Below are positions 1-64,000 of a stretch of DNA of 64,000 nt, in pieces. Origin of the DNA: Pelagibacteraceae bacterium AG-470-E16. Lineage in GTDB: Bacteria > Pseudomonadota > Alphaproteobacteria > Pelagibacterales > Pelagibacteraceae. How positions within the stretch are numbered: position 1 is the first letter of the stretch; each line of letters begins with the position of its first letter. Both the position numbers and the translations under genes were made by a program. The stretch is from assembly GCA_003209195.1 (NCBI GenBank), contig QCSF01000001.1, positions 1 through 64,000 on the forward strand, written 5' to 3'. Below the pieces are notes generated by a model. The model was not told the DNA's origin, did no database searches, and saw only the letters and a program-made list of their open reading frames with translations.

Positions 1-77
1 ATATGCAGACAACCAGTTTCAGCTCCGCCTATGTCCATATTTGGAATTATTTGAAGTAACCTAATATTTGCACTCAT
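1..77 (-). CDS. Glycosyltransferase, family 4-like (N-terminal fragment)
   Basis: This is the first 25 codons of a gene that runs off the left edge of the window, so it is absent from the ORF track. Reading the minus strand from the ATG at 77 gives MSANIRLLQIIPNMDIGGAE and then TGCLH. The LQIIPNMDIGGAE segment is the characteristic first beta-strand and glycine-rich loop of GT-B fold (GT4) glycosyltransferases, which usually act in lipopolysaccharide or capsule synthesis. It is divergent to the hydrolase that starts at 110, leaving only 32 bases between the two start codons. The family call is good; the sugar substrate cannot be inferred. Confidence 0.7.
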   Translation of the reverse strand, partial: MSANIRLLQIIPNMDIGGAETGCLH

Positions 78-109
78 TTAAAAGATCTAATAATTATATA
101 TTATTTCAA

Positions 110-868
110 ATGAAAAACAAAAAAAAATATTACATTTCCTCAAATCATCAGTCAATTCATTACACTAAAGTGAGTTCTAAAAGCAATATAGCTATTTTTT
201 ATCTTCATGGATTAATGTCGGATATTACAGGAAAAAAAGTAAGATTTTTAAAATCTTTTTGTAAAAAAAAAAAAATTAATTTTTTAGCTTTTGATTATTC
301 GGGCCATGGAAAATCATCTGGCAATTTTGAAAATCAAGGAATTGATGACTGGGTAAAAGAAGCATATGAAATATGTCAAAGTATGTTGAAAAATAAAAAA
401 ATTATTTTAGTAGGTTCTTCTTGTGGAGGATGGATTGCTGCAATTCTGATTTGGAAATTAAAGAATATTTTAGGTTTTGTGGGTATTTCATCTGCACCTG
501 ACTTCACAAAATATTTAATGTGGAATACGTTTTCAAATAAGACAAAAAAAATCATTAACTCTGGTAAAATATACAAACTTAAAAGTGACTATGATGGATT
601 TTATCCCATTGGAAAAACTTTAATAAAAAGTGGTAATGATAATTTAATTTTACATAAAAAAATATTATGTAATTTCCCAATTCGTTTAATTCATGGGTTA
701 AAAGATAAAATTGTACCTGCTAAATATTCATATTTTTTATCAAAAACTATTGTATCAAAAGACACTTTAATATTAATTCAAAATGATGGGGACCATAGTT
801 TGTCCTCAAAAAAAGACTTGAAAAGAATAGTTGGAGAAATAATTTCTATAGCTAATTTAAAAAATTAA
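110..868 (+). CDS. Alpha/beta hydrolase (serine aminopeptidase/lipase-like)
   Basis: Cytoplasmic alpha/beta-hydrolase-fold protein. The oxyanion-side motif LHGLMSD, the strand FDYSGHGKS and the nucleophile elbow GSSCGG (GxSxG) are all visible. A late Asp in HGLKDKIVPA and a His in NDGDHS complete a plausible Ser-Asp-His triad. The ORF track begins at a TTG at 68, but that start would overlap the divergent glycosyltransferase gene. The ATG at 110 (MKNKKKYYIS) is a better start and gives about 252 residues. The 3' end overlaps the convergent gltB by four bases. The substrate is unknown; an esterase or acyl-transfer role is possible. Confidence 0.75.
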   Translation: MKNKKKYYISSNHQSIHYTKVSSKSNIAIFYLHGLMSDITGKKVRFLKSFCKKKKINFLAFDYSGHGKSSGNFENQGIDDWVKEAYEICQSMLKNKKIILVGSSCGGWIAAILIWKLKNILGFVGISSAPDFTKYLMWNTFSNKTKKIINSGKIYKLKSDYDGFYPIGKTLIKSGNDNLILHKKILCNFPIRLIHGLKDKIVPAKYSYFLSKTIVSKDTLILIQNDGDHSLSSKKDLKRIVGEIISIANLKN

Positions 869-3800
869 CCAGCTTGTTTTTTAATTCCCTTATTCGTCAC
901 TGGTTGAGCTAATTTGTCTAGCATTTCTAATGGACATATTTGAAAAAAATAATTTAGATTTATATCCCATTCATAAAGAATTTTTTTTGAATACTTTGAC
1001 TTGGTATATTTTGCATGCTCTTCAACAAGTTTTTTTAAAAAACCTTTCCAGTAATCAGTTTCAACTTTATTCCAAATTACACTATTTGGGTTAATTAAAT
1101 TATGTAATTTATTTTCTAAATCAAATACAAATGCCATCCCACCTGTCATACCTGCAGCAAAATTATCTCCAACGTCACCTAAAAATACAGTGGCTCCTCC
1201 GGTCATATATTCACAGCCATTAGTTCCGCATCCCTCTACAACTGAAATTGCTCCAGAATTCCTTACTGCAAACCTTTCACCAGCTTGTCCGGCAGCAAAT
1301 AATTTTCCACTAGTAGCTCCATATAAAACTGTATTACCAATAATTGTATTTTTTTGAGTTTCTATTTCAGTTGCTCTTGCTGGTCTAACAACAATTGTTC
1401 CGCCAGATAATCCTTTTCCTACATAATCATTGCAATCACCAATAACCTCAAGATTAATTCCTTTGACAGTAAATGCTCCTAAGGATTGTCCTGCAGATCC
1501 TCTAAGTTTTATATTAATCTGATTTTCGTTAAACGATCTATCTTTAAAAGTCGTTACTAAACTTGAAGCTAACATCGCACCTACTGATCTATCAGTATTT
1601 TTTATATTATAATTTAATTCTACATTTTGACCACTTTTAATTAAAGGCATTACATCTTTTATAATTTTTTTGTCTAAAGTGTGAGGAACTTCATTCCTAA
1701 TTTTCTCATCACAATACCTTGGATTATCTCCTGGATCTGCTTGAACCAAAAGTGGATTAAAATCTAAATCGTCTAAATTAGGTGAGCCTTTAGATATTTG
1801 CATTAATAAGTCAGTTCTACCAATTACATCATTTAATGATTTACAACCTAATCCTGCTAAAATTTCCCTCACTTCTTCAGCAACGAATGTGAATAGACTT
1901 ACAACTTTTTCTGGTGTTCCAATAAACTTTGCTCTTAAATCATCTCTTTGAGTGCAAATGCCAACTGGACAAGTATCTGAATGACATTGTCTTACCATAA
2001 TACAACCCATAGCTATCAAACTTGTAGTTGCAATTCCAAACTCATCAGCTCCCATCATCGCGGCCATTACAACGTCTCTTCCTGTTTTAATACTACCATC
2101 TGTTCTTAAAACAACCTTATGTCTCAAATTATTCATTGTTAAAATTTGGTTTGATTCAGTTAAACCCATCTCCCATGGAAGACCGACATATTTTACACTT
2201 GTTTGAGGTGTGGCTCCAGATCCTCCATTATGTCCACTAATTAAAATTATATCTGCTTTTGCTTTAGCAACGCCAGCTGCAATTGTTCCAACACCAGTTG
2301 AAGCAACTAATTTAACCCCAACACGTGCAATTGGATTAATTTGTTTTAAATCATAAATTAGTTGAGCTAAATCTTCGATCGAATAAATATCATGATGTGG
2401 CGGTGGAGAAACTAATGTTACTCCAGGAGTTGAATGTCTTAACTTTGATATATATTTAGATACTTTAAATCCAGGCAATTGACCACCTTCACCTGGCTTT
2501 GCTCCTTGTGCAATTTTAATCTCTATTTCATTACAATTGTTTAAATATTTTGCAGTAACACCAAACCTTCCAGATGCTACTTGTTTTACTCTGGAATTAG
2601 CATTATCACCATTAGACCTTGGGGTAAATCTATCTTCATCTTCCCCTCCCTCACCGCTACAGGATGCGCCACCAATTCTATTCATTGCAATTGCTAATGT
2701 TTCATGAGCTTCTTTTGACAAAGCTCCCATTGACATGCTTCCAGTTCCAAATCTTTTTCTAATTTCAGTAACCGACTCCACTTCATCTAATGGTATTGGT
2801 TTTTTTTTTGGTTTAAAACCTAATAAATCTCTCAAATGAATGGGTGGCATTTCATGAACAAGTTTAGAGTATTTTTTGTAAGTGCTGAACGAGTCGTTTG
2901 AAACAGCAGTTTGTAATAAATGCATTGTTTTAGCTTGATAACCGTGTGTCTCTCCACCGTGGCGATATTTATAGATACCTCCGATTGGTAAAGATATAAT
3001 ATTCTCTCTGAATGTTTTGCTGTGTTGATTTTTAATCATCTCTTCGATTCCTGTAATACCGATACCTGAGATTCTTGATTCTAAACCTGGAAAATACTCC
3101 GAAACTAATGAGCGGCTTAATCCTAATGATTGAAAGTTTAAACCACCTCTGTAAGAACTTATAACTGAAATACCCATTTTTGACATAATTTTTAATAATC
3201 CATCATTTATAGCTTTTACATATTTTTGAACGCATTCATCAAAACTCAATTTTCCAAATAGACCTTTTTCAAATCTTTGGTAGATTGAATCAATTGTTAG
3301 GTAAGGATTGACAGTTGTTGCGCCTGCTCCAATTAAAACTGCAAAATAATGCGTATCTAAACATTCGGCAGATTTTACATGAATAGAAACAAATTTTCTT
3401 ATTCCTAAATTTGTTAAGTGTGACTGCAAGGCTCCTAAAGCTAAGATAACTGGAATTGGAACTCTTTTTTCTGAAATATTTTCATCGGTTATTACTAGAT
3501 TTTTTGCTCCACCACGTACAAATTCTTCGGCTTCAGACCTAATTCTGTCTAATTGACTTTTTAAATTGTTTTTTTCATTAATTTCATAGGATAAATCAAT
3601 TGTCTTTAATTCATCTTTAAAGATATCGCGTATTTTTTTAAATTGAGAATTTGTAAGAACTGGACTGTCAAGTAAGTAACTTTTTTGTTTAGTTAATTTA
3701 TCATCTAATATATTTTCAAGATTCCCCAATCTTGTATTCAATGACATAACTCTGTTTTCTCTTAACGAGTCTATAGGAGGGTTAGTGACTTGACTGAAAT

Positions 3801-4752
3801 TTTGTCTAAAAAAGTGAGACAATGGTCTATACTTGCTTGACAAAACTGCTATTGGGGTATCATCACCCATTGATCCCACAGCTTCTTTGGCATCCTCTAT
3901 CATGGGATGAAGAATAATTTCTAGATCTTCTATGCTAAGACCAGCTAATAACTGACGTTGTCTTAATTCATTTCCTCGATAAAAATTTTTTTCTTTTAAA
4001 TTTTTAAAATTTTTTGATAAGTCTATATGATTAGATGCAAACTCCTTATAAATAGGGTTTGATGCTAAATGATCTTTAGTTTTTTTATCATTAAAATATT
4101 TACCTTTATCTAAGTCTAATGAAATCATTTGTCCTGGTCCAACTCTACCTCTGTACTGAATATTTTGCTCAGACACATGCACCATTCCTGTTTCAGAGCC
4201 TGCGAATAACATTTTATCTTTTGTTATCGTGTATCTTAATGGTCTCAAACCATTTCGGTCAGACGCCGCTACGATCCATCGACCATCGAATGCAGCAACA
4301 GCGGCAGGTCCATCCCAAGGCTCAATCACTGAGTTCAAGTAATTATACATATCTCTATGAGCCTTTGATATTATTTTACTCTTTTTTGACCATGCCTCCG
4401 GAATTAACATCATCTTTGCAATTGGTAGCTCTCTTCCACCTCTAACAAGTAATTCAAATGCAGCATCGAGAGATGCAGTATCTGAGTTATTAGCTTTTAT
4501 AATAGGTTTAATATCATCTATATTTTCAAAGAGGTCACTTTCCATTCCTGCTTCATGTGTTTTCATCCAATTTACATTACCGTTTAAGGTGTTTATTTCA
4601 CCATTATGAGCGATTACTCTAAAAGGCTGTGCTAATTCCCATGAGGGAAAAGTATTTGTTGAAAATCTTTGATGAAAAATTGCAAATCTAGATGAAAATC
4701 TTTCATCAATTAAATCAGGATAAAAATCTGCAATGTTTTCAGCTAGAAACAT
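865..4752 (-). CDS. gltB: Glutamate synthase large subunit, main part (frameshifted gltB)
   Basis: This is the larger, downstream part of the alpha subunit of NADPH glutamate synthase (GOGAT), which transfers the glutamine amide to 2-oxoglutarate in the cytoplasm. The ORF begins inside the glutaminase domain (RFAIFHQRFSTNTFPSWELAQP; FRVIAHNGEINTLNGN). It continues through the central domain, the FMN-binding synthase domain (SGEGGEDEDRF, AQGAKPGEGGQLPG, ISGHNGGSGATP), the 3Fe-4S cysteines (CIMVRQCHSDTCPVGICTQ) and the C-terminal GXGXG beta-helix. The reading frame stays open upstream of the ATG at 4752 to about 4883, where it meets the 169-residue N-terminal ORF in another frame. Joining the two gives about 1502 residues, the normal gltB length. 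So this is either a frameshifted gene or a single-base sequence error. Confidence 0.9.
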   Translation of the reverse strand: MFLAENIADFYPDLIDERFSSRFAIFHQRFSTNTFPSWELAQPFRVIAHNGEINTLNGNVNWMKTHEAGMESDLFENIDDIKPIIKANNSDTASLDAAFELLVRGGRELPIAKMMLIPEAWSKKSKIISKAHRDMYNYLNSVIEPWDGPAAVAAFDGRWIVAASDRNGLRPLRYTITKDKMLFAGSETGMVHVSEQNIQYRGRVGPGQMISLDLDKGKYFNDKKTKDHLASNPIYKEFASNHIDLSKNFKNLKEKNFYRGNELRQRQLLAGLSIEDLEIILHPMIEDAKEAVGSMGDDTPIAVLSSKYRPLSHFFRQNFSQVTNPPIDSLRENRVMSLNTRLGNLENILDDKLTKQKSYLLDSPVLTNSQFKKIRDIFKDELKTIDLSYEINEKNNLKSQLDRIRSEAEEFVRGGAKNLVITDENISEKRVPIPVILALGALQSHLTNLGIRKFVSIHVKSAECLDTHYFAVLIGAGATTVNPYLTIDSIYQRFEKGLFGKLSFDECVQKYVKAINDGLLKIMSKMGISVISSYRGGLNFQSLGLSRSLVSEYFPGLESRISGIGITGIEEMIKNQHSKTFRENIISLPIGGIYKYRHGGETHGYQAKTMHLLQTAVSNDSFSTYKKYSKLVHEMPPIHLRDLLGFKPKKKPIPLDEVESVTEIRKRFGTGSMSMGALSKEAHETLAIAMNRIGGASCSGEGGEDEDRFTPRSNGDNANSRVKQVASGRFGVTAKYLNNCNEIEIKIAQGAKPGEGGQLPGFKVSKYISKLRHSTPGVTLVSPPPHHDIYSIEDLAQLIYDLKQINPIARVGVKLVASTGVGTIAAGVAKAKADIILISGHNGGSGATPQTSVKYVGLPWEMGLTESNQILTMNNLRHKVVLRTDGSIKTGRDVVMAAMMGADEFGIATTSLIAMGCIMVRQCHSDTCPVGICTQRDDLRAKFIGTPEKVVSLFTFVAEEVREILAGLGCKSLNDVIGRTDLLMQISKGSPNLDDLDFNPLLVQADPGDNPRYCDEKIRNEVPHTLDKKIIKDVMPLIKSGQNVELNYNIKNTDRSVGAMLASSLVTTFKDRSFNENQINIKLRGSAGQSLGAFTVKGINLEVIGDCNDYVGKGLSGGTIVVRPARATEIETQKNTIIGNTVLYGATSGKLFAAGQAGERFAVRNSGAISVVEGCGTNGCEYMTGGATVFLGDVGDNFAAGMTGGMAFVFDLENKLHNLINPNSVIWNKVETDYWKGFLKKLVEEHAKYTKSKYSKKILYEWDINLNYFFQICPLEMLDKLAQPVTNKGIKKQAG

Positions 4753-4862
4753 GCCTTTATATATTACTGACTTAGAACTAAGTGATGAAATATAAAAATC
4801 ATTAAGTTGCTCTTTTGCAGCGTTTTTTTCAATTTTCTTTCTAATTACAAAAAGTTTCCTTT

Positions 4863-5372
4863 CTAATTCTTGAAAATTATATTTTTTTCACATGCAAAAA
4901 TAATTTGTTCAATTTCAGGTCTTGTGTCATTAGCTTTTTGCCCTAAAACCTTTGGATTTACAGGCACCTGACGCCATCCGTGGATCTCAAATGATCCATT
5001 TAAGAGCTCTTGCTCAACAAGAGTTCTACATCTTTCTTGAGCAGAGTAATTTGTTCTTGGTAAAAAGACCATGCCTAGACAAATTTCTTGGTTCTCCTTT
5101 AATTTATGTCCTGTTTTTTCAACCTCTTCTGCAAAAAAATCTCTGCTAAATTCAATATGTATACCTGCTCCATCACCAGTCTTGCCATCCGCATCTACAG
5201 CACCTCTGTGCCAAACCGCCTTTAAAGCATCTATTCCATTTTCAACAACTTCTCTTTTAGGTTTTCCAGTCATAGAAGCAACAAAACCAACACCGCATGC
5301 ATCATGGTCTACAATTCTTAATTTTGCATTCTCTAGTTTTTTTCTATTATACAAATATTGATTGTTAATCAT
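4863..5372 (-). CDS. gltB: Glutamate synthase large subunit, N-terminal part (frameshifted gltB)
   Basis: This is the start of gltB. It carries the class II glutamine amidotransferase domain, with the nucleophile Cys in DHDACGVGF (residue 26, preceded by a short propeptide that is normally removed) and the typical VWHRGAVDADGKTGDGAG motif. The ORF ends after FACEKNIIFKN, just past a run of seven A residues (plus-strand T-run 4882-4888). Restoring one A changes the reading to EKKYNFQELERK and joins the 1295-residue ORF without a gap. Its start codon overlaps the gltD stop as TAATG, so translation is probably coupled to gltD. Confidence 0.85.
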   Translation of the reverse strand: MINNQYLYNRKKLENAKLRIVDHDACGVGFVASMTGKPKREVVENGIDALKAVWHRGAVDADGKTGDGAGIHIEFSRDFFAEEVEKTGHKLKENQEICLGMVFLPRTNYSAQERCRTLVEQELLNGSFEIHGWRQVPVNPKVLGQKANDTRPEIEQIIFACEKNIIFKN

Positions 5373-6808
5373 TATGCTGCTCGGATTTTTTTTTGAGAAA
5401 GTTGATTTAGATACTCACTTATACCATTAGCAGCATCTTTTCCATCACGAATTGCCCAAACAACTAATGACGCGCCTCGAACAATATCCCCAGCAGCAAA
5501 AACACCTTTGATGTTAGTCTTCAAAGTTTTTAAATCTACTTTTATTGTTCCCCATTTTGTTACATCAAGTCCTGGTTCATTAAATAATTTAGGAACATCT
5601 TCAGGTTCAAATCCTAAAGCCTCGATAACTAGATCTGCTTTTAAAGTTTCTTCATGACCCTCAATAATTTTTGGTGATTGTCTACCTGATGCGTCAGGCT
5701 CACCTAATCTCATTTTGTTAATTACTACCTCTTTTACTTCACTCTGACCTTTAAAAACTTTTGGACTTGATAACCAAATAAATTTAACTCCCTCCTCCTC
5801 TGCATTTAAAACTTCTCTAGCAGAGCCTGGCATATTAGCTTTATCTCTTCTGTACAAACAAGAAACAGATTTTGCTTTTTGCCTTACTGCAGTTCTGACA
5901 CAATCCATTGCAGTATCTCCACCACCTACTACAATTACATTTTTACCTTCAGCATTTAATATTCCATTGTCAAAGTCTCTAACTTTGTCACCCAAACCTT
6001 TTTTATTTGATGCTGTCAAAAATTTCATTGCTGGAAAAATATTTTTTAATTCTGAACCTGGTTTATCAATCTTCCTTGCTTTATAAACTCCTGTTGCAAT
6101 TAAAATTGCATCATGTTTATCCTTTAATTCTTTTAAGGTTGAACTTTTTCCAACTTCAAAATTATTTATTATTTTTATATTACTATCTAAAAGTAATTTA
6201 GTTCTTCTAAGTACTACTGATTTATCTAATTTGAAATTTGGAATTCCATATATTAGTAAACCGCCAGTCCTATCATGCCTGTCATAAATTGTAACTTGAT
6301 AACCTTGTTTTCTTAATTCTGTTGCTGCAGCTATTCCTGCTGGACCTGCACCTATTATACCAACTGACTGTTTTAACTCTTTCAAAGGTTTAATAGGCTT
6401 GACCCAACCATTCTCCCATGCTGTATTAGTAATAAATTTTTCAACCGCTCCAATAGTAACTGTGCCATGCCCAGACTGTTCAATAACACAGTTACCCTCG
6501 CATAATCGATCTTGAGGACAGATACTACCGCACACCTCAGGCATTGAGTTAGTTGCAGATGAAATTTCATAAGCATCTTTCAAACGTCCTTCAGCAGTTA
6601 GCTTCAACCAATCAGGAATATTATTTTGTAACGGGCAGTGAACTTGGCAAAATGGTGTGCCGCATTGTGAACACCTGCTAGCTTGCTCTTTTGCTTTAGA
6701 ATTAATAAATTCTTTATAAATCTCCAAAAAATTGTCTTTTCTTGTGTCAGTACTAACCTTTTCAGGAGTTTCCCTTTTTAAATTTACAAATTTTAACATT
6801 TTTGTCAT
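5372..6808 (-). CDS. gltD: Glutamate synthase small subunit
   Basis: This is the beta subunit of NADPH-GOGAT, which passes electrons from NADPH through FAD and 4Fe-4S clusters to the alpha subunit. The N-terminal cysteine clusters CSQCGTPFCQVHCP and CGSICPQDRLCEGNC bind the 4Fe-4S centres. GIIGAGPAGIAAA is the FAD dinucleotide fold and VVGGGDTAMDC is the NADPH fold. At 478 residues it is full length. It is the first gene of the gltD-gltB operon, which is the reverse of the common gltB-gltD order. A 211-base divergent region separates it from uppP and should hold its promoter. Confidence 0.95.
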   Translation of the reverse strand: MTKMLKFVNLKRETPEKVSTDTRKDNFLEIYKEFINSKAKEQASRCSQCGTPFCQVHCPLQNNIPDWLKLTAEGRLKDAYEISSATNSMPEVCGSICPQDRLCEGNCVIEQSGHGTVTIGAVEKFITNTAWENGWVKPIKPLKELKQSVGIIGAGPAGIAAATELRKQGYQVTIYDRHDRTGGLLIYGIPNFKLDKSVVLRRTKLLLDSNIKIINNFEVGKSSTLKELKDKHDAILIATGVYKARKIDKPGSELKNIFPAMKFLTASNKKGLGDKVRDFDNGILNAEGKNVIVVGGGDTAMDCVRTAVRQKAKSVSCLYRRDKANMPGSAREVLNAEEEGVKFIWLSSPKVFKGQSEVKEVVINKMRLGEPDASGRQSPKIIEGHEETLKADLVIEALGFEPEDVPKLFNEPGLDVTKWGTIKVDLKTLKTNIKGVFAAGDIVRGASLVVWAIRDGKDAANGISEYLNQLSQKKIRAA

Positions 6809-7019
6809 AAAAAAGATTTCATACAGAATAATTTAATTAAGTATACTAATTTTAGTAAACATTTAATTACTTTAAAAACCAATAAATACAACAAATATTA
6901 TCAAATGATACTTTTTTTTCATATTTTGCTAATAATTTGGAAAATATTGTAAAATCTACAAATATTTAAATAAACTTTAAATAGCCTTTAATTCTAAATA
7001 ATAATAATTCAATCAATGT
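6809..7019. promoter_or_regulatory. Divergent gltD / uppP intergenic region
   Basis: This 211-base, strongly AT-rich region lies between two genes transcribed away from each other, so it must carry the promoters of gltDB and of the uppP homologue. I see no convincing hairpin, riboswitch or palindromic operator, and I do not assign particular -35/-10 boxes. Confidence 0.4.
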
Positions 7020-7799
7020 ATGAATTTCACAATAATACTAAGCTTAATATTATTATCTATCATTCAAGGAATTACTGAATGGTTGCCAATATCTTCAAGC
7101 GGGATTTTAGTTGTTCTGGAGGAAATTATAAAATTTGAAGATAAAAATTTTAATCTTTTATTTAACATTTCAGTACACACAGGATCTTTAACTGCGGTTA
7201 TCATATTTTTTAAAAGAGATATTCTTGGTTTATTTAAAAATATTAATTTGCTAAATAACATTATTATCGCAACTATACCTGCAATTGTTTTCGGATTTTT
7301 AATAAAAATTTTAAATATAAATATATTTTTACAAGATATTAAAATTGTGACTGCTACAACTTTATTTTTTTCAGTAATTTTATATCTATCTGATAGGACA
7401 AAAGTCTGCAGAACTTTCGATAAACATATATCAAATAAACATTCTCTTTACATTGGATTAGCACAAGCTTTAGCTTTCATACCCGGGACCAGCAGATCCG
7501 GAATCACAATTACTTGTGCGAGATACTTAGGTTTTTCTAGAATAGACTCATCAAAATTTAGTTTTATTATTTCTATTCCAACATTATTTGCAGCTGGCGT
7601 TTTAGGAATAAGCGACGCAGTTTTAAATTTTGATGCTGAAATAATTTTGTTGTTAACTATTGGGTTTGTTACCTCTCTGATAATATCACTTGTATGTATA
7701 AATTTTTTTTTAAAATTTATTAAAAATAATACTTTAACTTTATTTGTAATAATTAGAATAATTTTAGGATTATTATTAATTTTTTATTTAGCAAATTGA
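7020..7799 (+). CDS. uppP: Undecaprenyl-diphosphatase homologue (UppP/BacA family)
   Basis: Integral membrane protein of 259 residues with about eight hydrophobic segments. UppP dephosphorylates undecaprenyl pyrophosphate to recycle the lipid carrier for peptidoglycan and LPS. The first signature reads QGITEWLPISSSGIL where the family has ...SSSGHL. The near-invariant His that takes part in catalysis is replaced by Ile29. The second signature, PGTSRSGITIT, is intact, including its Ser-Arg pair. Length and topology are normal. The gene either tolerates the change, has a different phosphatase activity, or is not the only UppP in the genome. It ends convergently with the next gene, overlapping by 16 bases. 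Confidence 0.8.
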   Translation: MNFTIILSLILLSIIQGITEWLPISSSGILVVLEEIIKFEDKNFNLLFNISVHTGSLTAVIIFFKRDILGLFKNINLLNNIIIATIPAIVFGFLIKILNINIFLQDIKIVTATTLFFSVILYLSDRTKVCRTFDKHISNKHSLYIGLAQALAFIPGTSRSGITITCARYLGFSRIDSSKFSFIISIPTLFAAGVLGISDAVLNFDAEIILLLTIGFVTSLIISLVCINFFLKFIKNNTLTLFVIIRIILGLLLIFYLAN

Positions 7800-8740
7800 C
7801 CTTCTTTTCTAAATCTCCACAAATAGTTTGGAATAATTTTTCTTAGACCTTGAGGATCAATACCTAAATCTTTAAGAGTTTTATTTTTCATAGTTGCTAT
7901 ATTGTCACCAGCTTCCAGGGTTTTTATTTGATCTAAAGTTAACATTGGCTTAGGAGCTAGACCTAGTATAGTTCCCTGTATCCTACCAACCCAATTTGGT
8001 ATTGGGATAATTAAATTTTTTACACGAATTTCATTTGAAATAATTCTTAAAATTTCTTGTAGTGTAAAGATTTCATTTCCTACAAACTCAATAGTTTCAT
8101 TTTTAATTTCTTGATTTATTATTTTTTCAACTCCAAGTGCAATATCTCCAACATATACAGGAGCGAACTTAACTGTTGAACCTGCAAGAGGTATAATTGG
8201 AAATAATTTTATTAACTTAGCAAACATATTTGTAAAATCCGTCACACCTCCGAAAACCAATGATGGTTTAATTATTGTAAAATTTTTTAAATCTTTTTTA
8301 ATTTGTTCTTCAGCCTGAAATTTACTTTCAAGATATTGAGATTCTGTATTTTCTTTCACTCCTAAGCTAGAAAAATGAATAAAATGATCTATTGATGATT
8401 CTTCTTTAATTGCTAATATTAAATTTTTTACAAAATCGAAATGTAGCTTTTTAAATTTTGCATTACCTTTTTCATAAAGTATTCCAATTAAATTTAGACA
8501 GATATCAGAACCCCTTATAAAACTTTTTATTTGTTCGAGTGAATTAATATTGATTTTTTCAATTTTAATTTGACCGGGATCACTTACAGTTGATTTAATT
8601 TCGATTACATTCTCCCTAAATGGCTCTCTAGTCGCAATTTTAATTTGGTGCCCTTTCTTGGCCAAAAGCCTTACTATAGAGCTTCCTACAAATCCCGTAC
8701 CACCAAAAAGACAGATTTTTTTTGAATTAACTAAAGACAT
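7784..8740 (-). CDS. NAD(P)-binding SDR, complex I NDUFA9-like
   Basis: Atypical short-chain dehydrogenase/reductase with an N-terminal Rossmann motif CLFGGTGFVGSSIVR. It has the pattern of the NDUFA9 / NAD-dependent epimerase-like family common in Alphaproteobacteria, where mitochondrial and bacterial members associate with respiratory complex I. Later segments (IHFSSLGV, FGGVTDFTNMFAKL, FAPVYVGDIA) match this family. The ORF track starts at a TTG at 8749; the ATG at 8740 (MSLVNSKK) is three codons later and more likely. It is divergent to rnd with 23 bases between starts. Catalytic function is not established for this family. Confidence 0.75.
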   Translation of the reverse strand: MSLVNSKKICLFGGTGFVGSSIVRLLAKKGHQIKIATREPFRENVIEIKSTVSDPGQIKIEKININSLEQIKSFIRGSDICLNLIGILYEKGNAKFKKLHFDFVKNLILAIKEESSIDHFIHFSSLGVKENTESQYLESKFQAEEQIKKDLKNFTIIKPSLVFGGVTDFTNMFAKLIKLFPIIPLAGSTVKFAPVYVGDIALGVEKIINQEIKNETIEFVGNEIFTLQEILRIISNEIRVKNLIIPIPNWVGRIQGTILGLAPKPMLTLDQIKTLEAGDNIATMKNKTLKDLGIDPQGLRKIIPNYLWRFRKEGQFAK

Positions 8741-8763
8741 GTTATACAATCAGCAATTGAAAA

Positions 8764-9378
8764 ATGAATTTCAAATATAACTTAGACTTAAACGATCTGC
8801 TAAATGAAACAAGTTTAAAAAACGCCACAACTATTGCTATAGATGCCGAATTTTCTGGATTAAATCCGCTAACGGATAAACTTCATTTGATTCAAATATG
8901 CGATGGTACAGAATTCGTACATTTTATAAGATTTAAAGATAGTTATAATGCCCCGAACTTAAAAGAAATTCTTGAGAATGAAAACATTTTAAAAATTTTT
9001 CACTTTGGTAGGTCAGACCTTAGTTTTTTTAAAAAACATCTAAACATTAATGTTAAAAATATATTTGATACTAAAATTGCGTCAAAGATATGTAGAAAAT
9101 TTACTATGCATCATGGTTTAAAAAATTTAACAAAAGATTTGCTGGGTATTACACTTGATAAAGAAATGCAAACATCAGACTGGGGTGTTGACAAATATAC
9201 TGAACAACAAATTAAATATGCAGCTAATGATGTTTTGCACTTACATAAAATTAAAAATAAATTAGAGATAATCTTAAAACGAGAAAACAAACATCTACTT
9301 GCAGAAAAATGTTTTGAATTCTTAGATACTCGAACTGATTTAGATTTAAATGGTTTAGACGATATATTTGAGCATTGA
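8764..9378 (+). CDS. rnd: Ribonuclease D-type 3'-5' exonuclease
   Basis: 204-residue protein consisting of the DEDD exonuclease domain alone, without the HRDC domains of E. coli RNase D. This short form is usual in Alphaproteobacteria. Exo I is AIDAEFSGL (Asp/Glu pair), Exo II surrounds HFGRSDLSF, and Exo III ends with the YAANDVLHLHKI region, whose Tyr and Asp place it in the DEDDy class. It probably trims tRNA or other RNA 3' ends using two metal ions. It opens a plus-strand run with kdsD, lptC and lptB, its stop lying one base before the kdsD ATG. Confidence 0.85.
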   Translation: MNFKYNLDLNDLLNETSLKNATTIAIDAEFSGLNPLTDKLHLIQICDGTEFVHFIRFKDSYNAPNLKEILENENILKIFHFGRSDLSFFKKHLNINVKNIFDTKIASKICRKFTMHHGLKNLTKDLLGITLDKEMQTSDWGVDKYTEQQIKYAANDVLHLHKIKNKLEIILKRENKHLLAEKCFEFLDTRTDLDLNGLDDIFEH

Positions 9379-9379
9379 A

Positions 9380-10354
9380 ATGAAATCTGAAAAACAAATT
9401 TTAAATTTTGCTAAAAAAATTATAAATGAAGAAATTATAGCTTTATCCAAAATTAATAAACACTTAAATAAAAATTTTTCTAAAGCAGTAAATTTAATAA
9501 ATAATAGCAAAGGAAACATAGTTTTTTCTGGTGTCGGTAAATCGAAACTTATTCTCGAAAAAACGTGTGGTACTTTTTCCTCTCTTGGTATTTCAAGTTA
9601 TATTTTAGACCCTAATCAAGCAAGCCACGGAAGCTTGGGTAATTTACAAAAAAATGATACTTTAATTATTGCCTCTAACAGTGGTAATACAAATGAACTA
9701 TTATCAATATTTAAATTTGCAAAAAAATATAAAATTAAAATAATTGGTATATCTTCGAATTCTAAATCTCAGCTTTTTAAAAATTCCGATGTAAACATTA
9801 TTTATTCAAAAGTAAAAGAAGCGGGTGATAAAAATTTTAAATTAGTTCCCACAAGTTCTACAATTGCTTTAGCTGCAATTGGGGACGCACTAGCGATTTC
9901 TGTTGCAAAATTAAGAAATTTTAAAATTAGAGAGTTTGGTGAAACACATCCAAGTGGCTCTATTGGAAAATCTTTAACACCGATCAAAGAACTTTTAATT
10001 ACTGGAAAAAAAATTCCATATATAAATTCCAATGCTTCTTTTTCAGAAGTATTGTCTGCTATAGCTTCAAATAGGCTGGGTTGCGTTTTAATAAAAGATA
10101 AAAATTCTAAAAAACTATCTATTATCACAGATGGAGATACCGCAAGAGCTTCAACAAAGAATCTATATTTCTCAAAATTTAAAGCAAGAGACTTTATGAC
10201 AAAAAATCCAAAATACATTGATGAAATGACTCTAGCCCCAGACGCATTGTCAATTATGAATGATAAGAGGATTACGATTCTTTTAGTAAAGTCTAAGGGA
10301 GTGTTTAAAGGTCTTGTAAGTATACATTCAATTATTGAGTTTCTTGAGAAATGA
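9380..10354 (+). CDS. kdsD: Arabinose-5-phosphate isomerase (KpsF/GutQ family)
   Basis: Interconverts ribulose-5-phosphate and arabinose-5-phosphate, the first step to the KDO of lipopolysaccharide. The N-terminal SIS domain holds FSGVGKSKLI, ASHGSLGNLQ and IASNSGNTNELL, followed by ETHPSGSIGK, typical of the family. Two C-terminal CBS domains follow (LIKDKNSKKLSIITDGD and FMTKNPKYID). The track starts at a TTG at 9368 overlapping rnd; the ATG at 9380 (MKSEKQIL) is more likely. Its stop overlaps the lptC start by four bases (ATGA), so kdsD and lptC are translationally coupled, which fits a shared role in LPS. Confidence 0.9.
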   Translation: MKSEKQILNFAKKIINEEIIALSKINKHLNKNFSKAVNLINNSKGNIVFSGVGKSKLILEKTCGTFSSLGISSYILDPNQASHGSLGNLQKNDTLIIASNSGNTNELLSIFKFAKKYKIKIIGISSNSKSQLFKNSDVNIIYSKVKEAGDKNFKLVPTSSTIALAAIGDALAISVAKLRNFKIREFGETHPSGSIGKSLTPIKELLITGKKIPYINSNASFSEVLSAIASNRLGCVLIKDKNSKKLSIITDGDTARASTKNLYFSKFKARDFMTKNPKYIDEMTLAPDALSIMNDKRITILLVKSKGVFKGLVSIHSIIEFLEK

Positions 10355-10941
10355 TATCAAAAAAAACCAAATCTAATTTATTTTTATTAACGGTTTGCAT
10401 AGGTGCAATTTTTTTCTATACCTATTATATATCTCAGAATAAAGGATCTATAAAAATTGAAAAGGAAAAAGCCCCTGTAATAAACAAAAGTAATGAAGTT
10501 GAAAAAGGAATTACTAAATTCACTGATGTTGAATATAAAACTTCTAATGTTAAAAATAAGATATTCATTACCAAAGGTAGAGAGGCTTTTCTTAATAAAG
10601 ACAAACCCGATTTAATTCAATTAAATACTGTTCATAGTTATACAACGTTAAGTGATGGAACGATACTCAATATAAAATCAGATAAAGCGCAGTATTTTAA
10701 AAATACTAAAAATATAAAATATTTTCAAAATGTGAAAATTTTAAACAAAAATGGAATTATCACTGCTGAAGAAGCAAATTTTTTTTCAGAAAAAAATTTA
10801 ATAAGACTAAAAAAAAATGTTATATTTAAAGATACAAAAAACACCATTAAAGGAGATATAGCTGAACTTAATACTATATCAAATAACTTAGAAATTTTTA
10901 TGAATAAAAAACAGGATAAAGTTTATGGAAAAAGACAATAA
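10351..10941 (+). CDS. lptC: LPS export periplasmic protein LptC
   Basis: Bitopic inner-membrane protein that receives lipopolysaccharide from LptB2FG. One N-terminal membrane helix (about residues 8-26, LFLLTVCIGAIFFYTYYIS) is followed by a periplasmic beta-jellyroll. The repeats LNIKSDKAQYF, FQNVKILNKNGIITAEEANF and LKKNVIFKD have the alternating strand pattern shared by LptC and LptA. The call rests on position (kdsD-lptC-lptB) and topology more than on sequence identity. The expected lptA gene is missing between this gene and lptB. LptC overlaps lptB by 17 bases. Confidence 0.75.
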   Translation: MISKKTKSNLFLLTVCIGAIFFYTYYISQNKGSIKIEKEKAPVINKSNEVEKGITKFTDVEYKTSNVKNKIFITKGREAFLNKDKPDLIQLNTVHSYTTLSDGTILNIKSDKAQYFKNTKNIKYFQNVKILNKNGIITAEEANFFSEKNLIRLKKNVIFKDTKNTIKGDIAELNTISNNLEIFMNKKQDKVYGKRQ

Positions 10942-11896
10942 TATTAAAAAAAAAAAAATTAAAATAAAAGCTAACACTCAAATAAAGCAAAGGCTTATTT
11001 TAAAAAAAGAGTTTATTTACAAAGATAAAGTTTCAGAACCTGATATCCTTATACTAAAAAAAATAGTTAATAAAAAAAATATTAAAACAAAAAAAATATT
11101 ATCTCCAAATGTTAAGATCGCTAGTTCAAATGTAATTAACCTTAACAAAGAAAGTAAAAAAGGAATTACCAATAACATTTTGTCAGTTTCGAAAATATCT
11201 AAGTCTCTTGGTGGCAAACCAATACTCAAAAATATATCCTTTTCTTTAAAACATGGTCAGATATTAGGGTTGCTAGGGCCGAATGGAGCAGGTAAATCAA
11301 CTTTATTTAATTTAATAGTTGGCAAAATTTTTCCTGATCTTGGACAAATAAAATTGAATAATGAAAGTATAATTCATCTACCAATTCATAGAAGAGCTTT
11401 AAAAGGAATAAGTCTACTAGAACAACACAAAGGGCTGTTTGGAAATATGACTGCTTATGAAAATTTATATGCTATTCTTGAGCTTTACATAGAAGATAAA
11501 AATAAAATTGAAGCAAAGATTTCTCAACTACTGTCATATTTCGGATTACAATATTTATCAGATGTTAAAGCAAATAATATGTCTGGCGGTGAGTATAAAA
11601 AAATTTCAACACTACAAAGAATTTGTAACAAGGACATTAAAGTACTTTTGTTAGATGAACCTATGGCTGCCCTAGATCCTCTGAGTATATCATCAATTAA
11701 AAAATTTATATTAGAATTAAGAGATATAGGATTATCTGTAATAATTACAGATCATAATTTTTTTGCAATTCAAGATATATTAGATAATTGTATTATCATT
11801 AGAGATGGCAATGTAATGGTAGAGGGTTCTCCAAAAACTATAATGAAGAATGAACAGGCAATAAAGTATTATCTCGGAACTGGTTTTAAGATTTAA
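10925..11896 (+). CDS. lptB: LPS export ABC transporter ATPase LptB with a lysine-rich N-terminal extension
   Basis: Cytoplasmic ATPase that powers LPS extraction through LptFG. The ABC domain starts near residue 85: Walker A GPNGAGKST (118-126), signature MSGGEYKKIS, Walker B VLLLDEP and H-loop ITDHNF are all present. LptB is normally about 240 residues. This one is 323 because of a roughly 84-residue N-terminal stretch rich in Lys and Ile with no recognisable domain. The start at 10925 lies within the end of lptC. An internal start near codon 80 cannot be excluded, but the extension is open and in frame throughout. Confidence 0.85.
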   Translation: MEKDNNIKKKKIKIKANTQIKQRLILKKEFIYKDKVSEPDILILKKIVNKKNIKTKKILSPNVKIASSNVINLNKESKKGITNNILSVSKISKSLGGKPILKNISFSLKHGQILGLLGPNGAGKSTLFNLIVGKIFPDLGQIKLNNESIIHLPIHRRALKGISLLEQHKGLFGNMTAYENLYAILELYIEDKNKIEAKISQLLSYFGLQYLSDVKANNMSGGEYKKISTLQRICNKDIKVLLLDEPMAALDPLSISSIKKFILELRDIGLSVIITDHNFFAIQDILDNCIIIRDGNVMVEGSPKTIMKNEQAIKYYLGTGFKI

Positions 11897-12183
11897 TTTT
11901 TTGAATTTTGTTCTTCTTCACTTGCTGCATCATCAAGTGATATTACCCCATCATCATCATCTACAGCGTCATCTGCATTATCTATGTCAGCAAATTCATC
12001 TTTAGTCTGAGGTTTTGGCGCTTCTTGAACAGGTTGAGTGTTAAAGTTAGCAAATACATCCTCTTCAATTACAATATCTTTTTCTCCACAAGGACATTTA
12101 AAGGGCGACTTTTTATTGAAATCATAGAATTTCTTTTCACAGTGTGGGCACACCCTTTTTTGTCCAAATTTTTTGTCAGCCAT
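11893..12183 (-). CDS. TIGR02300 / FYDLN-acid family protein
   Basis: Small 96-residue protein with an N-terminal zinc-ribbon-like CPHCEKKFYDFNKK...CPCG segment followed by a very acidic tail (AVDDDDGV). FYDFN corresponds to the FYDLN signature of the family, which is found mainly in Alphaproteobacteria and usually sits next to aroA, as here. Function is unknown; a metal-binding regulatory or chaperone role is only a guess. It is convergent with lptB (four-base overlap) and divergent from aroA-cmk. Confidence 0.85.
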   Translation of the reverse strand: MADKKFGQKRVCPHCEKKFYDFNKKSPFKCPCGEKDIVIEEDVFANFNTQPVQEAPKPQTKDEFADIDNADDAVDDDDGVISLDDAASEEEQNSKN

Positions 12184-12237
12184 TAAAATCTCTTTTTGTA
12201 TATTAATTTAGTGGGTATATATTGATCTACTAATCTA

Positions 12238-14226
12238 ATGGCAATTAAAAAATTAATCCCAAATAATGATATTTCAGTAAAAGGGTGTTGTAAATTACCA
12301 TCAGATAAGAGTCTTTCCATAAGAGCCATTTTATTTTCAAGTATATCATATGGAATATCAAAAATTAAAATTAACAATCCTGGTGAGGATGTTATTTCAT
12401 CAATTATTGCGATCAAAAAACTTGGAATTAAAGTTGAAAAAAAAGGTGATTATTACTTAATATATGGCCTAGGGATTGGGTATCCCATCAATAAAAAAAA
12501 GCTAACTATAGATTGTAGAAATAGCGGAACAACCCTAAGATTGATTACGCCACTTATCGCAGGCTCTAAAATTAATGCAAAAATAATTGGTGACCAAAGT
12601 TTATCGAGCAGACCTTATAGACTTCAATTTCTAAGAAGTTTTTTAATGAATGTTAAACCTACAAATAAACAATATTTGCCCTTAGAAATTAAAGGCCACT
12701 CTAATTGTATACAAGCGAATATTAAAATTTCAAAACCCTCTGCACAAATGGTAAGTGCAGCAACTTTAGCAGGTATTTCAAGTTTTGGTGAAACGACGAT
12801 AGAGTGTCAAAATAATTTAAGAGATCACACAACTAGATTGTTAAAATATTTAGGATACCCAATTAAAGTTAAAAATAAAAAGTATAATCAAAAAATTATA
12901 TTACTTGGAAAGCAATTTTTGGCACCTTTGGTGAATTTTGATATACCTTCTGATCCATCTTCAAGTGCATTTTTAATTTCGATTTCTGTTTTAACAATTG
13001 GAAGCCAAATAAAAATACAAAATGTTTGTCTCAATGAGTTTAGGATTGGATATATTAGAGTTTTAAAAAAAATGGGGGCCAATATTAAATTTCAAAACAA
13101 AAGAAAGTATTTTGGAGAAATAGTAGGTGACATTATTGCTAGCTACTCACCAAATTTAAAAGGCATAATAATTAAACCACAAGAAATAGCCAGTATTATA
13201 GATGAAGTTCCAGTATTGTTAATAGTGTCTTTATTTTGTGAGTCAAAAAGTGTTTTTAACAATTTAACTGAACTTAAATTTAAAGAAACCAATAGATTAA
13301 AAGTAATGTATGAAAATTTAAAATTGATTGGAGCTAATATTGTAAGAAAAAAAGATAATTTAATTATTGACGGTCTTACAGAAAATTTTTATTCAAATGA
13401 TATCAAAATCATAAAAAATTTTAATAAAGATCATAGAATTGCTATGGCATTTTATGTTCTATCAGCAGTATCTAGAAAAAAATTACAGATTAATGATTTT
13501 GATTGTACAAATGTGTCATTTCCAAAATTTTTAAGCACTATCGACAATTTAAAAAATAATGATCAAAAAAAAATTATAATCGCTTGTGATGGGGGAGTAG
13601 CAAGCGGTAAAACAACTATACTAAAAAAAATTGTAAAATATTACTCTTCAAAGGCTGCTTTTATAGACTCAGGTTTACTTTATCGTTATTTAACATTTAA
13701 ACACATCGAAACTAGAAAAAAGAATATTGATTTAAAATATTTAATAAAAATTTTAGAAAATGTAAATTTAAAAAAATTACAAAATTTAAAATTACATTCT
13801 AATAATGTATCAAATAAAGTTTCCGAAATTGCAAAAATACCAATAATCAGAAAAAAACTACTACCGATTCAAAGAAAATTAATTTTTAGTTGCACTGAAT
13901 CTATTATACTTGTGGGCGGTCGTGATATTTGTTCAAAAATTCTACCCCTAGGCTTTAGCGATTTAAAAATATTCATTGAAGCAAAAGTTAAATTAAGAGC
14001 TAAAAGAAGATATCAAGAGCTAAAATTAATGAAAAATGAAAAAAATATCAGTTACAAACAAATTTTGAATGCCATAAAAGCTAGAGATTTAGCGGATAAA
14101 ACAAGAAAAGTAAGCCCACTAAAAAAAACTAAGGATTCTATATTGATACGTAATGACTCTAATGGTATATCGCGCGCACTTAAAAAAATACTTTTTTTAA
14201 TAGAAAGAGAGATTAAAAAATATTAG
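12238..14226 (+). CDS. aroA-cmk: Fused EPSP synthase - cytidylate kinase
   Basis: A single 662-residue ORF joins two enzymes normally encoded by adjacent genes. Residues about 1-440 are 3-phosphoshikimate 1-carboxyvinyltransferase (DKSLSIRA, NSGTTLR, LRDHTTRLL, DPSSSAF, KETNRLKVM, DHRIAMAF), the sixth shikimate-pathway step. From about residue 448 cytidylate kinase begins with P-loop DGGVASGKTT, then DSGLLYR, GGRDIC, RAKRRYQEL and ARDLADKTRKVSPL; it phosphorylates CMP/dCMP. No internal stop or start separates them and there is essentially no linker. Several usual residues differ: His in DKSxSHRA is Ile, and the CMK DGRDIG reads GGRDIC. The stop overlaps the rpsA GTG (TAGTG). Confidence 0.88.
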   Translation: MAIKKLIPNNDISVKGCCKLPSDKSLSIRAILFSSISYGISKIKINNPGEDVISSIIAIKKLGIKVEKKGDYYLIYGLGIGYPINKKKLTIDCRNSGTTLRLITPLIAGSKINAKIIGDQSLSSRPYRLQFLRSFLMNVKPTNKQYLPLEIKGHSNCIQANIKISKPSAQMVSAATLAGISSFGETTIECQNNLRDHTTRLLKYLGYPIKVKNKKYNQKIILLGKQFLAPLVNFDIPSDPSSSAFLISISVLTIGSQIKIQNVCLNEFRIGYIRVLKKMGANIKFQNKRKYFGEIVGDIIASYSPNLKGIIIKPQEIASIIDEVPVLLIVSLFCESKSVFNNLTELKFKETNRLKVMYENLKLIGANIVRKKDNLIIDGLTENFYSNDIKIIKNFNKDHRIAMAFYVLSAVSRKKLQINDFDCTNVSFPKFLSTIDNLKNNDQKKIIIACDGGVASGKTTILKKIVKYYSSKAAFIDSGLLYRYLTFKHIETRKKNIDLKYLIKILENVNLKKLQNLKLHSNNVSNKVSEIAKIPIIRKKLLPIQRKLIFSCTESIILVGGRDICSKILPLGFSDLKIFIEAKVKLRAKRRYQELKLMKNEKNISYKQILNAIKARDLADKTRKVSPLKKTKDSILIRNDSNGISRALKKILFLIEREIKKY

Positions 14227-15944
14227 TGGGATCAAATAATTTAAAAGTTTACAATGAAAATTCAGAATCAGAATTTTCTAAATTAATTACAAAAAATCTT
14301 GAAACTATCACGCTTAAAGAAAACTCTATAGTAACAGGCACAATAGAAAAAATTGACGATAAATTTGTACATGTTTTTATAAAAGGTGCAAAATCCAGTG
14401 GTTTAGTAGATAAAAACGAAATTCCACATGCTGAAAGAAATGAACTAAAAGAAGGTAATGATATTGAAGTTTTTTTAGAGCGTACAGAGGATAAAAACGG
14501 AAATATTGTTTTAAGTATTGAAAAAGCAAGAAGATCCAAGTCATGGGAAAAAATCAAAGAAGCCTTCGAAAAGAAAGAGAATGTATCTGGTATGCTTAGA
14601 AATACAGTTAAAGGAGGTTTGGTATGCGAAATCATGGGCGTGATGGCTTTTGTTCCAAATTCACAACTTGATACAAAACCTGTAAAAAATATTAAGGAGT
14701 ATTTAGATAAGCCATTAGAATTTAGAATAATTAAAATAGACGAAATAAGATTTAATGTAATAGCTAGTAGAAGAGAAATAATCGAAGAAGAAAAAAATAA
14801 AAATAAGGAAAAAGTCATTAAAAATTATAAAGTTGGAGATATTGTAGAGGGAACTATTAAGGCTGTTCAATCTTATGGCTGTTTTGTAAGTATTGAGAGT
14901 TTGGATTGTTTACTACACTCATCTGAGGTATCGCATCTAAAAATTTCAAATCTGAATGACATGTTTAATGTCGGTGAAAAAGTAAAAGTAAAAATTTTAG
15001 AAATTGATAAAGAAAATATGAGAATGAGTTTGTCTGTAAAAGCTATGTTACCTGATCCTTTCGAAACAATGAAGGATAAATTTATAATTGGGAATGAATA
15101 TGATGTAAAAATTACAAAGTTAACCGACTTTGGTGCATTTGCAGAAATGTCAGAAGGTGTGGTAGGCTTAATACATTCAAGTGAAATCAAACATATGCAA
15201 AAGAATGTAAATCCAAAATCTGTTTTTAAAATAAATGACGTAATTAAAGTAAAATTAAAAGAAGTAGACATTGAAAAAAGGAAAATTGGATTAAGTTATA
15301 AAGATTGTTTACCAAATCCGATAGATGAATTTATATCTAGGTATCCATCTGGATCTACTGTTGAAGCTAAAGTTATAACAAAACAACACTTTGGTATTTT
15401 TTGTAATACAGGTGACAGTGATTTAGAGAAAATTGATATTTTTGTTCATTATAAACAACTAGATTATAATGAAAGTTCGAAAGCATTAGATAGTTTCAAA
15501 AAAGGCGACAAGGTAAAAATAAAAATTATTGACATTAAAGATGAAAAAGTAAATGGGTCTATCAGAGCATTAAAGAGAGACCCCTATTCATTTTTTGATG
15601 GAAAAAAAATTGGAGATATTGTTTCAACAAGAGTTGTAGAGGTGCTAGATAATGGTTTAAAAGTAGACGTGGGTCCTGAGCGATATCAGGTTATTATAAG
15701 AAAATCAGAGTTAGCTTTAGAGAAATCAGATCAAAGACCAAACCGATTTTCTTCTGGTGACTCGATTGACGCTGCTATTCTTGAGATAGATCCAGTAAAA
15801 AGAAAAGTAAAATTATCTGTTAAATACTTAGAACAAAAAGAAAAAGATTTAGCTATTGAAAAATATGGTTCTACAAGCTCTGGTCAGTCATTAGCGGGAA
15901 TTTTAGGTGAAGCTTTAGAAAAAAAAGACCAAAAAAAAGATTAA
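14226..15944 (+). CDS. rpsA: 30S ribosomal protein S1
   Basis: RNA-binding ribosomal protein that helps recruit mRNA to the 30S subunit. At 572 residues it has the six S1 (OB-fold) repeats of proteobacterial S1. Good copies are VGDIVEGTIKAVQSYGCFVS, VKITKLTDFGAFAEMSEGVV and IGDIVSTRVVEVLDNGLKV. The start is a GTG overlapping the stop of aroA-cmk by one base, so expression is coupled; this cmk-rpsA-ihfB order is standard in Proteobacteria. The C-terminal tail is Lys/Glu rich, and no domain is missing. Confidence 0.95.
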   Translation: MGSNNLKVYNENSESEFSKLITKNLETITLKENSIVTGTIEKIDDKFVHVFIKGAKSSGLVDKNEIPHAERNELKEGNDIEVFLERTEDKNGNIVLSIEKARRSKSWEKIKEAFEKKENVSGMLRNTVKGGLVCEIMGVMAFVPNSQLDTKPVKNIKEYLDKPLEFRIIKIDEIRFNVIASRREIIEEEKNKNKEKVIKNYKVGDIVEGTIKAVQSYGCFVSIESLDCLLHSSEVSHLKISNLNDMFNVGEKVKVKILEIDKENMRMSLSVKAMLPDPFETMKDKFIIGNEYDVKITKLTDFGAFAEMSEGVVGLIHSSEIKHMQKNVNPKSVFKINDVIKVKLKEVDIEKRKIGLSYKDCLPNPIDEFISRYPSGSTVEAKVITKQHFGIFCNTGDSDLEKIDIFVHYKQLDYNESSKALDSFKKGDKVKIKIIDIKDEKVNGSIRALKRDPYSFFDGKKIGDIVSTRVVEVLDNGLKVDVGPERYQVIIRKSELALEKSDQRPNRFSSGDSIDAAILEIDPVKRKVKLSVKYLEQKEKDLAIEKYGSTSSGQSLAGILGEALEKKDQKKD

Positions 15945-15996
15945 CTCTTTCTTTTATTGCGATCTAAAATTATAATATTTTCAATACTTTATTGAA

Positions 15997-16305
15997 ATGT
16001 CTAAAAAAAGTTATGTTAAATCAAATTTAATAAGAGATCTTCAGTATCATTTTCAAGAAATTCCAAACAATGATATTGAGCGAATTGTTGATATAATTTT
16101 TAAATACTTATCTAATTCTCTGACTTTTAAAAAAAATATTGAAATAAGAGGGCTTGGAACTTTTAAAGTAAAAAAAATGCCTCCCCGTAATGCCAGAAAT
16201 CCTAGAACAGGTCAGAATATAAAAATTGAAGAGAAAAATAAAATAAAGTGGAAAAGCTCAAAATTACTTAATTCTCGTATAAATAAGGATAAAAGTGTTG
16301 AATAA
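15997..16305 (+). CDS. ihfB: Integration host factor beta subunit
   Basis: 102-residue DNA-bending protein of the HU/IHF family. The helical N-terminus (KSNLIRDLQYHF) is followed by the beta-arm motif GLGTFKVKKMPPRNARNPRTG, with the conserved RNPRTG turn that intercalates in the minor groove. Assignment to the beta subunit rests on its position after rpsA; the sequence alone says HU/IHF. It overlaps pyrF by 11 bases. Confidence 0.85.
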   Translation: MSKKSYVKSNLIRDLQYHFQEIPNNDIERIVDIIFKYLSNSLTFKKNIEIRGLGTFKVKKMPPRNARNPRTGQNIKIEEKNKIKWKSSKLLNSRINKDKSVE

Positions 16306-16984
16306 AAAAATTATATTTATTGCACTTGATTGCTCGATATCAAAAGCAAATTTGATAATTAGATCTATACCGAAATATGAGTCAAAAAATTACACGTTTG
16401 GTTTAAAAATAGGTTATCAAATTTTTTTTTCTCGTGGTGGTAGAGAATTTGTTAAATCAATTAAAAATTTTCCAATTTTTTTAGATTTAAAATTAAATGA
16501 TATAGAAACTACTACTAAAAATGCATTAATATCCCTCAAAGATTTAAAAAATATAAAATATATTACTATCCATGTAAATACTGGTAAAAAAACAATAAAA
16601 AGTGCAAGAAACTTTACAAATGCAAAATTACTTTGTGTAACTACTCTAACTACTTTAGATCAAAAAGATATTAAAGAAATTGGATATAACAAAAAGATTG
16701 ATAATCTTATTTTGCATCAGGCTAACCTCGCTAAACAATGTGGATGCTATGCGGTGATATGCAGTGCTAGAGAATCTTTAAAAATAAATAATTTAGTAAA
16801 AATAAAAACTATCACACCAGGTATAAGGCTTTTAGGTGATAAGATTAATGACCAAAAAAGAATATCTACACCTAGAAATGCTTTGACCAAACAAAAAGCG
16901 TCTGGAATAGTAATTGGTAGAAGTTTAACGTCAGGAAATATAAAAAATAATTTTAAAAAACTTATTCAACATTTAGAGTTATGA
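16295..16984 (+). CDS. pyrF: Orotidine 5'-phosphate decarboxylase
   Basis: Last step of UMP synthesis. The catalytic D-x-K-x-x-D array is visible as DLKLNDIETT; the family usually has DLKFHDIPNT. TPGIRLLGD (usually TPGIRP) and the phosphate-binding end GIVIGRSLT are also present. At 229 residues it is normal length. The start is a GTG within the end of ihfB. The stop overlaps trpF (ATGA). Confidence 0.85.
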   Translation: MLNKKIIFIALDCSISKANLIIRSIPKYESKNYTFGLKIGYQIFFSRGGREFVKSIKNFPIFLDLKLNDIETTTKNALISLKDLKNIKYITIHVNTGKKTIKSARNFTNAKLLCVTTLTTLDQKDIKEIGYNKKIDNLILHQANLAKQCGCYAVICSARESLKINNLVKIKTITPGIRLLGDKINDQKRISTPRNALTKQKASGIVIGRSLTSGNIKNNFKKLIQHLEL

Positions 16985-17598
16985 GTCTTCCAACAATTAA
17001 AGTTTGTGGAAATAAGAACGCTAGCATTATTCAACTTTGTATCAATCTCGGTGCCACTTTAATTGGTTTCGTTATAAATTACCCTAAAAGTCCTAGGTCA
17101 ATTTCAACGTATAAACTTAAAATATTAGTAAAAAATATTCCAAAACATATAAAAAAGGTTGCAGTGATGGTAAATCCAACAATTGAGGAAGTAAAAGAAA
17201 TATCGAACTACTGTAATGTAATTCAATTACATGGAAACGAAAGTAATAAGTTTATTAAACTAATTAAAAAAGAAACTAATCTATTGATAATAAAGGTTAT
17301 AAAAGTAAAAATAAAAGAAGATCTCGAAGGTATTGATTGTTTTCCTGCTTCTGATGAAATTTTACTTGATACACCTTCAATGGGACAGTCAGGTAAAGCA
17401 TTTAATTTTAATCTTTTAAATGAGATCAAAAATAAAAAATTTTTTCTTGCTGGGAAAATTGATATTAATAATGTCAAAACAGCGCTTAAATACACTGATA
17501 AAATCGACGTAAATTCTGGTTTGGAAACTGAAAAGGGTATAAAAGACAGCGACAAAATTAAAGAATTTTTCAACAGGTTAAAAAATGATAAAAGTTAA
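16981..17598 (+). CDS. trpF: Phosphoribosylanthranilate isomerase
   Basis: (beta/alpha)8 enzyme of tryptophan synthesis that isomerises phosphoribosylanthranilate. The catalytic Cys lies in KVCGN and the catalytic Asp in ILLDTPSMGQSG. Other landmarks are YPKSPRSIS, IQLHGNES and DVNSGLETEKGIKD. The phosphate-site motif that usually reads LAGG is LAGK here. At 205 residues it is full length. It is coupled at both ends: ATGA with pyrF and a 14-base overlap with trpB. No trpC, trpD or trpE lies in this window. Confidence 0.85.
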   Translation: MSLPTIKVCGNKNASIIQLCINLGATLIGFVINYPKSPRSISTYKLKILVKNIPKHIKKVAVMVNPTIEEVKEISNYCNVIQLHGNESNKFIKLIKKETNLLIIKVIKVKIKEDLEGIDCFPASDEILLDTPSMGQSGKAFNFNLLNEIKNKKFFLAGKIDINNVKTALKYTDKIDVNSGLETEKGIKDSDKIKEFFNRLKNDKS

Positions 17599-18820
17599 AA
17601 AAGGTACTCCTCTAATAGATCAACATGATAAAAACTATATGTATAATGGAAAATTTGGTGGCAATTTTATTCCTGAAACCTTAAAAAAACCTGTAGAGGA
17701 TCTAACAATACTTTTTGAAAAACTTAGAAAAGACAAACAATTTTTAAAACAAAGAGATCATTATTTCAAAAATTACGTCGGTACTCCAACTTCTTTTGTA
17801 AAATTGAAAAATCTTACTAATTATTTGGGTGGAGCTCAAATTTGGGCAAAAGTAGTTTCAGAAGCAAATGGTGGAGCCCACAAAATTTATAATGCTACAG
17901 TCCATGCCTTAATATGTAAAAAAGCAGGAAAAAAGTTTATTGTTGGGGATACTGGTGCAGGTTATGCTGGTAAAATGTTATCAATGGCAGCCAAAAAATT
18001 TGGTTTAAAATGTAAAATTTTTATGGGCGCAAAAGATATAGAGAGACAAAGACCTAACTGTGAAGCTATCAAAAATAATGGAGCGGAAATCGTACCTGTC
18101 TACACTGGTAGCAAAACTCTAGTTGATGCGGTAAGTGAATGTATGAGGTATTGGGTATCAAATTGCGATACTACTCATATGTGTGTAGGTTCAACGGTTG
18201 GGCCAAACATATTTATAAAAATTTGTGCTTGGAGCACAGCTCAAATTTCAAGAGAGCTAATTATTCAAATAAAAAAAAAATTTGGAGAGATTCCAAAAAA
18301 AATTAAGCTAATTAATTGTGTTGGAGGTGGTAGTTCAGCCCTAGGATTCTGGAATTCTTTTATAGACTACGATAAAAATCAAGTTGAGCTAATCGGGGTT
18401 GAGGCTGGTGGACCAAAAAATAGTAAACTACATGCCGCTCCACTAAGTACTAATGCAAAGGTTGGAATTTTACATGGTGCCGCACAATATGTGATACAAG
18501 ATAAAGAAGGTCAAATAAGTAATACTGAGAGTATAAGTGCTGGACTTGATTATCCTGGTATATCCCCAATACATTGTTTTTTAAAAGATATAAAAAGAGC
18601 AAAGTACACCAGCGCCACTGATGAAGAGGCTTTAGAGGCTCATCAATTAGTAACTAATTTTGAAAAAATTTCGCCATCTCTTGAACCATCTCATGCATTT
18701 GCAGAGGCAATTAAAATTGCACCAAAATTAAACAAAGAAACAATAATTGTAGTCAATAGTTGCGGTGATGCAAAAAAAGATAGGGATATATTAAAAAAAA
18801 GATTAGGAAAAAAAATTTGA
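17585..18820 (+). CDS. trpB: Tryptophan synthase beta chain homologue with altered active site
   Basis: PLP enzyme of the TrpB fold that canonically joins indole and serine. The Schiff-base Lys is K100 in GGAHKIYN, the phosphate loop is VGGGSSALG, and GLDYPG and the TDEEALEA glutamate are kept. The loop that is nearly always AETGAGQHG reads GDTGAGYAG: the indole-activating Glu is Asp122, and the following Gln-His pair is Tyr127-Ala128. LNHTGAHK reads EANGGAHK, VGPHPFP reads VGPNIFI, and the C-terminal SGRGD region reads SCGDA. These changes cluster at the substrate site while the fold is intact. It is in the standard trpF-trpB-trpA position, so it may be the real TrpB of a divergent lineage or a changed enzyme. 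Confidence 0.8.
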   Translation: MIKVKKGTPLIDQHDKNYMYNGKFGGNFIPETLKKPVEDLTILFEKLRKDKQFLKQRDHYFKNYVGTPTSFVKLKNLTNYLGGAQIWAKVVSEANGGAHKIYNATVHALICKKAGKKFIVGDTGAGYAGKMLSMAAKKFGLKCKIFMGAKDIERQRPNCEAIKNNGAEIVPVYTGSKTLVDAVSECMRYWVSNCDTTHMCVGSTVGPNIFIKICAWSTAQISRELIIQIKKKFGEIPKKIKLINCVGGGSSALGFWNSFIDYDKNQVELIGVEAGGPKNSKLHAAPLSTNAKVGILHGAAQYVIQDKEGQISNTESISAGLDYPGISPIHCFLKDIKRAKYTSATDEEALEAHQLVTNFEKISPSLEPSHAFAEAIKIAPKLNKETIIVVNSCGDAKKDRDILKKRLGKKI

Positions 18821-18821
18821 A

Positions 18822-19631
18822 ATGAATTTAATTAAAAAAGTTTTTATAAAGTGTAAAAAAGAAAAAAGACCTGCTCTTTTAACTTTTACAGTTGCTGGGG
18901 ATAATACTCATAAAAATTCATTAAAAATTCTAAAATCTATTTCTCCATATGTTGATATATGTGAACTCGGTATGCCACATAATACACCTGTTGCTGACGG
19001 AGGCCAAATTCAAAATTGTTCACACCGAGCTTTAAAAAATGGCATTAGAACAAAAGATATTTTTAAAATTGTAAAACAATATAAAAAATTTAAATGCTCT
19101 CGACCTGTTATATTAATGGGTTATTTTAATACAGTTAAACAATTTGGTGAAAATAATTTTATTAATGAATGTAAAAAAAATAAAGTCGACGGAGTTATTA
19201 TAGTAGATTTACCTTGGCCGGAAAATAGAGATTTAGCAAAAAGATGTAAAAAGAAATCAATTAACTTTATTCAATTAGTTGCTCCGACGACTTCTAATTA
19301 TAGATTAAGAAAAATTGTGAATGATTCACATGATATGATTTATTATATAAGTATGTTGTCTACAACCGGTGGAGAGCTAAAGGTATCGCCAGAAAAAATA
19401 ATTAAGAATTACCAAAAAATTAAAAAATTAAGCAAAAATAAAAATGTTGTAATAGGTTTTGGTATTACAGATAAAACTATATCATCACTCAAAAAAGCTT
19501 GTGGTCTTGTAGTTGGAAGTTTGGTGTGTCGATCAATCACAGATTCGTTAAATAGAGGAAATGATCCCTCTGTGGCGGTTCAAAATGTTGTTAAAAAGCT
19601 AAAATCTCAAATAATTCAGCAAAATCAGTGA
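18822..19631 (+). CDS. trpA: Tryptophan synthase alpha chain homologue
   Basis: (beta/alpha)8 enzyme that cleaves indole-3-glycerol phosphate and normally docks on TrpB. The catalytic pair is present: Glu48 in CELG and Asp59 in VADGG. The phosphate site (STTGGEL, GFGIT, VVGSLV) is recognisable. The loop connecting the catalytic residues, usually ELGIPFSDPxADGP, reads ELGMPHNTPVADGG, so the substrate-facing residues differ while the acids remain. It starts one base after trpB. At 269 residues it is normal length. Confidence 0.82.
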   Translation: MNLIKKVFIKCKKEKRPALLTFTVAGDNTHKNSLKILKSISPYVDICELGMPHNTPVADGGQIQNCSHRALKNGIRTKDIFKIVKQYKKFKCSRPVILMGYFNTVKQFGENNFINECKKNKVDGVIIVDLPWPENRDLAKRCKKKSINFIQLVAPTTSNYRLRKIVNDSHDMIYYISMLSTTGGELKVSPEKIIKNYQKIKKLSKNKNVVIGFGITDKTISSLKKACGLVVGSLVCRSITDSLNRGNDPSVAVQNVVKKLKSQIIQQNQ

Positions 19632-19688
19632 GAATTAAGTATCAGATTATAGCCAAATTTTTATAGTTTGTGATATTGTAATTCAATT

Positions 19689-20633
19689 ATGACTAACTGG
19701 TTAGAAAAAATTTTATCAAAAGCAAAAGAGGCAGGTGCTAAGTTATCTAACTCTTTTAAAAAGACTACCATCAAAAATGCAAGTCTTTGGAGTTCATGCC
19801 CTGATTGTAAAAAAATGTTTTTAGGTAAGGATTTAGAAACAAATTTATACGTCTGTACACAGTGTGATTATCATTTCAGAATAAGTGCTGAAAATAGATT
19901 TAAAATTTTCTTTGATAATTCACAATATAACATGATACCGACCAAAAAATTAATTGATGATCCGAATCAATTTAAAACTGAATTAAAAGTTTACAAAGAT
20001 CAGCTAAAATCTGCAAAGAAAAAAACAAATCAAAACGCATCTTTAGTTTCAGCGAACGGAAAAGTGAATGGACTAGATATGGTTTGCTCATCTTTTGATT
20101 TCAATTTTAATGGTGGAACACTAAGCTTACAATCTGGTCAAAACTTTTATGAAGCATGCGAATATGCCGTAAAAAACAAAGTATCAGCTTTAACAGTTTT
20201 TATAACCACCGGTGGTGCGGCGCTCCAAGAAAATTTGTTTGCGCTTTATCAAATGCCAAAAACTATTCTTGGCGTGCAGATGTTAAAAAAAAATAAAATA
20301 CCTTACTTTGTAGTTGCAAACGTGAATATTGGCGGGGTAAGTGCAAGCTTTGGATCATTGGGTGATTTTCATATTATGGAACCTGGGAAAAAAACAATAT
20401 GGGGATTCGCTGGAAAAAAAATTATACAAGGTACAATCTCAGAACAACTGCCTGAAGATTTTCAATCAGCTTCACACGTTTTAACAACTGGAGCAATTGA
20501 CATGGTTACTCATCGCAAAGACCAAAAAAAAGTTATTTCAAATTTAGTTTCCATACTTCTGAAAAAAGAAAAATCTCAACAGCTGTATAGCGATTATGAT
20601 GATATAAAAGTGTCACAAATTGTAAATCAGTAG
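19689..20633 (+). CDS. accD: Acetyl-CoA carboxylase carboxyltransferase beta subunit
   Basis: Subunit of the biotin-dependent enzyme making malonyl-CoA. The N-terminal zinc finger CPDC...CTQC is intact, followed by the crotonase-like domain with GGVSASFGSLGD and TISEQLPEDFQ. The usual SGGARMQEG segment reads TGGAALQEN. Length (314) is normal. A 57-base spacer separates it from trpA, so it may have its own promoter. The position before folC is standard for Alphaproteobacteria. Confidence 0.88.
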   Translation: MTNWLEKILSKAKEAGAKLSNSFKKTTIKNASLWSSCPDCKKMFLGKDLETNLYVCTQCDYHFRISAENRFKIFFDNSQYNMIPTKKLIDDPNQFKTELKVYKDQLKSAKKKTNQNASLVSANGKVNGLDMVCSSFDFNFNGGTLSLQSGQNFYEACEYAVKNKVSALTVFITTGGAALQENLFALYQMPKTILGVQMLKKNKIPYFVVANVNIGGVSASFGSLGDFHIMEPGKKTIWGFAGKKIIQGTISEQLPEDFQSASHVLTTGAIDMVTHRKDQKKVISNLVSILLKKEKSQQLYSDYDDIKVSQIVNQ

Positions 20634-20637
20634 TTAA

Positions 20638-21924
20638 GTGCAACACTCCAAAAAGCTACAATTTATTTTAAATAAACTATATGAACTTAATCCAAATAAA
20701 ATTGTATTAAGTCTTGCAAGAGTCACGAGATTATTGAATGATCTTGATAATCCACAAAAAAAACTTAAAAATATAATTACTGTAACCGGAACAAATGGCA
20801 AAGGTGGGACAGCTTTTTATTTAAAAGAAATTTTAAGTGCAAATGGTTATAGTGTATCCCTTTTCCAATCACCTTTTCTTTATAATTTTTTAACGAGGTT
20901 TTTAATCAATGGCATCCCCTTAAATGAAGATAAATTTATTAAGTATGTTGTTGAGGTAGATAAAGCCAATAATCATCAAGATATTACCTTCTTTGAATTC
21001 ATTACCTGCATAGCATTTAAAGCATTTGCAAAAGCAAACTGTGACTTTAATATTTTGGAAACGGGGCTAGGAGGTAAGTTTGACAGTACAAATGTTGATT
21101 ATCAAAATTTAAAAGCTCAAATTCTAACTCCAATAAGTTTAGATCATAAAGATTATTTAGGTCAAACTTTAAAGGAGATAACACATAATAAATGCGGAAT
21201 TATTAAAAATAATACTAATGTTATAATATCGAAACAGTGTAATGAGGTTTTAGGTTTTATTGATAATGAATTAAAAAATCTAACAATTAAAAAATACATT
21301 TTTGAAGAGGATTTTAATGTTCAAGAACAAAATAATAGAATGATCTATCAGGATAATGATGGCCTTCTTGATCTCAATATGCCTACTATGAACGGTTCAT
21401 TTCAAATACAAAATGCAGCTGTTGCTGTTAAAACGCTTAGAACCTTAGATTTGGACCTTAATAATAACAATATATCCAAAGGCATTAAAAATACTCACAT
21501 TGAGGGAAGAATACAGCATATTAAAAAAGGGAAACTTACTACATATATACATGAATCTAACACATTAATAGTTGATGGTGGTCATAATGAGCAAGCAGGT
21601 AAAGCACTGGCTGAATATTTGGAAAAAATAAAGGGTAAAAGATATATATATCTTGTATTTTCGATGTTAACCTCAAAAGACTTAAAAGCCTATCTATCAA
21701 ATTTTAGCTCTTTAATTACAGAACTTAAATGCTTTAAGTTAAGGGAAAATTTTTACGAAACTAAAGATATTGTTAAACAGGCTAAAGAACTTGGAATTCA
21801 TGCAAATCCAAATAACTCTGCAACAGAAGCAATTGCTCAGCTTGCAATTCAGGATCCTAATGGAATTATAGTTGTATGCGGTTCATTTTACTCAGTGGGT
21901 AAGGTATTAGAACAGAATATATGA
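20638..21924 (+). CDS. folC: Folylpolyglutamate / dihydrofolate synthase
   Basis: Mur-ligase family enzyme that adds glutamate to folates. P-loop VTGTNGKGGTAF, LETGLGGKFDSTN, SLDHKDYLG and the second-domain VDGGHNEQAGKAL are all present. TSPHL, which is close to invariant in the family, reads QSPFL. The start is a GTG five bases after accD. Length is 428. The stop overlaps the next gene as ATGA. Confidence 0.88.
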   Translation: MQHSKKLQFILNKLYELNPNKIVLSLARVTRLLNDLDNPQKKLKNIITVTGTNGKGGTAFYLKEILSANGYSVSLFQSPFLYNFLTRFLINGIPLNEDKFIKYVVEVDKANNHQDITFFEFITCIAFKAFAKANCDFNILETGLGGKFDSTNVDYQNLKAQILTPISLDHKDYLGQTLKEITHNKCGIIKNNTNVIISKQCNEVLGFIDNELKNLTIKKYIFEEDFNVQEQNNRMIYQDNDGLLDLNMPTMNGSFQIQNAAVAVKTLRTLDLDLNNNNISKGIKNTHIEGRIQHIKKGKLTTYIHESNTLIVDGGHNEQAGKALAEYLEKIKGKRYIYLVFSMLTSKDLKAYLSNFSSLITELKCFKLRENFYETKDIVKQAKELGIHANPNNSATEAIAQLAIQDPNGIIVVCGSFYSVGKVLEQNI

Positions 21925-22466
21925 AAAAAATTTTATTTCTTTTACTTATTTTATGTACAAGTTCAGTTGCTGACGAGGAGAAAAAATTTTTTGATTTATT
22001 AAAACAAAATGATAAAATTTTATGGCTTAGGCATTTTTCGTCTCCAGGAGGTGGAGATCCTGAAAATTTTAATATACTCATAAGAGGCACACAAAGAAAT
22101 CTTGGATCTTATGGTCTTGTACAAGGTAAGCTATACTCTAAATTATTTAAAAAAAATAAAATCAAAATAAAAAATGCACTGAGTTCTCAATGGTTTAGAG
22201 CGATGGAGACATGTCAATTCTTCGGTGAATTTAAAACCTTTTCTGCTTTAAATTCTACATTTAGCTCTGAATTTGCTGGCAATGCTCAAAAACAAAAAAA
22301 ACAGTTACGACAATATATTAAAAGTTGGAATGGAAATGGAAACTTATTACTTTGTACGCATTATGTAATTGTATCTGAGCACTTAAGCTATGGATCTAGA
22401 GAAGGAGAAATGATTTTAACAGATAAAAATTTGAATATAATCGCTAAATATAATCTCAAAAAGTAA
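21921..22466 (+). CDS. Secreted histidine phosphatase family protein
   Basis: An N-terminal signal peptide (MKKILFLLLILCTSSVA) is followed by a histidine phosphatase domain. LRHF carries the phosphorylated His, SSQWFRAMET supplies an Arg and CTHYVIVSEH the second His. A GGGDP insertion after the first motif is typical of the periplasmic subgroup. Substrate unknown. It is the last gene of the plus-strand operon, coupled to folC by a four-base overlap, and faces trxA tail to tail. Confidence 0.75.
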   Translation: MKKILFLLLILCTSSVADEEKKFFDLLKQNDKILWLRHFSSPGGGDPENFNILIRGTQRNLGSYGLVQGKLYSKLFKKNKIKIKNALSSQWFRAMETCQFFGEFKTFSALNSTFSSEFAGNAQKQKKQLRQYIKSWNGNGNLLLCTHYVIVSEHLSYGSREGEMILTDKNLNIIAKYNLKK

Positions 22467-22489
22467 ATATTAAAAAAATTTATTTTTAA

Positions 22490-22813
22490 TTACCCTACTT
22501 TTGAATTAATCCACGTTTTAATATCTTCTTTTGAAGCAGCTCCAACTTTTGAGTCTATAACCTCACCACCTTTAAAAAGTAACATCGTTGGAACGCCTCT
22601 TACACCAAACTTAGTGGGTGCATTTGGCGAGTTATCGATATCATGATCTCCAATTACAATCTGATCAGACATTTCATCTGCAAGTTCATTTAATACTGGT
22701 GTTACCATCTTACAAGGTCCACACCATTCAGCCCCAAATTTGACTAAAACTGGTTTGTCTTGATTGCCAATTGTTTCCTCAAAATTTTCATCTGTTACTT
22801 TTAATGCCGGCAT
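22490..22813 (-). CDS. trxA: Thioredoxin
   Basis: 107-residue cytoplasmic thioredoxin with active site EWCGPCK (Cys31-Cys34) and the cis-Pro motif GVPTMLLF. It reduces protein disulfides, for example in ribonucleotide reductase and peroxiredoxins. In most Alphaproteobacteria trxA follows folC on the same strand; here it is inverted relative to folC, with the histidine phosphatase between them. Confidence 0.95.
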   Translation of the reverse strand: MPALKVTDENFEETIGNQDKPVLVKFGAEWCGPCKMVTPVLNELADEMSDQIVIGDHDIDNSPNAPTKFGVRGVPTMLLFKGGEVIDSKVGAASKEDIKTWINSKVG

Positions 22814-22867
22814 AATTAATCTCCTATAATATAACGTTAAAATTAAACATTAACTTGAAAGTGTCAA

Positions 22868-24289
22868 CTAAGCATCTTGATATTTATTCTTAATTTCTTG
22901 AAGAAAGCTGTTGATATCATTAGTAATCGCTAATCGTTCTTCGTCACCATTATCTTCATACTCTGCTCTTAGGTTATCAATTTCAACGCGTGCTTTAGGA
23001 ATCGTATTCCATTTTTCATTATTCATGCTTAAAATTCTTTTTGCAATCCCACGATGAATTTCCTTGTATAAATCTTTAGGTAATATTTCTGGTACCTCCT
23101 CATACATCAGCTTTTTTGCAAAATAATTATAACGTGGATCCTGCATTTTATCTGCAATGACCAATCTGTCTTTCCATTCCGCTTTTTGAAACTCTTTTAA
23201 TGCCTTTGTTGTTTTTTCATCCGGAAAACCTCCAGAATAAATCGTCTCTTCTGCCTGAACATCTAACTGTGAATCGAGATCTTCTTTTTCTTGTGCTTGA
23301 TCTTGGAGAATTTTAGCTACTTTTTCGGCGAATACTTTATTGCTTTTTATTTTTTCAGCTCGTTCATTTAGTTTTTTTAAACCTAGTTGTTTATATCCTT
23401 CAAAATTCATTCCATAATTTGGATTCATAAAAATAGGGTGTTTATTATCTTTTACACTCCTGATGATTTTAGGACTTTTTTTCAAGGCTTCCTTTAAAAC
23501 GGAAGGATCCATATTAAAATAATCCTCTGGATCATTTTTTAAGTCAAAGCATTGCGGCCAATTATAAATAGGATGGTTACATATATAAGACACCACAAAA
23601 GGTCTTGCTTTACCATAGAAATATTCATTTACGCAAAACAATTTTTCTTTTTTAACAATATTTCCAACATCTTGTTTACTCATAGTCATTAAGCTTGCTT
23701 TCCAAACGCTTGGTGCTTTATCCGCAATAATTTTTGCCATGCCCATAGTTGCTAAAACATCTCCCATGGCATCGTGCGCATTATCATGTGAAATTCCATT
23801 CATCGATGCAATCTGATCAAGTTTAAATACGGCATTTCCTTTTTCTGAAATTGGTGTCTTTAAACATTCTGGGTAATAAAGATGAGCACTACGAACTAAA
23901 CCTAAAATGTCTCCCCTCTTATTTCCATTCGTATTAGTTAAATACACATCCGTTAAAGATTTAAAAAAAGTTTTTCTTAAAAACTCTTCATCAAAACTTA
24001 GACTGTTATAACCAATAAACATTGCAGGAGACCATTTCTCGAAAGTCTCTTTCATCATCTGCACCATTCCAAAATGAGATAGATTTGTTTTCTTAAGCAT
24101 ATCAGGTGTTGTTTTGTTCACGAGCAATGCCTTAGGTTCAGGAACCGTTCCAGGTTTTAATGAACACCTTGCTTCAAAACGATCTAAGATATCAAAAGTA
24201 TCATTAACAAGAATTGCACCGACTTGAATAATCTGATCCCAAGTTGATGATCTTCCTGTAGTTTCAAAATCATAAAATACGTAATTCAT
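22868..24289 (-). CDS. sbcB: Exodeoxyribonuclease I
   Basis: Single-strand-specific 3'-5' DNA exonuclease of the DEDDh class. Exo I is YDFETTG, Exo II is IGYNSLSFDEEF, and Exo III is AHDAMGDVLATMGMA. The C-terminal SH3-like and helical domains follow, and the length (473) matches E. coli SbcB. Known roles are mismatch repair and recombination end-processing. It overlaps rmuC by four bases (ATGA), so two DNA-maintenance genes are coupled. SbcB is far more typical of Gammaproteobacteria, so transfer is possible. Confidence 0.9.
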   Translation of the reverse strand: MNYVFYDFETTGRSSTWDQIIQVGAILVNDTFDILDRFEARCSLKPGTVPEPKALLVNKTTPDMLKKTNLSHFGMVQMMKETFEKWSPAMFIGYNSLSFDEEFLRKTFFKSLTDVYLTNTNGNKRGDILGLVRSAHLYYPECLKTPISEKGNAVFKLDQIASMNGISHDNAHDAMGDVLATMGMAKIIADKAPSVWKASLMTMSKQDVGNIVKKEKLFCVNEYFYGKARPFVVSYICNHPIYNWPQCFDLKNDPEDYFNMDPSVLKEALKKSPKIIRSVKDNKHPIFMNPNYGMNFEGYKQLGLKKLNERAEKIKSNKVFAEKVAKILQDQAQEKEDLDSQLDVQAEETIYSGGFPDEKTTKALKEFQKAEWKDRLVIADKMQDPRYNYFAKKLMYEEVPEILPKDLYKEIHRGIAKRILSMNNEKWNTIPKARVEIDNLRAEYEDNGDEERLAITNDINSFLQEIKNKYQDA

Positions 24290-25278
24290 AATCTACCCGC
24301 AATCCTAGCTGCAGCTGGAGGATCATCATCTGGATCGGGATCATGGTCATCTTTTAACGTTGGTATTTTTACATCATCCTCAGGATCATCGCCGTCAAGT
24401 TTTTGTATCTTATCTGATCTGCTTTTAATTTTATCAGCTGAAACTTTTACATTTCTAAATTGCTCAACAACTAGGTTAAAACGCTTTTCAATATCCGCCG
24501 TTCTTTCGGCAAGTCGTCCAACATCTTTTCCAATCAGCCCAATTTCTTTAATAATCATTTGGGCTTTTTTGTTCATTTCAGTATCTTTTAAAAATACTCT
24601 TAAAGTATTAAGTAAACCCCAAAGATAAGATGGGGATACGATTAAAACATTTTTCTCACGAGCTTTTCCCATTAAATCGTTTTCACTATCTTGAATTGAA
24701 CGATACACGCTTTCAGATCTTACAAACATAATCGCATGCGGCGCGGTTTCTCCAGAAATAATGTAATCGCCAGAAATCTTCTTAACATTCTTCATCACAT
24801 CCTCTTCAAAGAGTTTTTTATATTTCTTTATTTCATCTTCATTTTCCGATGATTTAAACAATTTAAAATTGTCCAAAACAAACTTACTATCAATTCCAAT
24901 TCTGGAATTTGGTTCTCCAAAATCAATTAAACAATCAACTCGTTTTCCATTACTCAACGTTTCTTGAAACTTAAGATAATTTGAAGGTAAACGATCACGT
25001 AACAATTTCTCAAGCTCTACTTCAGAAAATGCACCACGTTCTTGCTTATCATCAAGCATATTCTGAAAGTTTTTAAAGGTTGTGTCAATTGAAGTTTGCA
25101 TTGTACCCATATTTTTTGCCGCTTCTTCAAGTACTATGAAACGACGCGTTAGTTCACTAAGCTGTGAACTTAATACTGAGGAATCCTCACTGCTTCTTTC
25201 TTTTTTAATACGGAGAAAAGAATAAAAGACAAACGCAAACACTAAACCACAAGTAATATAAACAACTATTTCCATCAT
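24286..25278 (-). CDS. rmuC: DNA recombination protein RmuC
   Basis: An N-terminal membrane helix (IVVYITCGLVFAFVFYSF) is followed by coiled coil and the RmuC nuclease-like core (LPSNYLKFQETLSNGKRVDCLI, IDSKFVLDNF, HAIMFVRSESVYR). RmuC limits inversions and other rearrangements at replication forks. At 330 residues it is somewhat short and ends in a very acidic tail (DDHDPDPDDDPPA). It is the upstream partner of sbcB. Confidence 0.88.
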   Translation of the reverse strand: MMEIVVYITCGLVFAFVFYSFLRIKKERSSEDSSVLSSQLSELTRRFIVLEEAAKNMGTMQTSIDTTFKNFQNMLDDKQERGAFSEVELEKLLRDRLPSNYLKFQETLSNGKRVDCLIDFGEPNSRIGIDSKFVLDNFKLFKSSENEDEIKKYKKLFEEDVMKNVKKISGDYIISGETAPHAIMFVRSESVYRSIQDSENDLMGKAREKNVLIVSPSYLWGLLNTLRVFLKDTEMNKKAQMIIKEIGLIGKDVGRLAERTADIEKRFNLVVEQFRNVKVSADKIKSRSDKIQKLDGDDPEDDVKIPTLKDDHDPDPDDDPPAAARIAGRL

Positions 25279-25575
25279 AATAAATTAGTACATTTTAGGA
25301 AATATAATCTAAGAACTTTAATAATTAGTTTCCCAATACAATGTTAACCAATAATAAAAATAAAATTAACATGATTCTTTTCAGTAGTAAGTTTTATTTT
25401 TCTTTCTTATACAGGCTGTCGATAAGTCAAGTTTCTATGATTTATCTCTATAAACGGATTAGTATATTTCATGTATTTGCAATTCGTTTGGTTACAATCT
25501 TCAAGAGATAAAAAGTTTTCAAAAATTAAATAATCTATCCATTTGAAATACTTTTTTTTCTTTTTATAATTATAA
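25279..25575. other. Intergenic region between rmuC and the ABC exporter
   Basis: About 300 AT-rich bases. On the minus strand a frame running out of the ABC exporter gene in another phase stays open to 25407 (ending NHRNLTYRQPV), but it has no start codon of its own outside that gene. I see no convincing RNA or terminator. The region should hold the rmuC-sbcB promoter. Confidence 0.3.
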
Positions 25576-27354
25576 CTAAAACGAGGATAATGGCTTTTGC
25601 TTTCCCCACATTTCAAAATATTTACCTTTTTGCGCAAGCAAGCTTTCATGTGTTCCTTGCTCAATAATAATACCCTTATCAAGGACAATGATTTGATCTG
25701 CATTGGCTGCTGTGGACAAACGGTGCGCAATAATAAGTGTAGTTTTGTTTTTAGAAACATTTTCCAAATTATTTTGAATCTCTTTTTCTGTACTTGTATC
25801 AAGTGCAGAGGTTGCTTCATCAAAGAAGAAAATTTTTGGATTTTTTAATATAGTTCTAGCAATAGCTACTCTTTGTTTTTCTCCACCAGATAATTTCAAA
25901 CCTCGCTCACCAACAATTGTTTGATATCCTTCTGGTAGGCTTGAAATAAAATCATGAATATCTGCATTTTTTGCTGCATGAATGACTTCTTCTTCATTCG
26001 CTAAAGGATTGCCGTATGAAATGTTATAGTGAATGGTATCATTAAATAAAACAGTATCTTGTGGTACAACTCCAATCATTTCACGTAACGATTCTTGCGA
26101 GATATTATTAATGTTTGAATTATTAATAAAAATCCCTCCAGATTTAGGCTCATAAAACTTAAAAAGCAATCTACTAATAGTGGATTTTCCAGCACCCGTT
26201 GGGCCAACGATTGCAACTTTTTTTCCGTTAGGTACCACAAAGGAAATGTTTTTAATAATAGTGCGTCTCACGTCATAATCAAAACTCACCTGATCAAATT
26301 TAATTTCTGCAATCTGACTTTCTGGTATCTTTTCATTTACATTTTGAATTGTTGATTTTACTTCTAATAAGCTAAACATGTTTTCCATATCGGTTAAGGA
26401 TTGGCGTATTTCACGATATACAGAACCAAGCCAATTAAGTGGTTGGTATAACTGTAACATATAGGCATTAATCACAACAAAACCTCCAACATCAATATCA
26501 CCATTTTTAATTCCGTAAGCGGACATAACTAACATGATCGTAATACCCGTCATTATGATAAACGTCTGTGCTACATTTAATAAAGAAAGCGCATGCTGGG
26601 TTTTATTTGCAGCAATTTCATAGTCCTCTAAAGATTTGTCTAATCTATCAAATTCATAAGTTTCGTTATTAAAATATTTAACTGTCTCATAGTTTAATAA
26701 ACTATCAATCATTTTGGTGCTGACATCATTGTCTGCCTGGTTCATTCTTTTTCTAAATATATTTCTCCATTCTGTAATAGTAAAAGTTAAATATGTATAA
26801 AGACTAAAGGTTGTAAGTGTAATTAGCGCATACCATGGTCCATAAATGAAAAATAAAATTCCTGAAACTAAAAAAATTTCAAAGAAAGTAGGAACAATAT
26901 TAAATAACACATATCGTAAAAGAAAATCTATTCCCTTGGTTCCTCTGTCTATAAATTTTGCAAGGGCTCCAGTTTGACGATTCAAATGAAATTGTAGTGA
27001 TAAATTATGAAGATGTTTAAATATCGTTAATGATATTTGCCGTGTAGAATGTTGAGATACTTTCGAAAATAAGGCATCACGAATTTCAACAAACGCTAAA
27101 GCAATTATCTTTGCGAAACCATAACCAATAATCAACGCAATTGGCACTAACATAAATAAATTAATTCCCGAACTTAACTCGGTTAGAGAATTGACCGATA
27201 CTCCAAGCACTAAAGGTGTACTGACACTTGCAATTTTTGCTAGTATCAGGGCAATCACTGCAAAGCTAACTCGTATCCTAAGATCCTTTCGATTACTTGG
27301 CCATAAAAAAGGTAATAATAACTGAAAAGTCTTAATGTATTTTCTCTGTTGCAT
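25576..27354 (-). CDS. Atm1/ABCB7-type ABC exporter
   Basis: A half-transporter of 592 residues with six N-terminal membrane helices and a C-terminal ATPase: Walker A GPTGAGKST, signature LSGGEKQRVA, Walker B IFFFDEATSALD and H-loop IAHRLST. Sequence features (RGTKGIDFLLRY, QLYQPLNWLG, FNNETYEFDR) are those of the mitochondrial Atm1 / bacterial NaAtm1 group, which exports glutathione-linked sulfur or metal species. A functional dimer in the inner membrane is expected. It stands alone, with 198 bases to the next gene upstream. Confidence 0.88.
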   Translation of the reverse strand: MQQRKYIKTFQLLLPFLWPSNRKDLRIRVSFAVIALILAKIASVSTPLVLGVSVNSLTELSSGINLFMLVPIALIIGYGFAKIIALAFVEIRDALFSKVSQHSTRQISLTIFKHLHNLSLQFHLNRQTGALAKFIDRGTKGIDFLLRYVLFNIVPTFFEIFLVSGILFFIYGPWYALITLTTFSLYTYLTFTITEWRNIFRKRMNQADNDVSTKMIDSLLNYETVKYFNNETYEFDRLDKSLEDYEIAANKTQHALSLLNVAQTFIIMTGITIMLVMSAYGIKNGDIDVGGFVVINAYMLQLYQPLNWLGSVYREIRQSLTDMENMFSLLEVKSTIQNVNEKIPESQIAEIKFDQVSFDYDVRRTIIKNISFVVPNGKKVAIVGPTGAGKSTISRLLFKFYEPKSGGIFINNSNINNISQESLREMIGVVPQDTVLFNDTIHYNISYGNPLANEEEVIHAAKNADIHDFISSLPEGYQTIVGERGLKLSGGEKQRVAIARTILKNPKIFFFDEATSALDTSTEKEIQNNLENVSKNKTTLIIAHRLSTAANADQIIVLDKGIIIEQGTHESLLAQKGKYFEMWGKQKPLSSF

Positions 27355-27552
27355 GATTTACATATAACTGATTACTTATAATTTGTTACATATAATTAGA
27401 CAAATCTTAATGACAAAAACGAATTACAACTAAATATAATTAAAATCTAAGTATAGAGAAGACTATCAAAACACTGTTGTACCATGTACCTATGCTAGTC
27501 ATCACTTTATTTGCGATTTTAACAAAATTAGGATTTATTAAAAATTTTTAAG

Positions 27553-28320
27553 TTAAATAAACTTTTTTATAATATCACCAACTTCATTAAAGTCTTCAAG
27601 TAATGTCATATGTCCTGTTTCCTCGATTTGCTCAACAGACGATTTTGATATGAACTTTGAAAGTTTCATACTTAGAGTTGCAGGTACCATTTTATCATTG
27701 CTAGATGTAATAATTAATGTTGGTACGCGTATATTATTTAATTTTGCTTCATCAATCTCTCCATTATCACAGGCTATAAAATCTACTGCTAGTGTTTTTG
27801 ACAACTCTCTGAAGTTTAAAATTTTCTTTGCAACTTTTTCTGTTGTATAACTTTTATTGTGACCTGAATAGGCCCATTTTAACATTAAATCAACCGCTTT
27901 TGGATTGTTGTCCATTGCTAATTTAATCAAGTCTGGATGAACTTTAATTTTATTAGCTGAATTCACTAATACAAGTTTTTCAATATTATTAGAATTCATA
28001 CAATAACTTAAAGCTACTAGGCCACCTTGGGAGTGGCCAATAATAATAGGTGATATGCACTTAAGTTTTTTAATAAGTTTTTCTAACCAATTGACTTGTT
28101 CTTCAATCGTCTTTAAAGAACTTCCTTCTGAATATCCATGACCTGGAAAATCAGGTATTACGAAATTATATTCTTTTAATTTCAGTTTATTCACAAGTGC
28201 CAACCAACAAGTGTGATCTAAACCACTTCCATGCAGACAAATAATGCTTGGTTTAGATATGTCAAAAAAACTATTTCCATTTGCAACAAGAGTATCTTTC
28301 CCTTCAACTGTTACCACCAT
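27553..28320 (-). CDS. Alpha/beta hydrolase of the beta-oxidation cluster
   Basis: Alpha/beta hydrolase: oxyanion motif CLHGSGLDHTCW, PDFPGHGYS, nucleophile elbow GHSQGG, Asp near ITSSNDKMVPA and His in EETGHMTLLED. The ORF track start at 28425 would overlap the acyl-CoA ligase by 80 bases. The internal ATG at 28320 (MVVTVEGKDT) begins just where family similarity begins and leaves a 25-base spacer. Its place as the last gene of a fatty-acid operon suggests an acyl ester or thioester substrate. Confidence 0.72.
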   Translation of the reverse strand: MVVTVEGKDTLVANGNSFFDISKPSIICLHGSGLDHTCWLALVNKLKLKEYNFVIPDFPGHGYSEGSSLKTIEEQVNWLEKLIKKLKCISPIIIGHSQGGLVALSYCMNSNNIEKLVLVNSANKIKVHPDLIKLAMDNNPKAVDLMLKWAYSGHNKSYTTEKVAKKILNFRELSKTLAVDFIACDNGEIDEAKLNNIRVPTLIITSSNDKMVPATLSMKLSKFISKSSVEQIEETGHMTLLEDFNEVGDIIKKFI

Positions 28321-28345
28321 TGTTTTATAGAATCTGAAAAGACTG

Positions 28346-29974
28346 TTAAACTTTTTTGGCGAGATTTCTGAGTTCATACTTTTGAATTTTGCCAGTTGAT
28401 GTTTTTGGAAGGTCTTGAAATACAAAATGTTTTGGCATTTTAAAACCTGCTAACCTTTCTCTACAAAAACTTTTCAGTTCATCAACATCTATTTCTTTTC
28501 CATCTAATGTCTCAATAAAGGCACATGGAACTTCACCCCATTTATCATCTGTTTTGGCTACAACTGCAACTAAAGAAATTTTATCATGCTTATTTAAAAC
28601 GTTCTCAATTTCAACTGAAGATATATTTTCTCCTCCAGAAATAATGATATCTTTAATTCTATCTTTTACTTGGATGTATCCGTTAGGGTGCATAACTGCT
28701 AAATCACCAGAATGGAACCATCCATTTCTCATCGACTCCTCTGTAGCTTTTTGATTTTTATAATACCCCTTCATAACTGTGTTACCCTTAATCATAATTT
28801 CTCCTAATGTTTTTCCATCTTTGGGAACATGTTCATAATTTTTGCTCATAACTGCGACTATATCAGTATGAGGGTACCTTACTCCTTGATAACTTTTAAT
28901 TTCAGCTCGCTTTTCACTATCAAATGAATCCCAATCTTTATTCCAAGCGCAATGTACAACATGACCATAAGTTTCTGTTAAGCCATAAACATGCATTACA
29001 TCAAACCCTAGATTTTCCATTTTATTTAAAATTGAACTTGGCGGGGGAGCTCCAGCCGTCATAACAAATACTTTAGAATGAATTTTTTGCTGTTCATCTT
29101 TTGGCGCATTTGCGACCATATTTAAAACAATTGGTGCTCCTCCAAAATGAGTAACTTTATGTTTATTAATAAGAGCGTATATTTCTTTAACAACTATATT
29201 TCTTAAAAATATGATTTTTGCACCAAGCAAAGCTAATGTCCAAGGATAACCCCATCCATTACAATGAAACATTGGGACGGTATATAAATATGTTAGGTGA
29301 TTTGGGATATTCCAAGCAGGAATACTACCCATAGACATCAAATATGAACCACGATGATGATAGACAACGCCTTTTGGAAGTCCTGTTGTCCCCGATGTGT
29401 AATTTAAAGAAATTGCATCCCATTCACTCTGAGGTCTAATCCATTGGAAATCATGATCACCTTTATCTAAGAATTCGTCATATAAAATATTTTTTGTTGT
29501 TTGTTTTTCTGAATATTCAAAATACTTATCCTCAATTTCTATAACATAAATTTTTCTTTTAACCTTTATTAAAGCTTCTGTTGCCACTTTTAAGAATTGC
29601 TTATCTAGAATTATAATTTTAGCATCACTGTGATCTAGAATATAAGCAACTGTATTAACATCTAGTCTTGTATTGATCGTATTGATTATTGCGCCAGACA
29701 TTGGAATGGCATAATGTAATTCAAGTAATTCTGGTGTATTTGCTGCCATAACGGACACCGTATCTCCTTTCTTTATACCAAATTTTGAAAGTGCACTCGC
29801 AAATTTAATAGCTCGTTTATAAACCTGTGACCACGTGTAAGTTATATCATGATATACTAAAGCCTCACGGTCAGGATAAATATCCTTTATACGATCTAAA
29901 AAAGCAAGTGGTGTTAAGGGAACGTAATTAGCGTCAGTTTTTTCTAAATGATTATTGAAGTTATTTTCCTGCAC
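28346..29974 (-). CDS. Acyl-CoA synthetase (AMP-binding)
   Basis: ANL superfamily ligase, 542 residues, activating a carboxylic acid with ATP and CoA. The P-loop is YTSGTTGLPKGV, the aromatic/acid-site segment MHVYGLTETYGH, the adenylate motif GWFHSGDLAVM, the hinge KDIIISGGENISSVEIE, and the catalytic Lys KTSTGKIQKYELR. The long-variant linker is typical of medium/long-chain ligases. It overlaps the acyl-CoA dehydrogenase by 14 bases. Chain-length preference cannot be read from sequence. Confidence 0.88.
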   Translation of the reverse strand: MQENNFNNHLEKTDANYVPLTPLAFLDRIKDIYPDREALVYHDITYTWSQVYKRAIKFASALSKFGIKKGDTVSVMAANTPELLELHYAIPMSGAIINTINTRLDVNTVAYILDHSDAKIIILDKQFLKVATEALIKVKRKIYVIEIEDKYFEYSEKQTTKNILYDEFLDKGDHDFQWIRPQSEWDAISLNYTSGTTGLPKGVVYHHRGSYLMSMGSIPAWNIPNHLTYLYTVPMFHCNGWGYPWTLALLGAKIIFLRNIVVKEIYALINKHKVTHFGGAPIVLNMVANAPKDEQQKIHSKVFVMTAGAPPPSSILNKMENLGFDVMHVYGLTETYGHVVHCAWNKDWDSFDSEKRAEIKSYQGVRYPHTDIVAVMSKNYEHVPKDGKTLGEIMIKGNTVMKGYYKNQKATEESMRNGWFHSGDLAVMHPNGYIQVKDRIKDIIISGGENISSVEIENVLNKHDKISLVAVVAKTDDKWGEVPCAFIETLDGKEIDVDELKSFCRERLAGFKMPKHFVFQDLPKTSTGKIQKYELRNLAKKV

Positions 29975-31715
29975 TAAAATTGAACTCCATAATGTCAGAA
30001 GATCCTTTTAAAGCGTTTTCATAATAAAGTTTTATTTGAGGTAATATTCTCTGGAAATAAAACTTAGCCGTCATCAATTTATCTTTTTCAAAATTCTCAT
30101 TAACAGTTTTTGATTTTTCGCACATCAAAATCCACATATAAGCAATTGAAATATAACCGAGTGACCTTTGATAATCTGTAGCCGATGACTTGGCATCATT
30201 TACATTTTTACTTAAATGATCGCGTAACCAATTAGTATAATCTATCATTAATTTTAAATATTCATGAAATTGTTTTTTCATTTCATTTATCTTGTTATTT
30301 TTAAACACTCTGACGTTTTGATTAATTAAGTTTAAAAACTTTCCAACTATATCATTTTCTTTAGTTCCAATTTTTCTGTAAATTAAATCAAGAGCTTGAA
30401 TTGCGTTAGTTCCTTCATAAATTGAAGTAATTCTGTTATCTCTATAAAGTAGTTCAATTCCTTGATCTTTCAAATATCCTCGACCACCATAAATTTGAAC
30501 AGCATCTGATGTTATTTCCATTCCCAAATCTGTAAAAAATGATTTTACAACAGGTGTTAAGAGCGCAACAAAATCTGAGGCTTGTTTTCTAATAACATTA
30601 TCATCATGATCAAGGCTAATATCAGTTTGCTGAGATAACCAAAAGCCTAGAGCTCTTTCCCCTTCTACCAATGATTTCATTTTAAGTAATTGTTTTTTTA
30701 TGTCCGCATGTTTAATGATCGGTATTGTTTTTCCATCACTACCAGAACCTTGCTTACGAGTTTTTGCAAAATGAAGTGCATTTTGTAATGCGGTTTCAGA
30801 AAGTCCAAGACCGTGAAGCCCAACTTTAGTTCTCTCTAAGTTCATCATTACAAACATATTTTTTAATCCTTCAAATTTTTTGCCAATTTGGATTGCTTTT
30901 GCACTTTCAAATTCAATAGCACAAGTTGGTACACCTTTAATGCCCATTTTGTCATAGACATGAGATGCTCTTACTTTATTTCTTACTCCAAGTGAACCAT
31001 CTGAATTTACAAGTACTTTAGGAACTAAAAATAGAGATAAACCTTTTGTACCTTTTGGAGCGTCAGGAGTTCGAGCAAGTACTAAATGAATTATATTTTC
31101 TGTAATATCTTGCTCTCCAGAAGTTATATAAATTTTTTGTCCGGTTAGGTTAAAAGAACCATCATCATTTGGTTCAGCCAAAGTTTTAACTAAAGCTAAA
31201 TCTGTTCCGCATTGCTCTTCTGTCAAACACATTGTACCACCCCATCTTCCTTCAGCAATCGGTGGTAAATACAAATTTTTTATTTCATCTGTAGCGTTAC
31301 ATAAAATACAATTATAAGCTCCTATTGCTAACTCGCTAAAAAGTTTAAAAGATAAATTTGATGAAGACCATATTTCGTCAATAAATCCACTAACTGTCTT
31401 TGGTGCCGCGTTTCCTCCGTGGTCCTTTTTACATGTTAATCTTGTCCAGCCATCCTTTACGTATTGATTATAAGCATCTTTAAAGCCTGGTGGTGTTCTC
31501 ACTTCTCCATTTTCTAAATAACTAGGTTTTTCATCACCGACTGGAGCTAATGGTAATAATGTTTGTGATGCAAATGACGAGCTTTTCTCCAATAAACTTC
31601 TTACATATTTAGGGGTATAAAAATTTAGATAACCTAGTGCATCGTGATGAGGATCTTTATTAAATTTCTCGTAAAGAAACATCATATCATCAATAGGTGC
31701 ATTGTAACGTAACAT
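29961..31715 (-). CDS. Acyl-CoA dehydrogenase
   Basis: FAD enzyme for the first oxidation of acyl-CoA. At 584 residues it belongs to the long form with a C-terminal extension. MCLTEEQCGTDL and YITSGEQDIT are FAD/substrate-binding strands. QIYGGRGYLKDQGIELLYRDNRITSIYEGTNAIQALD is the C-terminal signature with the catalytic Glu (YEGTN). It is coupled to fadB-like (one-base overlap) and to the ligase. Confidence 0.9.
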   Translation of the reverse strand: MLRYNAPIDDMMFLYEKFNKDPHHDALGYLNFYTPKYVRSLLEKSSSFASQTLLPLAPVGDEKPSYLENGEVRTPPGFKDAYNQYVKDGWTRLTCKKDHGGNAAPKTVSGFIDEIWSSSNLSFKLFSELAIGAYNCILCNATDEIKNLYLPPIAEGRWGGTMCLTEEQCGTDLALVKTLAEPNDDGSFNLTGQKIYITSGEQDITENIIHLVLARTPDAPKGTKGLSLFLVPKVLVNSDGSLGVRNKVRASHVYDKMGIKGVPTCAIEFESAKAIQIGKKFEGLKNMFVMMNLERTKVGLHGLGLSETALQNALHFAKTRKQGSGSDGKTIPIIKHADIKKQLLKMKSLVEGERALGFWLSQQTDISLDHDDNVIRKQASDFVALLTPVVKSFFTDLGMEITSDAVQIYGGRGYLKDQGIELLYRDNRITSIYEGTNAIQALDLIYRKIGTKENDIVGKFLNLINQNVRVFKNNKINEMKKQFHEYLKLMIDYTNWLRDHLSKNVNDAKSSATDYQRSLGYISIAYMWILMCEKSKTVNENFEKDKLMTAKFYFQRILPQIKLYYENALKGSSDIMEFNFSAGK

Positions 31716-34048
31716 TAATTTTTAAGTCTCTTTCCCTCTATTAACATTGATCTTATCCTATCTTTTGTTTTAACATTTGAGATTAAATTAATAAACGACT
31801 CTCTTTCTAATTTTAAAATATCCCTTTCGCTTAAAACCTTTGATTTATCTGTATTTCCGCCACTCATAACATGAGCAAGATGTAAACCAACTTGTACTTC
31901 ATATTCAGTTATAATTTTTTTATCTTTTAATTCCTCTAAAATTTCTCCCATTTTGTTTTTTATTTTATATCCACCTAAACAAAACTTTGGCTCAATCTTT
32001 GATTGATAATTTTTACTCATTTCATCAATTATTGAGCAACTATTAAACAATAATTCATCCTTGTTATTCGCAGTAATATCACAATTTTTTAAAAAAAACT
32101 TGTGGTCACATGCTTGTATCGGGCTACTTGAGGTTAATCCATAACCAACGATATTGAAAGCTTTTACCGCAGCTTCATCTTTATCGTCAAAATTTTTGTC
32201 TTGAACCCATCTCCATAACAACTCCTTGCAACCCCCGCCAGCAGGTATTAACCCAACGCTTGTTTCTACTAATCCTAAAGTTGAATTCATATGTGCAATC
32301 ATTTTATCTGCTTGGCAAGCAACTTCAAAACCTCCGCCAATTGCTAAACCTGAAACTGCACTTACAACTGGAAAATTGGAATATTTCATTAATAAGCAAG
32401 TTTCCTGAAAACTTTTTAAGTATTTATCAATCTCTGTCCATGACTTTTGTTCAGCAAAATTTAAAAAAGTTTTTAAATCTGCTCCTGCAGAAAAATTCAT
32501 TGCTTCGTTATAAACTGAAACGCCAACTGCTCCTTTTGATTTAACTTGCGAAAGTGTTTCATTTAACAAATCTATTGCTTTTCCATCTAAAGCATTTGCC
32601 TTGGTATGAAATTCAACACAAAGCACATCACTTTTATTATGATTAATGAGCCAGGTTGAAGCCGACTCATTTGAAAATACTGGATGTGATGTTCTTTTGA
32701 TATCACAGAGTCTATATGTATTTTTTGGTGTTTTTATAAAAATTTTTTTAAATTTTGTATTAATAAAACTCTTAGTATTATTATCGTAACAAGAAATTTT
32801 TTTATTTTTAAGTTCTTCTAAATAAATTGGAATTTTTTCATTTCGATCAAAACAACGCTGATAAAATCTCTCAACCCCATAATCATGTAACATCTCAAAA
32901 GGACCTTTATACCAATTGAAACCCCACTTGAGTGCATTATCAATTTCAACAATATTATTAGAAATCTCATTGAGAATTTCGCAACAATATAAAATCGTTT
33001 TTGAAAATACTTTGAACGCATATTCTCCATAAATTGAATCATCATCTAATAAAGCTTTTGAACCCAATTTCTCTGCATCTGTCAAAATTTTAATATCTAC
33101 TTTCGAATAATCATAATAGATACCTTTTGAGTAATTTAAAACTTTAGTTGGGTTGGCAATTTTAGAGAAATTTGTTTTATAGAAACCACAGCCAGTTTTA
33201 TTTCCTTTAAAGCCTTTTTTTAACAAATTCTCTGCAACATCGTGTAGCTTAACGTATTCGTAAAATGAGTCATTTTTTTTGAGACCTTTTTCAAAGCTTT
33301 TTAAAACGTCTTTCATAAGGTCAATTCCAATTAAGTCATATAATCCAAATACTCCTGTCTTTGGAATTCCTAAAGGACGACCAAAAATTGCATCAGCTTT
33401 TTCAATGGGTATCTTTTTGTTTATAGCCTCATACATTGCACATTGAATTGAGTAAACACCCACCCTATTACCGATAAACCCAAGAGTATCTTTGCAATTA
33501 ACGATACCTTTACCGAGTATCTCTTGGCAAAATATTTTTAATTTTTCAATTTTTGGGTTTTTAAATTTACAATCTTCAACAATTTCCAATAAACGCATAT
33601 ATCTTACAGGATTAAAAAAGTGTGTAATGCAAAAATCTTTTTTAGTTTCAATTGGTAATTTTTCAGTCAAAATTTTAAGAGGAATTGTTGATGTATTTGA
33701 TGAAATGATGGAATTTTTCTTTCTTTTGACTGAAAATTTTTCATACAAATTGTGTTTAACATCAACCCTTTCAACAATGGCTTCTATGATCCAATCAGCC
33801 TCAGAAATTATGTCGAAATCATCTTCTAAATTTCCAATAGTAATATTTTTAATTTTTTCTTTATGGTAAAGTAGTGGAGGGTCAGATTTTTTTATATTTT
33901 CTAACGCTTTTGCAGTAATATCATTTCTCGAAATCTTACTAGGTAAATCTAATAAATGAACCTTACAATCAGCATTTGCTAGATGAGCAGCAATACCTGA
34001 TCCCATTGTTCCAGCTCCGACGACAACTATGTTATTTATCAATTTCAT
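31715..34048 (-). CDS. 3-hydroxyacyl-CoA dehydrogenase / enoyl-CoA hydratase fusion
   Basis: Multifunctional beta-oxidation protein in the order dehydrogenase then hydratase, the reverse of FadB/FadJ. The N-terminal Rossmann motif VVGAGTMGSGIAAHL is followed by SSNTSTIPL and HFFNPVRYMRLLEIV (catalytic His/Glu region) and the HCDH C-terminal domains. A crotonase domain begins near residue 475, with NFSAGADLK and SGLAIGGGFEVACQADKMIA plus a glutamate-bearing VETSVGLIPAGGG. The 777-residue size matches this family, common in Alphaproteobacteria and Bacteroidetes. No thiolase gene is in the window. Confidence 0.88.
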   Translation of the reverse strand: MKLINNIVVVGAGTMGSGIAAHLANADCKVHLLDLPSKISRNDITAKALENIKKSDPPLLYHKEKIKNITIGNLEDDFDIISEADWIIEAIVERVDVKHNLYEKFSVKRKKNSIISSNTSTIPLKILTEKLPIETKKDFCITHFFNPVRYMRLLEIVEDCKFKNPKIEKLKIFCQEILGKGIVNCKDTLGFIGNRVGVYSIQCAMYEAINKKIPIEKADAIFGRPLGIPKTGVFGLYDLIGIDLMKDVLKSFEKGLKKNDSFYEYVKLHDVAENLLKKGFKGNKTGCGFYKTNFSKIANPTKVLNYSKGIYYDYSKVDIKILTDAEKLGSKALLDDDSIYGEYAFKVFSKTILYCCEILNEISNNIVEIDNALKWGFNWYKGPFEMLHDYGVERFYQRCFDRNEKIPIYLEELKNKKISCYDNNTKSFINTKFKKIFIKTPKNTYRLCDIKRTSHPVFSNESASTWLINHNKSDVLCVEFHTKANALDGKAIDLLNETLSQVKSKGAVGVSVYNEAMNFSAGADLKTFLNFAEQKSWTEIDKYLKSFQETCLLMKYSNFPVVSAVSGLAIGGGFEVACQADKMIAHMNSTLGLVETSVGLIPAGGGCKELLWRWVQDKNFDDKDEAAVKAFNIVGYGLTSSSPIQACDHKFFLKNCDITANNKDELLFNSCSIIDEMSKNYQSKIEPKFCLGGYKIKNKMGEILEELKDKKIITEYEVQVGLHLAHVMSGGNTDKSKVLSERDILKLERESFINLISNVKTKDRIRSMLIEGKRLKN

Positions 34049-34063
34049 ACTAATTAAAATTTA

Positions 34064-34501
34064 TCATTTAAATTTTAAATTAAAAGTTCTTGGATTGTTT
34101 ATCATAAAATTTTCACAAGACTCAAAATGTAATACATAATTAGGTAATTTTTTCTTTTCTTTTATTTTCATTTCACTAATCTTCTCAAATATATATGCTC
34201 TTCTAAATCTTTCTATTTCATCAAATAATACTTTAGCGTCCTTAAAAGAAATTGTATAAGCATAAGCTTTTTCAAAATCATTACCTCTATTAATTTTTGC
34301 TTTAGGGTAAATTTTAAAAAATTTATTTATTTTTTCCTTATAAATAATACTCGTTTGTGCTATTTTCTCACTTTCATTATCTAAAAGACGTGATGTGCTA
34401 ATTGTGTAAGAATTGGTTGCGCATTTATTAAGTGCATTATCTATTTTGTCATCTGGATTATCACAGCCGATAATAAATATAAAAAAAAAAAAATATCTCA
34501 T
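34064..34501 (-). CDS. Putative lipoprotein, unknown function
   Basis: 145 residues. A short hydrophobic signal FFFFIFIIGC ends in a lipobox-like IIGC, so the mature protein is probably lipid-anchored. The rest is charged and helical with no family I recognise. It starts inside the stop of the DUF2470 gene (ATGA overlap) and lies 15 bases before the fadB-like gene, so it is probably co-transcribed with both. A link to lipid metabolism is only contextual. Confidence 0.5.
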   Translation of the reverse strand: MRYFFFFIFIIGCDNPDDKIDNALNKCATNSYTISTSRLLDNESEKIAQTSIIYKEKINKFFKIYPKAKINRGNDFEKAYAYTISFKDAKVLFDEIERFRRAYIFEKISEMKIKEKKKLPNYVLHFESCENFMINNPRTFNLKFK

Positions 34502-34812
34502 TTTGCAAATTCATAATTTTTGTTTTTTTTTGCGTGCTTAATTAATTCAGCTTTATATTGAGACAATGATTGACAATTTTTTTCAAAAACAAGAAAATAA
34601 TATTTATTTTCAGATACGGCATAATACCCATTAACATCGAGTTTAAACATTTTGACATTTTGATCTTTCACACCGTGTTGAGCATATAATGTAGATATTA
34701 TAGATTTTTTATGATCACGGTTCATATGATCTATAATATTTTTAGATACTTTTGATAACCAGAGTGGTATTTTTTTTATTATCATAGAAGACACTATCAT
34801 AGCATTTATCAT
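34498..34812 (-). CDS. DUF2470 / HugZ C-terminal-like protein
   Basis: 104 residues with the motif IIDHMNRDHKKSII followed by DVNGYYAV, the pattern of the DUF2470 domain that forms the C-terminus of HugZ-type haem oxygenases and pyridoxamine-oxidase-like proteins. The flavin-binding split-barrel is absent, so the domain stands alone. In-frame ATGs occur at 34812, 34800 and 34785. The first lies inside a tandem palindromic repeat that looks like an operator, so a later start is possible. It is the first gene of a run leading into the beta-oxidation cluster. Confidence 0.6.
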   Translation of the reverse strand: MINAMIVSSMIIKKIPLWLSKVSKNIIDHMNRDHKKSIISTLYAQHGVKDQNVKMFKLDVNGYYAVSENKYYFLVFEKNCQSLSQYKAELIKHAKKNKNYEFAK

Positions 34813-34849
34813 GTAATGATGACTATATCATTTATCATGTAATGATGAC
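34803..34849. promoter_or_regulatory. Tandem palindromic repeat, possible operator
   Basis: The 21-base unit CATTTATCATGTAATGATGAC occurs twice (34803-34823 and 34829-34849), 26 bases apart. Each contains the inverted repeat ATCAT-GTA-ATGAT. The pair lies at the start of the DUF2470 gene and upstream of the divergent 34932 gene. Spacing and symmetry suit a dimeric repressor bound at two sites, but a simple 26-base duplication is also possible. Confidence 0.45.
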
Positions 34850-34931
34850 AAAATCCAAAACATAGAAGTTAAAAAAGTCAATCTTGTCTCACCCCCTTGT
34901 TTTTCATTAATAAATATTTAAATCACATGTA

Positions 34932-35114
34932 ATGAAGCAGAATGTTAAATCAGATGAGGCAGATAAGATAAAAAACTTAGAGGCAAAAATTGAAAAATTA
35001 ACAAGTGAAATCGAAAATTTAAGATATACATTGCTAAATCATATAAATTTTATTGAAGATACTTATGCTCCATTAAAAAAACCAATTGAAAAAATGAAAA
35101 GTTTTTTTCGATAA
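34932..35114 (+). CDS. Small coiled-coil protein
   Basis: 60 residues. The first two-thirds form a heptad-like charged helix (KIKNLEAKIEKLTSEIENL), followed by a short amphipathic stretch (LLNHINFIEDTYAPLKKPI). No signal peptide or membrane helix. It resembles small coiled-coil proteins of marine alphaproteobacteria, but I cannot name a family. It starts a plus-strand group of four small genes. Confidence 0.5.
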   Translation: MKQNVKSDEADKIKNLEAKIEKLTSEIENLRYTLLNHINFIEDTYAPLKKPIEKMKSFFR

Positions 35115-35185
35115 TAATAAATTAAATCTTAGGTTGTAAATAATTTTTTTGTATGCCTTTATACTTTTCGTGTTAAATTAAAAAA

Positions 35186-35653
35186 ATGAAAAATCTAAAA
35201 TCTTTATGTTTTCTAATTACTTTTACATTTGTAACAGGATTAATAGGTTTATATTTAAATCATAAAGATTTAATTCTTCCAAGCTCAAAGCTCACAGGGT
35301 ATCAAGTTTTAGCTTTGCAGCTTCAATCTTTGAAAAATAATACGAAACTTAGAAATGACCGTGGCATTGAACAGGTATTTATTTTTGCTCATCCTGATAA
35401 TAAAAAAGTAACTGGTCCAATTAAAAACTTTAAGAAAATAATTAAGTCCGAGGCATATTCTATTTTTTTAGATCATAGTAAAAGTGAAGTTGGGATTGTT
35501 CACAAAGATGAATATCATGAAGTATATTTTGTGAAAATAATAAAAAATCAAAAAAGTAGAACTTTTTTGTGGACACTAATTACTTATGTCGATAATGATA
35601 AAAATTCATTTTGGTACACTGTTAGTGTAATACCTTATCAATATAAAGTTTAA
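35186..35653 (+). CDS. DUF4864-like exported protein
   Basis: 155 residues with an N-terminal hydrophobic helix (LCFLITFTFVTGLIGLYL) acting as signal or anchor. The segment LALQLQSLKNN...IEQVFIFAHPDNKKVTGPI resembles the DUF4864 pattern, a SnoaL/NTF2-like exported domain of unknown function in Alphaproteobacteria. It precedes two small membrane-protein genes with 2 and 7 base spacers, so the three are probably co-transcribed. Confidence 0.5.
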   Translation: MKNLKSLCFLITFTFVTGLIGLYLNHKDLILPSSKLTGYQVLALQLQSLKNNTKLRNDRGIEQVFIFAHPDNKKVTGPIKNFKKIIKSEAYSIFLDHSKSEVGIVHKDEYHEVYFVKIIKNQKSRTFLWTLITYVDNDKNSFWYTVSVIPYQYKV

Positions 35654-35655
35654 CA

Positions 35656-35880
35656 ATGATAGAAAAAAATATTTCAAACTCTCATTTAAAAAAGAAAGCT
35701 CAATCAAAATTGGCACTTTCTATAAGTTTTTTTGGGTTAATTCTAACATCAACAGGATATTTATATCATTCAAAAGGAGTTATTTTTTTATTTTATATTT
35801 TTAATTTTGTATTTTTTTATAATCTTATTATATATTTTTTTTTAAAAAAATTGTATTTGAAAACAAACAGTTATAAATAA
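35656..35880 (+). CDS. Small two-helix membrane protein
   Basis: 74 residues with two predicted membrane helices (LALSISFFGLILTSTGYLY and VIFLFYIFNFVFFYNLIIYF) and charged ends. No family recognised. It lies two bases after the DUF4864-like gene and seven before the 53-residue gene. Confidence 0.5.
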   Translation: MIEKNISNSHLKKKAQSKLALSISFFGLILTSTGYLYHSKGVIFLFYIFNFVFFYNLIIYFFLKKLYLKTNSYK

Positions 35881-35887
35881 TATAAAT

Positions 35888-36049
35888 ATGATTCTTAAAA
35901 CATTCTTAAATCTTAAAATTTTAAAACTTACTTTTATAAGCGGTTTTACAACTGCGTACATACTTCTTAAATATTGTAATAAAAATTCCAAAATTTCATC
36001 AAATGACGTACAAAACGTATCGGAAAAATCTCAAAAAAAAACAAAATAG
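35888..36049 (+). CDS. Small single-helix membrane protein (not in ORF track)
   Basis: 53-residue ORF from ATG 35888 to TAG 36047-36049. It reads MILKTFLNLKILKLTF then ISGFTTAYILLKYC, a hydrophobic helix, and ends in a hydrophilic Asn/Ser/Lys tail. Tight spacing after the previous gene and a palindrome just after its stop (AATAGTTTAAACTATT) support a real end of operon. Function unknown. Confidence 0.45.
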   Translation: MILKTFLNLKILKLTFISGFTTAYILLKYCNKNSKISSNDVQNVSEKSQKKTK

Positions 36050-36092
36050 TTTAAACTATTGAAAAATACAAAATCTTTAGCCAAATTTAGTT

Positions 36093-36482
36093 TTAACATT
36101 TTTTGATTGGTAATTTATTAAACTTCCAAGATGGTGTTAAATTATCTACATAAAAACCATCTAAAACGTTATAAGTGTTAAAACCTTTTCTTTCAAAAAT
36201 ATTTGCTGTTATTTCACTTCTAAGACCAGATCTGCAGATAAAAAAAATTTTTTTTGATTTTTCTAAATTCAAATTATTAATTTCCTTTTCAAAATTAGGA
36301 TTTAAAATTACAGAATTATTTTTATAAAATTGATAAGATACAAAGTATGTTTTCATACCAAAGGCCTCACCATCAGGTTTCCCAAAAATATTCCATTCTT
36401 CAGGTGTTCTTACATCAATTAAATAATCTCCCTTTAGATCTTTTAAATTTTGAAGATTAAAAGATGTAATTTGTTTTACCAT
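36093..36482 (-). CDS. Rhodanese domain protein
   Basis: 129-residue single rhodanese domain. LIDVRTPEEW is the first CH2 motif and CRSGLRSEI is the active-site loop with the persulfide-carrying Cys. No signal peptide, so cytoplasmic. Single-domain rhodaneses move sulfane sulfur or act in detoxification; the partner is unknown. It lies 87 bases downstream of the GGCT gene. Confidence 0.85.
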   Translation of the reverse strand: MVKQITSFNLQNLKDLKGDYLIDVRTPEEWNIFGKPDGEAFGMKTYFVSYQFYKNNSVILNPNFEKEINNLNLEKSKKIFFICRSGLRSEITANIFERKGFNTYNVLDGFYVDNLTPSWKFNKLPIKKC

Positions 36483-36569
36483 TGTATCTGTTCGTCTAAG
36501 TGATGGAGCCTACAATCCAAAGAGCAATAAAAAAATATACCATATGTTTTTATAAAAAATTTTTAAAAA

Positions 36570-36890
36570 TCATGCAAGCTCATAAATATAAGCTAGTTTT
36601 ACAGAATTATCCTTCAAATAAACTCTGGAGATTGATCTTTTATATTTAGGTCCTTCATATTCATCTAATATTTTGATAATATTTGCTAATTGATCTGAAC
36701 AAAATAATTCACCCATAATTTTTTCACCAAAAATGTCCAGTTTAATAATGGGATACTTAACAAAATCATTATTTATCCATCGCCCAAAAACATAAGCACC
36801 TTGCCAGGACCCTTTTATACCTCTTAAATAATGATTAGCTTTTTCACCTTGCATTAAGGTCCCATAAGTAAATAAAGCATTAATCTTCAT
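36570..36890 (-). CDS. Gamma-glutamylcyclotransferase-like (GGCT/AIG2) protein
   Basis: 106 residues. The N-terminal FTYGTLMQGE motif forms the substrate loop of the GGCT/AIG2 fold and LDEYEGPKYKRSISRVYL carries the general acid Glu region. It probably cleaves a gamma-glutamyl amine or peptide. Its ATG overlaps the stop of the 57-residue membrane gene (ATGA), making it the last cistron of lrgA-lrgB-small-GGCT. Confidence 0.8.
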   Translation of the reverse strand: MKINALFTYGTLMQGEKANHYLRGIKGSWQGAYVFGRWINNDFVKYPIIKLDIFGEKIMGELFCSDQLANIIKILDEYEGPKYKRSISRVYLKDNSVKLAYIYELA

Positions 36891-37060
36891 CTTGAGTTTA
36901 CAAATAAAAATGCAAAAATAATGCTCATAGTGAATATTACCGTTTGTCCTTGATTACTCCACCAAATAAATGGACTTGGTAAATTTCCAAAAAAAAACAT
37001 AATTTGAAGCACAACGTTTGAGACACCAAAAATATATAAAAATCTTTCCAATTTTTTCAT
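36887..37060 (-). CDS. Small membrane protein between LrgB and GGCT (not in ORF track)
   Basis: 57-residue ORF beginning MKKLERFLYIFGVSNVV, with two hydrophobic segments flanking a NLPSPFIWWSNQGQ turn. It starts inside the lrgB stop (ATGA) and its own stop overlaps the GGCT start (ATGA), so it is locked into the operon by four-base overlaps on both sides. The tryptophan/proline turn suggests a real two-helix inner-membrane protein. No known family. Confidence 0.6.
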   Translation of the reverse strand: MKKLERFLYIFGVSNVVLQIMFFFGNLPSPFIWWSNQGQTVIFTMSIIFAFLFVNSR

Positions 37061-37782
37061 AATATGAATTTGATAATTATAGGAATGATTATGCTAACTA
37101 CAACACCACTTAAAGCCAAGGCAAGTGCAGAAAATATACCAGCTGTTTTATTCCTGCTCATAGCACGTGCCGTCCCTATACCATGAGAAGAAAGACCAAT
37201 TGCAAAACCTCTTGCAGTCATATCTCTAACTTTAATAAAATCCAAAACAAAAGTTGCGAGCGAAGCTCCAACAATCCCAGTCGTAATAGTAATAATTGCA
37301 GTTATGGATGGAATGCCATTGATCAATTCACTTATTCCCATAGAAATTGGTGCTGTGACAGATCTTGGTAACATACTTAAAATTAGTTGATCGTCTAATT
37401 TAAATATTTTCGCGAGATAGTAAGTTATAAAAATCGCAAACAAAGAACCAATAATAAGCGTAATGGTAATACTCAAAGCTTCTTTTTTAACAAGTTTTAT
37501 TTGATTATATATTGGTATCGCTAACGCTACAGTTGCAGGACCTAAAAGGAAATGAATAAATTTTGCTCCATTAAAATACCTCTCATAATCAATGTTAAAA
37601 AAAATTAAAATACCAGAAATAATTAAGATTGATATTGCCACTGGATTAACTAAAGGATTAATATTTGATTTTTTATATAAAAAATCCCCTATAAGATATG
37701 CGCCGATCGTTATTGTTAGCCAAAATAAAGGTTCCGTTTGTAAATAAACCCATATTTCATATAAATTTTCAAGGTTAGTCAT
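37057..37782 (-). CDS. lrgB: LrgB/CidB family membrane protein
   Basis: 241 residues with about eight membrane helices. GPATVALAIPIYNQ, PRSVTAPISMGISE and RGFAIGLSSHGIGTARA are the family signatures. The family is linked to murein-hydrolase control and, in plants and some bacteria, to glycolate/pyruvate transport together with LrgA. It overlaps lrgA by eight bases. Confidence 0.9.
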   Translation of the reverse strand: MTNLENLYEIWVYLQTEPLFWLTITIGAYLIGDFLYKKSNINPLVNPVAISILIISGILIFFNIDYERYFNGAKFIHFLLGPATVALAIPIYNQIKLVKKEALSITITLIIGSLFAIFITYYLAKIFKLDDQLILSMLPRSVTAPISMGISELINGIPSITAIITITTGIVGASLATFVLDFIKVRDMTARGFAIGLSSHGIGTARAMSRNKTAGIFSALALALSGVVVSIIIPIIIKFIL

Positions 37783-38152
37783 TTTTTTTCTGAATTATTT
37801 TGTTTAGTATTTCCATCAACTTTGCAGAGAGTGCTATTGTAATTATCGTTCCAATTATAATAACACCTAATACCTGAAAAAGATTTTGCTCTAAATATGA
37901 AACGTGCATTACAACACCGACGCCGATTGGTACAAATAACAGGGAAAGATAGCTGGTGATAGCATTACTTAAATTAACTACACTTTTTTTTAAATTTAAT
38001 ATTTTTTTTGATTTTATTTTTTTTAAAAAAATTAAAGTAAATAATAATAAGATAAGTCCAATTACCGGCCCCGGTATTATTAATAAAAAATATTTTTGAA
38101 TTATTTCTCCGAATAATTGAAATAATAAAATAACAAAAAATGCCCTTAGCAT
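37775..38152 (-). CDS. lrgA: LrgA/CidA family membrane protein
   Basis: 125 residues with four membrane helices. IPGPVIGLILLLFTLIF is the family signature and LLFVPIGVGVVMH the second conserved segment. It is holin-like in fold and the usual partner of LrgB. It is the first gene of this operon. Confidence 0.88.
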   Translation of the reverse strand: MLRAFFVILLFQLFGEIIQKYFLLIIPGPVIGLILLLFTLIFLKKIKSKKILNLKKSVVNLSNAITSYLSLLFVPIGVGVVMHVSYLEQNLFQVLGVIIIGTIITIALSAKLMEILNKIIQKKND

Positions 38153-38174
38153 TAACTTAAAAAATTTAATGAAT

Positions 38175-38684
38175 CTAATTCAAATTTATTTTTGATATCA
38201 TGCCTGCCTCTAAATGACCTGGTACATTGCATGCTGCAAGTAAACTTGCTGTTGAAGTAAATTTCCAGATTAGCTCACCTTTTTTCTTTGGTTCTAATAA
38301 AATTGAATTTGAATGTGAGTGTGCCATTTTTGGATTAGTTTTTTTCATCTTTTTCATTAGATCCTTATCTATTTTAGTTGGAGTTAAGATTCCATTTTTC
38401 ATCAGTTCTAACATTTCAGGACCGTGTTTTTTGTGCATCATCATTGTTGCAATATTAAACTCATGTACCAATACACCTTTATTCTCAACAACGAACCTCA
38501 CGGTCTCATTCTTTTTGATATTAATTATTTTAGGCTCATAATAATTATCATACATATCCACTTTGATTGTTTTAGACACCTCAGATGCCTTTCCTTTCAT
38601 ACCAATCATCTTCATAGGGGCTGAGAAAAGGTGTAGTTGCAAACCTAGACTGAAGGTTAATATATAAAAGAAGAATAATTTCAT
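38175..38684 (-). CDS. Periplasmic cupredoxin-domain protein
   Basis: 169 residues with an N-terminal signal (FFFYILTFSLGLQLHLFSA). The blue-copper ligand pattern is present: His in VLVHEFNI and the Cys-His-Met set in ACNVPGHLEAGM. A Met/His-rich insert (TMMMHKKHGPEM; MAHSHS) may bind extra copper. It probably carries electrons or copper in the periplasm. Its neighbour is a cytochrome c gene 19 bases upstream, a possible electron partner. Confidence 0.82.
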   Translation of the reverse strand: MKLFFFYILTFSLGLQLHLFSAPMKMIGMKGKASEVSKTIKVDMYDNYYEPKIINIKKNETVRFVVENKGVLVHEFNIATMMMHKKHGPEMLELMKNGILTPTKIDKDLMKKMKKTNPKMAHSHSNSILLEPKKKGELIWKFTSTASLLAACNVPGHLEAGMISKINLN

Positions 38685-38703
38685 ATTAGTTTAATTTCAT
38701 TTA

Positions 38704-39129
38704 TTAATTATAATCACTTTTAGACCAAAAAGATTTAAAATATGCAATAACTGATTTAATCTCTGCGTCATTAAGTTTATCTGAAAAGCCCATCATTTCA
38801 CCCTCATAATTAGGAACCATGTTAGCTAAGCCAATTTTAATAATATAAAAGAGAGTTTTATCACTATGATGCCAAGTGTGGCCAGTACCATTTAACGGCG
38901 GAGCTAATCGGTGACCATCAGCATCTACTTTATCCTTCCATCCTACTTGACCTGATAGATTATTTTGATGACAACTTGCACAATTAGCTAGATAAAGTTC
39001 TTTTCCAAGTTCAAATGTATCAAAACCTTTAGCTGTTCTTTCAACTACGATTTTTTGATGATGGTGATTAGCAAATGATAAAGTTTGTAACAAAAATAAT
39101 GAAATTATTACTAATATAAAATTACTAAT
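38704..39129 (-). CDS. Periplasmic c-type cytochrome
   Basis: Single-haem cytochrome c with CASCH near the mature N-terminus and a distal Met in the YEGEMMGFSDKL region. The track starts at TTG 39093, which cuts the signal peptide. The same frame continues upstream as ISNFILVIISLF, giving a complete signal up to SFANHHH, but the only start codons there are ATT 39127-39129 or ATA 39130-39132. An ATG lies one base out of phase at 39134-39136. So it uses a rare start, or one extra A separates the ATG from its gene. I chose 39129. Likely electron carrier with the cupredoxin. Confidence 0.7.
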   Translation of the reverse strand: MSNFILVIISLFLLQTLSFANHHHQKIVVERTAKGFDTFELGKELYLANCASCHQNNLSGQVGWKDKVDADGHRLAPPLNGTGHTWHHSDKTLFYIIKIGLANMVPNYEGEMMGFSDKLNDAEIKSVIAYFKSFWSKSDYN

Positions 39130-39143
39130 TATTCATAATGATT

Positions 39144-39452
39144 TCATTGATAATCAGATTGTGCTTTTTGATTAAATTCAGATATCTTATTTCTTATCTC
39201 TCCCTCAGTCACATTAAAATTTTCAAGATCTTTTTTTAATTTACGTATTACGTCTTCATCACCTGCTTCCTCCAAATCTGCCTTAACTACAGACTGAATA
39301 TACTTTTTTTGATCCTCACCTTTGAATTGAAGTATAGCTGACGCCCATTCACCCAAATATCGATTCCTTCTACTATTTATTTTAAATTTTAATTCTTCCT
39401 CGGTGGCAAATTTTTTTTCGAAACCTTTTTCTCTATTATCAAATGAACTCAT
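39144..39452 (-). CDS. F1F0-ATPase inhibitor zeta subunit (DUF1476)
   Basis: 102 residues, helical and charged. The N-terminal FDNREKGFEKKFATEEEL is the hallmark of DUF1476. In Paracoccus the zeta subunit binds F1 and blocks ATP hydrolysis through its N-terminus. The family is nearly confined to Alphaproteobacteria, which supports the taxonomic placement. It is upstream of the cytochrome c and cupredoxin genes. Confidence 0.88.
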   Translation of the reverse strand: MSSFDNREKGFEKKFATEEELKFKINSRRNRYLGEWASAILQFKGEDQKKYIQSVVKADLEEAGDEDVIRKLKKDLENFNVTEGEIRNKISEFNQKAQSDYQ

Positions 39453-39787
39453 AATAATTATATAATTATAATTTTAAATAATAACCACAACCATTAGTTA
39501 TGTTTTATTAAGATATCTAATATAACTATACTAGATATACATATTCAATGTTTGTTGTTTCATTTATTTTTGTTTAAGTAATTCTATAAGATAATTTGAT
39601 TAATTTCATATATTTTCCTGAAAATAATCGTATTGTTTTAACAATAAGCATATCTCCCTTGGTATAACTAAGTGGCCTGAAATTAGGCCACTGATACCAA
39701 AAATGATTGAAAAAATTCATTTTTTTCTTATATTTTTCATTCTCATAAATATTGTCAAATAATATCTTTCCAAATATTCTAATTTAC
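39453..39787. other. 335-base divergent intergenic region with a strong hairpin
   Basis: Separates the zeta-subunit gene from the small acidic gene at 39788. Most of it is featureless AT-rich DNA. The exception is the GC-rich stem-loop at 39661-39698, listed separately. Promoters for both flanking genes should lie here. Confidence 0.4.
39661..39698 (+). promoter_or_regulatory. Stable stem-loop upstream of the small acidic protein gene
   Basis: AGTGGCCT-GAAATT-AGGCCACT is a perfect eight-base-pair stem with a six-base loop (39671-39692), flanked by GGTAT/ATACC that can extend the helix. It is much more GC-rich than its surroundings. It lies about 90 bases before the ATG at 39788 and has no immediate T-run on either strand, so a 5'-UTR element or protein site is more likely than a plain terminator. 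Confidence 0.5.
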
Positions 39788-39985
39788 ATGAATTATGAAG
39801 AATTTTTAGCTAAACTAGAAGAATATTATATTGATTTATCTGAAGTCCAAGAAGCACTTGGTTTAACAGATGATGAAATCAAAAGTTGGGAAGAATCAGA
39901 AGAAATGGTTCCAGATGAAGCTATAGATTTTCTAAACTCAGAAATAGAAAAAAGATCTGCAGATAAATTAGAAACCGAAGAATAA
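39788..39985 (+). CDS. Small acidic protein, possible helix-turn-helix
   Basis: The ORF track starts at 39752, but the ATG at 39788 (MNYEEFLAKLEEYYIDLSE) is the natural start, giving 65 residues. The stretch LSEVQEALGLTDDEIKSWEES could fold as a helix-turn-helix, but the protein is strongly acidic (EIEKRSADKLETEE), which argues against simple DNA binding. Unknown function. A 26-residue ORF follows after 14 bases. Confidence 0.55.
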   Translation: MNYEEFLAKLEEYYIDLSEVQEALGLTDDEIKSWEESEEMVPDEAIDFLNSEIEKRSADKLETEE

Positions 39986-39999
39986 TTAATTTTTAAATT

Positions 40000-40080
40000 A
40001 TGGAAAAGTTTAAAGAAGTTTTGCTTTGGATGATCTTTATTTTATTAATGATATGGTCAGGTTATCATTTGTTTTTTTAA
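40000..40080 (+). CDS. 26-residue membrane miniprotein (not in ORF track)
   Basis: MEKFKEVLLWMIFILLMIWS then GYHLFF: a charged N-terminus and one hydrophobic helix. It starts 14 bases after the previous gene's stop and ends 15 bases before the convergent HAD gene, filling the gap. Small but plausible. Confidence 0.35.
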   Translation: MEKFKEVLLWMIFILLMIWSGYHLFF

Positions 40081-40095
40081 TGGATATTTATAAAA

Positions 40096-40755
40096 TTAGA
40101 TTTGATTGGTAAGAGATCTGTAATTTTTAAATTGTTCACACTTGAAATAAGATTTTGACTTTTGAGTAAACCCGTTTTGCTTTAACAAAAAATCAACTTT
40201 TGAATTATTGGCTGCCTCATAATCGTGCTCACTATCTCCAATAAATAAACAATCTTTTTTATTTATTTTCATTTTCTTTAATAATGCATTTAACATTCCC
40301 GCATGAGGTTTTTTGTGTTTAAAAGTATTTCCTCCACAAATAAATTTAAAATAATCATTTAATTGCGCTTTTTTAATAACTATTTTTGTCAAATTTTCTA
40401 GTTTATTTGATGCAACCGCTGTTTTAATTTTTCTTTTTTTTAATTCTTTCAGAAAATGTCTAACACCTGGATAAACATTTGATTTTACAAAAAGGTTTTT
40501 TTTATAAAAATTGTAGAAATATTTGAACATAGTTTTCTTAAGTTTTTCACTTGCATGCTCTTTATTTATTTGAAGTGAAAAATTGATATTCCCCATAATT
40601 CCCTGGCCAACGATACCTTTAAGCTGAGAACGAGAAATAGGTTTAAAGCCAAAATACTTTAAAGTTTTATTATTAGCATTCAAAATATCTATTTTTGAGT
40701 CTACTAAGGTTCCATCCAAGTCAAAAATTATTAATTTGTAATTGAATAATTTCAC
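40096..40755 (-). CDS. HAD phosphatase, phosphoglycolate phosphatase-like
   Basis: 219 residues. HAD motif I FDLDGTLVDS, motif II VASNK, motif III Lys in FKHKKPHAG and motif IV FIGDSEHDYEAA are complete, and the cap is the helical type of Gph. It dephosphorylates a small phospho-sugar or phospho-acid. The start overlaps the ABC ATPase stop by one base, so it is the last gene of the importer operon. Confidence 0.82.
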   Translation of the reverse strand: MKLFNYKLIIFDLDGTLVDSKIDILNANNKTLKYFGFKPISRSQLKGIVGQGIMGNINFSLQINKEHASEKLKKTMFKYFYNFYKKNLFVKSNVYPGVRHFLKELKKRKIKTAVASNKLENLTKIVIKKAQLNDYFKFICGGNTFKHKKPHAGMLNALLKKMKINKKDCLFIGDSEHDYEAANNSKVDFLLKQNGFTQKSKSYFKCEQFKNYRSLTNQI

Positions 40756-41795
40756 TAAATTATTTTAGAAATTTCAGAATTTATAAAAAATTCTATATTA
40801 TCATTTTTAGAATAAATTTTTTCTTTACCTTGATGGACATTGTCTATTGTTATCAAATGATCATTCAATAACACTTGATATCTGATTAGATTACCCAAAA
40901 ATTCTTTACCTTCGATTTTTCCTTTGAATGCCTGATCTGAGTCACTACGTCTGATAAATGAAATATTTTGAGGTCTTATCAGTAAAGAGCATTTCATTTT
41001 ATTTTCACTTTTTATATTTTTTAATTCAAAATTTTTCGCACTTTTGAAAGATCCATTTTGTATTTCACCATTTAAGACATTTATAGTTCCTAAAAAATTT
41101 GCTACAAAAAGATTTTCGGGGTTATTATACAAATCTATTGGAGCACCCACCTGTTGAATAATACCTTCGTTAAAAATTGCAATATTATCAGATATTGAAT
41201 TTGCTTCTTCTTGATCATGAGTAACAAATATAGTTGTAATTTGCAGTTTGTTATGCAATTCTAATAATTCTATTCTCATTTGATTTCGAAGCTTTGCATC
41301 TAAGTTAGATAATGGCTCATCTAAAAGCAAAACTTTGGGTCTCACTACAATAGTTCGTGCTAAAGCAACTCTTTGTTGTTGTCCACCAGATAACTGATAA
41401 GGATAACGTTGTTTTAAATCTTGCATACCAACAAGCTCTAGGACTTCATCAACTCGGTCATTAATTTCATTTTTTGGTATTTTTTTTTCTTCTAAACCAA
41501 AACTAATATTTTTGGCGACAGAAAGATGGGGCCATAGTGCGTAATTCTGAAATACCAATCCAACATCTCTCTCCCATGGGTTAAGTTTGGAAACTTCTTT
41601 TCCATCAATAAATAGTTCTCCAGATTGAGATTGTTCGAATCCTGCAATGAGTCTTAATAATGTTGTTTTTCCACATCCGGATGGTCCAAGGAACGTAAAA
41701 AAATCTTTCTTTTTAATATCGATATTTACATTTTTTAAAACATGGTTTTTGCCATAAGACACATTGATATTTTTTATATTAATTATATTACCCAT
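40755..41795 (-). CDS. ABC importer ATPase (organophosphate / iron-type family)
   Basis: 346 residues. Walker A GPSGCGKTT, signature LSGGQQQRVALAR, Walker B VLLLDEPLSNLD and H-loop VTHDQ, followed by a C-terminal TOBE-like regulatory domain. It belongs to the FbpC/PotA/UgpC class. It overlaps the permease by eight bases. The substrate follows from the binding protein. Confidence 0.9.
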   Translation of the reverse strand: MGNIINIKNINVSYGKNHVLKNVNIDIKKKDFFTFLGPSGCGKTTLLRLIAGFEQSQSGELFIDGKEVSKLNPWERDVGLVFQNYALWPHLSVAKNISFGLEEKKIPKNEINDRVDEVLELVGMQDLKQRYPYQLSGGQQQRVALARTIVVRPKVLLLDEPLSNLDAKLRNQMRIELLELHNKLQITTIFVTHDQEEANSISDNIAIFNEGIIQQVGAPIDLYNNPENLFVANFLGTINVLNGEIQNGSFKSAKNFELKNIKSENKMKCSLLIRPQNISFIRRSDSDQAFKGKIEGKEFLGNLIRYQVLLNDHLITIDNVHQGKEKIYSKNDNIEFFINSEISKII

Positions 41796-43470
41796 TTTCT
41801 GTTTCTCCTGTCTTTTTATATCTTTTATCTATAATTGTTTGTGAAAAATAAGTACCTACAGCAACAATTAAAACGCCTATCATACCTAAAGCCGCCCCCG
41901 GTCCTCTTCCCGCGGCAGTTTGCATATATGAATAAATTCCATATGCTAATGGTGCATCTGTTTCAGTTGAAACCAACATTATAGTAGCAGATAATTCAAC
42001 TGTTGCAGTTGAAAAACTGGTAATAAATCCTGCTAACAGCCCCCCAGTCATTAATGGCACTAAAATTTTTCTAAATATTGTAACTTTTCTTGCACCCAAT
42101 GACTCTGCGGACTCCTCTAAAAATTTACTAATTTGCATCAATGCAGCATTTGCTGCTCTTAACGCATAAGGTAATCTCCTTACAGCTAATATTAATACAA
42201 TCATAAACCACCAGCTTGCGAGTGGTTTATCATCTAGTGGATTAGTGAATGCATTAAATGTTCTTAAATACCCAATACCAAGTACAAGTCCAGGAATGGC
42301 AATTGCACTCATCGCAATATAATCTAGCAAATGTCGACCTTTTATTTTTGTTCTAAGCACTATGTAAGAAATAAAAAATGCTAAAACAATATCAATGAAT
42401 GCGGCTATCGTACAATACAACATTGTATTTTTGATAAAGATACTATTATCAAAAATAATACTTTTATAATGACTAAGCGTATAAGCATCTGGCACCACAC
42501 TGAATGACCAAATTGTTCCAAATGATAAAAGGGTTAAAGCTATGTGAGGTGATAAAACTAAAAATAAAATTAAACCTACAACTGAGTATGCAGTAATTTT
42601 TTGTCTTGGTTTCATCTCTCTTTTAATCATTCCCCCGCCACCTTTTTGAAGCATTGAATAATCTTTTCCACCTAAAGCTATTTTGGCAACCCAAACAGCA
42701 AGAATTGAAGTTACAACTAAAATCACTGCAATCACGTATCCCATAGGGTCATTAATTCCAATTGATGAGATTCTAAGATATGCTTGTGGTGCTAACATGT
42801 TATTTATATCTAAAAGCAAAGGTGTTCCTAGATCATCAAAAACCTTAAGAAACACTAAACTTGCCCCAGCTATGTAGCCAGGCATTGAAAGAGGTAAGAC
42901 AATTCTTTTAAATAAGCCAAAACCTTTAGAACCTAAACTTTGAGCAGACTCTTCCATCGATTTATCTATATTATTTAAACTTGTTATCAAATTAATTAAA
43001 ATAAATGGAAAATAGTGGACTGCTTCAACAAAAATAACACCATTTAATCCTTCCATAAATGGAATTTTAAAACCGAAATATTGATCTAGTAACAAATTTA
43101 CAGAACCATTCGTTCCGAAGAAAAGTTTCATTGCTACTGCACCCACAAAAGGTGGCATTATAAGAGGTATGAAGCCTAAACTTTGTATTATAACTGAACC
43201 TCTAAAATTAAATCTCGATGTAAAATAAGCTAATGGTAATGCAAAAACAGATGCTAAAACTACAGAAAAAAATGCAACATAAAAGGAATTGTATAAAGAC
43301 TCTATAAATAATTGATTTTTAAAAAAATCCGAAAAATTTACTAAAGTAAAGTCTCCATTGACATCTAAAAAGGATACGTAAAAAACTTGTACTATAGGAA
43401 TAACCAAAAATAATAATAGAAATATACCTATTATTAGTGATGTAGAATTTAAAAAAAGATTTCTGAACAT
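41788..43470 (-). CDS. ABC importer permease, two fused domains
   Basis: 560 residues with twelve predicted membrane helices: two BPD_transp_1 domains in one chain. Each half carries an EAA loop (EESAQSLGSKGFGLFKRIVLPLSMPG in the first half; EESAESLGARKVTIFRKILVPLMTGG in the second). This fused form is typical of FbpB/AfuB-type permeases. A strong hairpin separates it from the binding-protein gene upstream. Confidence 0.88.
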   Translation of the reverse strand: MFRNLFLNSTSLIIGIFLLLFLVIPIVQVFYVSFLDVNGDFTLVNFSDFFKNQLFIESLYNSFYVAFFSVVLASVFALPLAYFTSRFNFRGSVIIQSLGFIPLIMPPFVGAVAMKLFFGTNGSVNLLLDQYFGFKIPFMEGLNGVIFVEAVHYFPFILINLITSLNNIDKSMEESAQSLGSKGFGLFKRIVLPLSMPGYIAGASLVFLKVFDDLGTPLLLDINNMLAPQAYLRISSIGINDPMGYVIAVILVVTSILAVWVAKIALGGKDYSMLQKGGGGMIKREMKPRQKITAYSVVGLILFLVLSPHIALTLLSFGTIWSFSVVPDAYTLSHYKSIIFDNSIFIKNTMLYCTIAAFIDIVLAFFISYIVLRTKIKGRHLLDYIAMSAIAIPGLVLGIGYLRTFNAFTNPLDDKPLASWWFMIVLILAVRRLPYALRAANAALMQISKFLEESAESLGARKVTIFRKILVPLMTGGLLAGFITSFSTATVELSATIMLVSTETDAPLAYGIYSYMQTAAGRGPGAALGMIGVLIVAVGTYFSQTIIDKRYKKTGETENG

Positions 43471-43479
43471 AAATAACGT

Positions 43480-43505
43480 AAGCCCCTTAAAAAATTAAGG
43501 GGCTT
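43480..43505 (-). terminator. Intercistronic hairpin between binding protein and permease genes
   Basis: AAGCCCCTTAA-AAAA-TTAAGGGGCTT is a perfect 11-base-pair stem with a four-base loop in the 48-base gap between the binding-protein stop and the permease ATG. There is no long T-run, so read-through is expected. Such hairpins often protect the upstream mRNA and lower permease expression relative to binding protein. Confidence 0.65.
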
Positions 43506-43518
43506 GTAAGTTAATTAA

Positions 43519-44844
43519 TTATAAAAGCTTTAAAGCCTGTTCAGCTTTTTTCTTCGCAGTAGAATAATTTTTAGTTACAATTTTATCCCACTCAGCTTCG
43601 ACTTCAGCTTGACGAGTACCTTTATATTTTTCGATATCTTTAGCTTTTTTTCTTTTTTTCTTAAAGATTTTGTTATATTCAGCATCGTTCGCTTTAGCTT
43701 CAGAAATAGGAAGCGCAGCAATTAAAGCTCTTGCTTCTTGAATTAAAGCTCTAGCTTTGTTGTTGTCTTTCTTTTTCAATTTAGCTTCTGCTTTGTAAAC
43801 AGCAGCCATTGCACTTCTTAGCTCATCTAATCTGTATGTAATCATTACATCAAAAAGAGAGTTAACTAAATTATATCTGCTCTTTGATAGATTTACATCA
43901 AACTTCACTTTAGCTCCAATTGACTTGTCCTTAAATGGATTAGGGAAGTCTTTTGGTGCCTTAGAGTAAGTTTCTGGATTTACAGGAAGTCTTCTTATTT
44001 TTGGATCAAGAAGAGTTTCTTGTCCTTTAGTTGATAAAAGGAAATCTATAAACTTTTGCGCATTTTTTTTATTTGGCGCATTAGTTATAATTCCAATGTT
44101 AGCTGGAACAAGGGTGGATACCTCTGGATATACAAATCCAACTGGGAACCCACTTCCAATTGATGATAAGCCGAAGAAATCAATTACGATCCCTACTCCG
44201 AAATCACCACTATTAACTCCATCTGGAACACCAAAGCTTCTAGCGGTAACTGTTTTAAAGTTTGCTGCCATCTCTTTAGATAATGCCCAACCTTTGTTAA
44301 AACCAACTCCTTGCAACCATGTCTCCACGGTTAAGTGTGTTGTACCAGATCTGGATGGAGCACTCATTCCAACGTGACCAAAGTACACTGGCTTAGTTAA
44401 GTCTGACCATTGACTTGGAACTGGAAGCTTGTTTGCTTTTAAGTACCTTTTATTCCACATCATACCATAACCAGCTGCAGCAAAGCCTGTGTAAAAACCC
44501 GCAGGGTCATTTACAGGGTAAGATCCTACTTTAGAAGGAATCCCTTTTGCTTTAGAAGTATATTTTTGAAGCAGTCCATCACCTTTTAAAACTTCAAACG
44601 CATCTGGCGCTGAAGCCCAGAATAGATCTGTTGTATTATTAGATTTGGTCTCCTGAATATACTTAATCCCAGCAGTCGTTTTTTTTCCAACTATTTCAAC
44701 TTTAATATTTGGATGTTTTTTTTCAAATGCAGCTTTAAATTTGCCTGACAAGTCTTTTGGAAATGATGTTACAACCACAACATTTTGTGCAAAAGTTTGA
44801 GTAGCAAATAAAAGTGCAACGATTAATGAAAGTATTTTTTTCAC
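43519..44844 (-). CDS. ABC importer substrate-binding protein, PgtC-like
   Basis: 441 residues with a signal peptide (MKKILSLIVALLFATQTFA). Type 2 binding-protein fold: WSDLTKPVYFGHVGMSAPSR, SGTTHLTVETWLQG, and SFGVPDGVNSGDFGVGIVID resemble enterobacterial PgtC, the phosphoglycerate-uptake protein, by memory of that sequence. The C-terminal helical part with FDVMITYRLDEL and a Lys/Glu-rich coiled coil also matches PgtC. Phosphorylated three-carbon acids or related organophosphates are the likely ligands. It is the first gene of the operon. Confidence 0.8.
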   Translation of the reverse strand: MKKILSLIVALLFATQTFAQNVVVVTSFPKDLSGKFKAAFEKKHPNIKVEIVGKKTTAGIKYIQETKSNNTTDLFWASAPDAFEVLKGDGLLQKYTSKAKGIPSKVGSYPVNDPAGFYTGFAAAGYGMMWNKRYLKANKLPVPSQWSDLTKPVYFGHVGMSAPSRSGTTHLTVETWLQGVGFNKGWALSKEMAANFKTVTARSFGVPDGVNSGDFGVGIVIDFFGLSSIGSGFPVGFVYPEVSTLVPANIGIITNAPNKKNAQKFIDFLLSTKGQETLLDPKIRRLPVNPETYSKAPKDFPNPFKDKSIGAKVKFDVNLSKSRYNLVNSLFDVMITYRLDELRSAMAAVYKAEAKLKKKDNNKARALIQEARALIAALPISEAKANDAEYNKIFKKKRKKAKDIEKYKGTRQAEVEAEWDKIVTKNYSTAKKKAEQALKLL

Positions 44845-44950
44845 TCTGTCCCCCTTTTTTTACATCAAACTAACTGAAATAAACCTTTAATACAAATGTA
44901 ATATATCTTTAATATTCACTAATTATTTGAAAATTCTACTCAAAATTACT

Positions 44951-44980
44951 CTGTCCCAAACTTAGTATTTTGGGCAGGCT
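44951..44980 (-). terminator. Weak hairpin downstream of the short photolyase gene
   Basis: CTGTCCCAAA ... TTTTGGGCAG forms a stem with one bulged base, about 40 bases after the stop at 45017 on the minus strand. No strong T-run follows, so termination here is only possible. The 44845-45016 gap otherwise holds the promoter for the importer operon. Confidence 0.35.
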
Positions 44981-45016
44981 TTATACAATTTATAATTGAA
45001 TATTAATTTAAGATAA

Positions 45017-46168
45017 TTACAATTGGTCTAATTTACTTAATATTTTTGGTATAAATTTCTTAAAATTAAAAAATCCTTTATTACAGTATTGATTGGTCAT
45101 TTGATCAAACTTTCTATAAAGAAATTTGAGATTAATTTTGTTCTCATTTAAGAAATCTAAATTTTCTCCTATGCCTGGATATAAAGCTATTACATTAGAT
45201 AAATCAAAATTCTTAAGATATGAAATATCCTTAATTTCTACTTCAAATTTATCTTGTAATCTATATTGCTGATCAGTAATTAAATCAGATTTAAATTCAA
45301 TCAAATGTTCGTCTAATTCGATTGATCTAGTTGAATTAGTATTTTTTATAAGCTTAATTTTTTTAAATTTGCAATTTTCAAAATCAGATTCTTCAAAACA
45401 TAATTGATTATCAAAAATGAGTAGAATTTGATCATCTTTAATTTCAGCGTTATTAAAATCAGGATTAATTTGAACATACTCTTTATCTGATACTATGGGT
45501 GTAGCGTTTTCGTTTAGTTTAATCTTTTCATACCTTTGGTTTGTAAATTTTTTAATATTCCACTCCTGAGCAACGTAGTTTTTTCCTTTTGTCTGTAAAC
45601 CAGCCGTCCAACGCCAAGAAAGTGTATTTGAGGCGGTGTCACCATCTTTCAGGTATTTCATAAAAAATTCGGCTCCTAATTGCCAGGGTAAATCCAGTGT
45701 AAAAATCCAAATAGATGAAAGCCACATTCTAGAGTGATTATGAAGGTATCCTGTTTTTTTTAACTCACTCACCCAGTCATTAAAACATTCAATGTCAGTA
45801 TTTCCATTTATTGCATTTTTGAAAATTTTATTATTATGAAATTCTTTTTTTAACCTCTCTATATCATTTAAAAAATCTGTCCATAAACTAGGTCTTCTTT
45901 CCAACCAGCCTTTCCAATAAGTTCTCCAAAGAACTTCCTGAATAAACTTTTCTATTTTAGAAAAAGGAAATTTTTTTATAGCCTCTTTAATAATTTCTTT
46001 TTCACTTAAAACTCCATGTGTCACATATGGTGATAAACAGGAAGTGTTTGTTCTTTTATCAGGTCCAAAATCAAAATTGCGATCTCTTGCATATAAGGCG
46101 AGGTTATTTTCTACAAAAGAATTAAGTTGCTCTAAAGCTTTTACTCGTGAGGGATGGATTTGAATCAT
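45017..46168 (-). CDS. Short photolyase/cryptochrome-like FAD protein
   Basis: 383 residues lacking the N-terminal alpha/beta photolyase domain. The FAD-binding helical domain comes first: WRTYWKGWLERRP, GYLHNHSRMWLSSIWIFTL, LDLPWQLGAEFF and DGDTASNTLSWRWTAGLQTKGK. A C-terminal domain of about 170 residues (DDQILLIFDNQLCFEES) follows that looks alpha/beta and could be a relocated or replaced antenna domain. Such short photolyase-like proteins occur widely in marine bacteria; whether they repair DNA or signal is unsettled. It is divergent from a standard photolyase gene with 189 bases between. Confidence 0.8.
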   Translation of the reverse strand: MIQIHPSRVKALEQLNSFVENNLALYARDRNFDFGPDKRTNTSCLSPYVTHGVLSEKEIIKEAIKKFPFSKIEKFIQEVLWRTYWKGWLERRPSLWTDFLNDIERLKKEFHNNKIFKNAINGNTDIECFNDWVSELKKTGYLHNHSRMWLSSIWIFTLDLPWQLGAEFFMKYLKDGDTASNTLSWRWTAGLQTKGKNYVAQEWNIKKFTNQRYEKIKLNENATPIVSDKEYVQINPDFNNAEIKDDQILLIFDNQLCFEESDFENCKFKKIKLIKNTNSTRSIELDEHLIEFKSDLITDQQYRLQDKFEVEIKDISYLKNFDLSNVIALYPGIGENLDFLNENKINLKFLYRKFDQMTNQYCNKGFFNFKKFIPKILSKLDQL

Positions 46169-46357
46169 AAGTTATTTATAAAGATTTTATTTAAATTTTC
46201 AAAAAAGAATAAATTATTCTGTACATTATATTAACAAGAGTTCCACAATCTTTGCATTCACTAAAAAATAAAAAACAAAATTATTATTTTTGCCTTTTAA
46301 TATTGCAAGTTTTGGCTTATTTCGTGTACTTTATGAGAATATAAACAAATAATTAAT
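46169..46357. promoter_or_regulatory. Divergent promoter region of the photolyase pair
   Basis: 189 AT-rich bases between two photolyase-family genes transcribed apart. Both promoters must be here and could share a light- or stress-responsive regulator. No clear palindrome was found. Confidence 0.4.
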
Positions 46358-47812
46358 ATGAAAAAAATTTTATGGTTTAGGCATGATCTTCGATTAGAGG
46401 ATAATCATGCTTTAAATAAAGCTTGTGAAAATGGAGAGGTATTACCAATATACATCTTTGATAAAAACTATTGGGAATTAGAAACTTCGAGCTCTTTTCA
46501 TCTTAAATTTATTCAAGACTCTCTCAAGGTTTTAAATCAAGATTTTAAAGAAAAATTTAATTCACAATTATATATATTTTACGGAGATACATTAGAAATA
46601 TTTAAAGAGTTAATTAGTAAAAATCAATTTGCAAATATTTATTCCAATCAAATATTTCGTAATCAATATACTTTAAATTTAGATGAAAAGTGTAAAATTT
46701 TGTTTAAAGAAAAAAACATTATCTGGAAACAAGAACAACAATTTGGAATTCAACTTGAAAATAGAAAACGTAACTTCTGGTCTACTCATTGGAATAATTA
46801 TATAGAACTTAAACCTCTCAAAGCTGATGCAAATTGTAAATTTATAAAAATCGATATACCTTCACTTGAAAAAATAAAAACAAAAGAAATCGATGGATCA
46901 AACATACAAAAAGGTGGACGGAGAGAAGCGTTATCTTTATTACAAAGTTTTTTAAAGCAAAGATCTGAAAATTATCAAAAAGAGATGTCATCACCAATAA
47001 CAGGTGAAATAGCATGTTCAAGATTATCACCCCATATCACTTATGGAACTATCTCTTTAAATGAAATTAATTTTGCAATCAAAAATACCAAAAAAGAAAA
47101 TATGTCATTTAATAAAATTAAATCATTACGCTCATTCAAAAGTCGATTAGCTTGGCACTGTCATTTTATTCAAAAAATTTATGATGAACCTGAAATTGAA
47201 TGGCAAAATATGAACCGTGCTTATGATGGTATCCGAGAAAATTCATTTAATTTGGAATATCATCAAGCATGGAAAATAGGTTTAACAGGATATCCATTTA
47301 TTGATGCGTGTATGAGATATTTAAAAGCAAATGGTTGGATAAATTTTAGAATGAGAGCGATGCTTGTATCTTTCGCATCTTACCAGCTATGGTTGGATTG
47401 GAAGAAAACTAGTAAACATATGGCAAAATTATTTACTGATTATGAGCCTGGTATTCATTACTCTCAATTTCAAATGCAGTCAGGCACTACAGGCATCAAT
47501 ACAATCAGAATTTATAACCCGATTAAACAATCTACAGATCAAGATCCTGATGGATCATTTATAAAAAAATGGGTTCCTGAGTTAAATAAAGTTCCTGGTA
47601 AACTTGTTCATCAGCCTTGGAAATTGACTTACTTAGAACAAAAAGATTTAGATTTAGAAATTGGAAAACATTATCCTCATCCCATTGTTGATCATCATTC
47701 ATCATCAAAAATTGCGCGTGATAAAATATGGAAAATTAAAAAAACAGACGAAGCCAAATTTAATGCACAAAAAATCTTACAAAAACATGCAAGTGCAAAA
47801 AGCCGAAGATAA
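46358..47812 (+). CDS. phrB: Deoxyribodipyrimidine photolyase
   Basis: 484 residues. The N-terminal antenna domain starts LWFRHDLRLEDNHAL. The FAD domain holds SRLSPHITYGTIS, SFKSRLAWHCHFIQ, GLTGYPFIDACMRYLKANGW and INFRMRAMLVSF, with the Trp-rich electron path (SYQLWLDWKKTSKHMAK). It matches class I CPD/6-4 photolyases, which use blue light to reverse UV dimers. The expected partner is the divergent short photolyase. The final residues (HASAKSRR) are basic. Its stop abuts the convergent FtsX-like gene. Confidence 0.92.
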   Translation: MKKILWFRHDLRLEDNHALNKACENGEVLPIYIFDKNYWELETSSSFHLKFIQDSLKVLNQDFKEKFNSQLYIFYGDTLEIFKELISKNQFANIYSNQIFRNQYTLNLDEKCKILFKEKNIIWKQEQQFGIQLENRKRNFWSTHWNNYIELKPLKADANCKFIKIDIPSLEKIKTKEIDGSNIQKGGRREALSLLQSFLKQRSENYQKEMSSPITGEIACSRLSPHITYGTISLNEINFAIKNTKKENMSFNKIKSLRSFKSRLAWHCHFIQKIYDEPEIEWQNMNRAYDGIRENSFNLEYHQAWKIGLTGYPFIDACMRYLKANGWINFRMRAMLVSFASYQLWLDWKKTSKHMAKLFTDYEPGIHYSQFQMQSGTTGINTIRIYNPIKQSTDQDPDGSFIKKWVPELNKVPGKLVHQPWKLTYLEQKDLDLEIGKHYPHPIVDHHSSSKIARDKIWKIKKTDEAKFNAQKILQKHASAKSRR

Positions 47813-50305
47813 CTACTCATTTCTTACCATTGGATAAACGCTTGGCTTTAAAAAACGGTAAGTATTAATTAATATTAAAACTAGAGTTAACGCTCCAATA
47901 ATTATAAGAACATTTAATAATGGTATAAACTCAAGTTTCCAACCTAACCTAAAAATAGTTTCTATAACAAATTCTGACGTAAAAATTCCAAATAAACTTG
48001 CAATCATAAATATTGAAACGTAAGTAATTAAAAACTCAATTAGATTCGCTTGAATTAATTTACCTGATTTTAAGCCTAAAATTTTAAAAATTAAATTTTG
48101 ATAAATTCCGATTCTTGCTTGAACAACCACAGCTGATGCAATGACCATTAAACCTACCATGACTACAACAGAAGAAATAATTACTACAGCCATAAAAATC
48201 TTGTCTACTAGATCTGTTATTTTTCCTAGATAAGTTGAAACCTTTATCCCTGAAACGTTTGGAAAATTTTGGACTAGTTTTGCTTCATTGATATATTTTT
48301 TATCTGAAAACTTTGCTGTTGCGATATATTCATAAGGTAATTTATTTGCAAATTTAGGATTGATAATCATTGCAAAGTTAATTGATAAATCTCTGTAATC
48401 TACTTTTCTTAAACTAGTGACTACACCAGTCATTTCTCTCCCGTAAATCTTAAGTGTCAATTGGTCGTTTAAATTTACCCCAAAGTTACTTGCAACCTTT
48501 GCATCAAGCGAAATTTGTAACTGATCATTCTCTAAATCAAACCACTCTCCTGCAACAATTGGATTATCCTCAGGCGGTATGTTACTCCATGAAATTCTTC
48601 TATCACGCTCTAAAACCCAAAAAGAATCATTAGATGGTTTAATATAAGTCAATGGATCAATACCATTAATTTTAGAGACAGAGGCAGGTGCAATAGGAAC
48701 TGTTTCGTATTTTAGATCAGGGTCTTGTTTGTTAAGATAGTCAATAAAATTATCTTTTACATCTTTTTGAATACTTACGTAAAAGAAATCTGGTGCAATT
48801 TCAGGGATAGATTTTTCTAATTCTCTTTTAAAATTAGTTCCAACCAAAGTTAGAGTTAATAATAAAGTTGCTCCAATTCCAAGGGATAAAACAGTAATTG
48901 GAAAAACAGACCTGTCTTGGATAATATTTCTAACTGCAAATCTTAAAGGTAAAAAATGAAATTTTTTAAATTTTTTTAAGACATAAATTATAGTCCTTGA
49001 TAAAAAATAAAAAATCCCGCAAAAAACAAAGAAAAAAATAAAGTAAATTGTTGTGTAATATAACTTATCTGCACGAAGTAAAAATATACCCAGTAGGATA
49101 ATGAGACTCATCAAAATAAAAAAAATATTTTTTATCCCAAGTTGAAAACGAGTGAGTTGAAAAATATTTCTAAACAAACTTGTAGCTTTGATTTGTTCGA
49201 TTGATGATACTGTTGGAATACAAAATATTATTACAACCAAAAAACCTGTCATCAATATCAGACCATAATTGAAAAAGCTAAATTGGCTTTCTAAAGATAA
49301 ACCAAGATTAGTGACAAAGTGGTTAGCTTGAGGAATTACTAATAGTGATATGACATAGGCAAGTGTAGTAATTAAAAATAAAAGCAATAAAATTTCAATG
49401 TAAAAAATTTTTTTGATATTTTGTGATTTAAAACCAATAGCTTTCATAATGGCAATACTTATGTTTTTTTGATTAATAAAAGAAATCAAAGTATTTGAAA
49501 TCCCAATACCCGCAATCAACATAGCACTAATTGAAACTAAAGATAAAAACTCAGAAAAATTTGATATTAAACGCTTTAAATTATTAGCTGCATTTTCTGG
49601 TAACCTGATTTTATAAGTTGGAAATTCTTTTAGCTTTTCATAAACAAATTCTAATACATCTTTATTTGATGCCTTAACTTTGTATTCATAATTTACAAAG
49701 CTTCCAATTGAAGTCACATTTAACTTTTCAAATGCACGATTACTTACAATTGCGAAATCCCCAAATAATAGGGCTCGACCTAGATCAGGAACAGTCTCAA
49801 CGTAACCCACAACCTTAAATGGAGCTTGTTTGACATAAACTGTATCATTTAATTTTAAGTTTAATGTTTCATAAATTTTTCGATTAACAACAATGGTATT
49901 GACTTCAGATTGTAATCTTTGCATTGCGTTTTGCGGTTTTGAAAATACTTTCCCATATAATGGATATTGATCATCAACTGCTTTAAGTCTAATAAAAAAG
50001 GCATTGGTCTCATCTGTTAATGATCCTGTTAACATGGTCGAAAATTCTATAGTTGAAGAAACAATACTATTTTTTGTTAATTCATTTAAAAAATTTGGAT
50101 CAATTTTCTTGGTTCTAGTGTCAACTTCAAAATCGCCACCCAACAAAACTTTTGCATTATTTTGAAGTTCCTTTTTTAAACCAGTTTCTAAATTAATAAT
50201 TAAGCTTAAAATAAATAAACTTATAAATAATGTAATAATTATAGAAAAAAGTTTTTTATAACTTCTCGATAAATCCCTTAACGCATAGGAAAATTGGTTC
50301 ATCAT
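47813..50305 (-). CDS. FtsX-like ABC permease (YbbP family)
   Basis: 830 residues with an N-terminal membrane helix, a periplasmic MacB-PCD-like domain, a first three-helix FtsX core, a central membrane cluster and a second FtsX core. The topology and size match YbbP, the partner of the YbbA ATPase next to tesA. It probably extrudes or rearranges envelope lipids or lipoproteins. It overlaps the ATPase gene by four bases. Confidence 0.88.
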   Translation of the reverse strand: MMNQFSYALRDLSRSYKKLFSIIITLFISLFILSLIINLETGLKKELQNNAKVLLGGDFEVDTRTKKIDPNFLNELTKNSIVSSTIEFSTMLTGSLTDETNAFFIRLKAVDDQYPLYGKVFSKPQNAMQRLQSEVNTIVVNRKIYETLNLKLNDTVYVKQAPFKVVGYVETVPDLGRALLFGDFAIVSNRAFEKLNVTSIGSFVNYEYKVKASNKDVLEFVYEKLKEFPTYKIRLPENAANNLKRLISNFSEFLSLVSISAMLIAGIGISNTLISFINQKNISIAIMKAIGFKSQNIKKIFYIEILLLLFLITTLAYVISLLVIPQANHFVTNLGLSLESQFSFFNYGLILMTGFLVVIIFCIPTVSSIEQIKATSLFRNIFQLTRFQLGIKNIFFILMSLIILLGIFLLRADKLYYTTIYFIFFFVFCGIFYFLSRTIIYVLKKFKKFHFLPLRFAVRNIIQDRSVFPITVLSLGIGATLLLTLTLVGTNFKRELEKSIPEIAPDFFYVSIQKDVKDNFIDYLNKQDPDLKYETVPIAPASVSKINGIDPLTYIKPSNDSFWVLERDRRISWSNIPPEDNPIVAGEWFDLENDQLQISLDAKVASNFGVNLNDQLTLKIYGREMTGVVTSLRKVDYRDLSINFAMIINPKFANKLPYEYIATAKFSDKKYINEAKLVQNFPNVSGIKVSTYLGKITDLVDKIFMAVVIISSVVVMVGLMVIASAVVVQARIGIYQNLIFKILGLKSGKLIQANLIEFLITYVSIFMIASLFGIFTSEFVIETIFRLGWKLEFIPLLNVLIIIGALTLVLILINTYRFLKPSVYPMVRNE

Positions 50306-50973
50306 GAACTCACCATGGTACCGTCCTCAATTTTAATAATACGGTCACACTTTTCTGCGAATTTTAGATCATGAGTAACCAATACGAAACTTGATTGATT
50401 TTTATTTGCGTACTCAAATAATAAATTTGAAATCATTTGAGAATTTTCGCTATCTAAATTTCCGGTCGGTTCATCTGCAAGTATCAGTTTTGGGTTAACT
50501 GCCATTGATCTTGCAATCGCAACGCGCTGTTGTTCACCACCTGAAAGTTGTGTTGGAAAATGATGTAGACGATCTTTAAGGCCAAATTGAACTAAAAGAT
50601 CTTCAGCTTTTTGCTTTGGATTATCGATACTATTAATTTCTAAAATTAAAGATACGTTTTCAAGTGCGGTATAATTTGGGATTAAATAAAAAGATTGAAA
50701 AACTATACCGATTTTTTTCTTTCGAATATCGGCTAATTGATCCTCGTTCATAGTTGAAATTAATTGCTGATCAAAAATAATATCTCCTGATGTCGGCTGT
50801 TCAAGTCCAGCCATCAACATAATTAAGCTAGTTTTTCCAGAACCACTTTTTCCAACGACTGCAACTTTTTCACTAGAATTAATTTTTAAATCTATCCCTT
50901 TTATTACTTCAACTGAAGTACTATAAATCTTATAATTTAATGTAATTTTTTTTAATTCTAAAAGTGTGCTCAT
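50302..50973 (-). CDS. ybbA: LolD/YbbA-type ABC ATPase
   Basis: 223 residues: Walker [10 protein letters not shown], signature [14 protein letters not shown], Walker [13 protein letters not shown] and H-loop [15 protein letters not shown] marks the LolD/MacB/YbbA class. It partners the FtsX-like permease. Its start codon overlaps that of tesA on the other strand (CATG), so each promoter must lie in the other gene. Confidence 0.9.
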
Positions 50974-51580
50974 GAGAAAATTAATATTTTATATATGGTG
51001 TTTGATCAGCATAATACAAGTTTCAGCAAAAGCTAAAATCAAAGTTATGCTTTTTGGGGATAGTTTAATGGCAGGCTATGGTTTAACTCAAAATCATCAT
51101 CTTGATAAAGTTTTACAAAAAAAATTTGAGGGACAAAATATCATTTTTGTTAATGCTAGTGTAAGTGGCGATACCTCTAAAGGAGGATTGGATCGATTAG
51201 ATTGGTCTTTTAGTGACAAACCAGATCTTATTTTTTTATGTCTTGGTGCAAATGATATGTTAAGAGGAATTAGTCCAAGTGTAACACATAATAATTTAGA
51301 AACGATAATTCAAAAGATAAAACACAAAAATATAAAAATCATTCTTGCTGGTATGATGGCTCAAGAAAGTTATGGGGTGAGCTACACAAAACAATTTAAT
51401 TCAATTTATCCAAAACTATCTAAAAAATATAAGATTACTCTATATCCTTTTTTACTTGAAGGTGTTGCTTTAAAACCTAAAATGAATCTGCCTGATGGCA
51501 AACATCCAAATATCTTAGGCGTACAAGAAATTGCAAACCGTATATATCCTTTGATTAAAAAAGAAATTTTCGAAAAATAG
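50972..51580 (+). CDS. tesA: Periplasmic GDSL esterase (acyl-CoA thioesterase I / arylesterase)
   Basis: About 202 residues with signal peptide [23 protein letters not shown] block I is LFGDSLMAGYG, block II VSGDTSKGG, block III LGANDML and block V DGKHPN, giving the Ser, Gly, Asn and Asp-His set. The track starts at GTG 50966; ATG 50972 begins the signal peptide and is preferred. TesA hydrolyses acyl thioesters and esters in the periplasm. The tesA-ybbA-ybbP neighbourhood is standard. Confidence 0.88.
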   Translation: MRKLIFYIWCLISIIQVSAKAKIKVMLFGDSLMAGYGLTQNHHLDKVLQKKFEGQNIIFVNASVSGDTSKGGLDRLDWSFSDKPDLIFLCLGANDMLRGISPSVTHNNLETIIQKIKHKNIKIILAGMMAQESYGVSYTKQFNSIYPKLSKKYKITLYPFLLEGVALKPKMNLPDGKHPNILGVQEIANRIYPLIKKEIFEK

Positions 51581-52150
51581 TTACATGTTTCTAGCAGTTA
51601 TACGAACATCTTCTAAATATTCTTTACGCTTTTCATCACTTACAAACGGAACTGCAAAATAACGCCTATAATTAATTTTTCTAATACCACACATATGCAG
51701 TACCCCTCTTTTTAATCTTCTTATTGGTAAATTTAAAAAGAAAGTTGTTATAGCAAGTCGCGGGGCACCATAAGTACAAAAGATTTTTGCTTTTTTACTA
51801 TTTAATTTACCCTCGGGATAGCCATAATTCCCGACTAATTTTTTAAATGTGAATGCCCATGGTGGTGCCAAAACCTTATCGATCCATCCTTCCATTATTG
51901 CTGGCATCCTAAAATTCCAAATTGGGGCAATCAACACAATGACATCCGCCTCTTCAATTCGCTTTCTATGATCTAAAACTACATCATCAGGTGATTCTCC
52001 CCGAAAAATTGGATTAAAGTTTTCTTTATACAGATCAACTATATCAACATCATGACCATGTTTTTCAGCCTCTTCTTTGAATGTATCTTTTATTGAGCAA
52101 TTAAAAGACTTATCATCATAATGACTATAAACTACAAAGGCTTTAGACAT
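51581..52150 (-). CDS. NAD(P)H-dependent quinone oxidoreductase, flavodoxin fold
   Basis: 189 residues. Flavodoxin_2-type: the first strand AFVVYSHYDDKSFNCS, the central PIWNFRMPAIMEGWIDKVL (FMN-site/dimer motif of the MdaB/KefF/NQO family) and CTYGAPR. Reduces quinones or similar compounds with NAD(P)H. It faces tesA tail to tail (adjacent stops) and is divergent to the 52241 gene. Confidence 0.82.
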   Translation of the reverse strand: MSKAFVVYSHYDDKSFNCSIKDTFKEEAEKHGHDVDIVDLYKENFNPIFRGESPDDVVLDHRKRIEEADVIVLIAPIWNFRMPAIMEGWIDKVLAPPWAFTFKKLVGNYGYPEGKLNSKKAKIFCTYGAPRLAITTFFLNLPIRRLKRGVLHMCGIRKINYRRYFAVPFVSDEKRKEYLEDVRITARNM

Positions 52151-52240
52151 AATTTATAATTATCCTTTTTTCATTAATTTTAAACTAAGAATTTATAAAA
52201 ATTTAATTTTATTTTTGTGAATAAATGGTAATGATTAGTA

Positions 52241-52603
52241 ATGCGAGAATTTCTATATCAAGCTGGATTATTATTATTTGACGATAAAAAAAATGATCTC
52301 AGAGCTTTGCCTAAAACGGTACGATTGCAAATTTTAGTTGTATTAAGCTTGATGTGGTCTGTAATTTTTACAGTTATGTTTTGGTCGTATAACAAATGGG
52401 GAATAGTACTGACCACCTCAGTTATTGGTCATGTCCTAGTGATTCTTGGAGTATACTTCACGATGAAATCCTTCCAAAATGCAAGACAATTTAATTTAAG
52501 AAACGATGGTTATCACAATACAACACGCTCAAGACAAAACCTATGGGTAGATGGTAAAAAAGTTCAGCTTGATAAAAAAGATCCTGGTGGAGAGCACGAG
52601 TGA
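52241..52603 (+). CDS. Small membrane protein, unknown function
   Basis: 120 residues: a charged N-terminal region (REFLYQAGLLLFDDKKNDLRALPK), two membrane helices (LQILVVLSLMWSVIFTVMFW and GIVLTTSVIGHVLVILGVYF), and a basic tail (RNDGYHNTTRSRQNLW). No family recognised, but it has the look of conserved alphaproteobacterial membrane proteins. It overlaps the next small gene (GTGA). Confidence 0.6.
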   Translation: MREFLYQAGLLLFDDKKNDLRALPKTVRLQILVVLSLMWSVIFTVMFWSYNKWGIVLTTSVIGHVLVILGVYFTMKSFQNARQFNLRNDGYHNTTRSRQNLWVDGKKVQLDKKDPGGEHE

Positions 52604-52770
52604 AATTAACGATAATAATGTTGATAATAGCTTTTGGAATCTTTATGCTAGGTTTAAAGGTTACAGGAGACTCACCTGTATCTAGAAAAGCTACTATTGA
52701 AAAATCTAAAGAAACCACAGAAGAAAAATGGCTCAAGGCTAAAGAATGGTCAAAAAATAGAAATAAATAA
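52600..52770 (+). CDS. Small anchored protein (not in ORF track)
   Basis: 56 residues from GTG 52600: a hydrophobic N-terminus (KLTIIMLIIAFGIFMLGLKV) and a charged, helical tail (KATIEKSKETTEEKWLKAKE). The four-base GTGA overlap with the preceding gene suggests coupled translation, and an N-in/C-out anchor is likely. Function unknown. Confidence 0.5.
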   Translation: MKLTIIMLIIAFGIFMLGLKVTGDSPVSRKATIEKSKETTEEKWLKAKEWSKNRNK

Positions 52771-52775
52771 AATTC

Positions 52776-52859
52776 TTACCCTTGTAATGTTAGTACTAAC
52801 CATACTATTGGTACAAGAAACAAAATTATTAGTCCGAAATAAATAATTATATCTTTCAT
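52776..52859 (-). CDS. 27-residue membrane miniprotein (not in ORF track)
   Basis: MKDIIIYFGLIILFLVPIVW then LVLTLQG: one hydrophobic helix. It starts four bases after the stop of the DMT transporter gene, suggesting co-transcription, and ends five bases before the convergent 52600 gene. Plausible but short. Confidence 0.4.
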   Translation of the reverse strand: MKDIIIYFGLIILFLVPIVWLVLTLQG

Positions 52860-52862
52860 AAT

Positions 52863-53762
52863 TTACCTTTTATCTGATTCTTGTTTTAAAATTAATAATA
52901 AACCTAAAAGTGTTATTGGCAATCCAGACAAAAAATAAATATCTGGTTTTAAATCTTCAAAAATCATCGAAATAATTAATGCTAATATTGGCATTGCAAC
53001 TCCTATATATCCTCCAGCAGAGGCTGAAGTATTTTCAATAAACCGGATGTAGCATAAAAATGAGATAATTGACCCAAAAATAACTAAATATGAAAGACCA
53101 ATCATGTAACTAAAGTTAGTTATTGGAATATAAAATTCTGACCCTTTTATAATCGCAATAAGCAAAGCAATTATGGCTCCATAAATCATAGCAAATGCAA
53201 CATTCTGTAATAAAGGGATATTAAAATTTCTTTTATTATATATTGCAAGTAGATTACCAATCGATGCAGACAAAGTTGCAAATAAAGCAAACATTAAACC
53301 TAAAGTGGTTCCTGAATTCAAATTAAAACTTATAAGATCATTAAAAAATATAATTGCTATACCTGTAATACCAAGTATAGCACCTAATAATGTTAAGATT
53401 GTAATTGATTTTTTAAATATGAACTTTTCACCTAAAATATTAAAAATAGTTAATAAACAAAATACTGTTGCAGGGATGTTGGATGATAAGTAAACATTTG
53501 ATTTATAAAAAAAAATATAATTACCGCTGTATAGAAAAAGACCCAAAACAAAAAAGTATACATGGTCTTTGATAGAAAAAATTAACTTTCTTTTTGTTAG
53601 AGCTATGAAAATTAAAATGATAAAACCTGCTACAATAAAACGAATAAATACTGAAATTGCAGGATCAAGATTAATGTTTACTTGAGTTAAGCCAATTATA
53701 CTCCAAGTAGCAGACCAAAAAAACAAAGCACCAAAAAATAGAGATAAATTTGATTTTAACAT
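52863..53762 (-). CDS. EamA/DMT-family transporter
   Basis: 299 residues with ten membrane helices in two EamA repeats. LFFWSATWSIIGL and the SASAGGYIGVAMPILALIISMIF segment are typical. DMT carriers export amino acids, metabolites or drugs; substrate unknown. It begins ten bases after the upstream binding-protein-like gene, so the two probably form an operon. Confidence 0.85.
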   Translation of the reverse strand: MLKSNLSLFFGALFFWSATWSIIGLTQVNINLDPAISVFIRFIVAGFIILIFIALTKRKLIFSIKDHVYFFVLGLFLYSGNYIFFYKSNVYLSSNIPATVFCLLTIFNILGEKFIFKKSITILTLLGAILGITGIAIIFFNDLISFNLNSGTTLGLMFALFATLSASIGNLLAIYNKRNFNIPLLQNVAFAMIYGAIIALLIAIIKGSEFYIPITNFSYMIGLSYLVIFGSIISFLCYIRFIENTSASAGGYIGVAMPILALIISMIFEDLKPDIYFLSGLPITLLGLLLILKQESDKR

Positions 53763-53771
53763 TTGAACATT

Positions 53772-54503
53772 TTAAATTAAAGGTGTTAAACCTTTTTTCT
53801 TGATAATTCTAAAAACACTTTTGGTTTTTAAAAAACCTAAAAATTGATCTATCCTCTCAATTTTTTTATTTTGTCTTTGATAAGCAAGAGAAAATATAAA
53901 TTTTTTTTTCATTTGATTGGGTAATGTACCAACGAGATTTATTTTTTTTTCATAAGGCAATAATTCACTGTATTGTTGAAAACCAAGATCAAAAGTTTTA
54001 TCTTCAGTAATAACTAAACCAATCCTTTTTCCTTTTACTACATGATAATTTTTTACTTTTAATTTTGGAAAAATTTTTTGTTTTAAAAAAATACCGCTTG
54101 CACTTGCTGCAATAGCTATTTTATTGCTTTGTTTAATAAGTTTTACAAATTGAGATAGATTATAATTATATGTAACTTTACGATGTTTTTTTACAGCAAA
54201 ACCAATTTCAGAAATAACAATGTCAACTTTGGTATAATATCGAATTAACTTTTTTCTATTAAACCAGTTATAAGCATCTGCAGATAAAAAAATAATATCA
54301 AAAACTTGCTTTTGCTTTAAACGGGAATGTACAGAGTTTTTAGCATCTCCAAAAGAAGAGCCAAAATAAAGTTTGATATTTTTATTTTTTTTATAACTTT
54401 TCAATATTTCAAATAGTGGAGCCGCAAACGCACCAGAAGTGAGGATATTTAAATCATTATTTTTCTTTGGTTTAATATTTGATGAAACATCAATTTTTTT
54501 CAT
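53772..54503 (-). CDS. ModA-like binding protein without signal peptide
   Basis: 243 residues of type 2 periplasmic binding-protein fold: LNILTSGAFAAPLFEIL, FGSSFGDAKNSVHSRLK, FDIIFLSADAY and DIVISEIGFAV. This is the ModA/molybdate-like family pattern, but the first 20 residues (MKKIDVSSNIKPKKNNDLNI) are charged and show no signal peptide, and no permease or ATPase is nearby. It may be a cytoplasmic ligand-binding protein. Lysine-rich throughout. Confidence 0.65.
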   Translation of the reverse strand: MKKIDVSSNIKPKKNNDLNILTSGAFAAPLFEILKSYKKNKNIKLYFGSSFGDAKNSVHSRLKQKQVFDIIFLSADAYNWFNRKKLIRYYTKVDIVISEIGFAVKKHRKVTYNYNLSQFVKLIKQSNKIAIAASASGIFLKQKIFPKLKVKNYHVVKGKRIGLVITEDKTFDLGFQQYSELLPYEKKINLVGTLPNQMKKKFIFSLAYQRQNKKIERIDQFLGFLKTKSVFRIIKKKGLTPLI

Positions 54504-54602
54504 TAATTATTTATAGCTTAAACAAGGATACTAAAAAGTAATTAAATCACATTAAAAAAAAACTGTTATTAATTAAAAAAACAATATAGCTTTATTAATT
54601 GA

Positions 54603-54965
54603 TTATTTTTTTTCTAACCACTCTTTGTATCCGCCAGACATATTTTTAACATTTTTAACGCCCATTTCTTTCATCGTTTTTGTTGAAAGCGTGCTCTGTC
54701 CACCAGCGCCACAAAATAGAACATATTCTTTGTCTGTGTTTTTTTTGAAAAAATCGTTCTCCAAAGGACTACCATCGGCTAAGTAAAACTCCAATAGACC
54801 ACGCTCAAGGTGCATGGCATTACCAATAGTTCCTTTTTCAAATGACTCCTTATCTCTTACATCAATAAATTGAACATTTGGATCATTTAATTTTTTTTTT
54901 GCATCATCAACGCTAATATTTTCTATCTCGTTAGATACCTTCATTACTTCTTCAAATTTTTTCAT
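54603..54965 (-). CDS. Rhodanese domain protein
   Basis: 120 residues. QFIDVRDKESFEKGTIGNAMH is the CH2-like segment and LFCGAGGQST the active-site loop with its Cys. The loop CGAGGQS is the variant common in marine alphaproteobacterial single-domain rhodaneses. It lies ten bases after the peroxiredoxin gene, so sulfur/peroxide handling may be linked. Confidence 0.85.
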   Translation of the reverse strand: MKKFEEVMKVSNEIENISVDDAKKKLNDPNVQFIDVRDKESFEKGTIGNAMHLERGLLEFYLADGSPLENDFFKKNTDKEYVLFCGAGGQSTLSTKTMKEMGVKNVKNMSGGYKEWLEKK

Positions 54966-54974
54966 TGTTTTCCT

Positions 54975-55640
54975 CTAGTTAACTTTTGATTGTTTTACAA
55001 ATCTTATATAAGGTTTTGGAGATTTCCAACCCTCTGGAAATAAATTTTTCGCCTCCTCGTCTTTAACTGCTGGCACGATAATCACATCATCGCCCTGCTT
55101 CCAGTTTGCTGGTGTTGCAACTTTGTGATCTACAGTAAGCTTTAAAGAGTCTATTACTCTTAGAATTTCATCAAAATTTCTTCCTGTAGCCATTGGATAA
55201 GTTAGTATAAGTTTTATCTTTTTATCTGGTCCAACAATATATACATTTCTTACAGTTTGATTGTCAACTGCTGTTCGTCCAGTAGAATCACTTCCACTAT
55301 CTGTTGGTAACATCCCATATAGTTTTGACACTCCTAAATCCTTATCACCAATTAAAGGATAACTTGGTTTATGACCAGTAACTTCTTGAATATCATTTGA
55401 CCAGTTCTCGTGATCTTCAACTGGATCAACGCTTAAACCTAAAATCTTTACACCTCTTTTATCAAATTCACTTTTAATACCCTCAAGCGCTCCCAATTCA
55501 GTTGTGCAAACTGGAGTAAAGTTTTTAGGATGAGAAAATAAAACCACCCAACTTTTATCTGCCCAGTCATGAAAATCTATTTTTCCCTGCGTTGTTTCCG
55601 CACTAAAATTTGGTGCCTCATCGTTAATTTTTAATGTCAT
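54975..55640 (-). CDS. 1-Cys peroxiredoxin (Prx6 class)
   Basis: The track start at 55721 adds 27 residues with no family similarity. ATG 55640 (MTLKINDEAPNFSAETTQG) preceded by AGGTAGG is the likely start, giving 221 residues. The peroxidatic Cys45 lies in FTPVCTTELG, and the C-terminal PANWKQGDDVIIVP matches the Prx6 group. It reduces peroxides in the cytoplasm. An Lrp-type regulator is divergent. Confidence 0.9.
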   Translation of the reverse strand: MTLKINDEAPNFSAETTQGKIDFHDWADKSWVVLFSHPKNFTPVCTTELGALEGIKSEFDKRGVKILGLSVDPVEDHENWSNDIQEVTGHKPSYPLIGDKDLGVSKLYGMLPTDSGSDSTGRTAVDNQTVRNVYIVGPDKKIKLILTYPMATGRNFDEILRVIDSLKLTVDHKVATPANWKQGDDVIIVPAVKDEEAKNLFPEGWKSPKPYIRFVKQSKVN

Positions 55641-55867
55641 TTTTTTCCTACCTGTAAATATTTGATTTTTTTTTTCAACTATCTGAAAACGAAAAAAGGA
55701 GAGCCTTATAAACACTTTCATATAGCTTACCGAGTTACATATATTTAGAATAAAGTCCTAATAATTCAATAGATAGTAATAAAATGAGTTAATTACATTA
55801 GAAAAAACGAAAATTTTAATAGTAATATTCTAATTTGATAGTATTTATTAGTAACTTTTTTTATTTT
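55641..55867. promoter_or_regulatory. Divergent peroxiredoxin / Lrp regulator region
   Basis: 227 AT-rich bases carrying promoters for the peroxiredoxin-rhodanese pair and the Lrp/AsnC gene. Repeated TAGTAATA/TAGTATTTA-like elements near 55822-55855 could be binding sites for the Lrp protein but are also what AT-rich sequence gives by chance. Confidence 0.35.
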
Positions 55868-56326
55868 ATGAAAGATATTGACAAAAAAATTCTACAAATA
55901 CTCCAAGAAAATGGAGAGATATCTATGGAAGATTTAGGATCAAAAGTTAACCTTTCTCCTTCACCTTGCTATAGAAGAGTGAAAAATCTTAAAGATGCGG
56001 GGTTTATTGAAAGAAATGTTGCAGTTCTAAATAAACACAAACTTAACCTTGAACGCCCTTATTTTGTTCATGTAAAAACAACTAATCATAATAAAGAGTG
56101 GACTGATCAATTTAAAAAAATTATCCGAGATACACCTCAAATAGTAGAATGTCACCGCCTAATGGGCGAAGTTGATTATCTCCTAAAAGTGAGATTAAAA
56201 AATTCTGAAAGTTATAACGAATTTTATTTTAATCTTATTAATAAAATAGATTTTGCTAGTATCAGCGGTTTCCCATCACTAGAAGAATTGAAAGAAACAA
56301 CAATGCTTCCTTTAAATTACGTATAA
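55868..56326 (+). CDS. Lrp/AsnC family transcriptional regulator
   Basis: The track start at 55835 includes a hydrophobic lead; ATG 55868 (MKDIDKKILQILQENGEI) is the normal Lrp start, giving 152 residues. The helix-turn-helix is MEDLGSKVNLSPSPCYRRVKNLKDAGFI and the RAM ligand domain holds GEVDYLLKVRLKN. It probably senses an amino acid. Divergent from the peroxiredoxin gene, which may be its target along with itself. Confidence 0.9.
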   Translation: MKDIDKKILQILQENGEISMEDLGSKVNLSPSPCYRRVKNLKDAGFIERNVAVLNKHKLNLERPYFVHVKTTNHNKEWTDQFKKIIRDTPQIVECHRLMGEVDYLLKVRLKNSESYNEFYFNLINKIDFASISGFPSLEELKETTMLPLNYV

Positions 56327-56333
56327 TTTAGAA

Positions 56334-56777
56334 TTAATGACAAGCAATACCAAATTTTTTTAGTCTCCAATAATTATAAGGCCAAGGTGTTAAAAAGCCT
56401 GCTGTAAGCATAAAAGGAATTACCCACCATTTTAATATAGCTCCGCCGGTTAAATAATAGTCAGTTAAATTCATAGCAACCTCCATAGAAATCATAGATA
56501 TAAAACTCATACCAATAGCAACTTTAAACGCTTCTTTAAAATTAAAATTTTGTTTCATAAGAATAATTGTTTCAAGTATGATACTTGTGATTAGTCCATT
56601 GATAATTGCCAATGACATAATTGCTAAAACTGGCCATGGAATTTGAGTAATTTGAAAAAATAATATAGTTCCAAAATCACCAATTGAACATCCTAAAAGA
56701 CACCAAAGAGTATTTTTTGCGCTTGTTTGCCATGTGTGTTTACATTGCCAATTAAATTTATTTTGAGTAGCTTCCAT
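56334..56777 (-). CDS. DUF4396 membrane protein
   Basis: 147 residues with four membrane helices. WCLLGCSIGDFGTILFFQ and the late MEVAMNLTDYYLTGG...FMLTAGFLTPWPYNYWRLKKFG match DUF4396. An N-terminal His/Cys-containing segment (WQCKHTWQTSAKNT) precedes the first helix. Function unknown. It overlaps the hydroxylase gene by one base. Confidence 0.75.
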   Translation of the reverse strand: MEATQNKFNWQCKHTWQTSAKNTLWCLLGCSIGDFGTILFFQITQIPWPVLAIMSLAIINGLITSIILETIILMKQNFNFKEAFKVAIGMSFISMISMEVAMNLTDYYLTGGAILKWWVIPFMLTAGFLTPWPYNYWRLKKFGIACH

Positions 56778-57532
56778 TATTTTAAAGGTCTTGAAATCAA
56801 TTTTATCAAAGATTGCTCACTATCACCTTCTACACCTATCGGCATTCCTTTGTATCTTTTAAAATTAGACTTAGTTCCAAATATCAAATCCCAAAAACTA
56901 AAAATTGCACAATAGTTTGCATCAGTTTCCTTTTGTCTTTTATGATGATGGACCCAATGAATTGAGGGTGTAACAATAATAAATGATAATATTTTTTCAA
57001 ATTTTTGCGGCAGTTTTATGTTTGAATGATGAAAAGCAGATGAAGCTAATACGATGGTCTCAATTAAAATTAGGTTTAATAAAGAAATGTTGAACATAAT
57101 TATAATTATACATCTCACAATAGTACTTAGTATTACCTCTCCAAAATGAAATCTTATTCCAGAGGATACATCTAATGTTTCATCAAGGTGGTGAACATGA
57201 TGAAATCTCCATAAAAAGGGTATCTCATGATTTGCGCGATGCCAAAAATATAAAAAAACATCATAGATGATTAAGTGAAATAAAAATTGAACAAATATGT
57301 TTTCGATAATAAAAAAATTATGAAGATTTAAAGATGTAGCTGCAACAGTTATAGGCAATATGAGTATTGGTGTTAACCCAATATTAAGTAACCAAAAAAA
57401 TATGTTTTTAATTGTTCTTTTTATTCTAATTTTGAATTTTATAATCTCTTTAGGAAAAATATTTTCAAATAAAACAAAAATTAAAAGTACTGCGCCAACT
57501 AAAATTATTTTAAAATTTAATAATTCTATCAT
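56777..57532 (-). CDS. Sterol desaturase / fatty acid hydroxylase family protein
   Basis: 251 residues with several membrane helices. The di-iron histidine set is visible: HRANHE, FHHVHHLDE and VHHHKRQ. The family hydroxylates or desaturates lipids, including ornithine lipids, carotenoids and alkylglycerols. It lies between the PQQ-type dehydrogenase (four-base overlap) and DUF4396 genes, so the three are an operon. Confidence 0.85.
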   Translation of the reverse strand: MIELLNFKIILVGAVLLIFVLFENIFPKEIIKFKIRIKRTIKNIFFWLLNIGLTPILILPITVAATSLNLHNFFIIENIFVQFLFHLIIYDVFLYFWHRANHEIPFLWRFHHVHHLDETLDVSSGIRFHFGEVILSTIVRCIIIIMFNISLLNLILIETIVLASSAFHHSNIKLPQKFEKILSFIIVTPSIHWVHHHKRQKETDANYCAIFSFWDLIFGTKSNFKRYKGMPIGVEGDSEQSLIKLISRPLK

Positions 57533-58605
57533 TTTTTACTCAACTCCCATAAAGCTGAGTTGCCATTGGATAATAGATAAATTTTACCTTTTGGACCAAT
57601 TTTAATATCTCGTATCCTACCAATTTTATTTTTAAATAATATTTTTTCATCTCCGATTTTGCTGTTGCTTAAAAATTTAAGTTTTCTTAGCGTTTGGTCT
57701 TTTAAAGACGTAACTAAGATGTGGTTATTCCATTCAGGAAATTCAAGACCTTTATAAATTTGAACTGCGCTTATAGCAATAGATGGTGTCCATGTAAAAA
57801 GAGTTTTCGTAAATCGTCTATCCCATTTCTGAGTCTCTCCACACTTTGTAAGATTGTAATTTTGTCCTCCCCAGCACCATATCTTCCAACCATAATTCTC
57901 ACCAAATTTTACCTCTCCAAAAAAATCACCCCCTCTTGCGCCATGATTTGAAATATAAACCTTGTTATTTAATGGTGACAATGTCATGCCTTGAGGGTTT
58001 CTTATACCAATTTGATAAATCTCTGATAACCATTCACTTTTCCCTTTATATTTTGGATTATCTTCAGGACTTGATCCATCTAAATTTATTCTGATAATAC
58101 TACCTGGATGTTTAGTTACATCTTGAGCAATATTTCCACCTCCTCTCTCGCCAGCACTTGCAAATAAATATTTATTATCTTGAATTACCATTCTACACCC
58201 AAAATGATATCCTGAACTAATAGGAGGATTTGCTTGAAAAATGTTTTTAAAATTTAATTTTTTTCTTGAAAATTTTGCTTTAGCAATCGATGTACTAGTT
58301 TTTCTTGAATTCCTCTCCTCTGTATAACAAATAAAAATATCATCTTTATTTTTTAAAATTTCCAGCAAGCCACCTTGACCGTCAACTTTATAATTTAAAT
58401 TATGTTGAACTGTTTGTTTAAATCCACTTTTAATATCAATAAGCTGAATTTTTCCCTCTTTATCACTTACTAAAACTTCCTTTTTATTAATAAAGGTTAA
58501 ACTCCATGGATTATTTAAATCTGTAATTTTTTTTAATCTAAATACTTCGTTAGAAAGTGCGGGAGATATAAAGAATATTACTAATGCTATATTTAAATAT
58601 TTCAT
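57529..58605 (-). CDS. Soluble PQQ-dependent aldose dehydrogenase-like protein
   Basis: 358 residues with a signal peptide (LNIALVIFFISPALS) and a six-bladed beta-propeller of the GDH-B/Yli/Asd type. NPWSLTFI, GYHFGCRMVI, RNPQGMTLSP, NHGARGGDFFGEV and NYGWKIWCWG correspond to the conserved PQQ- and Ca-site segments of this family. No PQQ synthesis gene is nearby, so the cofactor may be imported or made elsewhere. First gene of its operon. Confidence 0.8.
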   Translation of the reverse strand: MKYLNIALVIFFISPALSNEVFRLKKITDLNNPWSLTFINKKEVLVSDKEGKIQLIDIKSGFKQTVQHNLNYKVDGQGGLLEILKNKDDIFICYTEERNSRKTSTSIAKAKFSRKKLNFKNIFQANPPISSGYHFGCRMVIQDNKYLFASAGERGGGNIAQDVTKHPGSIIRINLDGSSPEDNPKYKGKSEWLSEIYQIGIRNPQGMTLSPLNNKVYISNHGARGGDFFGEVKFGENYGWKIWCWGGQNYNLTKCGETQKWDRRFTKTLFTWTPSIAISAVQIYKGLEFPEWNNHILVTSLKDQTLRKLKFLSNSKIGDEKILFKNKIGRIRDIKIGPKGKIYLLSNGNSALWELSKK

Positions 58606-58702
58606 AAATTATTAATACCAAAAAATACATTTTTTTTAAATTTAACTATACCTTTTTTATGATATGTAACTTTTAATATGACATAAATACATTTATAAAG
58701 AT

Positions 58703-59392
58703 TTGATGACACCATATTTTTCTAAAGTAAAAGATAATAGAATTTTCCAGTTTAGTGTTGTTATTATTATTATACTAAATGCAGTCCTTATTGGTGCGAC
58801 AACTTATGAATTGGATCCATTATTTTTAGAAATTATTCATTTTTTAGACTACGGGATCACTATTTTTTTTGTTATTGAAATTTTGATTAGATTTATTGGT
58901 GAACACAAAAAGTCTAATTTTTTTAAAAGTGGGTGGAATATATTTGATACTATAATTGTCACCATTTCATTAATACCGATACCAAACAACTCAAGTTTCT
59001 TAGTTTTAAGATTACTTAGAGTTTTTAGAGTGTTAAGATTAATATCAGTAATACCAGAGCTAAAGCAAATTATTGAGGCTATATTGCATTCAATTAAGAG
59101 AGTTTTTTTTGTAAGCCTGCTTTTATTTATTATCCTGTATATTTACGCAACAATGGGTGCGATTTTATTTTCTGAAGATGACACATCTCGATGGGGAGAT
59201 CTTGGTATTTCTTTAATAACACTTTTCCAAGTTTTAACCTTATCATCTTGGGAAACTGTAATGCTTCCATTACAAGAAATTTATTGGTGGTCATGGATAT
59301 ATTTTTTTAGTTTTATTATTATTTGTGCAATTACTATTTTAAATTTAGTAATCGCAATTTTGGTAGATGTTGTGATTCAAAAAAAATTGTAG
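58703..59392 (+). CDS. Voltage-gated cation channel homologue (one-domain)
   Basis: 229 residues with six membrane segments. The S4 sensor RLLRVFRVLRL (residues 103-113) has arginines every third position. The pore loop reads TLFQVLTLSSWETV; BacNav channels usually have TLESWS, so the acidic ring residue is moved from before to after the Trp (E184). No long C-terminal coiled coil is present. Ion selectivity is therefore uncertain. Confidence 0.82.
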   Translation: MMTPYFSKVKDNRIFQFSVVIIIILNAVLIGATTYELDPLFLEIIHFLDYGITIFFVIEILIRFIGEHKKSNFFKSGWNIFDTIIVTISLIPIPNNSSFLVLRLLRVFRVLRLISVIPELKQIIEAILHSIKRVFFVSLLLFIILYIYATMGAILFSEDDTSRWGDLGISLITLFQVLTLSSWETVMLPLQEIYWWSWIYFFSFIIICAITILNLVIAILVDVVIQKKL

Positions 59393-59396
59393 TCTT

Positions 59397-59702
59397 TCAA
59401 AGAAATGTTATTAATAAATAAACTGAAATACCGGAAATAACAGTAAGAAAAATATTTTTAAAAATAATACTTACAATCATAGCGACCGTAAAAGCAAGAA
59501 CCTCGTCTGAGAATAATACTAAAGAACTATTTTTATAAAAAATAGCAGGAAAAATCAAAGATGGAAATACAGCTGATGGAACATAGGATAAAACTTTTTT
59601 TGTTGTTTCACTGTATGTTTTTGAATTAGAATATGCAGTTACTAAATATCTTGATAGGAAAGTTAAAATTCCAATCGTAATTGTATAAGTCCAAATATTC
59701 AT
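59397..59702 (-). CDS. azlD: AzlD-type branched-chain amino acid exporter subunit
   Basis: 101 residues with three to four membrane helices and the pattern TIGILTFLSRYLVTAY...YVPSAVFPSLIFPAI typical of AzlD. It partners AzlC, overlapping its gene by four bases. Confidence 0.85.
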   Translation of the reverse strand: MNIWTYTITIGILTFLSRYLVTAYSNSKTYSETTKKVLSYVPSAVFPSLIFPAIFYKNSSLVLFSDEVLAFTVAMIVSIIFKNIFLTVISGISVYLLITFL

Positions 59703-60418
59703 TTAAATATTCCCTTAAATTTTTTATTTAGAATATAGGCTAATATTATACCTGCAGTAGCTGAAACAATAACATATGCCTTAAGCGGTAGATTATAAAA
59801 AATTAATGAACATATGGCAGATAATAAAATTACTAAAAAATGATCAAGTTTTCCTAAATCTTTAGCAATTAATGCCAAGAAAGTAATTGCTACAAAGAAA
59901 TTTAAGCTAAGCTGATCACTAACAACATTTCCAAGCCATATACCAACTAAATTGGATAATTGCCAAATTATCCAAACCGTTATTCCCGATCCTAACATAT
60001 GATAATGAGAAAACTTTTGATTATAATTTTTTTTTAAATATTGATTTGAGACAGCAAAACATTGATCTGTTAAAAAGAAACTTAAGATAAGCTTCCATAG
60101 ACCATTTTTATTTTCAATATATCTTGAAAAAACCGCGCCATATAAGATATTTCGTGAATTATTCATTATTACAGATCCAAAAATAACCCAAGGAACTGCT
60201 CCTGCTGTAAATAAAGTAATGAAGATTAATTGTGATCCACCAGCAAAAATTATAAGCGATGTTGCTATTGCAAAGTGAGATGAAAACCCTAATTCTATAC
60301 ACAAAACAGCATAAAATACTCCAAATAATACAACGGGAATATTTAAAGGTAATACATCTTTAATACCCTGGAAAAAAATTTTTCTTCTATTCATACTCGT
60401 AGAAATAGATTGATACAT
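59699..60418 (-). CDS. azlC: AzlC-type branched-chain amino acid exporter
   Basis: 239 residues, five or six membrane helices: GIKDVLPLNIPVVLFGVFYAV, FAGGSQLIFITLFTAGAVPW and NSRNILYGAVFSRYI, FLTDQCFAVSN match AzlC. With AzlD it exports branched-chain amino acids. Its start lies 25 bases from the divergent SRAP gene. Confidence 0.88.
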   Translation of the reverse strand: MYQSISTSMNRRKIFFQGIKDVLPLNIPVVLFGVFYAVLCIELGFSSHFAIATSLIIFAGGSQLIFITLFTAGAVPWVIFGSVIMNNSRNILYGAVFSRYIENKNGLWKLILSFFLTDQCFAVSNQYLKKNYNQKFSHYHMLGSGITVWIIWQLSNLVGIWLGNVVSDQLSLNFFVAITFLALIAKDLGKLDHFLVILLSAICSLIFYNLPLKAYVIVSATAGIILAYILNKKFKGIFK

Positions 60419-60443
60419 CTAATAGATTAAATATTAAAGAGAG

Positions 60444-61076
60444 ATGTGCGGCCGCTATTCAATTACTAAAGTAGTGAAAAAAACAAAAAACATCGTTGAA
60501 AATAATGAAGGTGTTCAGGATATAGAAAATTATAATGCATATCCAACCCAGCAGCTTCCAATAATTAAAAAAAATGAAGATAGTTTAACTTTGGCTAATT
60601 ATAATTGGGGACTGGTTCCGAAATGGTCTGAAAAAATAACAGATTTTAGGCCTCTTAATAATGCTAGGTTAGAGACATTAACGGAAAAAAGAACTTTTAG
60701 TGGTTTAATTAAGAATCAAAGATGTCTAATTCCCGCCGATGGTTATTATGAATGGAGAAAAAATGATGAAGGAAAAAAAATTCCATATTTTTTGAGACGT
60801 GAAGATAGTGAAACACTTTTTTTTGCCGGTATTTATCAAAAAAACAATAATCTTGAATTTTCTATTATAACTACAGGAGCCACAGGCGATATTTTAAATA
60901 TTCATCATCGTATGCCGGTTATTTTAAAAGAAGTAGAAATTAACAATTATTTATACTCGAAAGATCCAATGACATTTTTAAATATCCATCAAAATCCAAA
61001 AATGGTGTTTTATGAAGTAGGTAGAGATGTCAATAATCCATCTAATAATTATATTAATCTTTTAGATCCAGCATAA
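60444..61076 (+). CDS. SRAP-domain protein (YedK/HMCES family)
   Basis: 210 residues starting MCGRYSIT: Cys2, exposed after Met removal, forms the covalent crosslink to abasic sites in single-stranded DNA. NARLETLTEKRTF, IPADGYYEWRK and IHHRMPVILK carry the Asn, Glu and His of the active site. Shields or processes abasic sites. Its stop (TAA 61074-61076) overlaps the T-run of the convergent ncRNA terminator by two bases. Confidence 0.92.
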   Translation: MCGRYSITKVVKKTKNIVENNEGVQDIENYNAYPTQQLPIIKKNEDSLTLANYNWGLVPKWSEKITDFRPLNNARLETLTEKRTFSGLIKNQRCLIPADGYYEWRKNDEGKKIPYFLRREDSETLFFAGIYQKNNNLEFSIITTGATGDILNIHHRMPVILKEVEINNYLYSKDPMTFLNIHQNPKMVFYEVGRDVNNPSNNYINLLDPA

Positions 61077-61265
61077 AAAAAAACTCCGCTAATAACTATT
61101 CCGAGGAACAATTAATGCGGAGCTTTAGTTGCCGTGTGATTTAAGCACTACTCCCACAGCGTACTTAGAGGCGTCGAAGTGCTACCTTCCCTCTACTTTC
61201 ACCACCAAGCAATCAGCCGAAACTTACTTCTTGATGAGTGCTAAAAGCTTACGCTCTTAGTTAAA
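61075..61265 (-). ncRNA. Structured non-coding RNA with strong terminator, unassigned
   Basis: A roughly 190-base, GC-rich island between convergent genes with no useful ORF. On the minus strand it folds as successive hairpins: CTAAGAGC-GTAA-GCTTTTAG (GNRA loop); CAC(T)CATCAAG with CTTGGTGGTG; TAGAGG with CCTCTA enclosing GAAG/CTTC; GCTGTG with CACGGC; then a terminator CTCCGC...GCGGAG plus nine T. Two TAGCACT copies can each pair with AGTGCT, and AGCGTA with TACGCT, suggesting pseudoknots. A -10-like TATAGT lies about 22 bases before the first hairpin. I could not match it to tmRNA, 6S, RNase P, SRP or a riboswitch. Confidence 0.7.
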
Positions 61266-61341
61266 AACAAATTACTATAAACATCAAATTAACGATATCT
61301 CCGTATAGTTGATTTTTTAATTGGTCTGTGAAAAGTGTGGA

Positions 61342-61785
61342 TTATTTTTTTCTTCGAAAATACCATGGATATTGAAAATCCATCGACCATAACCCTAGCC
61401 TTTTTTCTTTTGCATAATTTTCATCCTCAACGAATTTTTTTGAATATTTTCTGTAAGCAAAAGCATATCCATTTTTAACAAGATACTTTGATAAACTTTC
61501 ATTATTGACGTAACATTCCGCAACCACTCTTTTATAGCGATCAACAGCTTTCTTTTGACAGTTTACTTTTTTTTTTCCAATTTTTTCAATTAATTTTTTT
61601 TTTGATAATTCTCCACATTTAATGTGTATATTGTTGTGTATACACGTTTGAGACAATTCTGGTGCATCGATACCGTGGAAACGATATTTAATTTTAGCAA
61701 TATGAATTGTGTCACCATCAATAATTTTAATATTTTGGGCATTAAGTAAAGATGGTAAAAAGAAAAATAAAAAAAAGTATTTCAT
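61342..61785 (-). CDS. Secreted staphylococcal-nuclease-like protein
   Basis: 147 residues with signal peptide (MKYFFLFFFLPSLLNA). SNase signature: IIDGDTIHI, YRFHGIDAPELSQT and DRYKRVVAECYV supply the Asp, Arg and Glu site. It probably degrades extracellular or periplasmic nucleic acids, useful for scavenging phosphorus. It starts one base after the transglycosylase stop. Confidence 0.88.
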   Translation of the reverse strand: MKYFFLFFFLPSLLNAQNIKIIDGDTIHIAKIKYRFHGIDAPELSQTCIHNNIHIKCGELSKKKLIEKIGKKKVNCQKKAVDRYKRVVAECYVNNESLSKYLVKNGYAFAYRKYSKKFVEDENYAKEKRLGLWSMDFQYPWYFRRKK

Positions 61786-62373
61786 TTAAAAAATGATATA
61801 CCTTTTTATGTTTAACTTTGATTGGCATCTTTGAATTTGCAAACGATATTTTTTTGCAGTTTTTGCAACCGTTTTTGCATATGGAATTGACTCTGGTCTA
61901 GTCTTATTTGTCCATCCATTGTAATAATATAGATATTGTTTAAAATAATTTTTTTTGGATACTCTCATTTTTCTTGAAGTTTGATCAACATACCAACCAA
62001 CAAAATCTGAAGCATCTTTAAACAAAACTCTTGTTACATATTTTTTTCCAGTACTTTTTTTATAAACTTCCCATGTATCCTCTATAGCTTGGGAATAACC
62101 TAACGAACTTGATTTTCTTTTCCAAGGAATAACCTTGAATAACTTTGTTCTTTCAGGTCTAGCAAGCCAATCATATCCACTTTCTTTTTTTATAATAGCC
62201 ATTTGTAACTCAATTGGCGCTCCCCACTTTCTTTGAGAGGCATTTGCAAACTTGTACCATAAATATTTTTCATTAAATATAGCGCATGCATTAACAGTGT
62301 TTTTTGGAATAGAACTGCAGGCAAAAATGAAAAAAAACGACAAAAATAAAAAATTTTTTTTTAACTGATTCAT
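61786..62373 (-). CDS. Lipoprotein lytic transglycosylase-like protein
   Basis: 195 residues with lipobox IFACSS at the end of the signal. The SLT-like core has IIKKESGYDW, with the catalytic Glu, then SSLGYSQAIEDTW and a C-terminal FVGWYVDQTSRKMRVS, KQYLYYYNGWTNK. Cleaves or remodels peptidoglycan. Upstream of the nuclease gene, likely the same transcript. Confidence 0.8.
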   Translation of the reverse strand: MNQLKKNFLFLSFFFIFACSSIPKNTVNACAIFNEKYLWYKFANASQRKWGAPIELQMAIIKKESGYDWLARPERTKLFKVIPWKRKSSSLGYSQAIEDTWEVYKKSTGKKYVTRVLFKDASDFVGWYVDQTSRKMRVSKKNYFKQYLYYYNGWTNKTRPESIPYAKTVAKTAKKYRLQIQRCQSKLNIKRYIIF

Positions 62374-62413
62374 TAAATGATATAATAAAATACAATTTAT
62401 ATGAGTAAAGAAA

Positions 62414-63868
62414 ATGATAGAAAAACTAGGATTTAATTTTGAAAATACTTACGCCAGTTTGCCTGAAATTATGGCAACGAAAATATCTCCTACTACAGTA
62501 AAAAAACCAGAATTAGTAATTTTAAATCAGACATTAGCTAATTCTTTAGGACTTGATTTCTCTAAAGTTTCGGATAATCAAAGTGCAGAAATATTATCTG
62601 GAAATAAACTTATCAAAGGTTCTATTCCACTAGCACAAGCTTATTGCGGTCATCAATTTGGTAGCTTTGTTATGCTAGGAGATGGGAGAGCCATTTTATT
62701 AGGAGAACACTTAGACTCAAAAAAACAAAGATGGGATATACAATTAAAAGGTTCTGGTAAAACACCTTACTCTAGGGGGGGGGATGGTCGAGCTGCATTA
62801 AGTCCTATGCTTAGGGAATATATTATTAGTGAAGCAATTCATTTTATGAATATTCCGACAACAAGGAGTTTAGCAGTTGTTAAGACAGGTGAGGATGTGT
62901 TGAGAGAAACTTTACAACAAGGAGCAGTTTTAACACGTATTGCTTCCTCTCATTTACGAGTAGGCACATTTCAATATATTGCTTCAAAACAAGATATAAC
63001 TACACTTAAAACTTTAGTTAATTATTCTATTGAGCGTCATTATCCAGAATTATTTCAAGCACAAAATAAAGCAATTGCGTTGTTTAACTCTGTAATGAAA
63101 AGACAAATAAAACTTATAGTAAATTGGATGCGTGTTTCTTTTATTCATGGTGTAATGAATACAGATAATATGTCAATTTCAGGTGAAAGTATTGATTATG
63201 GCCCATGCGCGTTCATGGATCACTATGATGCCAAAACGGTATTCAGTTCTATAGATCACTATGGTCGTTACGCATTTGGTAGTCAACCAATTATTGGACA
63301 ATGGAATTTAGCAAGATTTCTAGAAAGTCTATTTCCTCTTCTCGATCGAAATGAAAAAAAAGCTGAAAAAATCGCCAATGTATTGATCAAAAAATATGAA
63401 AATTTGTTTGCTGAGGAATATCATCAGATGATGAAAAATAAACTAGGTATGATTTCAGATGAAGATCAAGATAAAAATATGATGAGTGATTTATTTAAAA
63501 TGATGCATAAAAATCAAGCCGATTACAATAATACATTTAGGTATTTGATTAATGGAAAATTCCCACAAGGAAAACTTCTAAATGATCCAGACTTTATTAT
63601 TTGGGAAGCGCAGTGGAAAAAACGTCTGTCTAAAAATCAAAATAGTGAGGACGCTTATCAATTAATGATGAAACATAATCCTGTATTTATTCCAAGAAAT
63701 CATAAGGTTGAGCAAGCGCTAGCAGCAGCGGATAAAGGTGATATGTCAAAATTTTTATCTTTGTATGAGGTTATCACAAAGCCTTATGTTGAAAATGCCG
63801 ATCTTGAAGAATACGCAAAACCTGCTCCGGCATCAGATCGTGTATATAAAACATATTGCGGAACTTAG
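62414..63868 (+). CDS. selO: Protein adenylyltransferase SelO
   Basis: 484-residue pseudokinase-fold enzyme that transfers AMP to protein hydroxyls. LGDGRAILLGE, QLKGSGKTPYSRGGDGR, REYIISEAIHFM and FIHGVMNTDNMSISGESIDYGPCAFMD are the conserved segments. Length is normal and it ends YKTYCGT, matching the usual Cys-containing C-terminus. Linked to redox stress response. A short Lys-rich ORF follows after 21 bases. Confidence 0.93.
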   Translation: MIEKLGFNFENTYASLPEIMATKISPTTVKKPELVILNQTLANSLGLDFSKVSDNQSAEILSGNKLIKGSIPLAQAYCGHQFGSFVMLGDGRAILLGEHLDSKKQRWDIQLKGSGKTPYSRGGDGRAALSPMLREYIISEAIHFMNIPTTRSLAVVKTGEDVLRETLQQGAVLTRIASSHLRVGTFQYIASKQDITTLKTLVNYSIERHYPELFQAQNKAIALFNSVMKRQIKLIVNWMRVSFIHGVMNTDNMSISGESIDYGPCAFMDHYDAKTVFSSIDHYGRYAFGSQPIIGQWNLARFLESLFPLLDRNEKKAEKIANVLIKKYENLFAEEYHQMMKNKLGMISDEDQDKNMMSDLFKMMHKNQADYNNTFRYLINGKFPQGKLLNDPDFIIWEAQWKKRLSKNQNSEDAYQLMMKHNPVFIPRNHKVEQALAAADKGDMSKFLSLYEVITKPYVENADLEEYAKPAPASDRVYKTYCGT

Positions 63869-63889
63869 TTATTATTTTAAAGTAAAACA

Positions 63890-63988
63890 ATGAATATTAA
63901 AAAAATTAATAAAACAAGAAAAAAACTTACAAAATTTATTAATAAAGTTAATAAATTTAATAAAAAAAAAAAGAAAGGAAAAAAATGA
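63890..63988 (+). CDS. Lysine-rich mini-ORF (not in ORF track)
   Basis: 32 codons: MNIKKINKTRKKLTKFINKV followed by a Lys/Asn-rich tail. Low complexity, so chance in AT-rich DNA is possible. Its stop overlaps the next ATG (ATGA at 63985), which suggests coupling, and it fills most of the gap after selO. Confidence 0.3.
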   Translation: MNIKKINKTRKKLTKFINKVNKFNKKKKKGKK

Positions 63989-64000
63989 GCGAACAGATTA
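63985..64000 (+). CDS. Start of a gene truncated by the window edge
   Basis: ATG 63985 begins MSEQI and runs off the end of the window. A purine-rich AAGAAAGGA lies upstream as a ribosome-binding site. Five codons are too few to identify it. Confidence 0.4.

Follow-up and report, generated by a model that had tools for sequence, protein, structure and literature searches.

The tryptophan synthase genes on contig QCSF01000001.1 encode a beta subunit (TrpB) and an alpha subunit (TrpA) with altered active-site loops, and the question is whether this pair still makes tryptophan. The preliminary description of the locus offered two readings, a fast-evolving but working synthase or a pair moved to a different phospho-substrate/serine reaction. 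The nearest relatives of the window (the whole stretch of DNA analysed, positions 1 to 64,000 of the contig) are Pelagibacteraceae (SAR11, HIMB114 clade); the isolate HIMB114 (L111) belongs to the same genus, with a TrpB identity of 90%. The trpFBA order claimed for the locus holds: trpF (phosphoribosylanthranilate isomerase, 16981..17598; PF00697 123.8 bits, PRK01222 NCBIfam models at most 145.5 bits, below their cut-offs), trpB (17585..18820, 411 aa) and trpA (18822..19631, 269 aa) adjoin on the + strand in an ordinary operon place. On the same strand, pyrF lies upstream (16295..16984; TIGR01740 110.9 bits, exceeding the cut-off of 92.3) and accD downstream (19689..20633), outside the exchanged trpBA unit discussed below, as judged from gene order and per-gene identities. 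Elsewhere in the window, aroA and cmk form a single fused ORF of 662 aa (12238-14226); this fusion is common to the window genus, L254 (g12) and L256 (g8), and the genes are separate in other SAR11 loci.

In profile searches, the window TrpB scored 390.1 bits against TIGR00263, just under the curated cut-off of 392.45, compared to approximately 620-660 bits for canonical alphaproteobacterial TrpBs among the matches listed. Its score against the TrpB2 model TIGR01415 was 93.6 bits, far below the cut-off of 518.85. TrpA exceeded the TIGR00262 cut-off (183.6 bits vs. 102.35) and scored 204.7 bits against PF00290. An AlphaFold model of TrpB was obtained from a 26-sequence alignment (pTM 0.73), and the best 50 PDB matches listed for it were all TrpB (top match 5dvz, TM 0.77/0.82). 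The model was used for fold identity and not for pocket geometry, because its mean pLDDT was 69 and residues 279-336 were below pLDDT 50; as a prediction, it confirms the TrpB fold only.

Residues were numbered via the Pyrococcus furiosus TrpB sequence and are given with Salmonella equivalents, using an offset between the two numberings that we assume to be correct. In the window TrpB (all coordinates on the + strand), the PLP lysine is kept (Lys100, Salmonella Lys87; GGAHK, 17870..17884) and the loop before it reads ANGGAHK instead of LNHTGAHK. The substrate carboxylate/indole loop reads GDTGAGYAGK (17945..17974), lacking the catalytic Glu109 and Gln114-His115, which are replaced by Asp122, Tyr127 and Ala128. 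The preliminary description had named Lys100 and these three residues correctly in protein numbering, and had called the loop nearly always AETGAGQHG; Glu109, Gln114 and His115 were indeed present in 30/30 canonical alphaproteobacteria sampled. Two further loop changes that it claimed, at LNHTGAHK and VGPHPFP, were also found, the second as GPNIF for GPHPF (18200..18214; Pro194 kept as Pro207, His195 replaced by Asn208 and Pro196 by Ile209). In the SGRGD region, where NSCGDAKKD (18755..18781) replaces N-L/M-C/S-GRGDKD, the claimed change stood in part: the replacements of Arg379 (Asp395), Gly380 (Ala) and Asp381 (Lys) are special, but Cys for Ser377 (the pyridine-N position) was rejected as a SAR11 novelty, being present in 23 of the 30 canonical alphaproteobacteria. 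Changes beyond the earlier account are Ala161 for Arg148 (18065..18067; the closed-state hydrogen-bond partner of Gln114, PMC9512447), Val180 for Lys167 (18122..18124; the COMM-domain lysine contacting alpha Asp56, PMC6608616), Ser251 for Asn236 (18335..18337, beside the PLP phosphate loop GGGS) and Thr for Asp56 in TrpA. The PLP lysine, the phosphate loop and the fold are retained, as had been stated: Lys100 and GGGS were kept in every record, except for an undetermined base at the lysine in the draft L034.

The rebuilt TrpB is common across SAR11 and is no single-genome oddity. We compared 127 SAR11 TrpB records (some genomes are included twice) with 30 canonical TrpBs taken from the class Alphaproteobacteria, to which the SAR11 proteins are approximately 40% identical; five Met-class and canonical-type records (L032-L036) were kept apart from this count, and the Met classes were tabulated separately. 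The replaced positions differed in 127/127 SAR11 records, while the residues were invariant in the other alphaproteobacteria (30/30). The replacements were Glu109 to Asp, Gln114 to Tyr, His115 to Ala/Asn, Arg148 to Ala/Ser, Lys167 to Val, His195 to Asn/Thr/Ala, Asn236 to Ser and Arg379 to Asp (one Glu). SAR11 TrpB keeps Arg175 and Ser235 and, like canonical TrpB1 (Salmonella, P. furiosus 5dvz), the fold, PLP Lys87, His86, Thr110-Gly113, Arg141, Asn145, Asp305, Glu350, Lys382, the GGGS loop and a trpA partner; it is unlike canonical TrpB1 in having Asp at 109 and Tyr or Met at 114, and in the replacement of Arg148 (in most), Lys167, His195-Pro196, Asn236 and Arg379. Outside the order, the Tyr-type motif was not found among about 380 genomes sampled from the class and 298 from the phylum.

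Several allele classes of SAR11 tryptophan synthase exist. Residue 114 is Tyr in the common class, which includes the window, and Met in the others; residues 115, 148 and alpha56 change along with it. The second motif, DTGAGM-x-G, was present in 24/367 order genomes (genera g1, g4 and g5 of family f1, and genus g15 of family f2), and canonical ETGAGQH in 3/367 (f2 genera g16 and g419). Across classes, His115 is replaced by Ala, Asn, Phe or Gln and Lys167 by Val or Ile; Arg148 is kept in the basal Met class, and Asp109 is completely fixed in the Tyr and Met classes. In Salmonella, the betaGlu109Asp exchange reportedly lowers activity and alters specificity (Brzovic, 1992). Indole N1 pairs with the carboxylate of Glu109; the closed state has Gln114 hydrogen-bonded to Asn145 and to Arg148, and betaGln114Ala perturbs the beta reaction in Salmonella (PMC9512447). 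The effects of both exchanges count against a working SAR11 synthase.

TrpA of the window keeps Glu48 and Asp59 (the catalytic Glu49 and Asp60) and has an altered loop between them, as the preliminary description claimed and the window translation confirms: PHNTP stands for PFTDP/PFSDP (18963..18998, + strand), with Phe54 replaced by His53 and Asp56 by Thr55. Position 56 is Asp in 28/28 canonical TrpAs and Thr, Ala or Cys in SAR11, where Phe54 is mostly His and both catalytic acids are kept. In the Mycobacterium tuberculosis enzyme, the equivalent of alphaAsp56 contacts the COMM-domain lysine (beta Lys181) (PMC6608616). Both sides of this contact are gone in SAR11, the losses of betaLys167 and alphaAsp56 always coinciding, and Gln114 is likewise lost together with Arg148, which the basal Met-Ala class keeps. 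By contrast, the sister-family record L036 (G050) retains Lys167, has an acidic residue (Glu) at alpha56 and has lost both Arg141 and Asp305, the salt bridge being replaced by Leu and Asn; its TrpB keeps Glu109 and carries Gln114Ala and Gly116Leu. L036 is 50% identical in TrpB and 78% in accD to its congener L035, which has a canonical TrpB. In L033 (G043), TrpA has Glu at the position of catalytic Asp60 (IGEGDKIQ), alongside a Met-Ala TrpB.

Trees were calculated under LG+G4 without a mixture model, and L033 and L036 have long branches, so that their positions are uncertain. The variants all fall into a single clade of the TrpB tree (100/100), with a long stem of 0.91 changes per column. This stem agrees with the description of the enzyme as fast-evolving, but its present evolution is slow: in seven close pairs, which cover both Tyr and Met classes, trpB dN/dS was 0.013-0.041, and in each pair every other gene tested had a higher value. 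trpB is thus under strong purifying selection. The Met-Phe class unites g1 and g4 genomes in the TrpB tree (100/100) and again in the TrpA tree (100/96; stem 1.13), and in the TrpB tree the g4 genome L225 is nested within the g5 Met-Ala clade, with 93% identity. A single g1 clade was rejected by TrpB (p-AU 5e-55) and TrpA (p-AU 0.0175), in tests with groups set by genus code and done after the identity pattern had been seen. The rpsA and folC trees each recovered g1 (100/100) and f2 (100/100), with the Met-Phe class represented in the rpsA tree by genome L034 only.

Identity profiles along the locus outline the exchanged unit. L034 and L251, of the same genus, were 89, 82 and 90% identical in rpsA, accD and folC, but 68% in TrpB and 62% in TrpA, rising to 82% in the last 60 TrpA residues. 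L034 and the g4 genome L223 were 79% identical in TrpB and 64% in TrpA (trpF 30%, accD 40%, folC 30%); the g4 genome L225 and the g5 genome L240 were 94% identical in TrpB and 79% in TrpA (trpF 35%, accD 40%, folC 28%). The simplest reading of these comparisons is that trpB and most of trpA were replaced in place between genera, with breakpoints that are approximate. TrpA does not always accompany TrpB: the TrpA of L033 groups with its own family and its TrpB elsewhere, and the placement of L041 in the TrpA tree disagrees with that in the TrpB tree. Beside trpBA, accD and folC likewise differ strongly in allele type among members of one genus (accD in L225, L236, L241 and L243; folC in L244), the accDs of L241 and L243 being 90% alike and 29-38% identical to all others compared. 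As these neighbours diverge too, the trpBA region as a whole may be a hot spot of recombination. Two other candidates were rejected: an unusual conservation of TrpB in SAR11 (a recent sweep), as TrpB/TrpF identity ratios were broadly in the canonical range, and a phage or viral carrier, as one scan found no viral contig relative.

Epistatic drift might have produced the altered design. One permissive change on the stem would have freed otherwise invariant neighbours, with no benefit, and recombination would have shuffled the resulting alleles neutrally. The compensated pairs (Gln114/Arg148 and alphaAsp56/betaLys167) change together, SAR11 recombination is reported as promiscuous and genome-wide (PMC12374537), and divergent accD and folC alleles occur in the same region, all in favour of drift. 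Against it, dN/dS is low across all allele classes and Asp109 is fixed, so that present states are constrained; such constraint fits drift on the stem and is neutral as to benefit. We hold this account as tentative, with a somewhat less than even chance of being right; it is compatible with a working synthase, since it concerns cause and not function. That active-site designs have moved between SAR11 genera is shown by the comparisons above; that they form a circulating set of trpBA cassettes kept by selection is less probable, in our estimate. The circulating set would then comprise Tyr114, Met-Phe, Met-Ala and Met-Gln/Asn, with the canonical type in two sister-family genera, and selection might come, for example, from natural inhibitors, from indole/serine analogues, or from the tuning of serine use under dependence on external glycine/serine.

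Whether the enzyme works was judged from the genomes that carry it. The window genome (G000) is a draft (969 kb, 39 contigs, 76% complete) in which genome searches found one TrpB1 and one TrpA, and no second or canonical TrpB. Its trpB occupies the orthologous locus beside trpA. The trpE, trpD and trpC genes were not found in this draft but were present in nearly all relatives at least 90% complete (trpE 28/28, trpC 27/28, trpD 27/28). As the three genes are clustered within about 4 kb in relatives, a single assembly gap is likely to account for their absence. Every genome with a match had one TrpB1, except the draft G016 (8% contamination), which had two; among closed genomes, G005, G006 and G012 had one TrpB match each, and in G010, G023 and G031 the second match was weak, partial and to other enzymes (E 2e-5 to 3e-4). 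True TrpB2, of the same superfamily, was encoded separately (TIGR01415 over cut-off) in 4/61 relatives, L188-L191 (G013, G009, G034 and G045); three of these also keep the variant TrpB1, and G013 (83% complete) shows none.

The closed relative G031, which we take to be HTCC1062, carries GDTGAGYAG in its TrpB (L245). The AMS1 artificial seawater used to maintain HTCC1062 is supplemented only with pyruvate, glycine, methionine and five vitamins or precursors, and the strain thus grows without added tryptophan (PMC13198564). A sole-copy TrpB in relatives, the presence of trpE/D/C and this growth are the combination that the preliminary description had named as the sign of an ordinary, divergent synthase. 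The pair in the window is therefore predicted, with high confidence, to be functional and to serve a SAR11 bacterium as its sole tryptophan synthase (alpha2beta2), in a lineage-specific design, because TrpB1 is the only copy, relatives encode trpE/D/C, the operon place is ordinary, selection is purifying and HTCC1062 grows. Kagan et al. (2008) came to this view of the function of P. ubique trpB as well, placing the SAR11-like genes in a distinct, single-copy cluster within trpB_1 that must be functional (PMC2395257).

In such an enzyme, TrpA would still cleave indole-3-glycerol phosphate using Glu49 and Asp60, and indole would then reach TrpB, where PLP on Lys87 would form the aminoacrylate from serine. 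The substrate carboxylate would be held by the retained Thr-Gly-Ala-Gly backbone, and Asp109 would assume the role of Glu109 in stabilising the charge on indole N1. Gln114 and Arg148 would no longer be an interacting pair. Because the alphaAsp56-betaLys167 contact is gone, signalling between subunits would depend on other contacts, among them the Arg141-Asp305 pair, which is kept.

A working synthase might also accept other nucleophiles or beta-substituted amino acids, its altered loops having been selected for that purpose. The changed residues are those of the nucleophile and carboxylate sites, the allele classes differ exactly there, and an engineered TrpB has been turned into a tyrosine synthase (PDB 8egy), but the locus has no linked gene of a second pathway, and from the sequences at hand we consider such broadened specificity rather improbable. 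A pair moved to another phospho-substrate/serine reaction, with tryptophan imported or made elsewhere, is far less probable still: the replacement of catalytic Glu109 and of both substrate-carboxylate side chains would suit it, but TrpB1 is the sole copy and is kept alongside trpE, trpD, trpC and trpF, both TrpA catalytic acids remain, TrpB2 is confined to the few relatives named above, and HTCC1062 needs no added tryptophan (PMC13198564). That the locus reflects an error of assembly or annotation, or that the gene is decaying, is scarcely credible, since, although the window comes from a draft, closed genomes and those of isolates such as HIMB114 carry the same sequence type, the frames are intact and dN/dS is far below 1.

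That SAR11 trpB forms a distinct functional cluster is already known from Kagan et al. (2008) (PMC2395257). The window fits that cluster, defined by 64-87% identity to HTCC1062 TrpB (window 81% to G031, L017), and its gene order matches; the text seen gives a distance tree only, without active-site residues, TrpA covariation, allele classes or in-place exchange. In the literature searched, we found nothing on SAR11 TrpB active-site residues beyond that study, nor the additions made here: the residue-level rebuild, the paired contact losses, the allele classes and the inter-genus trpBA exchange. In the engineered tyrosine synthase TmTyrS1, the indole-pocket glutamate is presumably altered. TmTyrS1 (PDB 8egy), also a TrpB, is laboratory-made and has altered specificity, whereas the SAR11 change is natural, uses Asp and is fixed across almost the whole order.

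That trpBA has been exchanged in place between genera whose neighbouring proteins share about 30-40% identity is an unusual course for an enzyme of core biosynthesis. Tryptophan synthase serves as a textbook example of channelling and allostery, with Glu109, Gln114, Lys167 and alphaAsp56 discussed as key residues. SAR11, commonly estimated to outnumber all other groups of marine heterotrophic bacteria, replaces all four of these residues and appears to make tryptophan. With several natural, evolution-tested redesigns, the need for each contact becomes measurable, and these enzymes may offer new TrpB starting points toward non-canonical amino acids.

Follow-up and report, generated by a model that had tools for sequence, protein, structure and literature searches.

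A diverged member of the orphan IMES-2 RNA family in a SAR11 genome, with a predicted loop-loop kissing core and a putative control site

A minus-strand RNA gene encoded in a 64,000-nucleotide stretch of the genome of Pelagibacteraceae bacterium AG-470-E16 (hereafter, the window) was identified by cmscan as a member of the Rfam family IMES-2 (RF02035). The match, at 61129-61267, was the only Rfam match in the window and covers all of model positions 1-141, that is, the full length of the model. It scores 74.5 bits against a curated gathering cut-off of 54.7 (E = 6.8e-17), compared with 114-163 bits for most IMES-2 members. The feature is, with near certainty, the SAR11 IMES-2 RNA gene, and its product is a new, diverged member of an already catalogued orphan RNA family. 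The original prediction for this region had left the RNA unassigned while accepting that a significant Rfam hit would make it a known RNA, and the Rfam search that it proposed returned such a hit. Its second suggestion, a highly diverged known RNA, came nearer the truth. It was also correct in setting the RNA apart from tmRNA, 6S, RNase P and SRP RNA. No tmRNA was found in the window by ARAGORN or by Rfam match, and 6S RNA (RF00013) was matched nowhere in the window at the gathering cut-off, nor in the RNA region at E values up to 10. The name IMES-2 refers to marine environmental sequences. To our knowledge, the family has been catalogued for years without a known function, and a search of the open literature that did not take in the original motif description returned no paper on its function. 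Taken as a whole, the observations reported here are best explained by an IMES-2 gene of SAR11 that is controlled by an activator and encodes a trans-acting, protein-binding RNA with a kissing core, an explanation to which we give an even chance.

The RNA and its structural elements are as follows, in window coordinates.

61129-61267, minus strand: IMES-2 RNA (RF02035 match, positions 1-141); the predicted transcript, terminator included, is ~190 nt
61241-61260, minus strand: hairpin 1, 8 bp with a GUAA (GNRA) tetraloop, from the fold and covariation
61200-61240, minus strand: hairpin 2, a long stem with an internal loop, from covariation and the alignment
61197-61199, minus strand: invariant AAA linker, which reads GAAA in 47 of 47 homologues when the G that closes hairpin 2 is included
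61164-61196, minus strand: hairpin 3 with a kissing loop, from covariation
61178-61182, minus strand: loop 3 kissing strand GCACU, Watson-Crick with loop 4, from covariation
61131-61160, minus strand: hairpin 4, likewise with a kissing loop, and with a non-canonical G-A pair that is conserved, from covariation
61145-61149, minus strand: loop 4 kissing strand AGUGC, Watson-Crick with loop 3, from covariation
61075-61126, minus strand: intrinsic terminator, a long hairpin with a run of nine T (61083-61075) after it, from the fold

A GC-rich island with a GUAA hairpin, four hairpins and a nine-T terminator had been predicted, and all of these are present in the minus-strand RNA. GC content is 44.6% in the RNA. 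In 61075-61267 it is 42.0%, against 29.3% for the window, and only 0.9% of window segments of that length (193 nt) are as GC-rich. The minus strand of this segment folds with -65.6 kcal/mol (z = -4.4 versus shuffles). The proposed search for covarying homologues was likewise productive: 47 sequences were aligned, and their shared structure has four consecutive consensus hairpins and 39 pairs, kissing pairs included. These pairs are formed in 93% of cells, and 30 of them show compensatory changes; none of 500 shuffles was as good, and slid controls gave 31-40%. The helix of hairpin 1 is 100% paired in the 47 homologues, with compensatory changes in four of six counted pairs. Hairpin 2 is 95.6% paired (compensatory changes in 9 of 11 pairs), and its apex is UUCG in the window and GAGA (GNRA) in most relatives. 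The two segments of hairpin 3 are paired in 83.7% and 72.3% of cells, every pair showing compensatory changes. Hairpin 4 is 98.9% paired, with compensatory changes in seven of eight pairs, and its non-canonical G-A pair is replaced by A-G in 5 of 47 sequences.

Loops 3 and 4 carry the UAGCGCU-like motif of the family, here as the covarying variant UAGCACU/UAGUGCU, and the covariation makes it almost certain that they pair with each other. All 235 cells of the five-pair kissing helix are Watson-Crick in the 47 homologues, including 25 double-change cells. Its two central pairs covary (C-G/U-A/A-U and G-C/A-U/U-A), which yields six loop combinations (CG/CG, CA/UG, UG/CA, UA/UA, AA/UU, and UU/AA), and they changed at least five and at least six times on a tree built without the loop columns. 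When every pair of columns was scored without prior selection, they came 2nd and 9th, ahead of all other pairs outside the hairpins. Columns 91-134 would give a sixth pair between the loops, but only 17 of 47 sequences form it. Of the alternative pairings in the original prediction, that of TAGCACT (61178-61184) with AGTGCT (61144-61149) is this contact and is kept by covariation; pairing by the other TAGCACT copy (61237-61243) and by AGCGTA with TACGCT did not hold up, being found in 26% and 53% of cells, respectively. Both loops open with GUAG (46/47 and 47/47), probably a U-turn-like start of the UNR type; in loop 3 of the window, this U-turn-like UAG (61184-61182) precedes the kissing strand. 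Duplicate target-binding loops were considered and rejected, as the two loops remain complementary, not identical.

Because self-pairing of either loop is impossible in the non-palindromic types, what is constrained is the match of loop 3 to loop 4. Covariation by itself reads the same for contacts in cis and for contacts in trans between two copies of the RNA, and we consider it probable that the kissing occurs inside one molecule. Pairing between two copies, with IMES-2 acting as a dimer or higher assembly, would suit the palindromic loop cores of many members (AGCGCU and AGUACU), but the CA/UG, UG/CA, AA/UU, and UU/AA loops are not self-complementary, which makes a like-with-like loop dimer impossible and allows only loop 3-loop 4 contacts. 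The two hairpins are moreover adjacent and joined by a short linker, favoring intramolecular pairing, and we judge the dimer rather unlikely.

Upstream of the RNA lie three conserved elements.

61274-61279, minus strand: -10-like box TATAGT, upstream of the RNA and separated by 6 nt from its position 1
61296-61301, minus strand: -35-region box GAGATA (GNGAT), conserved in homologues
61327-61344, minus strand: upstream element TAATCCACACTTTTCACA, consensus YWATYCAC-N5-TMACA, a putative activator site

The -10-like box, already noticed in the original prediction, has a counterpart (a -10-like hexamer with two or fewer mismatches) at the equivalent place in 42 of 52 homologues. The GNGAT motif occurs at -37 to -28 in 52 of the 52 homologues that have sequence there, and the -35-region box is preceded by a conserved AATCAACTA (61314-61306). 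The upstream element is exact in 35 of 52 homologues and within one mismatch in 47, compared with 0 and 1 of 1726 control windows. It is spaced from the -35 box by 41-43 bp in 32 sequences and by 49-53 bp in 15, and no intermediate spacing occurs, although related sequences inherit their spacing and these groups reflect few independent events. The two groups differ by ~10 bp, roughly one helical turn, which suggests an activator that has to bind on one face of the DNA.

Since the first half of the upstream element resembles the DnaA box TTATCCACA, a replication origin was considered and rejected: exact TTATCCACA boxes are unclustered, and IMES-2 lies off the GC-skew minimum in two complete genomes (by a coarse, sampled skew). 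At the other end of the gene, the terminator alone folds with -23 kcal/mol (z = -7.1). The span of the original prediction reached farther 3' than the Rfam match and rightly took in this terminator, which the Rfam model does not include. In other clades, comparably strong hairpins of clade-specific sequence follow where the conserved part of the RNA ends, and most of them have a T-rich tail. A consensus scanner, whose stem and box rules are unfit for these elements, reported no terminator or promoter on the minus strand. As read from the sequence, the IMES-2 gene is a cassette of promoter-like boxes, RNA and clade-variable terminator.

Two protein-coding genes flank the cassette in the window.

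60444-61076, plus strand: SRAP/YedK-family gene (PF02586, E = 3.5e-54), facing the RNA and outside the RNA gene
61342-61785, minus strand: SNase-family gene (PF00565, E = 1.2e-18), upstream of and co-directional with the RNA and outside the RNA gene

The RNA had been placed between convergent genes, which proved wrong on one side: only the SRAP gene faces it. Its reading as an independent minus-strand RNA and not a leader was borne out. In the window, the RNA is followed by its terminator and then a facing gene, an arrangement that does not fit a cis leader or riboswitch. IMES-2 lies between SNase and facing SRAP genes in the genus of the window. Naming neighbors by sequence resemblance, mnmA is upstream in g2, g3, g5, g7, g9, and g10; SelO adjoins it, facing away, in g8; and in g4 a recombinase-like gene faces away and an ogt-like gene lies downstream. 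Having different neighbors in different clades, IMES-2 cannot be the leader of any single gene. It is hardly credible that the region is a mere terminator with chance structure or a cis element of a neighboring gene. Its short intergenic position and the overlap of its T tract with the stop codon of the SRAP gene would fit such an element, but the covariance-model match is full, compensatory changes are broad, neighbors vary by clade, and the RNA has its own promoter region; chance structure is contradicted by the covariation.

A comparison of two complete genomes, G046 and G010, shows the cassette present in the former, flanked by a small ORF and an ogt-like gene, and cleanly absent from the latter, where the counterpart of this ORF directly adjoins the ogt-like gene. 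From this contrast, the cassette looks to have been gained or lost as one unit. In three g4 loci (L181, L186, and L187), IMES-2 lies beside recombinase-like genes with sugar-transfer-like genes close by, an arrangement that recalls a variable island, and the IMES-2 gene could serve as an integration site there. SelO is near IMES-2 both in the genus of the window (two genes away; window 61342-63868) and in g8 (adjacent; L189), and this linkage may predate the intervening SNase and SLT genes. A phage origin was also considered and rejected; no pattern match was found in viral contigs (with a pattern that fits the main type only, not the subtype of the window), and one main-type member had no match in phage records.

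The Rfam model found IMES-2 in 53 of 148 relatives, with one copy each. With model R1, built in the present analysis from 47 IMES-2 sequences, it turned up in 201 of the 397 genomes searched from the order, as a single copy in nearly all of them. Two matches to R1 were listed for genome G248, the sole such case among the 201. In a class-wide sample of 385 genomes, only three had a match, all from the genus of the window, and none was seen in the sampled Alphaproteobacteria outside the SAR11 order. IMES-2 is an RNA of marine bacteria found in several genomic contexts, confined to SAR11 in the samples searched, and lineage-specific, as the original prediction had supposed. The copy in the window belongs to a diverged subtype common to its genus and the sister g8, in which hairpin 2 is four bases shorter and the loops are AGCACU/AGUGCU; within this subtype, the genus of the window has a longer hairpin 1. 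The cassette is missing from about half of the genomes, complete ones included, which indicates a dispensable role. Weak R1 hits inspected in IMES-2-free genomes resembled coding sequence without the promoter module and revealed no hidden homologues.

In the explanation that we favor, a single promoter would give a transcript running from about 61267 to the intrinsic terminator at about 61075, both ends being predicted from these sites. The folded transcript would begin at its 5' end with a hairpin capped by a GNRA loop, followed by the long hairpin 2 and by hairpins 3 and 4 side by side; five Watson-Crick pairs between the loops of these last two would make the core compact and stable. A putative activator, bound at the conserved upstream element and so always on one face of the DNA helix, would control transcription. 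IMES-2 would act in trans on a protein partner, its presumed target, to which it would present the kissing-loop core together with the invariant GAAA and GUAG; it would be neither an antisense RNA nor a cis leader. For IMES-2 as a protein-binding trans regulator, we put the chance a little below even. Regulation independent of Hfq is the best reading. Hfq (PF17209) was found in none of the 142 nearer SAR11 relatives (G000-G141) and in all six outgroup genomes of the class, which does not fit an Hfq-dependent small RNA.

A trans-acting antisense small RNA would instead pair with mRNAs near their start codons, through its U-turn-like loops or another exposed stretch, with the loop-loop contact as the off state. 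Independent transcription with a terminator is the usual build of small RNAs, and UNR starts of the U-turn type, as suggested by the GUAG that opens both IMES-2 loops, speed RNA-RNA recognition in antisense systems. However, the central loop dinucleotides vary by lineage while the complementarity of loop 3 to loop 4 is always kept, and complementary 8-mers show no excess at gene starts (28 versus 36 in the control for 465 ORFs and 11 versus 25.5 for 375 ORFs). The absence of Hfq, together with this lack of seed-site enrichment, makes an antisense role less likely; a few specific mRNA targets would still be compatible with the data. Overall, we consider the antisense role unlikely.

We also weighed whether IMES-2 could take the place of 6S RNA in SAR11 and bind RNA polymerase. 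6S RNA (RF00013) was found in none of the SAR11 relatives G000-G141, nor in 14 SAR11 genomes searched with laxer filters, and five of six outgroup genomes have one; IMES-2 also resembles it in length and in stand-alone transcription. On the other hand, IMES-2 has no match to the 6S model, its four serial hairpins and kissing pair are not a long rod with a central bubble, and its patchy occurrence, with about half of SAR11 genomes lacking it, is unlike that of a core polymerase regulator. We regard this role as very unlikely.

SAR11 are among the most abundant bacterial groups of the ocean and are generally described as regulator-poor. In the boldest form of this regulatory role, IMES-2 would regulate SAR11 globally and without Hfq, and a dedicated activator (perhaps DnaA, or a different protein that binds the TTATCCACA-like site) would turn it on; its function would rest on a previously undescribed kissing-loop core. 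We offer this as a speculation with a small chance of being right. If it is true, IMES-2 would be among the few dedicated regulatory RNAs of a lineage without Hfq or recognizable 6S RNA. The proposed transcript ends, kissing core and control site, with the natural presence/absence genome pair, make the role of IMES-2 testable in cultured strains.

Compared with the IMES-2 motif RF02035, the RNA in the window has the same four hairpins in the same order, a GNRA loop on hairpin 1, two loops with the UAGCGCU-like motif and the CCAA/GCAA 3' end. It differs in its 8-bp hairpin 1 with GUAA, in a hairpin 2 that has a UUCG apex and is 4 nt shorter, and in its AGCACU/AGUGCU loops, which are AGCGCU/AGCGC in the motif. 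The structure line from the Rfam search shows no kissing pair. The kissing contact, the control site, the terminator and the distribution are results of the present analysis; we make no claim on the novelty of the contact relative to the Rfam seed or the original paper. Among known kissing-loop RNAs are the purine riboswitches and the antisense pairs of the RNAI/RNAII type. IMES-2 differs from these in leading no single gene and in having both loops in one transcript, with no separate partner RNA found. Like them, it has Watson-Crick pairing between two hairpin loops, and the UNR U-turn-like starts of its loops recall those of antisense kissing loops.
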